NCBI RefSeq assembly: GCF_015841355.1
Contig: NZ_CP064908.1
Span: forward strand, 2,294,001 to 2,358,000
DNA: 64,000 nt
Source of the DNA: Synechococcus sp. CBW1107
Lineage (GTDB): Bacteria > Cyanobacteriota > Cyanobacteriia > PCC-6307 > Cyanobiaceae
Reading direction: 5' to 3'
Part shown: positions 1 through 64,000 of the stretch, in pieces
Layout: every line of letters starts with the position of its first letter
How positions within the stretch are numbered: position 1 is the first letter of the stretch
Translations under genes and position numbers: made by a program
Notes under the pieces: model-generated
Database searches by the model: none
What the model was told of the DNA's origin: nothing
Seen by the model: only the letters and a program-made list of their open reading frames with translations

Positions 1-1774
<1,774 letters not shown>

Positions 1775-1778
<4 letters not shown>

Positions 1779-2437
1779 GCTCGCGAGGGAGGCCTCTGGC
1801 TCTCCAGGTAAGCAAAGACGCTTTTGTCGCCCACATCGGCGGCGGCCTGCATCGGGAATTTGCGCAAGGTCAGGATCAGCAGCAGCGCCGCCTCGATGGC
1901 CAGCAGGGTGAAGGTGGTGCGGTCCCCGAGCAGGCCCACCAGGCGGCCCAGCAGAGCCACTGGCAGCAGCAGGGTCACCCCGATCGCTTCGGGCCGCTGG
2001 AAGCAGAAGAATTCCTTGAAGCCCACCCCCGCTAAGGCCGCGAAGAACGGCCCCACCGCCCAGATCCAGCGGGAATCGGCCGCCAGGGTGTCGAGCATGG
2101 CGCCCTGGCCCTGGTGCAGGGCCAGGGCGATCCCGCCCGCACAGCCCAGCAACCAGAACAGCTGCAGGGCCCGGTGCAGTGGACGCAGATAGATGTGAAT
2201 CCAGCGCAGGGCCAGCCCCAGCCCCACGGCCATCAGCAGCAGCCAGGGCCAGAGCCCCTGGCTGCCCCAGTGGGCCCACTGCAGCAGCAGGCCCGCCTGG
2301 GCCAGGGCCACCCCCAGCAGGGCCAGGCGGTAGCCGAGCACCTCACGGCGGTCGAGGGCCGTGATCGTGAACGGTCCATAGACGCCCTCGAACACCGGAT
2401 CGTCCGGGCTGCCCTCGTGTTGGGATCGATCGGTCAT
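1775..2437 (-). CDS. DUF2301 domain integral membrane protein
   Basis: This is a 220-residue membrane protein with about six hydrophobic segments separated by short loops, preceded by a hydrophilic N-terminus containing the motif GPFTITALDRREVLGYR. That motif and the overall length match the DUF2301 family, which is conserved in cyanobacteria and plastid lineages and has no assigned function. The ATG at 2437 was chosen over the longer open frame because it overlaps the stop of the upstream GST-like gene as ATGA and because the extra N-terminus has no family character. Its own stop overlaps the GTG start of the ABC-F gene, so three leftward genes form a coupled operon. Confidence 0.85.
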
Positions 2438-3405
2438 GGCTGGGGTCGCTCGGGGGCAGGGCCTGCCACCAGTGTGGCCAGATCCGCCCCCGCCGGAACG
2501 ATCCCCGAGGGGTGCAGGGGAAAGAGCGCCCCGAAGTAGTCGCGGCGCCACGAGTCCGGGAAGCACGTGGCCGCGACCCCAGGCAGGGCATGGAAGCGGG
2601 CGCGCCAGGCCGTCAGGGCCGGGAAACTCCAGAGGGGGCGGCGGCTGCAGCCGAACAGGGGGGCATAGACCAGCTCCAGGCGGATCAGTGTGGGGAAGAG
2701 CACCACATCCGCCAGGGTGAGCCGGTTGCCGCAGAGCCAGGGGCCGCCCTGCTCCAGAGCCGTTTCCGCTGCTTCGAGGCTCGTGAACAGGTCGGCTTCG
2801 GCCCGGTCATAGGCGGCCTGGGTGCGCGCGAAACCGCAGCGATAGACCCCATCGTTCACCGTTCCCTGCAGCCGCTGCCGCCAATGGTCGATCGCTTGCG
2901 CCTGATCCTCGGGCAAGAGATCCGGAGCTCCCTCGGGAGCGGGCCAGCGATTGAGCAGTTCGATCAGCCGGGCGCTCTCGTTCACCAGGATCCGGCGGGC
3001 AGGGCGGTCGTAGAGGGCGGGCACCGTGGCACGGGCCTTCGGGTCGCCGCCACTGCGCCGGTAGAGATCCACGAGGGCGCTGGCCCCCTCGTAGGGGGTG
3101 TCGAAGCGCCAGCGGCCCGCCTGGGGATCAGGTTCCACGATCACCAGCTCCAGGCTGCCGGCGAGCTGGCGCAGGCTCCACACCAGCCAGGCCCGGTGCG
3201 CCCAGGGGCAGCTGCGCCCCACGATTAGCGCATGAACGCCCGTGTCGCCGGCGGTGGCCGGCAGTTCCGGAGCGGTGGCGAAGGCGCTCTCAGGCCGGCG
3301 GTAGTTCCCGGCCGTGTCAGCTGGACCGAGGCCCTTCATCAACTGCTGCCACTGGCAGTGCCAGGCGGAGCGCACGCTGGCGACCAGCAGGGGTGGAACA
3401 GCCAT
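2434..3405 (-). CDS. Glutathione S-transferase family protein, glutathionyl-hydroquinone reductase type
   Basis: This protein of about 323 residues has a thioredoxin-fold N-terminus with the CPWAHR motif near residue 65 and an all-helical C-terminal half. CPWA/CPWAHR is the hallmark of Xi-class GSTs (ECM4/YqjG), which use the Cys to reduce glutathionyl-(hydro)quinones. A quinone-linked detoxification role is therefore likely, and the natural substrate is unknown. The ATG at 3405 (protein start MAVPPLL) was preferred over the open-frame start 24 bases upstream. It is the first gene of a leftward three-gene operon and diverges from the aspartoacylase gene. The interval 3406-3496 must carry the promoters of both. 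Confidence 0.88.
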
Positions 3406-3496
3406 GGCAGTCTCCGGCGCAGGTTCCAACTCTGGCCCTCAGCGGCCTCACGCTGCGCCAGGCTGGCCTCAGATCCGATCCGCAGGAGGCGTGGCG

Positions 3497-4432
3497 ATGG
3501 GCGCGGCAGAGGTTCTGGTGGTGGCCGGCACCCATGGCAACGAGCGCAACGCCCCCTGGCTTCTGGAGCACTGGCTGGCTCATCCGGGCGCCCTTGATTC
3601 CGCCGGCTTGGCGTTGCAGCTGGTGATCGGCAATCCCGGAGCCCTCGCCGCAGGCCGCCGCTATCTCGATCGTGACCTGAACCGCTCCTTCACCAGCGCC
3701 CTGCTCGAGGCCCCGGGCCCGGCTGACCGGGAGGTGCAGCGCGCCCGCGAGCTGCTGGCTCTGCACGGACCGGCCGGGTCACGGCCCTGCGCCCTGGTGC
3801 TCGATCTGCACAGCACCACCGCCGCCATGGGCAATTCCCTGGTGGTCTATGGGCGACGGCCTGCGGATCTGGCCCTGGCGGCGGGCATCCAGGCTCTGCT
3901 GGGCTTGCCGATCTATCTGCATGAGGCCGATGCCAGTCAGAAGGGATTTCTGCTGGAGCGCTGGCCCTGCGGCCTGGTGGTCGAGGTGGGCCCGGTGCCT
4001 CAGGGTGTGGTCAATGCCGCGATCAGTCACCAGACTCAGCTGGCCCTGGAGGCCGCTCTGGCGGTGCTGGCCTCGGCACGGCGGGGTGATCAGCCCCTGC
4101 CCCGGGGGCTCACGGTGCACCGCCACCTGGGCAGTCTCGATCTGCCGCGGCATCCCGATGGCCGTCCGGCTGCCTGTCTGCATCCGCTGCGTCAGCATCG
4201 CGACTGGCAGCTGATCCGCCCCGGTGATCCCCTCTTCATCACGGCGGGAGGTGAAACCCTTCGCTACCAGCCCAGCGATCCCGAGCCGCTCTGGCCGGTG
4301 TTCATCAACGAGGCGGCCTACGGCGAGAAGGGCATCGCCCTCAGCCTGACCCGCCGCGAACGCTGGCCCTGCGAGCAGGCCTGGGCCGAGAGTCTGCAGC
4401 AACTCGCCGGACATCTCGCCCCGGCGATCTGA
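3497..4432 (+). CDS. aspA: Aspartoacylase / succinylglutamate desuccinylase family zinc hydrolase
   Basis: This 311-residue member of the AspA/AstE zinc carboxypeptidase family hydrolyses N-acylated amino acids such as N-acetylaspartate. It shows the zinc ligands in GTHGNE (residues about 13-18) and LDLHSTTA (about 100), the substrate-binding RDLNRSF and a late Glu-containing strand [10 protein letters not shown]. The ATG at 3497 sits 7 bases after an AGGAGG ribosome-binding site (3484-3489); an in-frame GTG at 3491 is too close to that site. Its stop codon lies inside a perfect inverted repeat shared with the converging gene, so both proteins end in PAI. Such genes in cyanobacteria are usually annotated as probable aspartoacylase, and the in vivo substrate is not proven. 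Confidence 0.9.
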
Positions 4433-4455
4433 TCCACCAGGGATCAGATCGCCGG
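4421..4455. terminator. Bidirectional terminator-like 15-bp perfect palindrome
   Basis: CCGGCGATCTGATCC at 4421-4435 is matched exactly by its reverse complement at 4441-4455 around a 5-base loop. The arms contain the stop codon and last codons of both converging genes (aspA and the small secreted protein). No long T run follows on either side, so it is a strong transcript-end hairpin rather than a textbook intrinsic terminator. Confidence 0.7.
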
Positions 4456-4866
4456 GGCGTCTGGTTCAGGCTCCGGGGTTGGTGACTGCTGAGGAGCCGG
4501 TTCCGGGGGACGGGGGGCTCCGTTGTAGATCACCTTCACCACGGAGCGGCCATCGGCGGAGACTTCGATCTCGGTTTCCGCAGTGGGTGCCAGCCCCAGG
4601 ATCTGCCAGCCCGGAGGCCCGCCGAGGAAACGGAAGATGTACCCCTTGGCGTCGCCCCTGATCAGGCAGTCACCGCCACCGCGGTTGTACATGCAGGCAT
4701 CTGGCCGGTAGACCGTCAGGCCACCATTGAGCCGCTCCGCGTACATGCGGGCCACGTTGGTGGCCCGCTGGCGGGTGAAGGGGAAGAGCTCGTAGCTGTC
4801 CTGAGCCAGGGAAGGGGTGGCCGCCAGCACTGTCAGGCAGGCCGAGAGAGCAAGAAGTTGGCGCAT
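4444..4866 (-). CDS. Small secreted protein of unknown function
   Basis: This 140-residue protein starts with a clear signal peptide (MRQLLALSACLTVLAATPSLAQ, cleavage expected after the AxA-like end). The mature part has two Cys-containing motifs (DACMYNRGGGDCLIRG), which could form a disulfide in the periplasm, and a Pro/Glu-rich C-terminal tail ending at a palindrome shared with aspA. The start at 4866 (ATG) gives the best signal peptide; an open frame extends 4 codons further. I do not recognise a named family. It resembles conserved hypothetical proteins of picocyanobacteria. Confidence 0.75.
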   Translation of the reverse strand: MRQLLALSACLTVLAATPSLAQDSYELFPFTRQRATNVARMYAERLNGGLTVYRPDACMYNRGGGDCLIRGDAKGYIFRFLGGPPGWQILGLAPTAETEIEVSADGRSVVKVIYNGAPRPPEPAPQQSPTPEPEPDAPAI

Positions 4867-4918
4867 GCACGCCACCATGGAACAGGCGCGCTCGGCTCAG
4901 GGGCTGACCGTGTCCAGA

Positions 4919-5248
4919 TCAGCCACAGGCCCAGGTGCCCTGCTCCTTGGTGCAGGGGAGATCCGTCGTGCTGCCATCGGCCCAGTAGATGCGCAGGCGG
5001 TCATCCTGGCTGTCCATCCTGAAGGTCAGCGACTTGACCACCCCGGCAGGCGGCTTTCCGGAGGGGTCGGCGGGATCAGGGCGGGCCGGACTCGCCAGGC
5101 GCTGTTCGATCTGCTGGAGGCGCTGCTCCAGTTGCTCCAGGCGCTGACTGTCCTTGGACGGAGTCGTGGGACAGCCGGCCAGACCCAGTGCGAGCAAAGC
5201 CAGGGCCCCGGCGATGAGGGGTCTCGAGGCGCGTGAAGGCAAGGGCAT
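4919..5248 (-). CDS. Putative lipoprotein with coiled coil
   Basis: This 109-residue protein has an N-terminal lipoprotein signal ending in the lipobox LAGC (Cys at about residue 26), followed by a heptad-like Leu/Gln-rich coiled coil (LEQLEQRLQQIEQRL) and a Pro-rich linker. The C-terminal domain has two Cys residues (DLPCTKEQGTWACG). It is probably lipid-anchored in the cell envelope. It lies 52 bases upstream of the small secreted protein gene on the same strand and may be cotranscribed with it. No function can be assigned. Confidence 0.7.
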   Translation of the reverse strand: MPLPSRASRPLIAGALALLALGLAGCPTTPSKDSQRLEQLEQRLQQIEQRLASPARPDPADPSGKPPAGVVKSLTFRMDSQDDRLRIYWADGSTTDLPCTKEQGTWACG

Positions 5249-5293
5249 CGCCGCGGCGGATCGAATGGGTGTTCCGAACAGTTAGCAAGAGCG

Positions 5294-5431
5294 TCAGGCG
5301 TTGACCAGGCGCTCACTCCAGTAGATGACGGCTCCGAGGCGTTCCAGTTGAAGCCGGCGCTGGCGCGCCTGGCTGACAGGCAAGGTTTCGGTGGAGCGGT
5401 TGCCGCCGAGATCCCAGCAGATCAGGACCAT
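5294..5431 (-). CDS. Possible 45-residue small protein upstream of psbA
   Basis: A short open frame starts at ATG 5431 and ends at TGA 5294. It begins MVLICWDLGGNRSTETL and ends AVIYWSERLVNA. The composition is protein-like, with no low-complexity or repeated codons, and it fills most of the otherwise empty space between the lipoprotein gene and the psbA upstream region. The ribosome-binding site is weak. No family is recognised. It may be an unannotated small gene or a chance frame in GC-rich DNA. Confidence 0.45.
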   Translation of the reverse strand: MVLICWDLGGNRSTETLPVSQARQRRLQLERLGAVIYWSERLVNA

Positions 5432-5639
5432 GGGTTCACCATCTCGAAGGAACTAAAGAAAACCTTAAGCCCGTTTGGTGCGCGTTGGTACGGATTCCGG
5501 CAGAAATGTCGCGAAGGCCACACACGGACCTTGGCCATTCGCTCGCCTGGGTCGGGCAAGTCGAAGGCACCCGAGTCCGTTGCTTTGACTGAAATCCACC
5601 GCGCCAGCCCCGCACCACCCCGAAGCAAACCTTAAGCGC

Positions 5640-5669
5640 TTCACACATCCCGCAATGTCCTGTTACATT
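5640..5669 (+). promoter_or_regulatory. Candidate psbA promoter with HLR1 half-site
   Basis: A -35-like TTCACA (5640-5645) and a -10-like TACATT (5664-5669) are separated by 18 bases, about 100 bases before the psbA start. The sequence GTTACATT (5662-5669), overlapping the -10, matches one half of the HLR1 element bound by the response regulator RpaB at cyanobacterial high-light genes. No clear second half-site was found at the usual spacing. The 10-mer AACCTTAAGC occurs at 5461-5470 and again at 5628-5637. Apart from the possible 45-aa frame and this promoter, 5249-5769 shows no gene. Confidence 0.5.
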
Positions 5670-5769
5670 GAGGCAGACGAAGGGCTTTCGGGTCCACCGG
5701 ACGGGTTTCCCCGCTCCGGCTTGTCGTCTTACCTAACCGACCCCTCACGGGGCCACACCTCTCGCTCTC

Positions 5770-6849
5770 ATGACCACCACTCTTCAGCAACGCCAGGGCG
5801 CGTCTGCCTGGAGCCAGTTCTGCGAGTGGGTCACCTCCACCAACAACCGCCTCTACGTCGGTTGGTTCGGTGTGCTGATGATCCCCACCCTGCTGGCTGC
5901 CACGATCTGCTTCATCGTGGCCTTCATCGCCGCTCCTCCCGTCGACATCGACGGCATCCGTGAGCCTGTTGCCGGCTCCCTGCTCTACGGCAACAACATC
6001 ATTTCCGGCGCCGTTGTTCCTTCGAGCAACGCCATCGGCCTGCACTTCTATCCCATCTGGGAAGCCGCCAGCCTCGACGAGTGGCTGTACAACGGCGGTC
6101 CTTACCAGCTGGTGGTCTTCCACTTCCTCATCGGCATCTTCTGCTACATGGGACGTGAGTGGGAACTCTCCTACCGCCTGGGAATGCGCCCCTGGATCTG
6201 CGTCGCCTACAGCGCCCCCGTGGCCGCTGCTTCGGCGGTGTTCCTGATCTACCCCTTCGGTCAGGGTTCCTTCTCCGACGGCATGCCCCTCGGCATCTCC
6301 GGCACCTTCAACTTCATGCTGGTGTTCCAGGCTGAGCACAATATCCTGATGCACCCCTTCCACATGCTGGGTGTGGCGGGTGTCTTCGGCGGCTCCCTGT
6401 TCTCCGCCATGCACGGCTCCCTGGTGACCTCCTCCCTGGTGCGTGAAACCACCGAGAGCGAGAGCCAGAACTACGGCTATAAGTTCGGTCAGGAAGAGGA
6501 GACCTACAACATCGTGGCTGCCCACGGTTACTTCGGTCGCCTGATCTTCCAGTACGCCTCCTTCAACAACAGCCGCAGCCTGCACTTCTTCCTGGCTGCC
6601 TGGCCCGTCGTCGGCATCTGGTTCACCGCCCTGGGCGTGAGCACGATGGCCTTCAACCTGAACGGCTTCAACTTCAACCAGTCGATCCTCGACGGCCAGG
6701 GCCGCGTGATCAACACCTGGGCTGATGTGCTGAACCGTGCCGGTCTGGGCATGGAAGTGATGCACGAGCGCAATGCTCACAACTTCCCTCTGGACCTGGC
6801 TTCCGCTGAAGCCACCCCCGTGGCGCTGACCGCTCCGGCGATCGGCTGA
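5770..6849 (+). CDS. psbA: Photosystem II reaction-centre protein D1 (E130 form)
   Basis: D1 binds P680, pheophytin, QB and the Mn4CaO5 cluster in the thylakoid membrane. The 359-residue protein has five transmembrane helices and all key residues in place: Y161 (YZ), D170, E189, H190, H198, H215, S264, H272, H332, E333, D342 and A344, followed by a 15-residue C-terminal extension normally removed by CtpA. Residue 130 is Glu, the state found in the high-light (D1:2) isoform; Gln marks D1:1. The gene has a long leader (about 95 bases) with a candidate promoter, and an intrinsic terminator follows. Other psbA copies are expected elsewhere in the genome. Confidence 0.99.
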
Positions 6850-6889
6850 TCCTGCGGAGGACCTGCGGGTCCACCATCAGCAAGGGCGC

Positions 6890-6927
6890 AAGCCCCATGG
6901 CCTCCCGCACTGCGGGGGGCTTTTTGT
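6890..6927 (+). terminator. Intrinsic terminator of psbA
   Basis: A GC-rich inverted repeat (AAGCCCC near 6890-6896 pairing with GGGGCTT near 6916-6922, with CCGCA/TGCGG inside) is followed by TTTTTGTTT. It lies 40 bases after the psbA stop. Confidence 0.8.
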
Positions 6928-7023
6928 TTGGTCCGGAATCTTCGGATTGCCCAACCTGGGTCGGGGATCGTTCTTGGATCTCGTTCCTGTTCCCTAGGCT
7001 GAGCGGGTTTCAGGCTGTTGGGG

Positions 7024-7662
7024 ATGCGAATTGCCGTTTCCGGATCCCATTCCCTGGGGAAGTCCACGGTCGTGAACGATTGGGTTGTTGGCCATGGCGA
7101 CTACATCCGGGAGGAAGATCCGTATCGGGCTCTGGGTCTGCAGGGACCTTACGAGATTCTCTTTCGCGAGGCTTCGACGCGACTGCATAACGGGATTCAG
7201 CTGTATTACAGCATCAGTCGTGTTCATCGCTACACGGCATCTGATCACAGAGTCATCTTTGATCGGGCGCCAGTTGATTATCTTGCCTATTCTCAGTATA
7301 CGGCTAATCAGGGGACAACGGATATTGACGATGAGTACGTTACTTCGATGGTGCCTGCAGTGAGAGAGGCGCTTGACCGGCTCGACATTCTGGCCTTCGT
7401 GCCCAAGTCCGATGCCTGGCCGGTTGCGATGGAAGACGATGGAATTCGTCCGGTTGATTAGCCCTACCGCGACGAAGTCGATGCGCTCTTCAAGCAGATT
7501 TACCGTGAAGGCCGGTTTGATGTCTTCCCGTCCCAGAATTGCCCCCTGTTGATTGAGCTGGTTGGTTCTCCTGATCAGCGTCTGCAGCAGTTGGCTGCAG
7601 CCGTTGCCCAACGGGAAGCCCGGTCAATGGGAGGTTGGAGCTCCCAAAACAACCAGGATTGA
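7024..7662 (+). pseudogene. P-loop NTPase/kinase-like gene interrupted by an in-frame TAG
   Basis: The frame starting at ATG 7024 encodes a P-loop protein beginning with GSHSLGKST (Walker A type GxxxxGKS/T), with a later VIFDRAPVDYLAY segment typical of small nucleotide or nicotinamide-riboside kinase-like ATPases. At 7459-7461 an amber codon splits it after residue 145. The same frame then continues as PYRDEVDALFKQIY and stays open for another 66 codons to the TGA at 7660-7662. No frame change is needed, so one base substitution (for example CAG or TTG to TAG) explains it. The region is less GC-rich than its neighbours (27 of 60 bases G+C in 7201-7260). It could be a decayed gene, a recent nonsense mutation or a sequence error. 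Confidence 0.75.
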
Positions 7663-7696
7663 GACCTGAGAATTGAGGGCTGGGTTTGTGTTCATA

Positions 7697-7768
<72 letters not shown>

Positions 7769-7813
7769 AGCGACTTGAAATTAGCATTCAGGGGTTCCAC
7801 AGGCCCCTGGCCC

Positions 7814-8074
7814 ATGCCTTCGACTCGGCCCAAGCCCCAGCCCAGCTCCACCGACCTTGATCCGGAGTGGCGTGAGCGGCTCCTGGCAGAAGCCAGAGCC
7901 CCCTGGAAAGGGCTCAGGCGTGCCCTCTGGTTCGCCCTCGCCGCCTCGGGCGCGATTGGGTTGGCCACCATGGCCATGCGTGCATCCGCCGGTGCAGAAG
8001 TGGCCTCAGGAGACCTGTTCATCCAGCTCAGCGCCTGCATCGGTTTTGGCTTGCTGATCTGGCGTGACCGCTGA
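7814..8074 (+). CDS. DUF3493 domain membrane protein
   Basis: This 86-residue protein has a hydrophilic N-terminus, the motif ERLLAEARAPWKGLRR, then two hydrophobic segments (ALWFALAASGAIGLATMA and LFIQLSACIGFGLLIW). This matches DUF3493, a cyanobacterial and plastid family related to proteins implicated in photosystem II assembly (LPA1/REP27 type); that functional link is from family knowledge only. The ATG at 7814 was chosen because the longer frame runs through the antisense of the tRNA gene. The last 69 bases overlap the converging membrane-protein gene on the other strand. Confidence 0.8.
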   Translation: MPSTRPKPQPSSTDLDPEWRERLLAEARAPWKGLRRALWFALAASGAIGLATMAMRASAGAEVASGDLFIQLSACIGFGLLIWRDR

Positions 8075-8698
8075 GGGGCTGGGTTCCGCAACCTGGTGTT
8101 GCCTGTCCTCGACCAGGCTGAGCGGATCGGGAAGGAGCAGAGGCAGCCCAAGACTCAACCGCTCCCGCAGCAGTGCTTCAGGCGTCATGGCGGTGGTTCC
8201 CGCCACCTGCTCAGAGCTGCGGCTGAGCAGCCAGATGGCCTGGATCAGCTGCTGTCCCTGCCAGACCAGAATCGCCAGCAAGGGTACGGACAGCAGGATC
8301 GTGACCAGCCTGGAGGCCTCCGGCAGAGGAGCGATGGCCGCCATCTGGGCGGAAAGGGAGTCGAGACGCCAGACCACCGGCAGCAACAGCAGCGCCCAGA
8401 CAGCGGCCAGAAGGCGAATGGGCAGGGGCGCTTGCAGGGCACTCAGGCGCCGCTGAACCTCGCGGCGCCCGCGGGCCGGAGTCTGCAGCAGCAGCAACGA
8501 CCAGCAATCAGCCGGCCGCTGCCACAGCAGCACCGCCGGCAGCAGGGCGCCGAGCGCCCAGAGCAGCAGCCTCTCGACCGCTGGGACCGGACCGGGATCG
8601 GCGCCCGCCAGGATCAGCACCACGGCCAGCAGCTCCGCCGGGATGGCTGCCACTCCGAGAAGCTGCAGCCAGAGCAGGGGTTCGCTGCGGGGGCTCAC
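8006..8698 (-). CDS. Low-complexity-tail membrane protein of picocyanobacteria
   Basis: This 230-residue protein starts at GTG 8698, one base after the infB stop, so it ends the rimP-nusA-ylxR-infB operon. It has about four hydrophobic segments in the first 160 residues (LLGVAAIPAELLAVVLILAG, LLLWALGALLPAVLLW, LLAAVWALLLLPVVW and a further Leu-rich one). A hydrophilic, Ala/Glu/Gln-rich tail follows. The architecture matches cyanobacterial proteins named low-complexity tail membrane protein. No function is known. Its 3' end overlaps the DUF3493 gene antisense. Confidence 0.7.
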   Translation of the reverse strand: MSPRSEPLLWLQLLGVAAIPAELLAVVLILAGADPGPVPAVERLLLWALGALLPAVLLWQRPADCWSLLLLQTPARGRREVQRRLSALQAPLPIRLLAAVWALLLLPVVWRLDSLSAQMAAIAPLPEASRLVTILLSVPLLAILVWQGQQLIQAIWLLSRSSEQVAGTTAMTPEALLRERLSLGLPLLLPDPLSLVEDRQHQVAEPSPSAVTPDQQAKTDAGAELDEQVS

Positions 8699-8699
8699 A

Positions 8700-11600
8700 T
8701 CAGGTGCTGAGGGTCCGGCGTTGGGTGACCAGCTTGTAGGCCATCACCCGATCGCCGTCCTGCCAGTTGGCGAAGCGATCGCAGCCGATGCCGCACTCGA
8801 AGCCCGTGGCCACTTCCTTGACGTCGTCCTTGTTGCGACGCAGGGAGTCGAGATCGCCCTCGAACACCACCTGTTTGTTGCGCAGGATCCGCACCTTGCA
8901 GTTGCGCTGCAGCTTGCCGCTGGTGACGTAACAACCGGCCACGGCGCTCTTGCCGATGGTGAAGACGGCGCGCACCTCCGCTTCCCCAAGGGATTCCTCC
9001 ACCAGCTCGGGCTCCAGCAGGCCCTCCATGGCCAGCTGGATGTCTTCCAGCAGCTTGTAGATCACGTCGTAGTCGCGGACGTCGACGCCATTGGCATCGG
9101 CGGCGCGCTTGGCACCGGAGGCCATCGAGGTGTTGAAGCCGATGATCACGGCCCCGGAGGCGGCCGCCAGATCCACGTCGGTTTCGGTGATCTCGCCAGG
9201 GGCGGAGAGCAGCACCCGCACCTGAACCTCGCCCTGGGGCAGCTGCTCGAGAGCACCCAGGATGGCCTCGACGCTGCCCTGGACATCGGCCTTGAGGATG
9301 AGATTGAGCTCCTTGAGCTCCCCTTCGCTGGCCTGACCGGACATCGAGGCCAGCGAGACCCGGCGGGAGGCCATCTGCTGGGCCAGGCGGGTGGCACGGG
9401 CTTCGTTGGCCCGGTCCCCCACCACAGAACGAGCGATCTTCTCGTCGGGATAGACCTCGAATTCATCGCCGGCCGTGGGCACCTCGCTGAAGCCGAGCGC
9501 TTCCACCGCCGAGGACGGACCTGCGGTCTTCACCCGCTTGCCGGAGTCGTCGACCATGGCGCGCACCTTGCCGAGCACCGGCCCGGCTGCGACCACGTCG
9601 CCGGCCTTGAGGGTGCCGTTCTGGATCAGCAGGGTGGCGACGGGACCCTTGGCCTTGTCGAGGTGAGCCTCGATCACGGTGCCCTTCGCCATCCGGTCCG
9701 GATTGGCCTGGAGGTCCTCGACCTCGGTCACCAGCAGGATCATCTCCAGCAGTTTGTCGATGTTCTCGCCCTTGGTGGCACTCACCGGCACCATCACGGT
9801 GGTGCCGCCCCAGTCTTCGGAAACCAGCTCCAGGGCGGAGAGTTCCTGCTTGACCCGCTCGGGCTGGGCGCCCTCCTTGTCGATCTTGTTGATCGCCACG
9901 ATGATCGGCACCTCCGCGGCCCGGGCGTGGCTGATCGCCTCAAGAGTCTGGGGCCGGACACCGTCGTCGGCGGCGACCACCAGCACGGCCACGTCGGTGA
10001 CCTTGGTGCCCCGGGCCCGCATGGCGGTGAAGGCTTCGTGTCCCGGGGTGTCGAGGAAGGTGATGCGCCGGTCTTCGCCCGCGTGGGGAATCGTGACCTG
10101 ATAGGCGCCGATGTGCTGGGTGATGCCGCCGGCTTCTCCGGCGGCCACGCGGGTCTTGCGGATGGCATCGAGCAGGCTGGTCTTGCCGTGGTCGACGTGT
10201 CCCATCACCGTGACCACCGGCGGGCGGCGGATCAGGTGCTCGAGGTCGCTGGCCTCGATCATCTCGACGGTCTTCTTGGCGGCCTCCTCGACGTCGTCCT
10301 GGAGGACAGGCACCCCGAACTCCTCGGAGACCGTCTCGATTGTGGAGAGATCGAGGGTCTGGGTGACCGTGGCGATGATGCCCTTGAAGAACAGGGATTT
10401 GATGATCTCGGAGCTTTCCACGCCCAGGCGATCGGCCAGCTCCTGCACCGTGAGGTTGCCCTCCGGCACGATCAGCATCTCGGGCCGGGTGGCCTTGGCT
10501 TCCCGGGCGGCGCGCAGTTCCATCGCGCGGCGCCTCTGCCTCTGGCGGGTGGTTTCCTTCTTGCGCTTGCGCATCGCCACCACGGGCTTGGCACCCGGGG
10601 TGGTGGGGCGGGTGCGCGGCTTGGCCGGCCGGGCCAGGCTGGCCTGGAGCACCATCGCCTCGTGCTCGCCGGCGAAACCACCGGTTTCGGCGGTGAGCGC
10701 ATCATCGTTGTCGCCGATGATGTGAACCTTCTGGCGCTGTTTCTGGGGCGACTTGCTGCGCAGGGCCTCCAGCTTGGCGCTGTCATCCCATTCGGGGCGT
10801 CGTGCCCGGCCCGGGCCTGCGGCCTGGGGCGTGCGGAAGGCCGGACGCCGCGGAGCTGATGGTGGGGTGGCGGTGGGCCTCGGGGCGTCGGGACTGCCTT
10901 CGCTGCGTTCGGGCCGCCGGGGTGGGGCGGCGACCGGGCGGTTGCCGGGTTTCTGGAGCTGCATCAGCTCGCCAGGGGCCACCGGCTTGCGCATGCCCTG
11001 AGGCATGCCGGGACGCACCGGAGCTCCTGGACGGCTGGTTCCTCCGGGGCCGGCGGCATCACGTCGGATCGGTTTGCCCACCAGCTCCAGGGGACTGCGG
11101 GCCTGGGTGGGCCGACCCACCTGCGGGGTGGGCCGCGGCTGGGGCGCACCGGCCGGCCGCTGGCTCAGGGCCGGGCGGCCGGAAGGAGGTGCCGGACGGT
11201 TGCTGGTGCCGGGTTGGCCAGGCTGGGGCCGTCCCACCAGTTGCGGACGGCCCGGGCCTGAGCCGCTGGCCGTTCGCACGGGGGCCGGGGCTCCGGGCCG
11301 TTGGGGAGAGGCCGGCCGGGAGGGGGCAGGGGCACTGCCACGGGGCACGGGACGGGGGCTGGTGGCAGGCCGGGGAGTCGGGCTGGGGCTGGCCGCCGCT
11401 GTCGACTCAGGCTTGCGCACCTGGGGTGGCTCGGGCTTGCTCACCGGAGGTGCGGACGGGCGGCTCGGTGCACCGGCAGGTCTGGCGGCCGGCGCGGCGG
11501 AGACCGGGGTGGGTTTCAGAGGTGCCGACGGCCGGGCTGGCGTGGCGGTGGCGGGCGTCTGACGTCCGGCCTGGGGCACCACCTTCCTCACCGCCGGCGG

Positions 11601-12083
11601 CTGGGTGGGAGCCGCCGGCTTCGTCGGGGCGGCTGGAGCCTGCGCCACGATCTCCGGCCTGGGTGCCGGCTTGACGATGAGCGGCTTGGCGGCCGGGGGT
11701 GCGGTCGAGGCAGGGGCTGCAGGCTTCTGCGGGCTGCCTGCCGGCTTGACGGCCGGCGGCTTCGGCTTGGCGGCAGCAACGGAACTGGCCGGGGTCGCGG
11801 GCGACGCGGGAGCGGCCGGGGCGGCCTTCTTGACGGACAGGATGGCCTTGGCCGGCTCGCTCGCCGGTGGCGTTGGCCGGACGGGCTGGGCCACCGGGGC
11901 TGCGCCGCCGTTGCCCGGGGTGCTGATCAGGCTGCGGATGCGCTCGGCCTCCCTGTCGCTGATGGAGCTGCTGTGGCTCTTGACCGCAATGGACAGCTTC
12001 TCAGCGGCGTCGAGCACGTCCTTGTTCTCCAGGCCAAGGTCCCGGGACAGCTCATAAATTCTGACTTTGCCGCTGCTGGTCAT
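8700..12083 (-). CDS. infB: Translation initiation factor IF-2
   Basis: IF-2 is a GTPase that places fMet-tRNA on the 30S subunit. The 1127-residue protein has an N-terminal IF2_N helix domain, then a very long Pro/Ala/Arg/Gly-rich disordered region (roughly residues 60-430), a second IF2_N segment, and the G domain with GHVDHGKT near residue 622, DTPGHEAF and NKIDKE. Domains II-IV follow. It is much longer than the Escherichia coli protein (890 residues) because of the linker. It sits in the usual operon after ylxR and nusA, with 63 bases between ylxR and its ATG. Confidence 0.98.
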
Positions 12084-12146
12084 TCAGGTCTCCAATCGGT
12101 CGGGGCACCGTGTGCCTCCGAGCCCCACGCGCGGTGCGGCCACTGT

Positions 12147-12437
12147 TCATCTTGCCTCAGAGGCTGCAGCGAGTGACTCGCTCAACCGTTCCTCCAGTGC
12201 CCTGTAAATGGAATCCGACACCTGACAGCGCAGGGAACGCTGCAGGCGTTTGCGGCGCCTGGCCTCCTCGATGCAGCTGCTGGAAGGACAGACATAAGCC
12301 GATCGGCCCATGGCCCCGGTGACGGTCCCCTCGAGCACCACCCCATCCCCGAACTGGCGGATGATCCGCCAGAGCCGGCGGCGATCCTGCCGTTCCCGGC
12401 AGGACACACAGCGCCGCAGCACCACCCCTCCGCTCAC
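12147..12437 (-). CDS. ylxR: YlxR/RnpM family RNA-binding protein (DUF448)
   Basis: This 96-residue protein has the family motif RRCVSCRERQ near the N-terminus, the central GRSAYVCPSSSCIEEA stretch and a basic C-terminus. YlxR proteins bind RNA, and in Bacillus the homologue modulates RNase P. The GTG start (12437) overlaps the nusA stop as GTGA. The nusA-ylxR-infB order is the standard bacterial arrangement. Confidence 0.92.
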   Translation of the reverse strand: MSGGVVLRRCVSCRERQDRRRLWRIIRQFGDGVVLEGTVTGAMGRSAYVCPSSSCIEEARRRKRLQRSLRCQVSDSIYRALEERLSESLAAASEAR

Positions 12438-13873
12438 TGCAGTTCGGCGGTGGCTCCTGTCTCGAGCTCAGTCTCCGCATCAACGTCAACCGAGGTCACG
12501 TCCCCGGTCTCTGCCAGCGGCTCCGCCTGGTCATCCGCTTCGGCGTCCCCATCCTCGGCGTAGCTGTCGTAGCCCTCCTCGTCCTCGGGCAGGGGATACA
12601 GCTCCCGCAGGCGGGCATCCTCCTCGGCACGGGCGGCCTGCTCCACCGCCAGACGGGCTTCGGCCTCGGCCTGCTGCCGCTCATCCTCCTCGCGCAGGGC
12701 GATCAGCTCCGCCGCCCGGGCGTCCTCACTGACCTGGTCGTAGTCGGCGGCATTCTTGATGTCGATCTTCCAGCCGGTGAGACGTGCGGCCAGCCGGACG
12801 TTCTGGCCCTCGCGGCCGATCGCCAGGCTGAGCTGGTCGGGGGGGACGAGCACATGGGCGTGCTGTCCCTCAGGGTCCACCAGGCGCACCATCTCGACGC
12901 GGGCGGGGCTGAGGGAGTTGGCCAGGTACTGAGCCGGATCGGGAGACCAGCGGATCACGTCGATCTTCTCGCCGCGCAGCTCGTTGACCACCTGCTGAAT
13001 GCGGGAGCCCCGGGCGCCGATGCAGGCCCCAACGGGATCCACTTCGCGCTCGACACTGTCGACGGCCACCTTGGTGCGCGGGCCGACAGCCCGTGAGGGG
13101 GGATTGGCTTCGCGGGCCACGGCCACGATCCGCACCGAACCTTCCTGGATTTCCGGAACTTCATTCTCGAACAGGTACACCACCAGACCGGCATTGGCCC
13201 GGGAGACGAACAGCTGCGGTCCGCGGCGGGGGACCTCACTCACTTCCTTGAGGAAGACCTTGAAGGTGGCGTTGGCCCGGTAGTTGTCGTTGGGGAGCTG
13301 ATCCCGCCGCGGCAGTTCCGCTTCCACCTCAGGCCGGCCCAGGCCTGAACTCACGGCCATGATCACCGACTGGCGTTCGAAGCGGATCACCCGGGCGGTG
13401 AGCACCGGGTCTTCGAGATCGGCGAACTCCTCCTGGATCATCCGCCGCTGCTGGTCGCGCAGTTTCTGGGCGAGCACCTGCTTGGTGGTGGCGGCGGCCA
13501 TGCGGCCGAAGTCGTCCTTCTCGGGGGTGACATCGAGCACCACGGTGTCTCCGACCTGGGCGTCCTCGGCCACCTGCTGCACCTCGGCCAGGGCGATCTG
13601 GTGGTCCTCGCTCTCCACCTCCTCCACGATGATCTTGCTGGTCAGCACCCGGTACCCCTCCTCGTCGAGGTCGAGGGCCACGTCGAAGTTGCTGAAGTAA
13701 TCCTCCTCGAAGGGGTCTTCGCTGATGCCCAGGTAAAGGGTGCGGCGGTAGCGCTCGTAGCCCTTGAGCAGGGCCTCGCGCAGGGCTGCCTCCACCACCT
13801 GGGTAGGAAGCTTCTTCTCCTCGCTGATGTCCTCGATCAGGTTCTGCAGACCGGGGAGGAGAACGAGTGCCAT
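12434..13873 (-). CDS. nusA: Transcription termination/antitermination factor NusA
   Basis: NusA binds RNA polymerase and nascent RNA and controls pausing, termination and antitermination. The 479-residue protein has the N-terminal polymerase-binding domain (to about 130), an S1 domain and two KH domains with GxxG loops in GACIGARGSR and AIGREGQNV. The C-terminus, from about residue 390, is an acidic Glu/Asp-rich tail instead of the acidic repeats found in enterics. It starts at ATG 13873, 40 bases after the rimP stop, and overlaps ylxR by 4 bases. Confidence 0.98.
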   Translation of the reverse strand: MALVLLPGLQNLIEDISEEKKLPTQVVEAALREALLKGYERYRRTLYLGISEDPFEEDYFSNFDVALDLDEEGYRVLTSKIIVEEVESEDHQIALAEVQQVAEDAQVGDTVVLDVTPEKDDFGRMAAATTKQVLAQKLRDQQRRMIQEEFADLEDPVLTARVIRFERQSVIMAVSSGLGRPEVEAELPRRDQLPNDNYRANATFKVFLKEVSEVPRRGPQLFVSRANAGLVVYLFENEVPEIQEGSVRIVAVAREANPPSRAVGPRTKVAVDSVEREVDPVGACIGARGSRIQQVVNELRGEKIDVIRWSPDPAQYLANSLSPARVEMVRLVDPEGQHAHVLVPPDQLSLAIGREGQNVRLAARLTGWKIDIKNAADYDQVSEDARAAELIALREEDERQQAEAEARLAVEQAARAEEDARLRELYPLPEDEEGYDSYAEDGDAEADDQAEPLAETGDVTSVDVDAETELETGATAELQ

Positions 13874-13913
13874 CGGGTCAAAAAGGGGTGAAGGGGGGAG
13901 GGAGCGGAAGCGG

Positions 13914-14384
13914 TCAGTCCGTGGCGGGTGTGACCAGGCGGACCGAGATCACATCGGGACGGGGGATCCGGCTGATGCGGCCGCGCAGATTGAGCTGGAG
14001 GTGCTGCTCGTCCCTCTCCAGCAGCAGGCCTTCGCGGGTGGTCTCCAGGCCCTGGCCATCGCGGAAGCGCACCGCCACGGGGAACCCGCGAAAACTGTGG
14101 AAATCGCGGTCGTCGAGCAGCTCCTCGCCGATCCCAGGGCTGCTGACTTCCAGAACATAGGCCTGGGGCATCAGCTCGCTGGCGTCGACGACCTCGCCGA
14201 GCACACCGCTGAAGGCGGCGCAGTCGTCCAGGTTGACGTCCCGTCCGTCGGCGTGGCGGATCTGGAACACCAGCGTGAGCGGCAGCCGGTGGGCCTGGAT
14301 CTCCACTCCCTCAAGCGCCAGGCCCGAAGCCTCGGCGAGCGGGGTGACCAGACGCTCCAGATCGGGGATGAGTGGATGGGGCAC
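13914..14384 (-). CDS. rimP: Ribosome maturation factor RimP
   Basis: RimP assists 30S subunit assembly. The 156-residue protein has the N-terminal domain with VNLDDCAAFSGVLGEVVD and YVLEVSSPGI, followed by the small SH3-like C-terminal domain. The start is GTG 14384. As in most bacteria it is the first gene of the nusA-infB operon. The 162-base interval upstream (14385-14546) holds the probable promoter and a small hairpin ATGCCC-GCC-GGGCAT at 14485-14499. Confidence 0.95.
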   Translation of the reverse strand: MPHPLIPDLERLVTPLAEASGLALEGVEIQAHRLPLTLVFQIRHADGRDVNLDDCAAFSGVLGEVVDASELMPQAYVLEVSSPGIGEELLDDRDFHSFRGFPVAVRFRDGQGLETTREGLLLERDEQHLQLNLRGRISRIPRPDVISVRLVTPATD

Positions 14385-14546
14385 CGGCGGGGCTGGAGAG
14401 CGGGTCGGACGCCCGACCGGCCTCTGCAGAAAACTGCCCCTGAGTTCAAGGTCGCCTGGGAGGCAGCACTCGATCGTCAGGGTGATGCCCGCCGGGCATG
14501 ACTTCGAGCGTACAAGCCGGCACGGCAGACCCAGGCGCCTGAGGGC

Positions 14547-14825
14547 TCAGGCCGAGGGAGCTGCCCCACCCGGTGCGTCGAACAGACCGAGGCTGGGGGC
14601 CTCTCCGTAGAAGTCGTCGGCGCCGACCTCGCCCCTGAGCGCCTGGTCCTGGTTGAGGCAGCGTTGGGGTTCCCTGACGTACTGACAGACCCTGGCCCAG
14701 AGCTTGGCGCGGGTTCCCGGAGCCCCCTGGCTGAAGATCACCTGGTCCTGGCCGCCCACCATGCCCTGGATCTCCACCTGGCAGAGGGCACATCGCACAC
14801 GGGTGCCGGGGGGGATCGAGGCCAT
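14547..14825 (-). CDS. Conserved hypothetical protein (92 aa)
   Basis: This 92-residue soluble protein begins MASIPPGTRVRCALC and has four Cys residues, two of them as CALC and one each in RVCQYV and QRCLNQ. That spacing could bind a metal, but no known zinc-finger signature is evident. The C-terminus is acidic and then Pro/Ala-rich. The ATG at 14825 follows an 8-codon longer open frame that was rejected. It lies upstream of rimP on the same strand and diverges from the phosphoesterase gene. Function is unknown. Confidence 0.7.
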   Translation of the reverse strand: MASIPPGTRVRCALCQVEIQGMVGGQDQVIFSQGAPGTRAKLWARVCQYVREPQRCLNQDQALRGEVGADDFYGEAPSLGLFDAPGGAAPSA

Positions 14826-14935
14826 GGGCTGGCAGCGCTGTTGCGGCAACTTAGTGTGAAGACCACCATCCGTGGTCTCTTCTGTTGCGAGCCCTTCAAG
14901 AGCGGGGCCCGATCTGTCAGACGGATTCAGGGGCG

Positions 14936-16982
<2,047 letters not shown>

Positions 16983-17058
16983 ATCGCCCTGCACCAGCTG
17001 GGTTGTCCAGGAGTTGAAGCATCCGCTTGCTACGGTCTCACCCCCTGGTTCCACCCCC

Positions 17059-17784
17059 ATGGCCGAGCTGCAGGACCGGATGAAGCTGGCTGTCGCCACG
17101 GCCGCCGTCGATCAGATCCGGGACGGCATGGTGCTCGGCCTGGGCTCCGGCTCCACCGCCGCCCTGATGATCCAGGAACTCGGCGCACGCCTGCAGCGGG
17201 GTCAACTCTCCGGCATCACCGGGGTGACCACCTCGTTCCAGGGAGAGGTGCTCGCCGCTGAGCTGGGCATCCCCCTGCAGAGCCTCAATGCCGTGTCCCG
17301 CATCGACCTGGCGATCGATGGCGCCGATGAGGTCGACCCCGCCTTCCAGCTGATCAAGGGAGGTGGGGCCTGCCACGTGCAGGAAAAGCTGGTGGCCCGC
17401 AGGGCCGACCGCTTCGTGGTGGTGGTGGATTCCAGCAAACTGGTGGAGCGCCTCAACCTGGGGTTCCTCCTGCCGGTCGAAGTTCTGCCCGGGGCCTGGC
17501 GCCAGGTGAAGGCGGAGCTCGAGGCCATGGGCGCCACCGGTGACCTGCGCATGGCCGTGAGGAAGGCAGGTCCGGTGGTCACCGACCAGGGGAACCTGGT
17601 GCTCGATCTCAGCTTCGCCGGCGGCATCGCCGATCCAGCGGCCCTGGAGCAGGCGATCAACAACCTGCCGGGCGTGCTGGAGAACGGGCTGTTCGTGGGT
17701 CTCACCGACCAGGTCCTCGTGGGCGAGATCGTTGACGGGGATCCCCGGGTGCGGGATCTCGAGCGGGCCAGCCCATCAGCCTGA
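17059..17784 (+). CDS. rpiA: Ribose-5-phosphate isomerase A
   Basis: RpiA interconverts ribose-5-phosphate and ribulose-5-phosphate in the pentose phosphate and Calvin cycles. The 241-residue protein shows [19 protein letters not shown] and [13 protein letters not shown], the substrate-binding and catalytic motifs of the RpiA family. The ATG at 17059 matches the family N-terminus. It lies 76 bases after the protease gene and converges on hisD with only 5 bases between the two stop codons. Confidence 0.98.
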
Positions 17785-17789
17785 GGGGT

Positions 17790-19540
<1,751 letters not shown>

Positions 19541-19556
19541 GCGGCTCGCCGTCCCC

Positions 19557-20396
19557 ATGACCGTCAGCACCATGCCTGCCGTGGCCACCGCGCTTCCGGC
19601 GCTGGTTGACTCCCACTGCCACGTGGTGTTCAGCACCTTTGAGGCCGACCTGGAGGAGGTGGCTCAGCGCTGGCGGGAAGCCGGAGTGGTGTCCCTGCTG
19701 CATGCCTGCGTGGAGCCATCCCAGATCGCTCCGATCCGGGCCCTGGCCGATCGTTTTCCGGAACTGCGCTACTCGGTGGGGGTTCACCCCCTCGACACCG
19801 AGCACTGGGGCCCCAGCACCCAGGCTGTGCTGCGCCAGGCCGCCCTCGACGACCCGAGGGTGGTGGCCATAGGTGAACTGGGTCTGGATCTCTTCCGGGA
19901 TTCCAACCTCGACAGTCAGCTGCAGGTTCTTGGCCCCCAGCTCGATCTGGCCGTGGAGCTGGATCTGCCGGTCATCATTCATTGCCGCGATGCCGCTGCT
20001 CCCATGCTTGATGAGCTGCGTCAGCGGCAGGCCGAGGGACGTTGCCCCAGGGGAGTCATGCACTGCTGGGGCGGCACCCCGGAGGAGATGGCGTCGTTCC
20101 TTGAGCTGGGTCTGTACATCAGCTTCAGCGGAACGGTCACCTTCCCCAAGGCCTTCGACACCCATCTCTGTGCCCAACAGGTTCCGGCCGATCGCTACCT
20201 GGTGGAAACCGACTGCCCGTTCCTGGCACCGGTTCCCCGCCGTGGCAAGCGCAATGAACCCGCCTACGTGGCCGCCGTGGCCAGCCGTGTGGCGGAGCTC
20301 AGAGGCGAGGCCCTCGAGCAGGTGGCGGCGGACTCAACCGCGAATGCCTTACGCCTGTTTGCCCTCCCCAGACCATCCGAGCCTCATAGTGTATGA
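19557..20396 (+). CDS. tatD: TatD family metal-dependent deoxyribonuclease
   Basis: This 279-residue TIM-barrel hydrolase has the metal-binding motifs DSHCHV (residues about 17-22), GELGLD, IHCRD, MHCWGG and ETDCPFLAP. TatD proteins are Mg-dependent 3'-5' exonucleases implicated in DNA repair and turnover. The ATG at 19557 was chosen over an upstream frame that overlaps rpsT. The position just upstream of rpoB is found in other picocyanobacteria. Its TGA (20394-20396) lies inside the presumed -10 element of the rpoB promoter. Confidence 0.93.
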   Translation: MTVSTMPAVATALPALVDSHCHVVFSTFEADLEEVAQRWREAGVVSLLHACVEPSQIAPIRALADRFPELRYSVGVHPLDTEHWGPSTQAVLRQAALDDPRVVAIGELGLDLFRDSNLDSQLQVLGPQLDLAVELDLPVIIHCRDAAAPMLDELRQRQAEGRCPRGVMHCWGGTPEEMASFLELGLYISFSGTVTFPKAFDTHLCAQQVPADRYLVETDCPFLAPVPRRGKRNEPAYVAAVASRVAELRGEALEQVAADSTANALRLFALPRPSEPHSV

Positions 20397-20397
20397 T
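20392..20397 (+). promoter_or_regulatory. Candidate -10 element of the rpoB operon
   Basis: TATGAT, a near-consensus -10 hexamer, overlaps the tatD stop codon about 210 bases upstream of rpoB. A -35 match is weak. It implies a long untranslated leader carrying the hairpin at 20472-20513. Confidence 0.45.
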
Positions 20398-20471
20398 GTT
20401 TTATTGGCCTGGTAGCGTGAGCGCACCATTGTCGAGGTCGGCAGCTCCGATTCGAGATTCATCAGCGTGAA

Positions 20472-20513
20472 CACGGCAGGGTTCTCCCCTCACCCGGGGA
20501 GGGCCCTGCCGTG
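20472..20513 (+). promoter_or_regulatory. Long hairpin in the rpoB leader (possible attenuator)
   Basis: CACGGCAGGG (20472-20481) pairs with CCCTGCCGTG (20504-20513), and CTCCCC (20484-20489) with GGGGAG (20496-20501), around a 6-base loop and one 2x2 internal mismatch. A short pyrimidine/T-rich stretch follows. It lies about 90 bases before the rpoB ATG and could act as an attenuator or processing site. Confidence 0.6.
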
Positions 20514-20605
20514 CCTTTGGTTGTCCTTGCGGCAGTCCAATGCGTCAGGCGTGTTCCCGTCGGCGCAGCCCATCCACCTTTTCACCCGTTCCTGCAGGTC
20601 CCCGC

Positions 20606-23600
20606 ATGAGCAGCGCGATTCAGGTCGCCAAGACCGTCACTTACCTGCCCGATCTGGTCGAGGTGCAGCGGGCGAGTTTCAAGTGGTTCCTGGAGAAGGG
20701 TCTGATCGAGGAGCTCGACAGCTTCTCTCCGATCACTGACTACACCGGCAAGCTTGAGCTCCATTTCGTCGGCACGGAGTACCGCCTGAAGCGGCCCCGC
20801 CACGACGTCGAGGAAGCGAAGCGCCGCGATGCCACCTTCGCTTCGCAGATGTATGTCACCTGCCGGCTGGTCAACAAGGAAACCGGTGAGATCAAGGAGC
20901 AGGAGGTCTTCATCGGCGAGCTGCCGCTGATGACCGAGCGCGGCACCTTCATCATCAACGGCGCCGAGCGGGTGATCGTCAACCAGATCGTGCGCAGCCC
21001 AGGCGTCTACTTCAAGGACGAGCAGGACAAGAACGGCCGCAAGACCTTCAACGCCAGCCTGATCCCCAACCGGGGTGCCTGGCTGAAGTTTGAAACCGAC
21101 AAGAACGATCTGCTCCACGTCCGTGTCGACAAGACGCGCAAGATCAATGCCCACGTGCTGATGCGGGCGATCGGCCTCTCCGACAACGACGTGCTCGACA
21201 AGCTCCGGCACCCGGAGTACTACAAGAAGTCGATCGAAGCGGCCAACGACGAAGGCATCTCCTCGGAAGACCAGGCCCTGCTCGAGCTGTACAAGAAGCT
21301 GCGTCCCGGTGAGCCCCCCTCCGTGAGTGGCGGTCAGCAGCTGCTGCACAGCCGCTTCTTCGATCCCAAGCGCTATGACCTCGGCCGTGTGGGCCGTTAC
21401 AAGATCAACAAGAAGCTGCGTCTTACCATTCCTGATGCGGTGCGCACCCTCACCGCTGAGGACGTGCTCTCCACGATCGATTACCTGATCAACCTCGAGC
21501 TCGATGTGGGCGGGGCTTCTCTCGACGACATCGATCACCTCGGCAACCGTCGGGTGCGCTCCGTCGGGGAACTGCTCCAGAACCAGGTGCGGGTGGGCCT
21601 CAACAGGCTGGAGCGGATCATCAAGGAGCGCATGACGGTAGGTGAGACCGAATCGCTCACCCCCGCGCAGCTGGTCAATCCCAAGCCCCTGGTGGCGGCG
21701 ATCAAGGAGTTCTTCGGCTCCAGCCAGCTCAGTCAGTTCATGGACCAGACCAATCCCCTGGCGGAGCTGACCCACAAGCGGCGCATCAGTGCCCTCGGTC
21801 CAGGCGGCCTCACCCGTGAGCGGGCAGGTTTCGCCGTACGGGACATTCACCCGTCCCACTATGGCCGCATCTGCCCGATCGAGACTCCTGAGGGTCCCAA
21901 TGCCGGTCTGATCGGTTCGCTGGCCACCCACGCCCGCGTCAATGAATACGGCTTCATCGAAACGCCCTTCTGGAAGGTGGAGAACGGTTTCGTCCACAAG
22001 CAGGGCGATCCGATCTATCTCTCCGCCGACCTCGAAGATGAGTGCCGCGTCGCCCCAGGTGATGTGGCCACCGATGCCGATGGCCGCATCCTCGCTGAGC
22101 TGATCCCCGTCCGCTATCGCCAGGACTTCGAGAAAGTGCCACCCGAGCAGGTGGATTACGTGCAGCTTTCCCCGGTGCAGGTGATCTCGGTGGCCACCTC
22201 GCTGATTCCCTTCCTTGAGCACGATGACGCCAACCGCGCCCTGATGGGCTCGAACATGCAGCGTCAGGCCGTTCCCCTGCTGCGGCCCGAGCGCCCCCTG
22301 GTGGGCACGGGCCTGGAAACCCAGGTGGCCCGCGACTCGGGCATGGTGCCGATCACCCGGGTGAACGGCACCGTCACCTTTGTGGATGCCACGGCGATTG
22401 TGATCCGCGACGAGCAGGGCACCGATCACATCCATCACCTGCAGAAGTATCAGCGCTCCAACCAGGACACCTGCCTCAACCAGCGGCCGATCGTCAGCCA
22501 GGGTGACCAGGTGATCGCCGGCCAGGTGCTGGCCAATGGTTCCGCCTGTGAGGGTGGCGAGATCGCTCTGGGTCAGAACGTGCTGATCGCCTACATGCCC
22601 TGGGAGGGTTACAACTACGAAGACGCGATCCTCGTCAGTGAGCGACTCGTTCAGGACGATCTCTATACCTCGGTGCACATCGAGAAGTATGAGATCGAGG
22701 CCCGTCAGACCAAGCTCGGGCCCGAGGAGATCACCCGTGAGATCCCGAATGTGGCTGAAGAAAGCCTGGGTAACCTCGATGAGATGGGGATCATCCGCAT
22801 TGGCGCATACGTCGAATCCGGTGACATCCTGGTCGGTAAGGTCACACCCAAGGGCGAATCGGATCAGCCGCCGGAAGAGAAGCTGCTGCGGGCGATCTTC
22901 GGTGAGAAGGCCCGCGATGTGCGCGACAACTCCCTGCGGGTGCCCAGCACCGAACGTGGCCGGGTGGTGGACGTCCGCATCTACACCAGAGAGCAGGGGG
23001 ATGAGCTGCCGCCGGGGGCGAACATGGTGGTGCGGGTCTATGTGGCCCAGCGGCGCAAGATCCAGGTGGGCGACAAGATGGCCGGCCGCCATGGCAACAA
23101 GGGCATCATCAGCCGCATCCTCCCCCGCGAGGACATGCCCTACCTGCCCGATGGCTCTCCGATCGACATCGTCCTCAATCCCCTGGGGGTTCCCTCCCGG
23201 ATGAATGTGGGTCAGGTGTTCGAGTGCCTGATGGGCTGGGCGGCCTCGCACCTGAACTGCCGGGTCAAGGTGGTGCCGTTCGACGAGATGCACGGCAACG
23301 AAACCTCCAAGAACACCGTGCAGAAGTATCTGGAGGAGGCGGCCAGCGAGCCTGGCAAGGAGTGGGTCTACGACCCTGAGAACCCAGGCAAGATCCAGCT
23401 GATCGATGGCCGCACCGGCGAACCCTTTGATCAGCCGGTCACTGTGGGTTATGCCCACATCCTCAAGCTCGTCCACCTGGTTGACGACAAGATCCACGCC
23501 CGCTCCACCGGTCCCTACTCCCTGGTCACTCAGCAGCCCCTGGGCGGCAAGGCCCAGCAGGGCGGCCAGAGACTCGGGGAGATGGAGGTCTGGGCCCTCG

Positions 23601-23896
23601 AGGCCTATGGCGCGGCCTACACCCTGCAGGAACTGCTCACCGTCAAGTCCGACGACATGCAGGGCCGCAACGAGGCCCTCAACGCCATCGTCAAGGGCAA
23701 GCCGATTCCCCGTCCCGGCACCCCGGAATCCTTCAAGGTGCTGATGCGCGAATTGCAGTCGCTCGGTCTGGATATCGCCGTCTACACCGATGAGGGGGTC
23801 GAGGTTGATCTGATGCAGGACGTCAATCCCCGCCGCAGCACCCCCAACCGGCCCACTTATGAATCCCTCGGCGTCGCTGATTATGACGACGATTGA
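20606..23896 (+). CDS. rpoB: RNA polymerase beta subunit
   Basis: This is the 1096-residue catalytic beta subunit. It shows the rifampicin-region strand and fork loop ([16 protein letters not shown] and [18 protein letters not shown]), the YNYEDAIL motif, the [12 protein letters not shown] segment and the C-terminal clamp region [20 protein letters not shown]. The length is normal for cyanobacteria, which lack the large enteric insertions. The ATG at 20606 (protein start MSSAIQVAK) is the family start; the frame upstream is leader. It is followed by rpoC1 after 52 bases. Confidence 0.99.
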
Positions 23897-23948
23897 ATCA
23901 ACGCCCTGAGCTTCACCGTTTCACTCGACGTCCGCGCGCCCTTCGGCC

Positions 23949-25853
<1,905 letters not shown>

Positions 25854-25858
25854 GCTGA

Positions 25859-31241
<5,383 letters not shown>

Positions 31242-31304
31242 CCACCGCCCGCCTCCTGGCTGCGCTGTTCTCAGACCCGGTGGGGGTCGTTCCAGGAGGT
31301 CGCC

Positions 31305-32609
31305 TCAGGTGGGATCCTTCGCTGGATCGAAGGCGCCGCGGGGGCCGGCGCCGTTCCAGGGGGTGAGCCGCAGCATCAGCAGAAAGGCCGGCAGTGCGGC
31401 TCCCACCGTGAACAGGAAAAAACTGCTCCAGCCCACCCGTTCGGCCACCAGCCCGGCTGGCGCGGCCAGGATTGAGCGGCTCAGGGCATAGACCCCGGAG
31501 AGCAGGGCGTACTGGGTGGCGGAGAAGCGCGGGTTGCAGAGGCTCATCAGCAAGGCCACGAACACCGCTCCCACCATCCCGCCGCCGATGTTCTCCATGC
31601 CGACAGCCAGAACCAGTGCGGTCTTTCCGCCACCGAACTGGGCCAGGGCCCAATAGGAGAGGTTGCCGATCGCTCCGATGAGGGCGAACAGCCAGAGGGA
31701 ACGGTTCATGCCCAGACGGCTGAAGAGCACGCCGCCGAGCACCGTGCCGATCATCGTCGCGGCGATGCCCCAGCCCCCCTGCACCGCCCCGATCAGCCCG
31801 GGACTGAACCCCTGCTGAATCAGGAACGGGACCGCCATCAGGCTGAGCAGGCCATCGGGCCAGCGGTAGAGCAGAACCAGCAGAAGCAGCAGAGCGGCCC
31901 GTCCGAAGCCGGTGCGGCGGAGGAAATCACGTGCCGGGCCCACCACCGCCTGCCGCAGGCTGGTGACGGGATGCTCGATCGGTGCCAGCCGCGGCGCCGC
32001 CAGGGTGAACGGAACCACCGCGAGCAGCAGCGCGGCCGAGGCCAGGAACGCCGCTGGCCAGCCGAAGCGGCCGGCCAGCATGAACCCCCCGGCACCGATG
32101 GCCAGCATGGCTCCCCGATAGCCCAGGGCGGAGGCAGCCGCTCCGCCGCCCCGCTCCGCCGGCGGGAGAAGGTCCGTGCGGTAGGCGTCGACGGCGATGT
32201 CCTGGGTGGCGCTGCAGACGGCCAGCAGCACGGCCATGAGGCCGATCACCGTGAGACTGCCCCCGCCAGTGCCGGGTCGCAGCAGAGCCATGGCAGCGAT
32301 CACCACCACCAGGGTGATCTGCAGCAGCAGCAACCAGCCACGCCTGCGGTCCGGCCAGGGCAGTGGCCAGCGGTCGAGGGCCGGCGCCCAGAGCATCTTC
32401 AGGGTGTAGGGCAGTTCCGCCAGGCCGAGCAGGCCGATCAGGCTCAGGGGCACTTGGTTGGCCGCCAGCCAACCCTGCAGCAGCTTGCTGCCCACCATGT
32501 AGGGAGTGCCGCTGGCCACCCCCTGGGCCGTCACCGCCACCAGGCGGCGGCGGGGGCCGGAGGCCGCCTCGACCGCTGTGATGCGCTCGCTGGCTGGTTC
32601 GGGTGCCAA
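31305..32609 (-). CDS. MFS transporter, AmpG/PAT-like
   Basis: This 434-residue protein has about twelve hydrophobic segments and the motif DIAVDAYRTDLLPPAERG, typical of AmpG muropeptide permeases and related acetyl-CoA transporter-like (PAT) MFS proteins. LAELPYTLKMLWAPALDRW near the N-terminus matches the AmpG loop. A role in importing peptidoglycan fragments is likely but not shown. The start is TTG 32609, with no ATG nearby. It is divergent from the small ORF at 32690. Confidence 0.85.
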   Translation of the reverse strand: MAPEPASERITAVEAASGPRRRLVAVTAQGVASGTPYMVGSKLLQGWLAANQVPLSLIGLLGLAELPYTLKMLWAPALDRWPLPWPDRRRGWLLLLQITLVVVIAAMALLRPGTGGGSLTVIGLMAVLLAVCSATQDIAVDAYRTDLLPPAERGGGAAASALGYRGAMLAIGAGGFMLAGRFGWPAAFLASAALLLAVVPFTLAAPRLAPIEHPVTSLRQAVVGPARDFLRRTGFGRAALLLLLVLLYRWPDGLLSLMAVPFLIQQGFSPGLIGAVQGGWGIAATMIGTVLGGVLFSRLGMNRSLWLFALIGAIGNLSYWALAQFGGGKTALVLAVGMENIGGGMVGAVFVALLMSLCNPRFSATQYALLSGVYALSRSILAAPAGLVAERVGWSSFFLFTVGAALPAFLLMLRLTPWNGAGPRGAFDPAKDPT

Positions 32610-32689
32610 GGGCCGGACGCGACTGGGCGAACCCTACGGAAGTCCGATGACCCCAGCATCCAGAATGGGGCACCTCCCTGGCCAGTGCC

Positions 32690-32815
32690 GTGTCGTTCTT
32701 CCGCTCCACCCTGTTGCCGGCCGCCATCATCGTGCTGTTCGGTCTGGCTCTGTTTGCGGTGAGTGCCAGGATCTGGCTTCCGGGTGACATGGCCGCCCCC
32801 GCTCCGATCGGTTGA
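32690..32815 (+). CDS. Possible 41-residue membrane protein
   Basis: An open frame starts at GTG 32690 and ends at TGA 32815. It encodes a hydrophilic start (MSFFRST), one hydrophobic helix (LLPAAIIVLFGLALFAV) and a short polar tail. It precedes the HEAT-repeat gene by 5 bases. The single-helix layout resembles small thylakoid or membrane peptides of cyanobacteria. It is below usual size cutoffs, and no family is recognised. Confidence 0.55.
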   Translation: MSFFRSTLLPAAIIVLFGLALFAVSARIWLPGDMAAPAPIG

Positions 32816-32820
32816 GGCCC

Positions 32821-33645
32821 ATGACCGACCAAGCCAACCCCGATCCCGGCGGTTCCCTGCCCCCCTACGCCCACGGTCCGGCCGAGCTGGCCTTCGACCC
32901 GGAGTTGCTGGCTGGCGAGCTGGCCCAGGAGCTGCTGGGCGATCCGCTCGAGGATCTCGATGCACTCGAGCCCGCCGAGGCCGACATCGCCGCGGAATGC
33001 GACCTGGGGCTGGAGTGGCTCAGGGGCGGCCATGACCAGCGCATGCAGGGGCTGCGCATCTTCTGTGAGCACCGCGACCCCCGGGCGATCCCGCTGCTGC
33101 TGCCCCTGCTGGAGGCCACCTGTCCGATCCTGCGCATGAGCGCGGTCTATGCACTGGGCCGCAACCCCGATCCGCGTGCGGTGGCCCCCCTGCTGGCCCT
33201 GCTGCAGGACGACAGCAACGGCTACGTGCGCAAGGCCGTGGCCTGGAGCCTGGGCAATTACCCCGAGTCGCCCGTGCTCAATCCTCTGATCCGGGCCCTG
33301 CAGAACGACATCGCGGCCGTGAGGTTGTGGGCGGCGGGATCCCTGGCGGATGTGGGCGGTACGGGCGCGGCCAAGGCCGATCAGGCCGCCGCCCAGTTGC
33401 TGGTGAGCCTGCGCATCGATTCCGAGCCGGTGGTGCGCAGCAACAGCGCCTGGTCGCTGGGGCGCCTCTACGACCACCTGGTGGATCCACGTCAGGGGGA
33501 ACTGGTGGAAACGCTGGTGGCGGTGATGCTCCAGGACGCTGATTCCACCGTGAGGGACGAGGCGCGGGTGGCCCTGGAGCAGCTGGAGAGTCCGGCGGTG
33601 CTGGAGCGGCTGCAGACCCTGGTGGACGAGGGCCTGATCCGCTGA
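32821..33645 (+). CDS. HEAT-repeat protein (phycobilin-lyase/NblB-like)
   Basis: This 274-residue protein has an acidic N-terminus followed by at least four HEAT-like repeats, for example DPRAIPLLLPLLEA, DPRAVAPLLALLQD, SPVLNPLIRALQ and a C-terminal DSTVRDEARVALEQL. In cyanobacteria this fold occurs in CpcE/CpcF-type bilin lyases and in NblB. Residues that would prove lyase activity are not identifiable, so it is annotated only as a HEAT-repeat protein. The ATG is at 32821. Confidence 0.85.
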   Translation: MTDQANPDPGGSLPPYAHGPAELAFDPELLAGELAQELLGDPLEDLDALEPAEADIAAECDLGLEWLRGGHDQRMQGLRIFCEHRDPRAIPLLLPLLEATCPILRMSAVYALGRNPDPRAVAPLLALLQDDSNGYVRKAVAWSLGNYPESPVLNPLIRALQNDIAAVRLWAAGSLADVGGTGAAKADQAAAQLLVSLRIDSEPVVRSNSAWSLGRLYDHLVDPRQGELVETLVAVMLQDADSTVRDEARVALEQLESPAVLERLQTLVDEGLIR

Positions 33646-33705
33646 GGCGGCTCCCTGCAGCGTAACGGGAAGCTGGTTAACATTTGCCTACCTGAGTGAC
33701 CCTGG

Positions 33706-33918
33706 ATGGCCCAGACCACCATCCGCTTCCGTATTCGCCCCGATGGGCGGGTCGAGGAGCTTGTGGAAGGCGTCCAGGGTGCAGCCTGCGAGCGGCTCAC
33801 CGAGCGGATCGAGACCCAACTCGGTTCGCTGGAACAGCGCCGCTCCACGTCCGAGGCCTTTCAGGCCGCGGCTCAGGCTGTCACCCCCTCGGTGAGCCTG
33901 CACCAGCGTTCCGCCTGA
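33706..33918 (+). CDS. DUF2997 domain protein
   Basis: This 70-residue protein begins MAQTTIRFRIRPDGRVEELVEGV, the DUF2997 signature: a beta-strand pair with RPDGR followed by a helix. It is found next to Ycf35-like genes in cyanobacteria. No function is known. The ATG at 33706 lies 60 bases after the HEAT-repeat gene, and TTAACAT (near 33676) could be a promoter element. Confidence 0.85.
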   Translation: MAQTTIRFRIRPDGRVEELVEGVQGAACERLTERIETQLGSLEQRRSTSEAFQAAAQAVTPSVSLHQRSA

Positions 33919-33946
33919 GTTTCACCCATACCCTTCGGCCGCCCCG

Positions 33947-34339
33947 ATGTCCCACTTCAGCACCGTCAAGACCGAACTGCGCGACCGCGTGGCCCTGCTC
34001 GAGGCCCTGCGGGACCTCGGCCACGACCCTGAGCTGGGGCAGCGGCCGGTCCGTGGATACCGCGGCCAGACCGTGCTCGCCGATGTGGCCCTCACCCGCA
34101 ACGACGGCTGCGACATCGGCTTCCGCTGGAATGCCGAATCCGGCACCTATGAGCTCGTCACCGACCTGGAGCTGTGGAAGCAGCCGATTCCGGTCGAACG
34201 TTTTCTCGCCCAGATCACCCAGCGCTATGCCCTGCACCAGGTTCTGGCCGCCTCCGCCCAGGAGGGCTTCCAGGTGAGCGAGCAGACCTCCAGCCTGGAT
34301 GGTTCGATCGAGCTCGTGGTCACCCGCTGGGATGGCTGA
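33947..34339 (+). CDS. ycf35: Ycf35 homologue (DUF1257)
   Basis: This 130-residue protein begins MSHFSTVKTELRD and contains GYRGQTVLADVALTR and YELVTDLELW, matching the Ycf35/DUF1257 family, which is also encoded in red-algal plastids. No biochemical activity is established. It lies 28 bases after the DUF2997 gene and overlaps the ferredoxin gene by 8 bases, so the three are very probably cotranslated. Confidence 0.92.
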   Translation: MSHFSTVKTELRDRVALLEALRDLGHDPELGQRPVRGYRGQTVLADVALTRNDGCDIGFRWNAESGTYELVTDLELWKQPIPVERFLAQITQRYALHQVLAASAQEGFQVSEQTSSLDGSIELVVTRWDG

Positions 34340-34721
34340 GGTCGATCCCTCCCTGGCCTACGCGGCACCGGCCCGCTCCAGGGTGCAACCCAGCGGCCAT
34401 GAGCCGTTGCTTGGGGGCAGCCTGCGTCAGCAGGCCGTCTGGGTCGATGAGGCCGTCTGCATCGGCTGCCGCTACTGCGCGCATGTGGCTGGCAACACCT
34501 TCCTGGTGGAACCGGTCTGGGGTCGGTCCCGGGCGATCCGCCAGGACGGCGACAGCACCGAGATCATCCAGGAGGCGATCGACACCTGTCCGGTTGATTG
34601 CATCCACTGGGTGCCGTACGAAGACGTGGCCCAGCTCGATGAGCGCCTGCGCTCCCAGGAGCTGCTGCCTCTGGGCTATCCGAGCCAATCCCGGGTTCAG
34701 CGCACCTTGCCTCGGCCTTGA
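34332..34721 (+). CDS. Bacterial-type ferredoxin, one [4Fe-4S] cluster
   Basis: This 129-residue protein carries VCIGCRYCAHVAGNTF (CxxCxxC) and the distal CPVDCIHW, a set that can hold one [4Fe-4S] cluster. A long N-terminal extension and a C-terminal tail flank the fold. The ATG at 34332 overlaps the ycf35 stop. The stop overlaps the TTG start of the aldo/keto reductase gene as TTGA, which suggests electron transfer to or from a product of this operon. Confidence 0.88.
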   Translation: MAEVDPSLAYAAPARSRVQPSGHEPLLGGSLRQQAVWVDEAVCIGCRYCAHVAGNTFLVEPVWGRSRAIRQDGDSTEIIQEAIDTCPVDCIHWVPYEDVAQLDERLRSQELLPLGYPSQSRVQRTLPRP

Positions 34722-35926
34722 CGGCGGAGCTGCCCTGCCGTCGCTTCGGGCGCACGGAGTTGGCCATGCCGGTTCTCTCTCTGGGGGGGATGCGCTACCA
34801 GCAGAGCTGGAGCGATCTGCCGGCCGGCGAGATCACCGCCGCCAGCCAGGCCAACCTGCGCGCCACCCTGGAGAAGGCCGTGGCCGCCGGGTTCCATCAC
34901 ATCGAAACCGCCCGCCATTACGGAACATCCGAGCGGCAACTGGGTGATCTGCTGCGGGAGGTGCCCGATCCCCGGCGCATCCTCCAGACCAAGGTGCCGC
35001 CCCATGAGGATCCCGCCCAGTTCGAGGCGGAGCTGGAGCTGAGCTTTGAGCGCCTGCGCATCGAGCGGCTCGATCTGCTCGGCATCCATGGCCTCAACCT
35101 GCCCGAGCATCTGGAGCAGACCCTGCGGCCCGGCGGCTGCCTCGACGTGGTCAGGCGCTGGCAGCAGCAGGGCCGCATCGGCTATGTGGGCTTCTCCACC
35201 CACGCGCCCCTGCCCCTGATCCTCGAGGCGATCGCCAGTGATGCCTTCGACTACATCAACCTGCACTGGTACTACATCCGCCAGGACAATCGCCCGGCTC
35301 TCGAGGCCGCCCGCCGCCACGACATGGGCGTGTTCGTGATCAGCCCCACCGACAAGGGCGGCCACCTGCACACCCCCTCCGAGCGGATCAGCCGGCTGTG
35401 CGCTCCGCTTCACCCCATCGAGTTCAACGACCTGTTCTGCCTGCGTGAGGCGGCGATCCACACGATCAGCGTGGGCGCCGCCGGCCCGGCTGATCTCGAC
35501 CTGCATCTGCAGGCGGTGGCGCGTCTGCCCGAGGCCGAGTGCTGGCTGGCCCCGGTGCAGGAGCGGCTGGAGCGCGCCAGGCTCGAGTCCCTCGGCGCTC
35601 GCTGGCTCGAGAGCTGGAGCGATGGTCTGCCCACCTGGGAGGCCACCCCCGGAGGGCTGAACCTGCCGGTGCTGCTCTGGCTGCACAACCTGCTGGAGGC
35701 CTGGGACCTGGAGGGTTACGCCCGCGCTCGCTACGGCCTGCTGGGCCAGGGGAGCCACTGGTTCCCCGGCGCCAATGCCGAGGCCCTGGACCGGGAGGTG
35801 AGCGAAGCCGATCTGCTGGCGGTGCTGACGGCCAGCCCCTGGGCCGAGCGGATTCCGACGCTGCTGAGGAGCCTGCGCGAGCGGCTGGGGGGCACCAGCG
35901 TCCGTCGGCTGATGGCGGATGCGTGA
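34718..35926 (+). CDS. Aldo/keto reductase family protein
   Basis: This 402-residue protein has a TIM-barrel AKR domain: RFGRTELAMPVLSLGGMRYQ, HIETARHYGTSE (catalytic Tyr), a Lys near LQTKVPPHED and LLGIHGLN. It lacks the typical NADP-binding C-terminal RS motif in a clear form and carries an extra helical C-terminal region of about 120 residues. The start is TTG 34718, overlapping the ferredoxin stop. It converges on rsmG with 6 bases between the stops. The operon position suggests the ferredoxin may be its redox partner (inference). Confidence 0.88.
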   Translation: MTAELPCRRFGRTELAMPVLSLGGMRYQQSWSDLPAGEITAASQANLRATLEKAVAAGFHHIETARHYGTSERQLGDLLREVPDPRRILQTKVPPHEDPAQFEAELELSFERLRIERLDLLGIHGLNLPEHLEQTLRPGGCLDVVRRWQQQGRIGYVGFSTHAPLPLILEAIASDAFDYINLHWYYIRQDNRPALEAARRHDMGVFVISPTDKGGHLHTPSERISRLCAPLHPIEFNDLFCLREAAIHTISVGAAGPADLDLHLQAVARLPEAECWLAPVQERLERARLESLGARWLESWSDGLPTWEATPGGLNLPVLLWLHNLLEAWDLEGYARARYGLLGQGSHWFPGANAEALDREVSEADLLAVLTASPWAERIPTLLRSLRERLGGTSVRRLMADA

Positions 35927-35932
35927 TCGGGC

Positions 35933-36670
35933 TCAGGCCAGGGGCTGCTTGGCGGGCAGACCCACGGCCCTGGGATAGATGGCGGGGCAGGGGGCGCTCG
36001 GCCTGAGCACCACCGCGTGGCGCACCCCCCGTCCTCCAGGCAGGTCGATCCGCTCCACCTGCTCCACCTCGGCGCGCAGGCAGGTGGCGGCCCGCTTCAG
36101 GCAGGCCAGATCCTCCGGGCTCCACTGGCCGCGATAGAGCAGGGCCCGGCCGCTGGTGCTGAGCAGGGGCACCAGATACTCCGCCACCACCGGGGCGGCG
36201 GCCACCGCCCGTGCCATCGCCCAGTCCTGGCGGCCGCGGCAGCTGGGGGTGTGACCGGTGGTCTCCGCCCGCTCCCAGCGGACCTGCACCCTCTCGCCCA
36301 GGCCCAGGCTGGCGGCCATGGCCTTCACCGCCTCCGCCTTGCGCCCGACGGAATCCACCAGGGTGAGCTGGGCGGCCGGCAGGGCGATCGCCAGGGCCAG
36401 GCCGGGGAAGCCGCCACCGGTGCCCACATCGAGGCAGCGCAGGGACTGGGTCGGGGCGTTGAGCTGGTCGCGCCAGGGCCAGAGGCTGTCGTACACCTGG
36501 GCGATCCAGTAGTCGTCGCCATCGACCAGGCGCGTGAGGTTGAGCCGGGCGTTCCAGTGGCGCAGCTGCTGCTGCAACGCCGTCAACTGCTGCAGCTGCT
36601 CGGGGGTGGGCTCCCAGCCCAGGCTGTCCCAGAGGCCAGCTGGAACGGGATCGGCGGGGGCTGTGATCAC
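35933..36670 (-). CDS. rsmG: 16S rRNA (guanine-N7)-methyltransferase RsmG
   Basis: RsmG methylates G527 of 16S rRNA. The 245-residue protein has NARLNLTRL, the SAM-binding CLDVGTGGGFPGLALA and TLVDSVGRKAEAV. The GTG start at 36670 is required, as no ATG fits. The gene is divergent from the DnaJ-domain gene. Confidence 0.95.
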   Translation of the reverse strand: MITAPADPVPAGLWDSLGWEPTPEQLQQLTALQQQLRHWNARLNLTRLVDGDDYWIAQVYDSLWPWRDQLNAPTQSLRCLDVGTGGGFPGLALAIALPAAQLTLVDSVGRKAEAVKAMAASLGLGERVQVRWERAETTGHTPSCRGRQDWAMARAVAAAPVVAEYLVPLLSTSGRALLYRGQWSPEDLACLKRAATCLRAEVEQVERIDLPGGRGVRHAVVLRPSAPCPAIYPRAVGLPAKQPLA

Positions 36671-36723
36671 TGCAGCACCGTTGGTCGAGCTCTCTAGGAT
36701 CAGCCAACCATGGCGCGTGGTTG

Positions 36724-37332
36724 GTGACAGGCGGCGAGCACCCGGTCACGGGCCCATCTCTCTACGCGCTGCTTGGTCTGCCGAGCACAGCCACGCCGCA
36801 GGAGCTGCGGCAGGCCTTCCGCTCCCTCAGCAAGCTGTATCACCCCGACACCACCACCCTGCCGTTGCCTGAGGCCCAGGACCAGTTCCGCCGGCTGCAG
36901 GAGGCCTACCTGGTGCTGGGCGATCCTCAGCGCCGCTCGGCGTACGACAGCCAGCTGCGTCTCGCCCTGCTGCAGCGCGTCGAGGCGCTGGGCCCGCCGG
37001 TCGCCAGTCCCGCTCCTGGCCTGGCCATGCCGGGGCCGGCCGCGGAGCGTCGCCCCCTCTCGGTGCGGCGGGCGTTCTCGGGGGGGGAATGGTTCGCCCT
37101 GGTGCTGCTGGCCCTGGCCCTGCTCTTCAGCCTGGTGCTGGGGCTGGGCCTGGCCTGGTGGCGCGGGGTGGAGCTGGTCACCCAGCCCCCGCTCAGCACT
37201 TCGGCCAGTGATCCGATCGAGCGGCACACTGAGGACATCACCGCACGCCTGCCCGCGGATGAGCTCCTTACCCCCCCTGCAGACGCCCCTGTACAACCAC
37301 CCGCTGCCGGCCCTCGAGCAGTGGCTGAGTGA
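36724..37332 (+). CDS. DnaJ-domain membrane-anchored protein
   Basis: This protein of about 202 residues has an N-terminal J domain (LYALLGLPSTATPQELRQAF, with the HPD motif in YHPDTTT) and, near residues 118-148, one hydrophobic segment (FALVLLALALLFSLVLGLGLAWW). It probably recruits Hsp70 to a membrane. Starts at TTG 36721 or GTG 36724 are both possible. Its last 74 bases overlap the DUF3143 gene in another frame. Confidence 0.87.
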   Translation: MTGGEHPVTGPSLYALLGLPSTATPQELRQAFRSLSKLYHPDTTTLPLPEAQDQFRRLQEAYLVLGDPQRRSAYDSQLRLALLQRVEALGPPVASPAPGLAMPGPAAERRPLSVRRAFSGGEWFALVLLALALLFSLVLGLGLAWWRGVELVTQPPLSTSASDPIERHTEDITARLPADELLTPPADAPVQPPAAGPRAVAE

Positions 37333-37525
37333 TCTGGGTGCCTGCCGGGACGCCGCCGAGCCCTGCCTCTGGGACCTGAAGCAGCCCTCGTGGAGTGCCC
37401 GCATCGAGCTTGAGGTGGAGGAACTCAAGGTGAGCTGGGAGCACGGCGGCGGCATCACGGTGCGCCTGTTCCCCTATGGCCTCAGTCGCGCCGACGTGGA
37501 ATCGGCGATCCTGGCGGGCCCCTGA
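37259..37525 (+). CDS. DUF3143 domain protein
   Basis: This 88-residue protein contains the DUF3143 signature segments TPLYNHPLPALEQWL, LWDLKQPSW and FPYGLSRADVESAIL. The family is cyanobacterial and uncharacterised, and often sits next to this DnaJ-like gene. The ATG at 37259 lies inside the DnaJ-domain gene; the 74-base same-strand overlap suggests coupled translation. Confidence 0.85.
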   Translation: MSSLPPLQTPLYNHPLPALEQWLSDLGACRDAAEPCLWDLKQPSWSARIELEVEELKVSWEHGGGITVRLFPYGLSRADVESAILAGP

Positions 37526-37552
37526 GGGCGGGCTTCAGCCAAGGGTCCTCAC

Positions 37553-38821
37553 TCAGTTCAGTTGATCGAGGGCTGAGCGGATCACGGCATAGCAGTGCCG
37601 CAGCTGGCCGTCGCTGAGGCAGAGAGGCGGCAGCAGGTAGACCACATGGCCCAGGGGCCGCAGGAACACCCCGGCCTCAATGGCATGGCGCTGCAGCCGG
37701 CGGCCGGCGGGGTGGAGATAGCCCGGCCGCTCCACCGCCAGATCGAAGGCGGCGATGGTGCCGCACAGCCGCGGCCGCCGCACCAGTGGGTGCGCTGCAA
37801 GGGCCTGCAGATGGGGCCGGTGGCGGGCCTCGAAGCCTTCGTGGCGTGCGGGCTGGTGCAGCAGCAGATCCAGGCTGGCGTTGGCGGCGGCGCAGCCGAG
37901 CGGATTGGCCGTGAAGCTGTGGCCGTGATACAGGGTGTGGCTTGGATCGTCGCTGATGAAGCCCTGGTAGATCCGCTCGCTCGCCAGGGTGACACCCATC
38001 GGCAGGAAGCCGCCGGTGAGGCCCTTGGAGAGGGCCACCAGATCAGGGCGGATGCCGGCCCGTCCGCAGGCGAAGAGGGCACCGGTGCGGCCGAAGCCGG
38101 TCATCACCTCATCGGCGATCAGCAGGGCACCGGCCTGACGCACCCGCTGCTCCAGCTCACGCAGGAAGCGCTCGCGCACCATCACCATGCCGCTGGCCCC
38201 CTGCACCAGCGGCTCGAGGATCACGGCCGCGGTGGGCTCCTCCAGCAGCCGCTCCAGTGCCGCAAGGGCCTCGGCTTCCTTGATCTCCACGTCTGGGTCA
38301 TCCCACCAGGTGGCGGGCCAGGGGGCACGGGCCACCGGGGAGAGCAGGGGCTCGAACGGCGCGGAGAACAGGGAGCGCTCCCCCAGGGCCATGGCCCCGA
38401 AGGTGTCGCCGTGATAGGCGCCCTCGAAGGCAATCAGCTGACGCCGCTCGGAGCCCTGGTTGCGCCACCACTGCCAGGCGATCTTCAGGGCCACCTCCAC
38501 GGCGGTGGAGCCGTCGTCGGAGAAGAACAACCGCTCCAGCCCGGCGGCGGCGCTGAGCCGCTCGGCCAGACGCTCGGCGGGGGGATGGCGGAAGTTGGCG
38601 AAGATCACCTGCTCCAGCCGCAGGGCCTGCTCCGCCACGGCCGTGGCGATGGTCGGCTCGCCATGGCCATGAAGGGTCACCCACCAGCTGCTGATGGCAT
38701 CGATCAGCTCACGGCCGTCGTCGAGCTCGAGCACGGCGCCGCGGCCGGCGACCACTCTCAGGGGGGGATCGGCCCGGGCCACCTGGGTGGTGGGGTGCCA
38801 GAGATGGGGATGCCAGTTCAA
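37553..38821 (-). CDS. bioA: Adenosylmethionine-8-amino-7-oxononanoate aminotransferase
   Basis: BioA makes 7,8-diaminopelargonate using SAM as amino donor. The 422-residue class-III aminotransferase shows the SSWWVTLHGH substrate motif, AYHGDTFG, IADEVMTGFGRTG and the PLP lysine in ALSKGLTGGFLP. The TTG at 38821 was chosen because it gives the family N-terminus MNWHPHLWHPTT; the longer frame upstream has no homology-like character. It is the last gene of the leftward biotin cluster. Confidence 0.96.
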   Translation of the reverse strand: MNWHPHLWHPTTQVARADPPLRVVAGRGAVLELDDGRELIDAISSWWVTLHGHGEPTIATAVAEQALRLEQVIFANFRHPPAERLAERLSAAAGLERLFFSDDGSTAVEVALKIAWQWWRNQGSERRQLIAFEGAYHGDTFGAMALGERSLFSAPFEPLLSPVARAPWPATWWDDPDVEIKEAEALAALERLLEEPTAAVILEPLVQGASGMVMVRERFLRELEQRVRQAGALLIADEVMTGFGRTGALFACGRAGIRPDLVALSKGLTGGFLPMGVTLASERIYQGFISDDPSHTLYHGHSFTANPLGCAAANASLDLLLHQPARHEGFEARHRPHLQALAAHPLVRRPRLCGTIAAFDLAVERPGYLHPAGRRLQRHAIEAGVFLRPLGHVVYLLPPLCLSDGQLRHCYAVIRSALDQLN

Positions 38822-38840
38822 GGGTCGCTCTGCGGCTGAA

Positions 38841-38996
38841 TCAGCGGCACCGCTTCTCCAGGCGGGACATGTCGGAGGCCCAGGGTCCGCAGTTGAACCA
38901 GCGCACCATCCCCAGCTCCACATCGGTGAACAGCACCAGGATGCCGGTGCAGAGCAGAGCCACTGATGCGCTGACCAGCAGATTTCCTCGTGTCAT
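38841..38996 (-). CDS. Possible 51-residue membrane protein in the biotin operon
   Basis: An open frame starts at ATG 38996, sharing one base with the bioD stop (TGATG), and ends at TGA 38841. It encodes one hydrophobic helix (LLVSASVALLCTGILVLF) and a Cys- and Trp-containing tail (RWFNCGPWASDM). It is tightly placed between bioD and bioA, so it would be cotranslated with biotin genes. No family is recognised. Confidence 0.6.
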   Translation of the reverse strand: MTRGNLLVSASVALLCTGILVLFTDVELGMVRWFNCGPWASDMSRLEKRCR

Positions 38997-39631
38997 CAGG
39001 CCAGGCTACGGGCCAGGCCGCTGGCCTGCCATTGCTCGGCAAGGGCGTTGCGATCCAGCCGGGGCAGGGGGGGCAGGCAGGCCAGCACCGACGCCCCGGT
39101 CATGGCCTCCAGGGTGCGGGGGTTGTCGGGGTGGAGCGGGCCGTTGAGCACCAGGCCGAGCAGGGGGATGGCTCTGGTGCGCAGGGCTTCCACCGAGAGC
39201 AGAGTGTGGTTCAGGGTGCCCAGGCCGCTGCGGGCCACCAGCAGCACCGGCAGGTCCCAGCGGCGGATCTGATCGATCTGGAGGCTGTCGAGGCGCAGGG
39301 GCACCAGCAGGCCGCCGGCGGTTTCCACCACCAGCGGACCGCTCACCCGGGGCAGCGCCAGACGCTCCAGCTCGATCGGCCGCTGCTCCAGCTCACCGGC
39401 CCAGTGGGGCGAGACCGGATGGCTGTAGCGGTAGGCCTCCGGCAGGAGGCGCTCGGCAGCTTCAGCGGGGCTGAGCCCGAGCATGGCCGCCACCCTGGCC
39501 GTGTCACCCCCCTCCTCCAGGCCGCACTGCACCGGCTTCCAGTACTGCGCGCCAAGCCCCTGCACCAGCAGGGCGCTCACCACGGTCTTGCCCACATCGG
39601 TGTCGGTGCCGCAGACCACCAGGCGTGTCAT
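38996..39631 (-). CDS. bioD: Dethiobiotin synthetase
   Basis: BioD closes the ureido ring of dethiobiotin from diaminopelargonate, CO2 and ATP. The 211-residue P-loop protein has GTDTDVGKTVVSALL and YWKPVQCG, plus ETAGGLLVPL for the substrate site. The ATG at 39631 overlaps the bioC stop as ATGA. Confidence 0.95.
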   Translation of the reverse strand: MTRLVVCGTDTDVGKTVVSALLVQGLGAQYWKPVQCGLEEGGDTARVAAMLGLSPAEAAERLLPEAYRYSHPVSPHWAGELEQRPIELERLALPRVSGPLVVETAGGLLVPLRLDSLQIDQIRRWDLPVLLVARSGLGTLNHTLLSVEALRTRAIPLLGLVLNGPLHPDNPRTLEAMTGASVLACLPPLPRLDRNALAEQWQASGLARSLA

Positions 39632-40452
39632 CGCTTCAGCTCCGTTGCGGGTTGGTGGCCGATCAGCAGCAGCACCTCCCAGCTGAGGTGCTTGTGGCCG
39701 TCATGGTCGCGGGGCCAGTGGGCCTCCAGCCGCCGCCAGGCCCCCACCCCCAGGGGTGGGGCGGCGGTGCTGCCGGCGCCCACGGCCCCCATGGGCCGCA
39801 GCAGGGCCCGGCCGCTGGGGCCGCGCTGGCTGAAGCGCAGGGTCGTGGCCAACCGCAGCTCCAGACGTGAGGCGGCAACGGCCAGCAGGCGGGACCGCTC
39901 GGGCAGGGCCAGGGCGGTGCAGGGCACGCCGGCGGCGGCGGCCGCCTGGCGCCATTGGGGGAAGCTGCCGGCGGTGGGAACGGCCAGCCCCAGCCAACCG
40001 TCCGGTGCCAGGGCCTCGCACCACTGGCGCAGGCTGGCGGCGGGATCATCCAGCCAGTGCAGCGCGAAGCTCGACACCAGCAGCGCCGCCCCGCCGAGGG
40101 CCGCGGGCAGGCCGTCGTTGAGGTCCCAGAGGAGCTGGGGTGCCGCAGCCAGTGGCGAGGCAGCCCTGGCGCGGCCCTGACGGGCGTCCTGCTCCAGCAG
40201 GGCCGCGCAGGCATCGAGGCGCAGCAGGCTCCAGCCAGGGCGCTGCTGTTCCAGGGCGCCGCCGAGCAGACCGGTGCCGGCCCCCAGATCCGCCATCGGG
40301 CCCTCAGGGAGGGGCAGGTCGCGGCAGTGGCGGGCCAGACGCCAGGCCACGGCCCGCTGCAGGCTGGCGGCGTCGTTGTAGTGGCGGGCACGGCGGCTGA
40401 AGGCCAGTCGCACCCGCTGGGTCATCGAGGGGGCTGGTCGGAGCAGGACCAT
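39628..40452 (-). CDS. bioC: Malonyl-ACP O-methyltransferase BioC
   Basis: BioC methylates malonyl-ACP to start pimelate synthesis. The 274-residue protein has the SAM motif MADLGAGTGLLGGAL, LLRLDACAALL and SSFALHWLDDP, all typical of BioC. The ATG at 40452 shares a base with the bioK stop; an internal ATG at 40425 (protein start MTQRVRLAF) is an alternative. The gene overlaps bioD by 4 bases. Confidence 0.92.
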   Translation of the reverse strand: MVLLRPAPSMTQRVRLAFSRRARHYNDAASLQRAVAWRLARHCRDLPLPEGPMADLGAGTGLLGGALEQQRPGWSLLRLDACAALLEQDARQGRARAASPLAAAPQLLWDLNDGLPAALGGAALLVSSFALHWLDDPAASLRQWCEALAPDGWLGLAVPTAGSFPQWRQAAAAAGVPCTALALPERSRLLAVAASRLELRLATTLRFSQRGPSGRALLRPMGAVGAGSTAAPPLGVGAWRRLEAHWPRDHDGHKHLSWEVLLLIGHQPATELKR

Positions 40453-41150
40453 CAGTGTCCGGCCTCCAGCCAGTTCAGGACCGGCTCCACCAGATCGCTG
40501 CCCAGCAGGCTGTGCCCGGCAGCGGCCAGGGACCAGTGCTCTGCGTCCGGCAGGGCTTTGCTCAGGGCCGCTCGGCTCTCGGGAGCCACGATGCGATCGG
40601 CCCCGGCCTCGACGATCAGGCTTCGGGCACCGCTGGGGAAGGTGGGAGGCACGGCGCTGCACTGCTCCAGCAGGAGCAGATCCTGGCGCAACCGCTCCAC
40701 CCCTTCGGCGGGCATCACCCCGGACGAGGGCCCCGGCGGCAGCAGCTCCACCGACGCGGGAGCGGCGGCCTCCCGCAGGAAGTCGGCGAGCATGGCGGCG
40801 CTGTCGCCGGCCTCCAGGCGCCGGCCCATGCCGCGCAGGGCCTGCCGCCAGCGCCGGCCCCCGGGCCCGGGGGGCACGAAGCCCCCGAAGCTGGCCAGCA
40901 GCACCACGGCCTGCGCCTCCGCCAGCACAGGGGCCGGCAGCAGGTGCAGCCCGAGGGAATGCACGATCACGGCCCTGGGGCCGCCCTGCTCCGGCCACTG
41001 GGGCGTCTGGGGGGGCAGCTGGCCGTAGCCACGTTCTCCGCTCTGCCAGCTCCAGCCACGGCGGGCCGCGGCCTGCTGCCAGGGCCGCCAGGCCCGGCTG
41101 TCGCCGGCCCAGCCATGCATGGCGATCAGCTCCAGGGGACGACGGTTCAT
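40452..41150 (-). CDS. bioK: Pimeloyl-ACP methyl ester esterase, BioK type
   Basis: This 232-residue alpha/beta hydrolase has the nucleophile elbow VIVHSLGLH (Ser with a degenerate GxSxG: H-S-L-G), an Asp in VEAGADRIV and a late His in AAGHSLLGSD. In picocyanobacteria the BioH function of removing the methyl ester from pimeloyl-ACP is carried out by BioK, encoded in the biotin cluster. The position between bioF and bioC fits this. It overlaps both neighbours by 1-4 bases. Confidence 0.88.
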   Translation of the reverse strand: MNRRPLELIAMHGWAGDSRAWRPWQQAAARRGWSWQSGERGYGQLPPQTPQWPEQGGPRAVIVHSLGLHLLPAPVLAEAQAVVLLASFGGFVPPGPGGRRWRQALRGMGRRLEAGDSAAMLADFLREAAAPASVELLPPGPSSGVMPAEGVERLRQDLLLLEQCSAVPPTFPSGARSLIVEAGADRIVAPESRAALSKALPDAEHWSLAAAGHSLLGSDLVEPVLNWLEAGH

Positions 41151-42355
41151 GGGGCGGGGGCGGAGGCTGAGGCGGGGGCGTGAGGCCAGGCGGCCAGGGC
41201 CTGGAGCAGGCGATCGAGGCTGCCGTGGGGCAGGTCGCGGCGCAGCACCAGCCGCAGGCGCGCCGTTCCCGCCGGCACCGTGGGCGGGCGGATCGCGACC
41301 CCCAGCAGGCCGGCCTGCTCCAGATGGCCCTGCAGGTCGAGGGCCAGGGCGTCATCGCCCACGTGCAGCGGCAGGATTGGACCCTCGCCGGGCGGGCGCC
41401 GCCAGCCGGCGTCCTCGAGGCCGTCCCGCCAGCGCCGGGCTCGGCGCATCAGGGCTTCGCCCTGGCCGGGATCAGCCTGGAGCAGCTCCAGGGCCGCCAG
41501 GGCCGCGGCCGCCAGCGGCGGCGCCAGGGCGGTGGTGTAGCGGAAGGCGCCGGAGCTCTGCAGCAGCCAGGGGCCCAGGGGGCCATCGGCGGCGAGGAAG
41601 GCCCCGCCGGCGCCGAAGGCCTTGCCGAAGGTGCCGCTCACCAGGCTCACCCCCGCCAGACCCCAGGCCAGGCCGCGGCCACCGGGGCCCAGCAGCCCGA
41701 GGGCGTGGGCTTCATCCACCAGCAGCAGGGCGCCGAACTCCCTGCAGGTTGCGGCGATGCCGGCCAGGTCGGGGCTGGTGCCCTCCATGCTGAACAGGCT
41801 TTCGCTCACCACCAGCTGACGCCGGTCGGGCTCGCTGCGGGCTCCGCGCTCCAGCAGACGGCGCAGGTCGGAGCGATCGTTGTGACGAAAGCGGCGCAGG
41901 CGGGCGCCGCTGGCCTGGATCCCCACCAGCAGGGAGTGGTGGATCAGCCGGTCGGCGATCACCTCGCTGTGGCGGTCGGCCAGGGCCAGCACCGCGGCCA
42001 GGTTGGCCTGAAAGCCGCTGGGGAAGAGCAGGACCCGCTCGCGCCCCAGCCAGTGGGCGAGGGCTGCCTCGAGCCGGAGATGAGAGGGGCGCGTGCCGCT
42101 CACCAGCCGTGATCCGCCGGAGCCCACCCCTTCGCTCCCGATGGCGGCCATGGCCGCCGCCTTCAGGCTGGGGTGGGCGCTCAGCCCGAGGTAGTCGTTG
42201 CTGGCGAGATCAAGCAGGGGCCTTCGGAGTGGGCCGGCATCGACGGGCAGGAGGGTGGCGGCGGGGCCGGGGCGAAATGTGCGCAGCCTTCGCCGACGCT
42301 GCTCGGGCACCCCCGCGAGGGCCTGCTGAATCGAATCGAGCGGATCACGGGCCAC
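41147..42355 (-). CDS. bioF: 8-amino-7-oxononanoate synthase
   Basis: BioF condenses pimeloyl-ACP (or -CoA) with L-alanine. The 402-residue PLP enzyme has LASNDYLGLSAHP, GSGGSRLVSGT, DEAHALGLLGPGGRG and the PLP lysine in SGTFGKAFGAGG. The GTG at 42355 was chosen as start (protein start MARDPLDSIQ). It is the first gene of the biotin cluster, diverges from the helicase gene and overlaps bioK as ATGA. Confidence 0.94.
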   Translation of the reverse strand: MARDPLDSIQQALAGVPEQRRRRLRTFRPGPAATLLPVDAGPLRRPLLDLASNDYLGLSAHPSLKAAAMAAIGSEGVGSGGSRLVSGTRPSHLRLEAALAHWLGRERVLLFPSGFQANLAAVLALADRHSEVIADRLIHHSLLVGIQASGARLRRFRHNDRSDLRRLLERGARSEPDRRQLVVSESLFSMEGTSPDLAGIAATCREFGALLLVDEAHALGLLGPGGRGLAWGLAGVSLVSGTFGKAFGAGGAFLAADGPLGPWLLQSSGAFRYTTALAPPLAAAALAALELLQADPGQGEALMRRARRWRDGLEDAGWRRPPGEGPILPLHVGDDALALDLQGHLEQAGLLGVAIRPPTVPAGTARLRLVLRRDLPHGSLDRLLQALAAWPHAPASASAPAP

Positions 42356-42412
42356 GCGGAAGGCACCGCCAGGGCAGTTGCACTTCAACCACTCTGCTCG
42401 CTGGGCAGCCCA

Positions 42413-42418
42413 TAAGAT
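42413..42418 (+). promoter_or_regulatory. Candidate -10 element immediately upstream of the helicase gene
   Basis: TAAGAT ends 6 bases before the helicase ATG (42425). If used, transcription would start at or near the start codon and give a leaderless mRNA. The -35 is unclear; TTGCAC at 42378-42383 is too far away. Confidence 0.35.
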
Positions 42419-42424
42419 TGGGTG

Positions 42425-45334
42425 ATGCAAACCGCCGGTTCCAACGCTCCTCCTGATCCGGCGGCGGTTCCAGCGGCGGTTCCAGCATCCTTGGCCGAGA
42501 GCTACAGGCCTGAGGCGGTGAAGGATCTGTCTTTGGGCTCCAGCAAGGATCTGGCTGTGGTCCCCAGTGAGGTGCCCCCCCTCGATCAGCTCTTCCCGTT
42601 CCCCCTCGATCCCTTCCAGCTGGAGGCGATCGACGCCCTCAACCAGGGCCATTCCGTGGTGGTGAGCGCCCCCACCGGCTCCGGCAAAACCCTGGTGGGC
42701 GAGTACGCCATCCACCGGGCCCTGGCCCATGGCCAGAAGGTGTTCTACACCACGCCGCTGAAGGCCCTCTCCAACCAGAAGCTGCGCGATTTCCGCGAGC
42801 AGTTCGGGGCTGATCAGGTGGGGCTGATGACCGGAGACCTGAGCGTGAACCGCGAAGCGCCGATCGTGGTGATGACGACCGAGATCTTCCGCAACATGCT
42901 CTACGCGGAGGTGGACCGGGGAGACGATCCCCTCGCTGATGTGGAGGCGGTGGTGCTCGATGAGTGCCACTACATGAACGACTCCCAGCGGGGCACGGTC
43001 TGGGAGGAATCGATCATCCACTGCCCGCCGCCGGTGCAGCTGGTGGCCCTCTCGGCCACGGTGGCCAACGCCGGGCAGCTCACCGACTGGATCGAGCGGG
43101 TGCATGGCCCCACCACGCTGGTGGTGAGCGACCACCGGCCGGTGCCGCTGGCCTTCAGTTTCTGCAGCGCCAAGGGCCTGCACCCCTTGCTCAACGAGCA
43201 GGGAACGGGTCTGCACCCCAACTGCAAGGTGTGGCGGGCGCCGAAGGGGGAGAGGCGCAAGGGCAGGAGCCCGAAACCGCCCCAGCCGGAGGCGGCGCCA
43301 CTGCCCTTCGTGGTGGCGCAGATGGCCGAGCGCGACATGCTGCCGGCCATCTATTTCATCTTCAGCCGCCGCGCCTGCGACAAGGCGGTGCGCGACCTGG
43401 GCCGCGTCTGTCTGGTGAGCGAGGCGGAGCAGTCCCTGATCGTGGCCCGGCTCGAGGCTTTCGTGGCCGCCACCCCGGAAGCGGTGCGCGAGGGGGGCCA
43501 CGCCGAGGCCCTCACCCGCGGCATCGCCGCCCACCATGCCGGCGTGCTGCCGGCCTGGAAGGAACTGATCGAGGAGCTGTTTCAGCAGGGGCTGGTCAAG
43601 GTGGTCTTCGCCACCGAGACCCTGGCCGCCGGCATCAACATGCCCGCGCGCACCACGGTGATCTCGGCTCTCTCGAAGCGCACCGAGCGGGGTCACCGGC
43701 CGCTGATGGGCAGCGAGTTCCTGCAGATGGCCGGCCGGGCCGGCCGGCGCGGCCTGGATGTGCAGGGCTATGTGGTCACGGTGCAGAGCCGTTTCGAGGG
43801 GGTGCGCGAGGCGGGACAGCTGGCCACCAGTCCAGCCGATCCGCTGGTGAGCCAGTTCACCCCCAGCTACGGCATGGTGCTGAACCTCCTGCAGCGCCAC
43901 GACCTGGCCAAGGCCAAGCAGCTGGTGGAGCGCAGCTTCGGGCGCTACCTGGCCACCCTGGATCTGGTGGAGGACGAATCCAACATCGCCTCCCTGCGCG
44001 CTCAGCTGGCCCAGCTGGCTGGTCCCAACGCAGACATCCCCTGGGACGACTTCGAGGCCTACGAGAAGCAGCGGGAGCGGCTGCGGGAGGAGCGGCGCAT
44101 CCAGCGAATCCTGCAGCAGCAGGCCGAGGAAACCCTGGCCCATGAACTCACCCTGGCCCTGCAGTTCGCCAGTGAGGGCACTCTGGTGAGCCTGAAGGCC
44201 CCCCAGCTGCGGGGCCGGGTGACCCCGGCGGTGATCGTGGCCAAGCAGAAGGGCTCCGGCCAGTTCCCGCTGCTGCTCTGCCTCACCGAGGAGAACGTCT
44301 GGATCCTGGTGCCCTGCCATGGGGTGGTGAGCCTCCATGCCGAGCTGAGCTGCCTGCAGGTGGACTCGATCGCGGCGCCCCACCTGGAGCATGCCGGGGA
44401 GATTCGCCATGGCGATAACGCCAGCGGTGGCCTGGCCCTGGCGGTGGCGTCGATGGCCCGCCGCCATGACATGCACACCCCCCAGTACGACCTGGCGGGG
44501 GAGGTGCGCAGCCAGGCTGAGCTGGTGCAGCGGCTGGAGGAGGAGCTTGAGCAGCATCCCGCCCACCGCTGGGGCGACCGGCGCCAGCTCAAGAAGCAGC
44601 GGCGGCGGATGGAGGAACTGAGCGAGGAGATCGAGGAGCGCCAGAGGCTGCTGCACCACCGCGCCAACCGCCACTGGGACACGTTCCTGGCCCTGATCGA
44701 GATCCTGCGCGCCTTCGGTGCGCTCGCCGGAGCCGATGGTCTGGAGCCCACCGAGGTGGGCCGCACCGTGGCCGCCCTGCGCGGCGACAACGAGCTCTGG
44801 CTGGGTCTGGCCCTGATGAGCGGCCACCTGGATGAACTCAACCCGGCGGAACTGGCGGCGGTGTTCGAGGCGATCAGCACCGAAGTGAACCGCCCCGACC
44901 TCTGGAGCGGTTTTCCGCCGCCGCCGCGGGCGGAGGAGGCCCTGCACGACCTGAGTGGCCTGCGCCGGGAGCTGCTGCGCCACCAGGAGCGGGCCCATGT
45001 GGTGGTGCCGGCCTGGTGGGAGCCCGAGCTGATGGGGCTGGTCCATGCCTGGGCCCGCGGCAGCAGCTGGAACGACGTGATCGCCAACACCTCCCTCGAT
45101 GAAGGCGACGTCGTGCGCATTCTGCGCCGCACCGTCGATCTTCTGTCCCAGGTGCCCTACGCCGAAGCGATCAGCGAGCAGCTGCGGACCACCGCCCGCA
45201 AGGCGCTCCAGGCGATCAACCGCTTTCCGGTGTCGGAATTCCTCGACCTGCGCGCCGAAGCGGTCCCCGTCTCACCGCCGTCCGTTCCTGCCACTCCGGC
45301 CACGGCCCGTCCAGCAGCACCCCAAACGGCCTGA
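42425..45334 (+). CDS. Ski2/Mtr4-like DExH RNA helicase
   Basis: This is a 969-residue superfamily 2 helicase. Motif I APTGSGKTLVGEYAI lies near residue 78, motif II LDECHYMND (DECH) near 178, SAT near 215 and motif VI QMAGRAGRRGLD near 435. A long C-terminal region contains the DSHCT-type domain. Such proteins occur in cyanobacteria and plants (ISE2-like) and remodel RNA for processing or decay. The ATG at 42425 follows a GTG at 42422. It diverges from bioF, and convergent purB follows after 67 bases. Confidence 0.92.
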   Translation: MQTAGSNAPPDPAAVPAAVPASLAESYRPEAVKDLSLGSSKDLAVVPSEVPPLDQLFPFPLDPFQLEAIDALNQGHSVVVSAPTGSGKTLVGEYAIHRALAHGQKVFYTTPLKALSNQKLRDFREQFGADQVGLMTGDLSVNREAPIVVMTTEIFRNMLYAEVDRGDDPLADVEAVVLDECHYMNDSQRGTVWEESIIHCPPPVQLVALSATVANAGQLTDWIERVHGPTTLVVSDHRPVPLAFSFCSAKGLHPLLNEQGTGLHPNCKVWRAPKGERRKGRSPKPPQPEAAPLPFVVAQMAERDMLPAIYFIFSRRACDKAVRDLGRVCLVSEAEQSLIVARLEAFVAATPEAVREGGHAEALTRGIAAHHAGVLPAWKELIEELFQQGLVKVVFATETLAAGINMPARTTVISALSKRTERGHRPLMGSEFLQMAGRAGRRGLDVQGYVVTVQSRFEGVREAGQLATSPADPLVSQFTPSYGMVLNLLQRHDLAKAKQLVERSFGRYLATLDLVEDESNIASLRAQLAQLAGPNADIPWDDFEAYEKQRERLREERRIQRILQQQAEETLAHELTLALQFASEGTLVSLKAPQLRGRVTPAVIVAKQKGSGQFPLLLCLTEENVWILVPCHGVVSLHAELSCLQVDSIAAPHLEHAGEIRHGDNASGGLALAVASMARRHDMHTPQYDLAGEVRSQAELVQRLEEELEQHPAHRWGDRRQLKKQRRRMEELSEEIEERQRLLHHRANRHWDTFLALIEILRAFGALAGADGLEPTEVGRTVAALRGDNELWLGLALMSGHLDELNPAELAAVFEAISTEVNRPDLWSGFPPPPRAEEALHDLSGLRRELLRHQERAHVVVPAWWEPELMGLVHAWARGSSWNDVIANTSLDEGDVVRILRRTVDLLSQVPYAEAISEQLRTTARKALQAINRFPVSEFLDLRAEAVPVSPPSVPATPATARPAAPQTA

Positions 45335-45401
45335 TCAGGGTGCCATTGCGGTGCCATCAGCCATCAGCCGCCAGCACAGCGGGAGTGCAGATCCAGCCGG
45401 T

Positions 45402-46697
45402 TCAGATCCCCAGCCGCTCCCAGATCACCTCCAGCTGGGCGCGGTGCAGGTCGGTGGAGAAGCAGGCGTCGAGCTGGGACGGGTCAAGGCTGGCGACCAC
45501 CACGGGATCGGCGGCCAGGTTGGCGCGGAAGTCGCCCCCGTCGCGGTTCCAGGCGTCGTGGGCGTGGCGCTGCACGATCCGGTAGGCGTCTTCTCTGCTG
45601 AGGCCGCTCTCCACCAGGGCCAGCAGCACCCGCTGGCTGAACACCACCCCGCCGTAGACATTCAGGTTGTGGCTCATGTTCTCGGGATACACTCCGAGAC
45701 CCTTCACCACCTCCGTCATCTCCCGCAGCATGAAGTGCAGGGTGCAGGAACAGTCGGGCAGCATCATCCGCTCCACCGAACTGTGGCTGATGTCGCGCTC
45801 GTGCCAGAGGGCCACATTCTCCAGGGCGGCGATCGTGTAGCTGCGCAGCACCCGTGCCAGACCGCTGATCCGCTCGCTGCGAATGGGGTTGCGCTTGTGG
45901 GGCATCGCCGAGCTGCCCTTCTGCCCCTTGGCGAAGTTCTCCTCCACCTCCAGCACATCGGTGCGCTGCAGATTGCGGATCTCAGTGGAGAACCGCTCCA
46001 GGGAGGTGCCTACCAGCGCCAGGGTCTGCACGTATTCCGCATGGCGGTCACGGCCGATCACCTGGGTGCTGGCGGTGTCGGGCTCCAGCCCCAGGCTGGC
46101 GCAGGTGAGGGCCTCGACCTGGGGGTCGGTGTTGGCGTAGGTGCCCATGGCCCCACTGATCTGACCCACCGCCACCACCTGGGCCAGCCGCTCCAGCCGT
46201 TCCCGGTTGCGCTCCGTTTCGGCGAGCCAGCCCGCCACCTTGAAGCCGAAGGTGATCGGTTCGCCGTGGATCGCATGGGAGCGACCGATCATCACCGTGT
46301 CCTTGTGCTCCGTGGCCAGGGTCCTCAGCGCGGCAGCCAGCTCATCGAGCTCGACCCGCAGCGCCGCCACCGAGGCCTTGAGCTGCAGGGCCAGGCCTGT
46401 GTCGAGCACATCGGAGCTGGTCATGCCCACGTGGATGAAGCGGCCCGCATCGCCCACGTGCTCATTCACGTTGGTGAGGAAGGCGATCACGTCATGGCGG
46501 ACCTCGGCCTCGATCTCCAGGATGCGGGGCACCTCGAAGCGCGCCCGCTCCCGGATCTCAGCCATGGCGTCCTGAGGCACCCGTCCCAGCTGGCAATTGG
46601 CGTCGCAGGCGGCGATCTCCACATCAAGCCAGCTCTGGAATTTGGCCTCTTCGCTCCAGATGCGGCCCATCTCGGGCAGGGTGTAACGCTCGATCAA
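45402..46697 (-). CDS. purB: Adenylosuccinate lyase
   Basis: PurB cleaves SAICAR and adenylosuccinate in purine synthesis. The 431-residue protein has the fumarase-superfamily signature GSSAMPHKRNP, TSSDVLDTGLALQL and the catalytic His in GRSHAIHGEP. The TTG at 46697 gives the family start MIERYTLPEMG, so the non-ATG start is well supported. It diverges from the TlyA-type gene. Confidence 0.97.
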   Translation of the reverse strand: MIERYTLPEMGRIWSEEAKFQSWLDVEIAACDANCQLGRVPQDAMAEIRERARFEVPRILEIEAEVRHDVIAFLTNVNEHVGDAGRFIHVGMTSSDVLDTGLALQLKASVAALRVELDELAAALRTLATEHKDTVMIGRSHAIHGEPITFGFKVAGWLAETERNRERLERLAQVVAVGQISGAMGTYANTDPQVEALTCASLGLEPDTASTQVIGRDRHAEYVQTLALVGTSLERFSTEIRNLQRTDVLEVEENFAKGQKGSSAMPHKRNPIRSERISGLARVLRSYTIAALENVALWHERDISHSSVERMMLPDCSCTLHFMLREMTEVVKGLGVYPENMSHNLNVYGGVVFSQRVLLALVESGLSREDAYRIVQRHAHDAWNRDGGDFRANLAADPVVVASLDPSQLDACFSTDLHRAQLEVIWERLGI

Positions 46698-46754
46698 GGG
46701 CCAGCGCGTGGCAACGTCCTGGTCAATCTATGGGTCGACCCCAACGGGATCCCG

Positions 46755-47576
46755 ATGGCAGGCAAGCAGCGGCTCGATCAGCATCTGGTGTGGCTGGGCC
46801 TGGCAGCAAGCCGTCAGCAGGCGCAGCAGCTGATCCGTGCCGGACGGGTGCGCAGCGGCGACCGGGTGCTCGACAAGCCCGGCCAGGAGGTGGCTCCGGA
46901 TCTGCGGCCCGAGGTGGAGCACCCGCCCCGCTTCGTCTCCCGTGGCGGTGAGAAGCTGGTGGCGGCCCTGGAGGCCTTCCCCCTGCGGGTGCCGGGGCGC
47001 GTCTGCCTCGACGGCGGCATCTCCACCGGTGGCTTCAGCGACTGCCTGCTCCAGCACGGCGCCGAGCGGGTCTACGGCATCGATGTGGGCTACGGCCAGA
47101 CCGCCTGGAGCCTGCGCACCGACCCTCGGGTGGTGCTGAGGGAGCGCACCAACCTGCGCCGCCTCACTCCCGAGCAGCTCTATGGCCCTGAGGATCCCTG
47201 GCCAGACCTGGCGGTCGCCGACGTCTCGTTCATCTCCCTGGCCCTGGTGCTGCCGGCTCTGCGAGCCCTGCTTCAGCCCGGCTGGGCCGAGGCCGTGCTT
47301 CTGGTGAAACCTCAGTTCGAGGTGGGTCGCGAGCGGGTCGGCAAAGGCGGCGTGGTGCGTGACCCTCTCGCCCATGCCGAGGCGATCACGGCGGTGATTG
47401 CCGCCGCGGCCCCGCTTGGCCTCTGGGCCTGGGGCCTGATCGCCTCACCGCTCACGGGTCCCGCCGGCAACCACGAATATCTGCTCTGGCTGCGTTCGGA
47501 TCCTGCACCGGCGGATGCCCTGGTGGCGGACGACTCGATCCGCGCCCTGGTGAGCCGCACCCTCACGGCCGGCTGA
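46755..47576 (+). CDS. tlyA: TlyA family rRNA (cytidine-2'-O)-methyltransferase
   Basis: This 273-residue protein has an N-terminal S4 RNA-binding domain (RLDQHLVWLGLAASRQQAQQ), the signature PRFVSRGGEKL, and the SAM motif VCLDGGISTGGFSDCLL, followed by VADVSFISL and LVKPQFEVG. It is often annotated hemolysin A. Family members 2'-O-methylate 16S and 23S rRNA. The ATG at 46755 was chosen by family N-terminus. Confidence 0.92.
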   Translation: MAGKQRLDQHLVWLGLAASRQQAQQLIRAGRVRSGDRVLDKPGQEVAPDLRPEVEHPPRFVSRGGEKLVAALEAFPLRVPGRVCLDGGISTGGFSDCLLQHGAERVYGIDVGYGQTAWSLRTDPRVVLRERTNLRRLTPEQLYGPEDPWPDLAVADVSFISLALVLPALRALLQPGWAEAVLLVKPQFEVGRERVGKGGVVRDPLAHAEAITAVIAAAAPLGLWAWGLIASPLTGPAGNHEYLLWLRSDPAPADALVADDSIRALVSRTLTAG

Positions 47577-47593
47577 CCACCATCAAGCGGTCC

Positions 47594-47630
47594 GAAAAAA
47601 AAGCCGGAGACCCCAAGGGATCCCCGGCTG
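47594..47630 (-). terminator. Intrinsic terminator downstream of glnB
   Basis: On the minus strand the hairpin formed by AGCCGG and CCGGCT arms (47602-47630) is followed by eight T residues (complement of 47595-47602). It lies about 30 bases after the glnB stop and just after the converging tlyA stop. Confidence 0.9.
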
Positions 47631-47661
47631 GACCGTGCTGAAGCGGTGACTGGTCGCCGAG

Positions 47662-48308
<647 letters not shown>

Positions 48309-48350
48309 CTCCGGCGTAGCTGTTGCTACTCGCCATCCGGCGGGCGAGAG

Positions 48351-48575
48351 TCAGGCCGCCTGCAGATCGCGCTGGGCCTGCTGCCGGCGGTGGTGATAGC
48401 TGTGCCCGCGGTAGTGAAGTTCGAGGCTTTCGTCCACGGGCTGGGGCTCATGCTTCAGCGGCATGCGGTAGTGAACGCCTCGGTACACATGCTCCACCGG
48501 CTCGACGCTGAGGAGCACCTGGTGCTGGTGGGTGTCGTAGGGGACACCCCGGTAGACAAGTTGGTCCTGGGTCAT
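48351..48575 (-). CDS. DUF4278 domain protein with three YRG repeats
   Basis: This 74-residue protein has three copies of a short motif: LVYRGVPYD, HVYRGVHYR and LHYRGHSYH, spaced about 24 residues apart, the hallmark of DUF4278. The family occurs in cyanobacteria and has no known function. The ATG at 48575 was chosen because the longer frame lacks the motif. The divergent interval 48576-48842 to queF holds no gene. Confidence 0.82.
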   Translation of the reverse strand: MTQDQLVYRGVPYDTHQHQVLLSVEPVEHVYRGVHYRMPLKHEPQPVDESLELHYRGHSYHHRRQQAQRDLQAA

Positions 48576-48842
48576 GACTGAAGTCTCGAAGGGATGGAGC
48601 ACACCGTCCCCGCAGGTGCGGTGCCGAGTCGTGGGAAGGAGCGTTGCTTCGCCTGGCGTGGGGCTACTTCCGACAGGAGGGCTGAAGGGCCCTCCCAAAG
48701 ATGTCCAACGTTTTGTCCTTCAGGCCATTTCTAGCGAATCGCACTGTTCAGAGCGAACAAAATCATCCTCTGCTTCAGTATTCTTCATGAAAAGGCCGTT
48801 CCTACGATCGGTTTCCCGTCGTCTCCCGTTCGTTCACCGCTG

Positions 48843-49313
48843 ATGTCCTTCCCTGCCAGCTCCAGCACGGCCAGCTCAGGCTCCGCCTCCAGCGCCACCT
48901 CAGCCGTGGATGTCCAGGAGGAGACCGTCCGCCCGCGCTATGGCGAGCGACTGATCAGCGAGGAGGCCCCGCTGATCTGCTTCGACAATCCCCGCCGCGG
49001 CCGTGCCTATGAGGTGTCGATCGAGCTGCCGGAGTTCACCTGCAAGTGCCCGTTCTCCGGCTATCCCGACTTCGCCGTGCTGCGCCTCATCTACCAGCCC
49101 GGCCCGAGTGTGCTCGAACTCAAGGCCCTCAAGCTCTACGTGAACAGCTGGCGCGACCGCAGCATCTCCCACGAGGAGGTGGCCAACCGCATCCTCGATG
49201 ATCTTGTGGCCGCCGCCGCGCCGGTCTGGATGCAGCTGGAGGCCGACTTCAATCCCCGTGGCAACGTGCACACGGTGATCCGGGTCAGCCATGGTCAGCG
49301 GCAGCCCTGCTGA
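48843..49313 (+). CDS. queF: 7-cyano-7-deazaguanine reductase
   Basis: QueF reduces preQ0 to preQ1 with NADPH in queuosine synthesis. The 156-residue type I enzyme has the active-site Cys at about 69 in [14 protein letters not shown], the [13 protein letters not shown] strand and the helix [12 protein letters not shown] Ser-rich N-terminal extension of about 25 residues precedes it. Its last 29 bases overlap the 3' end of ccs1 on the opposite strand. Confidence 0.96.
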
Positions 49314-50607
49314 GCTCAGCCCCCGCCCTCAGGTGCTCCAGCAGCAGCGGCAGTTCGTTGGCCAGCGCCGTGAGGTTGCGATTGCAGAGCCCGCCCACAT
49401 GCAGCTGGCCCTGGTCGTCATCGGCGATGGCCCAGAGCTGACGGGTGGCGATCAGGCTCAGGCCCCCGCCCAGCAGGGCAATGGCAAAACCGCCGTACAC
49501 CAGCGGGACTCCCGGATCCCGCTTCAGCAGCAGCCCGCTGGCTGGCATCACCTCCACCACCTTCAGCGGTAGACCGGCGATCTCCAGGGCCTCGCCCCCG
49601 GGGGTGATCCGGCCGATCAGCTGGGCCTGGGCCGAGTAAACATCGATCGGGCCCAGCTCACTGCCCAGGGCCAGCAGCACCGGTTCGGATCCGTCCGGCC
49701 TGGTGGGCAGGGCCAGGCCCCACACCTGGTCCCCAAGCTCAGGGAGGCTGCGCAACGGCAGCTGCAGCAGAGGGCTGCGCCCCAGTTGCACGGTGATCGC
49801 CGCCAGGGCCCAGTCGGCCTGATAGACGGTCATCCCACGGAAGCGCAGGGGATGGTTGACGCTGATCTCGCTGCGCCGCAGGGGCTCTCCTTCGGCATCG
49901 AGCAGGCGCAGCTCGGAGCGGAACTGCTCCGGCCGCCCGGCGGGATCGCGCTCGATCCGAAACGCGTCGACCGCCAGGGTCATCTGGTTCTCACCGCGCT
50001 GGTTGAGCAGTTGCAGGTCGTGGCCGGGGGCCAGGAAGCGCTCCAGCCGTTGTCCGGCCAGGGCCCCCCAGGACGCCCCCACCATCAGCACCACCAGGCC
50101 GGCATGGACCAGCAGCGGCCCCACCCGGCCGAGAATCCCGCGTCTGGCGGCCAGTCGATCACTCTGGGTCCTGAGCTGCCAGCGCTGGCTCTTCAGCACC
50201 TGGGCGAGGGTGTCGAGGTCGGCGCGGGGCTGGGCTGTTGGCAGCGATTCGGCCAGGCTCAGCTTGCTCAGCTGACGGGGGGAGCGGTAGTCGATCCAGC
50301 GCAGGGCCGTCTGCAGGGCGGGCCACTGGCGCCGCCAGCTGCAGAGCACCAGCGAGAGCCCCAGCCAGGCCAGCAGGGCCAGGAACCAGGTGCTTGCATA
50401 GACGTGGTCCAGCTCCAGCTTCAGGATCCAGTCGCCATCCAGCAGCCCCAGCCAGGGGCGGGCGTCGTAGGCCTGGTGGTACACCTCGGCCGTGTCCTGC
50501 TGGGGAATGATCGTGCCCAGGCCACTGGCCAGGGCGATCACCAGAAGCAGTCCGATGGCCAGCCGCAGATCCGAGATCCAGGCGGCCAGGCGGCTGAGGA
50601 CCTTCAT
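49285..50607 (-). CDS. ccs1: Cytochrome c biogenesis protein Ccs1/ResB
   Basis: This is the 440-residue membrane partner of CcsA in system II heme attachment to c-type cytochromes. Hydrophobic segments lie near residues 15-35, 72-92, 160-182 and close to the C-terminus ([16 protein letters not shown]), with a large lumenal loop between. [19 protein letters not shown] matches the family. The ATG at 50607 overlaps the ccdA stop as ATGA. Confidence 0.93.
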
Positions 50608-51326
50608 GGCAGCTGGGCCAGCAGGGTCAGCCCGCCGCTGGCCAGCAGCACCACGCCACTGATCGGCGGGATCCAGCGGCTGCCCTCCCGCAGGGCCAGC
50701 AGTCGGGGCATGGCCGCAGCCGCCGTGCCCGCCAGCATCAGGGGAATCACCTGGCCCGCGCCGAAACAGGTGAGCAGCAGCATGCCCACCATGGGCTGTC
50801 CCTGCTGGGCGATCCAGGCAAGCAGCACCGCCAGCACCGGCGTGGTGCAGGGACTGGCCGCCAGGCCAAAGGCGGCACCGGCCGCCAGAGGGCCCAGAGG
50901 CGCTGGCACCCGCTGCCGCCACAGCTCGGGATCGGGACCGGCAGGCAGGGGCAGCCGCACAAGACCCAGAAGGTTCAGACCCATCACCACCGCCAGCAGG
51001 GCCACCACGGTGGGCACCACCCCGGGCACCTGGCCGTAGAGCCGCCCGAGCAGAGAGGTGGTCCCCCCCAGCAGCACGAGGGCTGCCACGATTCCTGCGG
51101 CGAAACTGAGGCTGCGCTGCCAGGCCCGCCCAGGCGCCTCCTGGCTGGAGAAGCCGGCCATGTAGGCCACAGTGATCGGCAGCAGCGAGAGTGAACAGGG
51201 GCCCAGACTGGTGAGCAGACCAGCGCTGAACACCACCGTGAAGGTCAGCGGCCCAGGCGATGAGAGGGAGCGCTGAAGCAGCTGCTCGCTCCAGAGGGCG
51301 AGATCCGAGAGGGGCAGGCCTGTCAT
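50604..51326 (-). CDS. ccdA: Cytochrome c biogenesis protein CcdA
   Basis: CcdA passes reducing equivalents across the thylakoid membrane to keep apocytochrome Cys thiols reduced. The 240-residue protein has about six transmembrane segments with the two essential Cys in [14 protein letters not shown] and [14 protein letters not shown]. It overlaps ccs1, its functional partner, and follows ftsW by 13 bases on the same strand. Confidence 0.95.
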
Positions 51327-51339
51327 CCGGAAGGGTGAC

Positions 51340-52584
51340 TCAGCCTATCGGGGCAGGGTTGGGGCTGGACCCGTCACCTGGGGTCGATCGGTTGCGCTGG
51401 GGACGGCTCTCCCAGCCGCGGGATTCCAGCGAGCAGCGGATCAGCAGGCCGGCTGTGAGCAGGCTGGCCAGCAGGGAGTTGCCTCCGTAGCTGATCATCG
51501 GCAACGGCAGGCCCGTGGTGGGCATCGAGCCACTGGCCACGGCGATGTTGAGGATCGACTGTCCCACCAGCAGGGTGGTGGCTCCGATGGCCACCAGCCG
51601 TTGCTGATTGCTGCGGCAACCCAGAGCCACCCGCAGCCCCACGAAACCGAACAGCATCAGGAACAGCAACAGCACCACAGAGCCCACGTACCCGAACTCC
51701 TCGGCGAAGACCGCGAAGATGAAATCGGTCGACTGGATCGGCAGGTACTGCAGCTTCTGGGTCGAGAGGCCGTATCCCTCGCCCAGCACCCCACCGGACC
51801 CGATCGCCAGCAGGCTCTGCACCAGCTGGTAGCCGTCACCCTGGGCGTCGCGCCAGGGGTTGAGGAAGGAGACCACCCGTAACCGCTGGTACTCGTTCAC
51901 CATGATGCTGGCGATGCCCAGGGCTCCTCCGGCCGCCGCCGTGCCCAGCAGCGAGAGCAGGGGCAGACCGGCCGCCAGGGCCATGAACCAGAGCAGCAAT
52001 CCTGTGAGAGCGGCGGTGCTGAGGTTGGGCTGCTTGAGGATCAGCAGCAGCAGGATGGCAAAGGTGCCCAGCCAGAGCATTTTCTGATCCAGGCCGATGC
52101 GCTTCCAGCGGGCGAACAGGGAAGCCCCCTGCAAGACCACAAAGGGTTTCACCAGCTCGGAGGGCTGGATCTGGATCGGTCCGATCACCAGCCAGCGGCT
52201 GGCCCCATTGACCGTGCTGCCGGCCACCAGGGTGAAGGCAATCAGGGCCCCCCCGATCAGCACCGCCGGGCCGGCAAGCCGCAGCCAGCGCCGCAGGGAG
52301 GTGCGCATCGCCAGCCAGAGCAGTCCCCAGCTGGCGACCAGCCAGATGGCCTGGCGTTTGATGTAGAAGGCAGCATCCCCGTTCTCACGGGCGGCAACCC
52401 ACCAGCTGGCCGAGCCGAGAATCAGCAGTCCGGCCACGCACCAGATCGCCACCATCACCAGCAGCAGCCTGGCTTCCGCGGGCCACTGGGACCAGATCAG
52501 GGCCGGGGGAGACTGGCTGGGCTCCGCCACGCTCAGCTGGTTGCGCGATCGAGAGTTGGCTTGGCTCCTGGGGCGTCGGGTCAT
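51340..52584 (-). CDS. ftsW: Cell division protein FtsW (SEDS glycosyltransferase)
   Basis: This 414-residue SEDS-family septal peptidoglycan polymerase has about ten membrane segments. WLVIGPIQIQPSELVKP and the late GLPLPMISYGGNSLLASL are diagnostic of FtsW/RodA; the FtsW assignment rests on overall match. The ATG at 52584 gives MTRRPRSQ. The gene precedes ccdA and ccs1. Confidence 0.93.
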   Translation of the reverse strand: MTRRPRSQANSRSRNQLSVAEPSQSPPALIWSQWPAEARLLLVMVAIWCVAGLLILGSASWWVAARENGDAAFYIKRQAIWLVASWGLLWLAMRTSLRRWLRLAGPAVLIGGALIAFTLVAGSTVNGASRWLVIGPIQIQPSELVKPFVVLQGASLFARWKRIGLDQKMLWLGTFAILLLLILKQPNLSTAALTGLLLWFMALAAGLPLLSLLGTAAAGGALGIASIMVNEYQRLRVVSFLNPWRDAQGDGYQLVQSLLAIGSGGVLGEGYGLSTQKLQYLPIQSTDFIFAVFAEEFGYVGSVVLLLFLMLFGFVGLRVALGCRSNQQRLVAIGATTLLVGQSILNIAVASGSMPTTGLPLPMISYGGNSLLASLLTAGLLIRCSLESRGWESRPQRNRSTPGDGSSPNPAPIG

Positions 52585-52663
52585 GATGGCCGGCAAGGAC
52601 TTGCGCCAGCGGCGCAGTTCCCCATTCAGCCGTGGCGGCAGCCTCGGGGGAAGGGGGTAGGGA

Positions 52664-52691
52664 CAAAAAAAAGCCCGGCCATAGCCGGGCT
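52664..52691 (-). terminator. Intrinsic terminator of the apc cluster
   Basis: On the minus strand AGCCCGGC-TAT-GGCCGGGCT (positions about 52672-52691) is followed by a run of eight T residues. It closes the apcA-apcB-apcC transcript 41 bases after the apcC stop. Confidence 0.93.
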
Positions 52692-52732
52692 GTGCAGAAT
52701 TGACCAGTCAGGAGTGAGAGCTCTGAGACCTG

Positions 52733-52933
52733 TCAGTTGCCGACGTTGACCTGACGGCGACCCGTGACGAGTTCAACCTTGAGAATCTTGCCCCCCTGCT
52801 TCATGATCCGCTGCTGTTCAGCGAACCAGCTCTCGTAGGGCACCCACTTGGTGAAAAAGGTGTTCTGCAGTTCCCGCTGGGTCCTGACCTTTTCAGGGCA
52901 GGGAATGCAGGCCGTGATCTTGAACAGGCGCAT
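52733..52933 (-). CDS. apcC: Allophycocyanin core linker Lc 7.8
   Basis: ApcC caps the trimers of the phycobilisome core cylinders. The 66-residue protein begins MRLFKITACIPCPEKVRTQ and ends KVELVTGRRQ, matching the core linker family. It is the last gene of the apcA-apcB-apcC group and lies 35 bases after apcB. Confidence 0.98.
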   Translation of the reverse strand: MRLFKITACIPCPEKVRTQRELQNTFFTKWVPYESWFAEQQRIMKQGGKILKVELVTGRRQVNVGN

Positions 52934-52968
52934 GTGGTGATCCTCGCGGGTTGGGCGTCGGGTCGGGA

Positions 52969-53457
52969 TCAGTTGCCCAGGCCGGAGCTGATGTAATCGA
53001 GGTAGGTGCCGAGTTCACGACCGGCCTCGGGGCCCACCAGCGAAGCAGCGGCTTCCTTGATGGCCTGGATCGACTGGACGGTGGCGCCGATGGGCACTCC
53101 CAGGGAGTTGTAGGTCTCCTTAAGCCCGTTCAGCACCCGCTCGTCGAGAATCGAGGTGTCACCGGCCAGCATGGCGTAGGTGGCGTAGCGCAGGTAGTAG
53201 TCCAGGTCGCGGATGCAGGCTGCATAGCGACGGGTGGTGTACATGTTGCCGCCCGGACGGGTGATGTCCGAATACAGCAGGGTCTTGGCGACGGCTTCCT
53301 TGATGATCGCTGCCGAGTTGGCACCGACGGTGGCCGCTGCGCGGACACGGAGTTCGCCGCTGGAGAAATACTGCTCCAGCCGTCCGATCGAGGAATCGTC
53401 CAGGTAGAGACCCTGGACGTCGGACTGATTGATGACGTTGGTGATCGCGTCTTGCAT
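52969..53457 (-). CDS. apcB: Allophycocyanin beta subunit
   Basis: This 162-residue core phycobiliprotein binds phycocyanobilin through Cys81 ([16 protein letters not shown]). The conserved Asn71 (GGNMY), normally gamma-methylated, is present. The start ATG at 53457 gives [13 protein letters not shown]. It lies 40 bases after apcA. Confidence 0.98.
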
Positions 53458-53497
53458 GTGTCCTGGGAAGAGGCGGTGGGCAAGGAGAGGCGAAGCC

Positions 53498-53983
53498 TCA
53501 GGAGAGGGCGCCGATGACGTAGTCGAAGTAGAAGCCTGCCTCTTCGGCGTCGGCTCCCGTGAGCAGCCCCAGGGAGGCGTTCTTGAGCTCACGGACGACC
53601 TCGGCCATGGCCTCCAGAGGAGTGCCGAGCGCGCGATACATCTCGCGAGCGCCGATGATGCCGATTTCTTCGATCGGGGTGACGTCACCCGCAACCACGC
53701 CGTAGGTCACCAGGCGCAGGTAGTAGTCGACGTCACGAAGACAGGTGGCCGTCATTTCCTCGCCGTAGGCGTTGCCGCCGGGTGAGATCAGGTCGGGACG
53801 CTTCTGAAAGAGGGCGCCGCCGGCCTGCTTCACAATGCGCTCGCGGTTCTCACCCAAGACCTGAGCCACGCGCAGACGGCGTTGACCGCCGGCGACGAAG
53901 GACTTGATCTGGTCGAGTTCGCCAGGGCTGAGGTAGCGGGCTTCGGCGTCCGCGTTGATGATCGAGTTGGAGACGATGCTCAT
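53498..53983 (-). CDS. apcA: Allophycocyanin alpha subunit
   Basis: This is a 161-residue core phycobiliprotein with the chromophore-binding Cys81 in [16 protein letters not shown] and the N-terminal [20 protein letters not shown]. The long upstream interval and the apcE terminator indicate its own promoter. Confidence 0.98.
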
Positions 53984-54343
53984 GCAGTTCTGCCTCGAAA
54001 CAAGCGGTCGCCGTAATGGAGACCGATATCCGGTGGGTAAGGGATGCCCCTCGCTCCTTCACTTCGTTGACGTGAACGCCGACGGTTTGATCGGGAGAGT
54101 GGGCTGGCGATCAGGCTTGCCGACCGCCGAGTCATTCTGCGGCAGAGGGGGCCACCCCTCCCTGGGCCGGTAACAGTTCTTCACGGCGATGTGATTGGGT
54201 CAAACCCCTTGGCCGGCAACGGCTCTGGCCTGTTCTGCGCCTAAGGGAAAGCCTCTGAGTTTGTTCACACTTTGCAGGCCTGTCGCCGCGTCCCTGGCTC
54301 ATTCCTGATCAACGATGAAGCTGAAGAAATCATCTTTCCATGA
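53984..54343 (-). promoter_or_regulatory. apcA-apcB-apcC upstream region
   Basis: This 360-base interval lies between the apcE terminator and apcA and contains no plausible gene. On the minus strand TTGACC (complement of 54198-54203) resembles a -35, and TGTTAC (complement of 54170-54175) resembles a -10, but the spacing of 22 bases is longer than usual. It implies a leader of about 180 bases, common for phycobilisome genes. Confidence 0.4.
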
Positions 54344-54374
54344 AGAAATCCCCCGAACTTCCGTCCGGGGGGAT
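54344..54374 (-). terminator. Terminator-like hairpin downstream of apcE
   Basis: On the minus strand ATCCCCCCG and CGGGGGAT arms pair (54348-54374) and are followed by TTTCTT. This separates apcE from the apcA transcript. Confidence 0.75.
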
Positions 54375-54391
54375 GGGTCATGGCCACGGGT

Positions 54392-57300
54392 TCAGATCGC
54401 CCCGCGTGGTGCCGGGGTCAGTCCGGCGTTGCCGGCGTAGAGCAGGGCCGTGCGATTCACCGTAGCGAGGGGGATGCCATCAGCGGTGGCCATGCCCCTG
54501 AGGTAGGGAACCGTGTCGCGACCGAAGCTGTTGGCGAACTCCTTGGCGGAGAGCAGATCGTCGAGGGCGGCCATCTGACCCTTCTTGCCCCGGGTGGCCA
54601 GGTAGCGGCTCACCTCCCTGGGCTGGGCGGCTCTGCCGAGCAGGGCGAGGTAGGCGGCCGAGGCCGCCCGCAGCGGGGCCATGCGGTTGAGCCGTTGCTG
54701 GAAGAGATCGGAGCCGGCGATCACCGCCACGAACTCAGAGACCGACAGACGCCCATCGCGCAATTGCGACTCGGCATCACCCAGGCGCTCAGCGGCCAGG
54801 GGAACCCGGTTGAGCAGTTGCCGGTAGGTGGCGTCGATCACCTGCTGGAGCATGGCCTCATCGGCTCCGGGAAGCAGCATCACCGGCTGGCCGAGGCTGC
54901 GGCGTCGGCTGAAGCCCTGGGGACGTGCTCCATCGAGGGCCTTGGACATGGCGGCCCCGGGCTGGGGAGCCGCCGCTGCGCTGAAGCCATTGGCGCTGAC
55001 CTGGGCGCTCCAGCCGCCTGCCATCTGGCCGAGGGCCCCTGAGGCAGAGCCCCGAGCAGAGCGGCCGATGCTGGCACTCCAGCCACTGGACGCCGTGCCG
55101 GGACTGGATGGAGACATCCTCCACCGGCGAGTGGGTTCGGGGGGTTGCCGCAGGCTCTGTGGGGTGCTGACTGCCGATGTGGCGGGAGCCTCCTCACCTT
55201 CGGCGAAACGGGCCGTCCAGCCACCCACCACCTGACGAAGGCGGCGGTCGGGGAGGTTGCGCGGTGTGATGTCACCACTGCTGCGGAAGGTGTTCGACGG
55301 AGCCACCTGAGGCCGGCTCACCGGGGTGAGGTCGGGAGTGGCCGAGGGATCGAGGGCGCGGCGAAGGGCTGGAATCCTGCGGGCATTGAGGTCGGAGGGG
55401 GTGACGAAGCGCTCGTAGGGGACGGTGTCCTCCCCGAAGGCCGCGACGTATTCCGGGCTGTTGACCATGGCGTCGACGACGCCGTAGAAGCCCAGTCGCG
55501 CAGCCGTATCGAAGTAACTGTTGATCTCACGCCGCCCGAAGGTGGGCCGCCCCAGCAGACGACGGTGCATCACCTCGATGGCCTTGGTGATGTAGAGGTT
55601 GGCCCAGTAGCGGCGACGGAACGCGTTCGAGCGAGCCACCTGGCGAATGAACTCGCGCAGGCTGATGTCGCCGTTTTCGAGCTTGATCTCCTCGACCTTG
55701 AGTTGCTCGCCGGCGTAGCCGGTGGTGCCGAGCACCTGCACATAGACGGCCCTGATCACGGCCTGGGTGCTGGATTCGGTGCCGCGGATGCTGGGTTGGC
55801 CACCGCGTCGGGGCACCGAGGAGCCACCGGTGGCGATCTGCTGCAATCGCACCACCTTCGGACCGACACGCCGGGGGACGGAGGCCCGGAACTGGGGGCT
55901 GTCCATCTGACCGGGCTCGGCCATGCCGTTGCCCACCAGGATGCGCCGGGTGTCGTCGTTGAAGGGGGCAGGCCGGGTGGCCACCGAGGCCGTTCCCGAG
56001 GGGAAGATCGCCCCGTAGTTGAGACCCAGGGGATCGTTGCCTCCTCCGTAGGGGTGCTGATCGGGCAGGGGCTGGCGGTACGAGGCGTAGAGGGTGATGT
56101 ACTGAGGGGCTCCTTCGAAGGGGGCACTGAAGCGGAACAGCTTGCGGTTCGATCCCCAGCCGGCGCTCTCCTGGGCCTCTTCACCGAGACCGCGCAGGTA
56201 GGGGACGGTCTCCTCCCCGAAGGTCTGGGCGTACTCCTGGGTGTTGATCAGGGAATCGACCAGGCCGGCCAGTCCCTGCTGACTGACGATGGCGAAGTAG
56301 CGACGGAATTCCTCGATCGTGCTCACGCCTCGGCCGAGGAAATGGCGGAAGGCCAGTTCCACCACCCGGCTGTTGGAGAAGCGGCCGTAGAACTGTCGTC
56401 TGTATTCCTTGCTGCGCCCGAGGGCACGGATGAACTCCCGCATCGAGAGCTGACCCTGGGACACCTGGGTGGCTTCCACGGGCGCCACCACCTGGGAGTA
56501 GCCCTTGACGATGTCGCGCTGGAACACCTGCCGATAGGCGGCACGGATCACCTCGGCCTTTTCGCGGCCGGAGAGTCCGGGCTTCATCACGAAACGCTGG
56601 CGGGATTCGGCGGCCAGGGCGTAGATGGCCGGCAGCTGGAGGCCCTGATTCTCGGGGCTTCCCAGACGCTGACGCGCGGAGGGGGTGGGAACCTCCAGCT
56701 CCTTGAGCAGAACGTTGAAGCAGTCGATCACCAGCTGCCTCGACCCCGAGTCCTTGCGGAAGAGGGTGGCGGCGGCGGCGCGCATCTCCTGCAGGGCCAC
56801 GTTGGTGGCGGCGAGGGAGCAGGCCTTCTCGAGCACGTCGCGGAGGCCGCGGGTGTTCACCTCGAGGATGCTGGGATCACCGGCCACCAGGGCATAGCCC
56901 ACGTAGCGCAGGAACCAGCCCATGTCGCGCAGCGACTTGCGCATGCGCTCGGTGCCATAGCGGGCCACGCTGATCGGGCTGAAGCCGGGAGGGAGCACCA
57001 CACGCACATCGGCATCGGCCTGGACCCCTTCGAGGATCCGGCCCAGCAGACCGGTGCCGCCACTGCCCTGGGCGAAGGTGCGCACGGAGGTGGCGGCGGC
57101 CACCTGGTCGCTGGCCAGAAGTGTCGTTTCCGTCTGTCCCACGTTGAAGGGGGTCAGCGGAGCATCGAGATAGGAGAGCGGTGTGCCGCCGGCGAAGATC
57201 CGGTTGGCGGCCTTGGCGACGATCGCGTCGGCATTGGCGGAGATGAGCCGAGCCGCCTCCACGCGGGCCGAGCCGCTCCGGTAGAAGTTGAGGAGGGTCT

Positions 57301-57421
57301 CGAGCTCCACCTTCTCGGGGAAGCGGTCCTGTTGCTCCGCCTGACGGACGCTGGAGAGCGGCAGGGTGTCGTAGAGCTGGGGGCTGACCCTGGTGCTGCC
57401 GCTGCTGGCGGTCACGGTCAT
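54392..57421 (-). CDS. apcE: Phycobilisome core-membrane linker (anchor polypeptide) ApcE
   Basis: ApcE scaffolds the phycobilisome core, anchors it to the thylakoid and acts as a terminal energy emitter. The 1009-residue protein has an N-terminal phycobiliprotein-like domain (residues about 10-235) with a candidate bilin Cys near 201 (EKACSLAAT). Three linker (REP) domains follow, starting near AEVIRAAYRQVFQRD, TQAVIRAVYVQVLG and LQQVIDATYRQLLNR. Three REPs indicate a tricylindrical core. The ATG at 57421 gives MTVTASSGSTR. It is divergent from the methyltransferase gene; 57422-57570 holds its promoter. Confidence 0.98.
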   Translation of the reverse strand: MTVTASSGSTRVSPQLYDTLPLSSVRQAEQQDRFPEKVELETLLNFYRSGSARVEAARLISANADAIVAKAANRIFAGGTPLSYLDAPLTPFNVGQTETTLLASDQVAAATSVRTFAQGSGGTGLLGRILEGVQADADVRVVLPPGFSPISVARYGTERMRKSLRDMGWFLRYVGYALVAGDPSILEVNTRGLRDVLEKACSLAATNVALQEMRAAAATLFRKDSGSRQLVIDCFNVLLKELEVPTPSARQRLGSPENQGLQLPAIYALAAESRQRFVMKPGLSGREKAEVIRAAYRQVFQRDIVKGYSQVVAPVEATQVSQGQLSMREFIRALGRSKEYRRQFYGRFSNSRVVELAFRHFLGRGVSTIEEFRRYFAIVSQQGLAGLVDSLINTQEYAQTFGEETVPYLRGLGEEAQESAGWGSNRKLFRFSAPFEGAPQYITLYASYRQPLPDQHPYGGGNDPLGLNYGAIFPSGTASVATRPAPFNDDTRRILVGNGMAEPGQMDSPQFRASVPRRVGPKVVRLQQIATGGSSVPRRGGQPSIRGTESSTQAVIRAVYVQVLGTTGYAGEQLKVEEIKLENGDISLREFIRQVARSNAFRRRYWANLYITKAIEVMHRRLLGRPTFGRREINSYFDTAARLGFYGVVDAMVNSPEYVAAFGEDTVPYERFVTPSDLNARRIPALRRALDPSATPDLTPVSRPQVAPSNTFRSSGDITPRNLPDRRLRQVVGGWTARFAEGEEAPATSAVSTPQSLRQPPEPTRRWRMSPSSPGTASSGWSASIGRSARGSASGALGQMAGGWSAQVSANGFSAAAAPQPGAAMSKALDGARPQGFSRRRSLGQPVMLLPGADEAMLQQVIDATYRQLLNRVPLAAERLGDAESQLRDGRLSVSEFVAVIAGSDLFQQRLNRMAPLRAASAAYLALLGRAAQPREVSRYLATRGKKGQMAALDDLLSAKEFANSFGRDTVPYLRGMATADGIPLATVNRTALLYAGNAGLTPAPRGAI

Positions 57422-57570
57422 GAACGGGCGTGTACCGGGCGGAGTCACGTTACGGCTGTGGTCCTGTCCTCCCGCCTGGCATGAACAAATGTTTGCAGCG
57501 GACTGCCCGCGGATCGTCCCCGGCTGCCATGGATGGGCCTCGGCCGGGCCCGGCCCATGAAAAGCTCCCC

Positions 57571-58815
57571 ATGGACCGCAACCCTTCGCCGATGAGCCCA
57601 GGCCCCGCCGATGCCGCCACGCCGGCGGTGAGCGCCTTCTACGACCGCTTCCCCTATCCCGGGGATCCACTCCAGGATGGCCCTCCCCCCGGCTACAACT
57701 GGCGCTGGAGCTACCCCTGCGTCAGCAGTGCCTGCACAGGCCGGCTGCCGGAGGAGGGCCCGCCTCCGCGCCTGCTGGATGCCGGCTGCGGCACAGGCGT
57801 GAGCACCGACTACCTGGCTCACCTCAATCCCGGGGCGGAGATCCTCGCTGTCGACATCAGCGCGGGTGCCCTGGAGGTGGCCCGCGAGCGTCTGCGCCGC
57901 TCCGGAGGCGCCCGGAACTGTTCCTCCCTGCGCCTCGAGCAGCGCAGTCTGCTGGAGCTCGAGGGTGAAGGCCCCTTCGACCTGATCAATTCGGTGGGGG
58001 TGCTGCACCACCTGCGTGAGCCCGAAGCGGGGCTGCAGGCCCTGGCGTCACTGCTCAGGCCCGGCGGCCTGCTCCATCTGTTTCTGTATGCCGATGGCGG
58101 CCGCTGGGAGATCCACCGGGTGCAGCGGGCGCTCACGGCCCTGGAGGTGGTGGGCGATGGCGACGGCCTGCGCCTGGGACGCGCACTGCTCGAGCAGCTG
58201 CCGGACACCAACCGCCTGCGCCGCCACCATGAGCAGCGCTGGGCCCTCGACACCGCGGCGGATGCCAATTTCGCCGACATGTACCTCCATCCCCAGGAAA
58301 CCAGCTACGACCTGGCGGGCCTCTTCCGCTTCGTGGCCAGTGCCGGCCTCGAGTTCGCCGGCTTCTCCAACCCCGAGATCTGGGATCCGGCCCGCCTGCT
58401 GCAGGGGGAACTGCTGGAGCGGGCCAGGGCCCTGCCCGACCGACAGCGCTGGGCCCTGGTGGAAAGCCTCGATCCCGACATCAGCCACTTCGAGTTCTTT
58501 CTCAGCCGAGACCCGCTGCACGTCAGCACCTGGGACAGCGACGAGGAGCTGCTCTCGGCCAGCGGACGACGCAACCCCTGCCTCTGGGGCTGGCCGGGAG
58601 CCACGCTGCTGGATCCTGACCTGAGGCCGATCGAGCTCGACGATCGGGAACTGGCGCTGCTGAAGGCCGTGGAGGTCGCGCCGGAGTCGACTCCGATCGC
58701 CCGGTTGCCCCTGGGCTGGTCGCCGGTTGAGCAGGCCTCCGTGGCGCGCACTCTCTGGAGCCGCCGTCTGCTGCTGCTGGCCCCTGCCAGCGGCCGCTCC
58801 GCCACTGACATGTAA
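57571..58815 (+). CDS. Class I SAM-dependent methyltransferase
   Basis: This protein of about 414 residues has the SAM-binding motif LLDAGCGTGVSTDYLA, EILAVDISAGALEVA, the post-motif NSVGVLHHL and RPGGLLHLFLY. The FYDRFPYPGDPL N-terminus resembles cyanobacterial methyltransferases of unknown substrate. The ATG at 57571 (MDRNPSPM) or 57592 is likely. It lies between apcE and the atp operon. Confidence 0.85.
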   Translation: MDRNPSPMSPGPADAATPAVSAFYDRFPYPGDPLQDGPPPGYNWRWSYPCVSSACTGRLPEEGPPPRLLDAGCGTGVSTDYLAHLNPGAEILAVDISAGALEVARERLRRSGGARNCSSLRLEQRSLLELEGEGPFDLINSVGVLHHLREPEAGLQALASLLRPGGLLHLFLYADGGRWEIHRVQRALTALEVVGDGDGLRLGRALLEQLPDTNRLRRHHEQRWALDTAADANFADMYLHPQETSYDLAGLFRFVASAGLEFAGFSNPEIWDPARLLQGELLERARALPDRQRWALVESLDPDISHFEFFLSRDPLHVSTWDSDEELLSASGRRNPCLWGWPGATLLDPDLRPIELDDRELALLKAVEVAPESTPIARLPLGWSPVEQASVARTLWSRRLLLLAPASGRSATDM

Positions 58816-58832
58816 CAGCATTGTGATAGATT
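58806..58832 (+). promoter_or_regulatory. Candidate promoter of the atp operon
   Basis: TGACAT (58806-58811) and TAGATT (58827-58832), 15 bases apart, resemble -35 and -10 elements. They overlap the methyltransferase stop and precede atp1. Confidence 0.35.
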
Positions 58833-58850
58833 CCGCGCGCCTTTTCCGAT

Positions 58851-59387
58851 GTGCTGACGCGCTTGCAGGCCACCCCCGCATCCGGCCCTCCAGCCGGGCC
58901 TGATTCCCCTGAGGTCTCCCCCCAGGAGGCTTCTGATCTGCGGTCGACCTTGCTGCGTGGCCTGGCCGGGAGAGATCTGGCGGTCCCCATTCTGGTGCCG
59001 CCGGCCCCATCCCCCGAGTCCGCCCCCGTGGCGGAGACACCGGACAACGGCATGGACGAGTACCGGCGCCTGCAACGGCGTCTGTTGCTGTCCACTCTGC
59101 TCGTTTCAGTGCTGGCAGTCCCCGTGGCGGCCTACCTGTTCGATCGGACCACAGCTCTGAGCCTCTCGGTTGGAGCGGTCTCCGGCATGCTCTACCTGCG
59201 CCTTCTTGCTCGCAGCGTGGGTCGTATCGGTCCCGACTCCAAGCAGGTGGGAAAGGGTCAGCTTCTGGTTCCGGTGGTGCTCGTGCTGGGCTGCTCCCGG
59301 ATCCCGCAGCTCGAGATCCTTCCCGCCCTGATCGGGTTCCTGCTCTACAAGCCGGCGCTTCTGCTCCAGGCCTTCGTCCGCCCCTGA
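58851..59387 (+). CDS. atp1: ATP synthase protein I
   Basis: Atp1 (UncI) is a small membrane protein thought to help assemble the c-ring. The protein has a hydrophilic, Pro-rich N-terminus, then about four hydrophobic segments ([64 protein letters not shown]). GTG 58851 gives 178 residues. An internal ATG at 59052 ([12 protein letters not shown]) is a possible start and gives 111 residues. It heads the atp operon, as in other cyanobacteria. Confidence 0.88.
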
Positions 59388-59451
59388 TCAGCGATCCTGT
59401 GATCTCCTGATCACCCCATCCGTCGCTTCAGCGGCACCTCTGTACCCCTCG

Positions 59452-60180
59452 ATGGTTCCGTTGCCTCTTTCTCTTCCTTTCGCCGAACTGGAGGTGGGTC
59501 AGCACCTCTACTGGCACGTCGGTGGTTTTCAGATCCATGGCCAGGTCTTCCTGAGCTCCTGGCTCGTCATAGGCGCGCTGCTGGCCCTCGTCGTGGCCGG
59601 CACGCGCAACCTGGAGCGTGACCCCCGGGGTGTGCAGAACCTGCTGGAGTTCATCTGGGGGTATCTGCGTGATCTGGCCCGTGAACAGATCGGCGAGAAG
59701 GCCTACCGCGATTGGCTCCCCTTCATCGGCACCCTGTTTCTGTTCATCTTCGTGAGCAACTGGGGCGGTGCCCTGGTGCCCTGGAAACTGATTCACCTGC
59801 CCAGCGGCGAGCTCGGTGCTCCCACCGCCGACATCAACACCACCATCGCCCTGGCGTTGCTGGTGTCTCTGGCGTACTTCTATGCAGGCCTGAGCCGCAA
59901 GGGCTTCCGGTACTTCGAGTACTACGTGGAGCCCACGCCGATCATGCTTCCGTTCAAGATCGTCGAGGATTTCACCAAGCCTCTGTCTCTCTCCTTCCGT
60001 CTGTTCGGCAACATCCTTGCCGACGAACTGGTGGTGGCGGTGCTGGCCTTCCTCGTGCCCCTGGTCGTGCCCCTCCCGGCCATGTTCCTGGGGCTGTTCA
60101 CCAGTGCCATTCAGGCCCTGATCTTCGCCACTCTCGCCGCCTACTACATCGGTGAGGCCGTGCACGAAGAGCACCATTGA
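59452..60180 (+). CDS. atpB: ATP synthase F0 subunit a
   Basis: This 242-residue subunit a forms the proton half-channels. The essential Arg is in the motif [15 protein letters not shown], and the C-terminal helix region is [19 protein letters not shown]. About five transmembrane segments are evident. It lies 64 bases after atp1 and 161 bases before atpE. Confidence 0.97.
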
Positions 60181-60194
60181 TCTCTCTTGGCTGA

Positions 60195-60590
<396 letters not shown>

Positions 60591-60719
60591 TCGCCTCCGG
60601 CAGGAACGGGGCACCGGGGCTGAGGCCACGGTCCCCGATCCCTTGTCGCACGTCTCCAATCCTTCCCCTCCGGCCCCAGGTCGGCGCGGTCCACCCGATC
60701 CCTCCAGCGTCCCCGCCCC

Positions 60720-61190
60720 ATGACCAGCTGGCTACTGCTTGCCGCAGCAGGTGCTCCCGAGGGAGGTCTCTTCGACCTCGATGCCACCTTGCCGCTGATG
60801 GCGGTGCAGGTCGTCCTCCTCACCTTCATTCTCAACGCTCTCTTTTTCCGCCCTGTCGGCAAGACCGTCGAGGAGCGTGAGAGCTACATCTCCACCAGCC
60901 GCGCCGAAGCCAAGCAGCAGCTGGCTCAGACCGAGCGACTGGAGGCTGATCTGCGCCATCAGCTGCGCGAAGCCCGCCAGCAGGCCCAGACCCTGATCGT
61001 GGAGGCCGAGCAGGAGATGGATCGTCTCTATCGCAGTGCCCTCGCCGCGGCCCAGGCGGAAGCGAACGGCAGCCGCGAGGCCGCCCGGCGGGAGATCGAC
61101 ATTCAGCGCAACCTGGCTGAAGACACTCTCAATGGTGAAGCCGACCGGCTCGGCGATCTGATCGTCACCCGTTTGCTGGCTGCCCAATGA
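60720..61190 (+). CDS. atpG: ATP synthase F0 subunit b'
   Basis: This 156-residue peripheral-stalk subunit has one N-terminal membrane helix ([20 protein letters not shown]) and a long charged coiled coil. The motif [14 protein letters not shown] marks the b' type, found only in photosynthetic and some other bacteria. It overlaps atpF by 4 bases. Confidence 0.97.
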
Positions 61191-61717
61191 GCATCGTCAA
61201 CCCGATTCCGGCCCTTCTGGCCAGTGAGGGGGGCTTCGGCCTCAACCTCAACCTCTTCGACACCAACATCATCAACCTGGCGATCGTGATCGCCGCGTTG
61301 GTCTGGTTTCTACCCAAGGTGCTCGGCGGCATCCTCGAAACCAGGCGTGCGGCCATTCTCTCCGATCTCCAGGATGCCGAGCAGCGCCTCCAGGAGACCA
61401 CGGTGGCCCTGGCGGCCGCCAAGCAGGATCTGGCCGATGCCCAGAAGAAGGCCGAGAAGATCCGCAGTGATGCCAAGGCCCGTGCCGATGCCCTGCGCCT
61501 CGATTCCGAGCGACGGACCGTCGAGGAAATGGCTCGCCTCAAGCAGGGTGCTGTGGCCGACCTTCAGTCGGAAGCCTCCAGGGTGAGTGAACTGCTGCGC
61601 CGCGAAGCCGCCCGCCGGGCCGTCGAGCGGGCCCTCGCTTCCCTGCCCGGCAAGCTGGATGCCGAAGCTCAGGCCCGGTTCATCGACCAATCCATCAACA
61701 GCCTCGGGCAAGCCTGA
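61187..61717 (+). CDS. atpF: ATP synthase F0 subunit b
   Basis: This 176-residue second peripheral-stalk subunit has a membrane helix ([20 protein letters not shown]) followed by a charged coiled coil. The ATG overlaps the atpG stop as ATGA. Confidence 0.97.
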
Positions 61718-62265
61718 TGCCGCTCCTCAATTCCATCTCCACGCCCTACGCCGAAGCCCTGCTTCAGGTCGTCGATCAGCGCCAGGAAACCGATCAGGTG
61801 GCCCAGGAGGCCAAGGATCTGCTGGAGGTCTGGCATTCCTCCCCTGAGCTGCGGGCTGCCTTCAGCTCCCCGGTGCTCGAACCCGAGGCCAAAAGGAAAG
61901 TCCTGGTCACCCTCTTCGGGAACGACATCACCCCGACCTTCCTGACGCTTCTCAAGGTGCTGGCCGACCGTCAGCGCATTGCGATCCTCGATGCGGTGCT
62001 GGATCGGTTCCTCGAGCTCTACCGGGAGCAGCGCGGCATCGCCCTCGCCCGGATCACGTCCGCATCCCCCCTCAGTGAGCAGCAGCAGCAAGCCCTGCAC
62101 ACCAAGGTCCTGGCCGTCGCCGGCACAGACAAGGTCGAATTCGATCTCCATATCGATCCGTCCCTCATCGGTGGCTTCGTCGTCAGCGTGGGGTCCCAGG
62201 TGATCGATGCCAGCCTGGCCGGCCAGGTGCGCCGTCTCGGACTGGCGCTGGCCAAGGCCGGCTAG
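61717..62265 (+). CDS. atpH: ATP synthase F1 subunit delta
   Basis: This 182-residue subunit links the peripheral stalk to F1. It shows STPYAEALLQV, KVLADRQRIAILDAVLDRF and the C-terminal LIGGFVVSVGSQVIDASLAG. The ATG shares one base with the atpF stop (TGATG). Confidence 0.97.
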   Translation: MPLLNSISTPYAEALLQVVDQRQETDQVAQEAKDLLEVWHSSPELRAAFSSPVLEPEAKRKVLVTLFGNDITPTFLTLLKVLADRQRIAILDAVLDRFLELYREQRGIALARITSASPLSEQQQQALHTKVLAVAGTDKVEFDLHIDPSLIGGFVVSVGSQVIDASLAGQVRRLGLALAKAG

Positions 62266-63846
<1,581 letters not shown>

Positions 63847-63858
63847 GGTCCCCCTACC

Positions 63859-64000
63859 ATGGCCAACCTCAAGGAAATCCGCGACCGGATCAGTTCGGTC
63901 AAGAACACACGCAAGATCACCGAGGCCATGCGGCTGGTGGCCGCCGCCAAGGTACGCCGTGCCCAGGAACAGGTGCTGCGCTCTAGGCCCTTCGCTGATC
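63859..64000 (+). CDS. atpC: ATP synthase F1 subunit gamma, 3' end outside the window
   Basis: The ATG at 63859 begins [19 protein letters not shown], followed by [17 protein letters not shown], the conserved N-terminal helix of the gamma rotor shaft. Only the first 47 residues are visible. In cyanobacterial nomenclature this gene is atpC (or atpG in enteric usage). Confidence 0.97.

Follow-up and report, generated by a model that had tools for sequence, protein, structure and literature searches.

Cluster g in Synechococcus sp. CBW1107: a conserved DUF2997-ycf35-fed7 locus and its possible relation to Ycf46-type AAA+ ATPases

Cluster g and the locus in Synechococcus sp. CBW1107

The gene series DUF2997-ycf35-fed7 is already in print under the name 'cluster g', with Cyanobium gracile PCC 6307 and Synechocystis PCC 6803 among the genomes covered (PMC4284462). 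Its ferredoxin, Fed7 (Sll0662 in Synechocystis), has cysteines C53, C56, C59, C96 and C100. According to the same account, the Synechocystis protein takes electrons from ferredoxin-thioredoxin reductase (FTR), and its partners are FTR, glutaredoxin 2 and the DnaJ protein Sll1384 (PMC4284462). At the level of expression, published work describes a dependence of ssl1263 (the DUF2997 gene), fed7 and ycf35 on SigD in high light, and a response of the cluster g operon to SigD, high light, low CO2 and low iron. ycf35 is also given among the predictors of Prochlorococcus light ecotype. A second Synechocystis operon, slr0373-slr0374-slr0376, in which slr0374 encodes Ycf46, is described as a stress operon (PMC7496141, PMC7283877). 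It is without DUF2997 and without a ferredoxin gene, and its putative DUF1257 paralogue is separate from the Ycf35 of cluster g. In the red alga Nothogenia, ycf35 and ycf46 are reported to be both pseudogenes, and the same source gives both a supposed role in CO2 use; a CO2-utilisation phenotype of a Ycf46 mutant is also in print.

The DNA analysed here, termed the window, is a stretch of 64,000 nucleotides from Synechococcus sp. CBW1107 (contig NZ_CP064908.1, positions 2,294,001 to 2,358,000). On its forward strand, and in the order of cluster g, lie a DUF2997 gene (33706-33918, 70 amino acids; PF11211, 62.9 bits, E 2.5e-17), ycf35, which encodes a DUF1257 protein (33947-34339, 130 amino acids; PF06868, 125 bits, E 1.6e-36), and a gene for a Fed7-type [4Fe-4S] ferredoxin (34332-34721, 129 amino acids; Fer4_13, 52.2 bits, E 1e-13). 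An aldo/keto reductase (AKR) gene follows on the same strand (34718-35926, 402 amino acids, TTG start; PF00248), and all four reading frames are intact. The DUF2997 gene ends 28 bp before ycf35, ycf35 overlaps the ferredoxin gene by 8 bp, and the ferredoxin gene overlaps that of the AKR by 4 bp. Upstream on the same strand are a gene for a HEAT-repeat protein with phycobilin-lyase-type repeats (about 32821-33645; HEAT_2, E 1.3e-31), which falls far under the cut-offs of the CpcE, NblB and CpcF models, and a gene for a 41-amino-acid membrane peptide with a GTG start (32690-32815), for which Pfam gave no match. Downstream, gidB/rsmG (35933-36670, reverse strand; GidB, E 4.9e-32) is convergent with the AKR gene.

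The window ferredoxin has cysteines at residues 43, 46, 49, 86 and 90, a spacing identical to that published for Fed7. Both proteins have a single [4Fe-4S] arrangement of CxxCxxC and a later CxxxC, and both are encoded with the same cluster partners; the published partner contacts of Fed7 are Synechocystis data. Gene content, gene order and ferredoxin cysteine spacing are common to cluster g and the window locus, whereas the AKR and HEAT genes of the latter are in neither case part of cluster g as printed. The locus is cyanobacterial cluster g, with an AKR gene alongside through lineage-specific synteny.

Conservation was counted from the best DUF1257 match per genome in 64 genomes of the class, within a 146-genome sample of the phylum. 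A DUF2997 gene lies upstream of ycf35 on the same strand and within 600 bp in 62 of the 64, and at 1.7 and 1.9 kb in the remaining two. The conservation of the cluster exceeds chance. The ferredoxin gene comes after ycf35 in nine of nine loci inspected, the window included, and its wider conservation is taken from the published cluster g table. The HEAT gene is found upstream of the cluster in the six Cyanobiaceae genomes and in one genome of another family (G036). Among the six, the 4-bp overlap between the ferredoxin and AKR genes is unique to the window genome, the other five having gaps of 6-16 bp. Compared by eye, G036 encodes ahead of its HEAT gene a similar peptide of 50 amino acids, which shares the C-terminal motif of the membrane peptide.

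An earlier note on this DNA, made from its letters, had given the gene spacings of the window locus and the two upstream genes correctly. It had also proposed a conserved cluster containing a ferredoxin and two families with no assigned function, and a link to stress or light; these points are supported. It went too far in calling the locus an undescribed system, as the trio is in print as cluster g and Fed7 mutants, partners and regulation have been published. Its overall interpretation is partly supported.

DUF1257 and DUF2997 genes beside AAA+ ATPases

Both families are present in many non-photosynthetic bacteria. In gene neighbourhoods across bacteria, to which the earlier note had pointed as a check, they recur in several phyla beside genes for Ycf46-type AAA+ ATPases. 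Cyanobacteria have a short DUF1257 paralogue, and among the matches listed a Ycf46-type AAA+ gene is found 145-528 bp from it on the same strand in 57 of 57 cases. The order slr0374-slr0376, a Ycf46-type AAA+ gene and then a small gene, matches that of these 57 pairs; from names and position, slr0376 would be the DUF1257 gene and slr0374 the kind of AAA+ gene searched for here. For other DUF1257 genes outside cluster g, an AAA+ gene lies within 3 kb in 11 of 29 among the matches listed, and for DUF2997 genes outside cluster g in 26 of 45, of which 24 have it on the same strand. The complementary figures (18 of 29 and 19 of 45 with no AAA+ gene within 3 kb) likewise apply to the matches listed and are not firm as absences.

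Approached from the ATPase, 80 AAA+ loci from many phyla have DUF1257 in the flanks in 40 cases, DUF2997 in 24, either in 47 and both in 17; 33 have neither. The same search gave 0/80 with reversed proteins and 0/20 at unrelated loci. A Pseudanabaena plasmid has the order GrpE-Hsp70-DUF1257-two genes-DUF2997-AAA, and a Nitrospirota plasmid has AAA-DUF1257-DUF2997. An Hsp70 gene is not a general part of these cassettes (1/80 loci). The recurrent neighbourhood of DUF1257 and DUF2997 with AAA+ genes in several phyla is new as far as the literature searched goes, in which no text was found that joins ycf35 and ycf46 to AAA ATPases.

Cluster g itself has no adjacent AAA+ gene; it is in paralogues and in other phyla that the link is seen. 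The window has DUF1257 and DUF2997 together with no Ycf46-type AAA+ gene next to them; therefore, membership of the AAA+ module is not claimed for the window pair, only the same way of working. Ycf46-type matches are encoded elsewhere in the window genome, the intact one at G000:C1:661284-662732, and because of this location such a partner is invisible from the window. A genome screen at an arbitrary limit of E <= 1e-160, which leaves out weaker relatives, was passed by 35 of 146 genomes. The strongest partner signal of Ycf35 and DUF2997 is the Ycf46-type AAA+ ATPase and not the AKR.

Natural DUF1257-DUF2997 fusions are encoded in two Clostridia (L216 and L253), in each of which one half is under the Pfam cut-off. 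In the fusion model, the stretch that runs across the junction (residues 87-159) can be superposed on a domain of the KA1 type, with Z 7.4 and rmsd 2.1 over 72 residues. Mean pLDDT of this model is 71.7, with block means of 64-74 over residues 131-160 and values below 50 beyond; only two rows of its alignment cover the DUF1257 half, MAFFT alignments with split rows having been left out. The AlphaFold model of Ycf35 has a mean pLDDT of 89.7. Foldseek returned no match to it at E <= 0.001, and the search for a PDB homologue by sequence gave nothing better than E 1.1. The best Z for a KA1/TBP-like (helix-grip) fold is 6.2 with Ycf35 and 7.4 with the fusion. Values of 6-7 are common among unrelated structures, and no function is drawn from KA1-like matches that score within the range of unrelated models, nor is anything concluded from folds missing among these matches. 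The fusion model, itself of moderate confidence, suggests that DUF1257 contains a half-domain which is completed by DUF2997. DUF1257 proteins with a short C-terminus have no DUF2997 neighbour in 18 of 19 cases and full-length ones have such a neighbour in 16 of 21, by a cut of our own setting under which four cyanobacterial genes count as full-length although they belong to the short kind. All 22 DUF1257 loci without DUF2997, L253 apart, are cyanobacterial and represent the same gene pair, and the correlation is close to being a single evolutionary event.

The reading preferred here is that Ycf35 and DUF2997 are the two parts of an adaptor that serves a Ycf46-type AAA+ ATPase and, in cyanobacteria, is under redox control by Fed7. 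We give it an even chance of being right. The two proteins may fold as one two-lobed unit, in which DUF2997 would, by the models, contribute its hairpin and helix to complete the half-domain that Ycf35 makes with its last helix and two strands. This unit would act as an adaptor or regulatory subunit of the ATPase, and in the window genome the candidate partner would be the intact protein noted above. Through co-transcription with fed7, the redox state of photosynthesis may act on the adaptor or on the clients of the latter. Such coupling would agree with the conditions to which the operon is reported to respond and with the CO2-utilisation phenotype published for a Ycf46 mutant. The slr0373-slr0374-slr0376 operon and the two pseudogenes in Nothogenia also count in favour of the adaptor reading.

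Cyanophages, possible redox partners and the neighbouring reductase

Cyanophages P-SSM2 and P-SSM7 carry the DUF2997-ycf35 pair. In P-SSM7 it is found amid hli, psbA and a ferredoxin gene, and in P-SSM2 between Nol and DUF6561/DNA polymerase genes. Relatives of Ycf35 are encoded on 434 IMG/VR stretches. In the best 80 of these 434, DUF2997 overlaps ycf35 in 77 of 77 testable loci (68 from the script window and nine more from printed positions, with overlaps of 65-80 bp); the other three have fewer than 200 bases before ycf35 and are uncounted. Plain tblastn gave no match to phage DUF2997, which is a matter of sensitivity because Pfam found the copies in P-SSM2 and P-SSM7. In the tree, 21 phage Ycf35 proteins, from 19 of the 80 viral loci and the two isolates, form one clade beside that of Cyanobiaceae. 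The occurrence of DUF2997 in some viruses is already mentioned in print; searches of the literature for cyanophage together with ycf35, or for the phage locus tags, found nothing. If the adaptor reading is correct, phages may carry the pair so as to direct the host's machine while they infect.

Perhaps Ycf35 and DUF2997 instead work directly with Fed7 as partners in redox reactions or in assembly, by iron-sulfur or thiol chemistry or in photosystem protection, and the AAA+ link belongs only to paralogues with another job. The cyanobacterial cluster keeps Fed7 and has no AAA+ gene, both as printed and in the nine loci inspected, and the reported co-regulation of its genes and the surroundings of the pair in P-SSM7 are consistent with such a partnership. 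However, cysteine is not among the residues that are invariant, or almost so, in the Ycf35 alignment; the flanks of the 80 viral loci, covered for up to 4 kb, gave no Fed7-like gene; and relatives in non-photosynthetic phyla adjoin AAA+ genes. We consider this possibility unlikely, while giving it some weight.

Improbable, to our judgement, is a role of Ycf35 and DUF2997 as a photosynthesis-protection factor, for example in maintenance of photosystem II or the phycobilisome, that has no AAA+ partner in cyanobacteria and phages. The hli and psbA neighbours in P-SSM7, the reported SigD dependence in high light, the light-ecotype prediction in Prochlorococcus and the phycobilin-lyase-like HEAT neighbour in Cyanobiaceae all suit such a role. 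It is at odds with the many non-photosynthetic bacteria that have both families, with the position of the pair in P-SSM2, and with the neighbours in the 80 viral loci, where psbA and hli are each seen once and purM and DNA polymerase 19 and 14 times, respectively.

The AKR, which the earlier note had included in the module, is seldom encoded near ycf35. An orthologue is absent in 3 of 64 genomes, and one of the 61 orthologues has an internal stop. Its gene and ycf35 are no more than 3 kb apart in seven of these 61, six of the seven being Cyanobiaceae; in the other 54, the two genes are at least 29 kb apart on the same contig in 27 and on different assembly contigs in 27. At ten loci away from cluster g, no conserved neighbour was found besides gidB, which is near the AKR gene in three (two convergent, one on the same strand). 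On this synteny, a place as core subunit is rejected. The AKR is probably a neighbour and not a subunit of the module, and most likely has a separate task.

AKRs have the catalytic tetrad D/E-Y-K-H. In the window protein, the barrel (Aldo_ket_red, 64.5 bits across residues 20-219) has the motifs HIETARHYG, LQTKV and LLGIHG. The extra C-terminal helical region noticed earlier is present (about residues 285-402; 35570-35923, forward strand). Rather than being a new domain, it can be aligned over its whole length to a ferredoxin tail and is a double [4Fe-4S] ferredoxin domain without the cluster cysteines. The window AKR shares its barrel and C-terminal ferredoxin-like region with ferredoxin-tailed AKRs, which we take to be COG1453-like; in the literature on these enzymes, COG1453 was not found among the matches listed. 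It differs from those with a double [4Fe-4S] domain in having none of the eight ligands, its cysteines being only at residues 7, 141, 228, 241 and 275. The eight ligand columns are cysteine in 5/5 paralogues and 4/4 more distant homologues. AKR orthologues across cyanobacteria are 47-70% identical; in the 30 of 61 that were aligned, the tail-less match L090 being left out, seven of the eight columns are never cysteine, and the last is cysteine in 21.

It is quite improbable that the AKR, after loss of its own clusters, has the upstream ferredoxin as its electron partner in Cyanobiaceae, as the earlier note suspected. In favour are the tail without cluster cysteines, the place of fed7 immediately before the AKR gene, at a short distance or overlapping it, in 6/6 Cyanobiaceae genomes, the single methyltransferase-like gene (by eye) that intervenes in G036, and the loss of the last ligand cysteine in Cyanobiaceae. 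Against it, synteny in this family spans the whole region, gidB is near the AKR gene at three of the ten loci with no cluster g nearby, and 23 of the 30 aligned orthologues come from genomes with the AKR gene away from ycf35, so that nearly all of the cysteine loss is independent of neighbourhood.

Significance for cyanobacteria, plastids and phages

The adaptor reading can be extended tentatively, with somewhat more doubt than belief. A split AAA+ adaptor would then be present in at least nine bacterial phyla, according to the records; Fed7 would provide a redox input to protein remodelling in cyanobacteria and, via Ycf35 and Ycf46, also in red algal plastids; and the T4-like cyanophages would have obtained their pair from a Cyanobiaceae-type host. 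Ycf35 and Ycf46 are retained in plastids, and their function is still called uncertain in a published paper; for Ycf35, the comparison offers a specific and testable assignment. If true, the adaptor reading would explain why DUF2997 accompanies the Ycf35 of cluster g. Carriage by marine cyanophages marks the DUF2997-ycf35 pair as worth having during infection.

Cluster g and the adjoining reductase

The four genes, with their spacing and overlaps, were found on re-reading to be exactly as the earlier note gave them, and Pfam confirms the names: DUF2997 (33706-33918), DUF1257 or Ycf35 (33947-34339), a single-cluster [4Fe-4S] ferredoxin (34332-34721) and an aldo/keto reductase (AKR; 34718-35926). 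The first three are not the undescribed system proposed there. In PMC4284462, "Cluster g = DUF2997; DUF1257 (ycf 35); fed7" is listed for most tabulated cyanobacteria, including Cyanobium gracile PCC 6307, and fed7 is part of a tricistronic operon. The paper places Fed7 after ferredoxin-thioredoxin reductase and before glutaredoxin 2, and gives it a DnaJ-type contact, Sll1384 (two-hybrid and other assays). Cysteines 43, 46, 49, 86 and 90 of the window ferredoxin have the spacing of residues 53, 56, 59, 96 and 100 of published Fed7. According to PMC8875361, ssl1263, fed7 and ycf35 are SigD-dependent.

In a sample of 146 genomes of the phylum, all 64 of the host's class have a DUF1257 gene, and in 62 of the 64 DUF2997 lies within 600 bp upstream of the best one; the ferredoxin is downstream of ycf35 in 9/9 loci inspected. 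The host's 3.2-Mb genome, a single contig, belongs to a family, probably Cyanobiaceae, that also contains genomes of 1.7-1.9 Mb. Just past gidB in the six family genomes inspected, and at 36721-37332 of the window, a gene encodes a protein with a DnaJ domain and a putative membrane segment; it may be related to Sll1384, the DnaJ-type contact of published Fed7.

The AKR was previously assigned to the same redox module, and its distribution argues against this. An orthologue is present in 61 of the 64 genomes, and in only seven of these is it within 3 kb of ycf35: all six of the host family and G036, a genome of another family in which a methyltransferase-like gene (by eye) separates cluster and AKR. 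The remaining 54 are divided between the same contig at a distance of at least 29 kb (27) and another contig (27). gidB is near the AKR, as in the window, in 3 of 10 loci where the AKR is away from the cluster. The extra C-terminal region does exist, as a tail of about 120 residues (the Pfam match ends at residue 219). It aligns unbroken, however, to the double [4Fe-4S] ferredoxin tails of paralogues (the host genome encodes one of these) and lacks the ligand cysteines. Cys fills all eight ligand columns in 5/5 paralogues and 4/4 more distant homologues; of the 30 orthologues aligned, none has Cys in seven of the columns and 21 have it in the eighth, and the window AKR has no ligand Cys. Nearly all of this loss is independent of the fed7 neighbourhood, because 23 of the 30 come from genomes without an AKR near ycf35. 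The trio is thus already known and its arrangement with the AKR a local variation, and we consider, with modest certainty, the AKR a bystander kept by synteny.

DUF1257 and DUF2997 beside Ycf46-type ATPases

In the phylum sample, a Ycf46-type AAA+ match is found 145-528 bp from the short form of DUF1257, on the same strand, in 57/57 cases listed. Among the matches listed, one lies within 3 kb of at least 11 of 29 other non-cluster-g DUF1257 genes and at least 26 of 45 non-cluster-g DUF2997 genes. The order is GrpE-Hsp70-DUF1257-two genes-DUF2997-AAA on a Pseudanabaena plasmid and AAA-DUF1257-DUF2997 on a Nitrospirota plasmid.

The converse search, with the AAA+ protein as query against the genome collection, gave at least 589 stretches, at least 550 of which encode a relative. 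In flanks of up to 4 kb of the best 80 loci, DUF1257 is present at 40, DUF2997 at 24, both at 17 and neither at 33; reversed proteins gave 0/80 and unrelated loci 0/20. Hsp70 genes occur at only 1/80. The neighbourhood analysis that the earlier note called for thus links the two families to AAA+ genes at 47 of these 80 loci and across nine phyla, cyanobacteria counted, to which the plasmid adds Nitrospirota. Cyanobacteria with DUF1257 alone make up 22 of the 47; among the remaining 25 are, by record title, Bacteroidota, Spirochaetota, Omnitrophota, Myxococcota, Planctomycetota, Clostridia, Acidobacteria and an actinomycete. Two Clostridia (loci L216 and L253) carry DUF1257 and DUF2997 in one chain, one domain of each being below the Pfam cut-off.

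Other arrangements were seen. A ribbon-helix-helix gene (Antitox_RHH by Pfam) lies 5′ of the AAA+-short DUF1257 pair at locus L069 (2615-3016), and at L071 (6444-6788) such a pair follows a gene whose start is similar. A 557-aa frame in genome G097 (L076, 3602-5275) has DUF1257 at residues 466-552 and no Pfam match N-terminal to it; the N-terminal part may be a further partner to which Ycf35-type domains are fused. On Treponema succinifaciens plasmid pTRESU01 (L103, 4001-4408), a DUF1257 gene lies within a contractile-tail cluster (sheath, baseplate J, baseplate V), and no AAA+ gene is annotated in the stretch around it.

The host genome has a second cassette (L061, G000:C1:396000-407000) of WD40-repeat protein, Hsp70-like, DUF1257, DUF2997 and AAA+ genes. 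Its AAA+ gene is apparently in two pieces (402003-402452 and 406524-407510), with apparent transposase genes, judged by eye, between them. An intact Ycf46-type ATPase is encoded at 661284-662732, and has relatives of 57-70% identity in the five other family genomes.

The cyanophage pair

Three Prochlorococcus phages (P-SSM2, P-SSM5 and P-SSM7) have a Ycf35 relative; in the two inspected, P-SSM2 and P-SSM7, DUF2997 directly precedes and overlaps ycf35. In P-SSM2 the pair has Nol on one side and two DUF6561 genes, then DNA polymerase, on the other, with purM and a ferredoxin farther upstream; the tandem DUF6561 genes are at 3372-3951 of locus L101. In P-SSM7 the pair is near hli, psbA and a ferredoxin. 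IMG/VR has 434 stretches with a Ycf35 relative, and among the best 80 DUF2997 overlaps the ycf35 start in all 77 with enough upstream sequence. The flanks of the 80 contain purM (19), DNA polymerase gp43 (14), psbA (1) and hli (1), and gave no Fed7 or AKR homologue by blastp. PHROGs lists both proteins with no function given.

In a 64-row tree, 21 phage proteins (two isolates and 19 of the 80 viral loci) form one clade (support 100/99), and a 100/100 branch parts these and the six host-family proteins from all other rows; the root is a midpoint, the bootstrap is not fully settled and some branches are long.

Predicted structures and a possible adaptor

The Ycf35 model, from 50 aligned sequences, has a mean pLDDT of 89.7 and the order E-H-E-E-E-E-H-E-E; Foldseek gave no solved-structure match at E <= 0.001. 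For the natural fusion L216 the mean is 71.7; blocks average 64-74 across residues 131-160 and fall below 50 beyond. Ycf35 best matches a KA1 domain (Z 6.2, rmsd 3.6, 79 residues), and in L216 KA1-type domains can be superposed both on residues ~8-93 and on residues ~85-160. The best match is Chk1 KA1 (Z 7.4, rmsd 2.1 over 72 residues, 87-159 of the model); such Z values are common. As modelled, DUF1257 would contribute its last helix and two strands to the second unit of L216, and DUF2997 its hairpin and helix. Perhaps DUF2997 completes a half-domain of DUF1257; this is put forward as a hypothesis, because Z values of 6.2-7.4 are common. A DUF1257 without its last strands should therefore need no DUF2997. 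At the 40 AAA+ loci with DUF1257, the short form lacks DUF2997 in 18/19 and the full form has it in 16/21. This correlation comes near to reflecting a single event. DUF2997 is missing at 22 cyanobacterial loci that share one gene pair, four of which our length cut places among the "full" ones, and at L253, the fusion with a DUF2997 half scoring under the limit.

Several links are already published. These concern the slr0373-slr0374-slr0376 operon, in which slr0374 is named Ycf46 and its mutant is affected in carbonic anhydrase activity (PMC7496141, PMC7283877), and the loss together of ycf35 and ycf46, both apparent pseudogenes in the red algal plastid of Nothogenia and both described there as thought to act in CO2 uptake and use (PMC5057469). 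pbsA, ycf34, ycf35 and ycf46 differ significantly between species of marine and of fresh water (PMC5940233), and one preprint remarks on DUF2997 in some viruses. Within the limited coverage of the literature searched, partly excerpts, the AAA+ link as a general module, half-domain complementation and the cyanophage DUF2997-ycf35 pair were not found.

The neighbourhoods, the DUF1257-DUF2997 fusions and the phage pair are observed in the genomes themselves. We give an even chance to the reading that Ycf35 and DUF2997 together serve a Ycf46-type AAA+ ATPase as a two-part adaptor subunit, to which Fed7 provides the redox input in cyanobacteria. The two proteins would form a complex with the ATPase, and that complex would act on clients; in the host genome the adaptor would act on an AAA+ ATPase in trans, and may be redox-coupled through Fed7.
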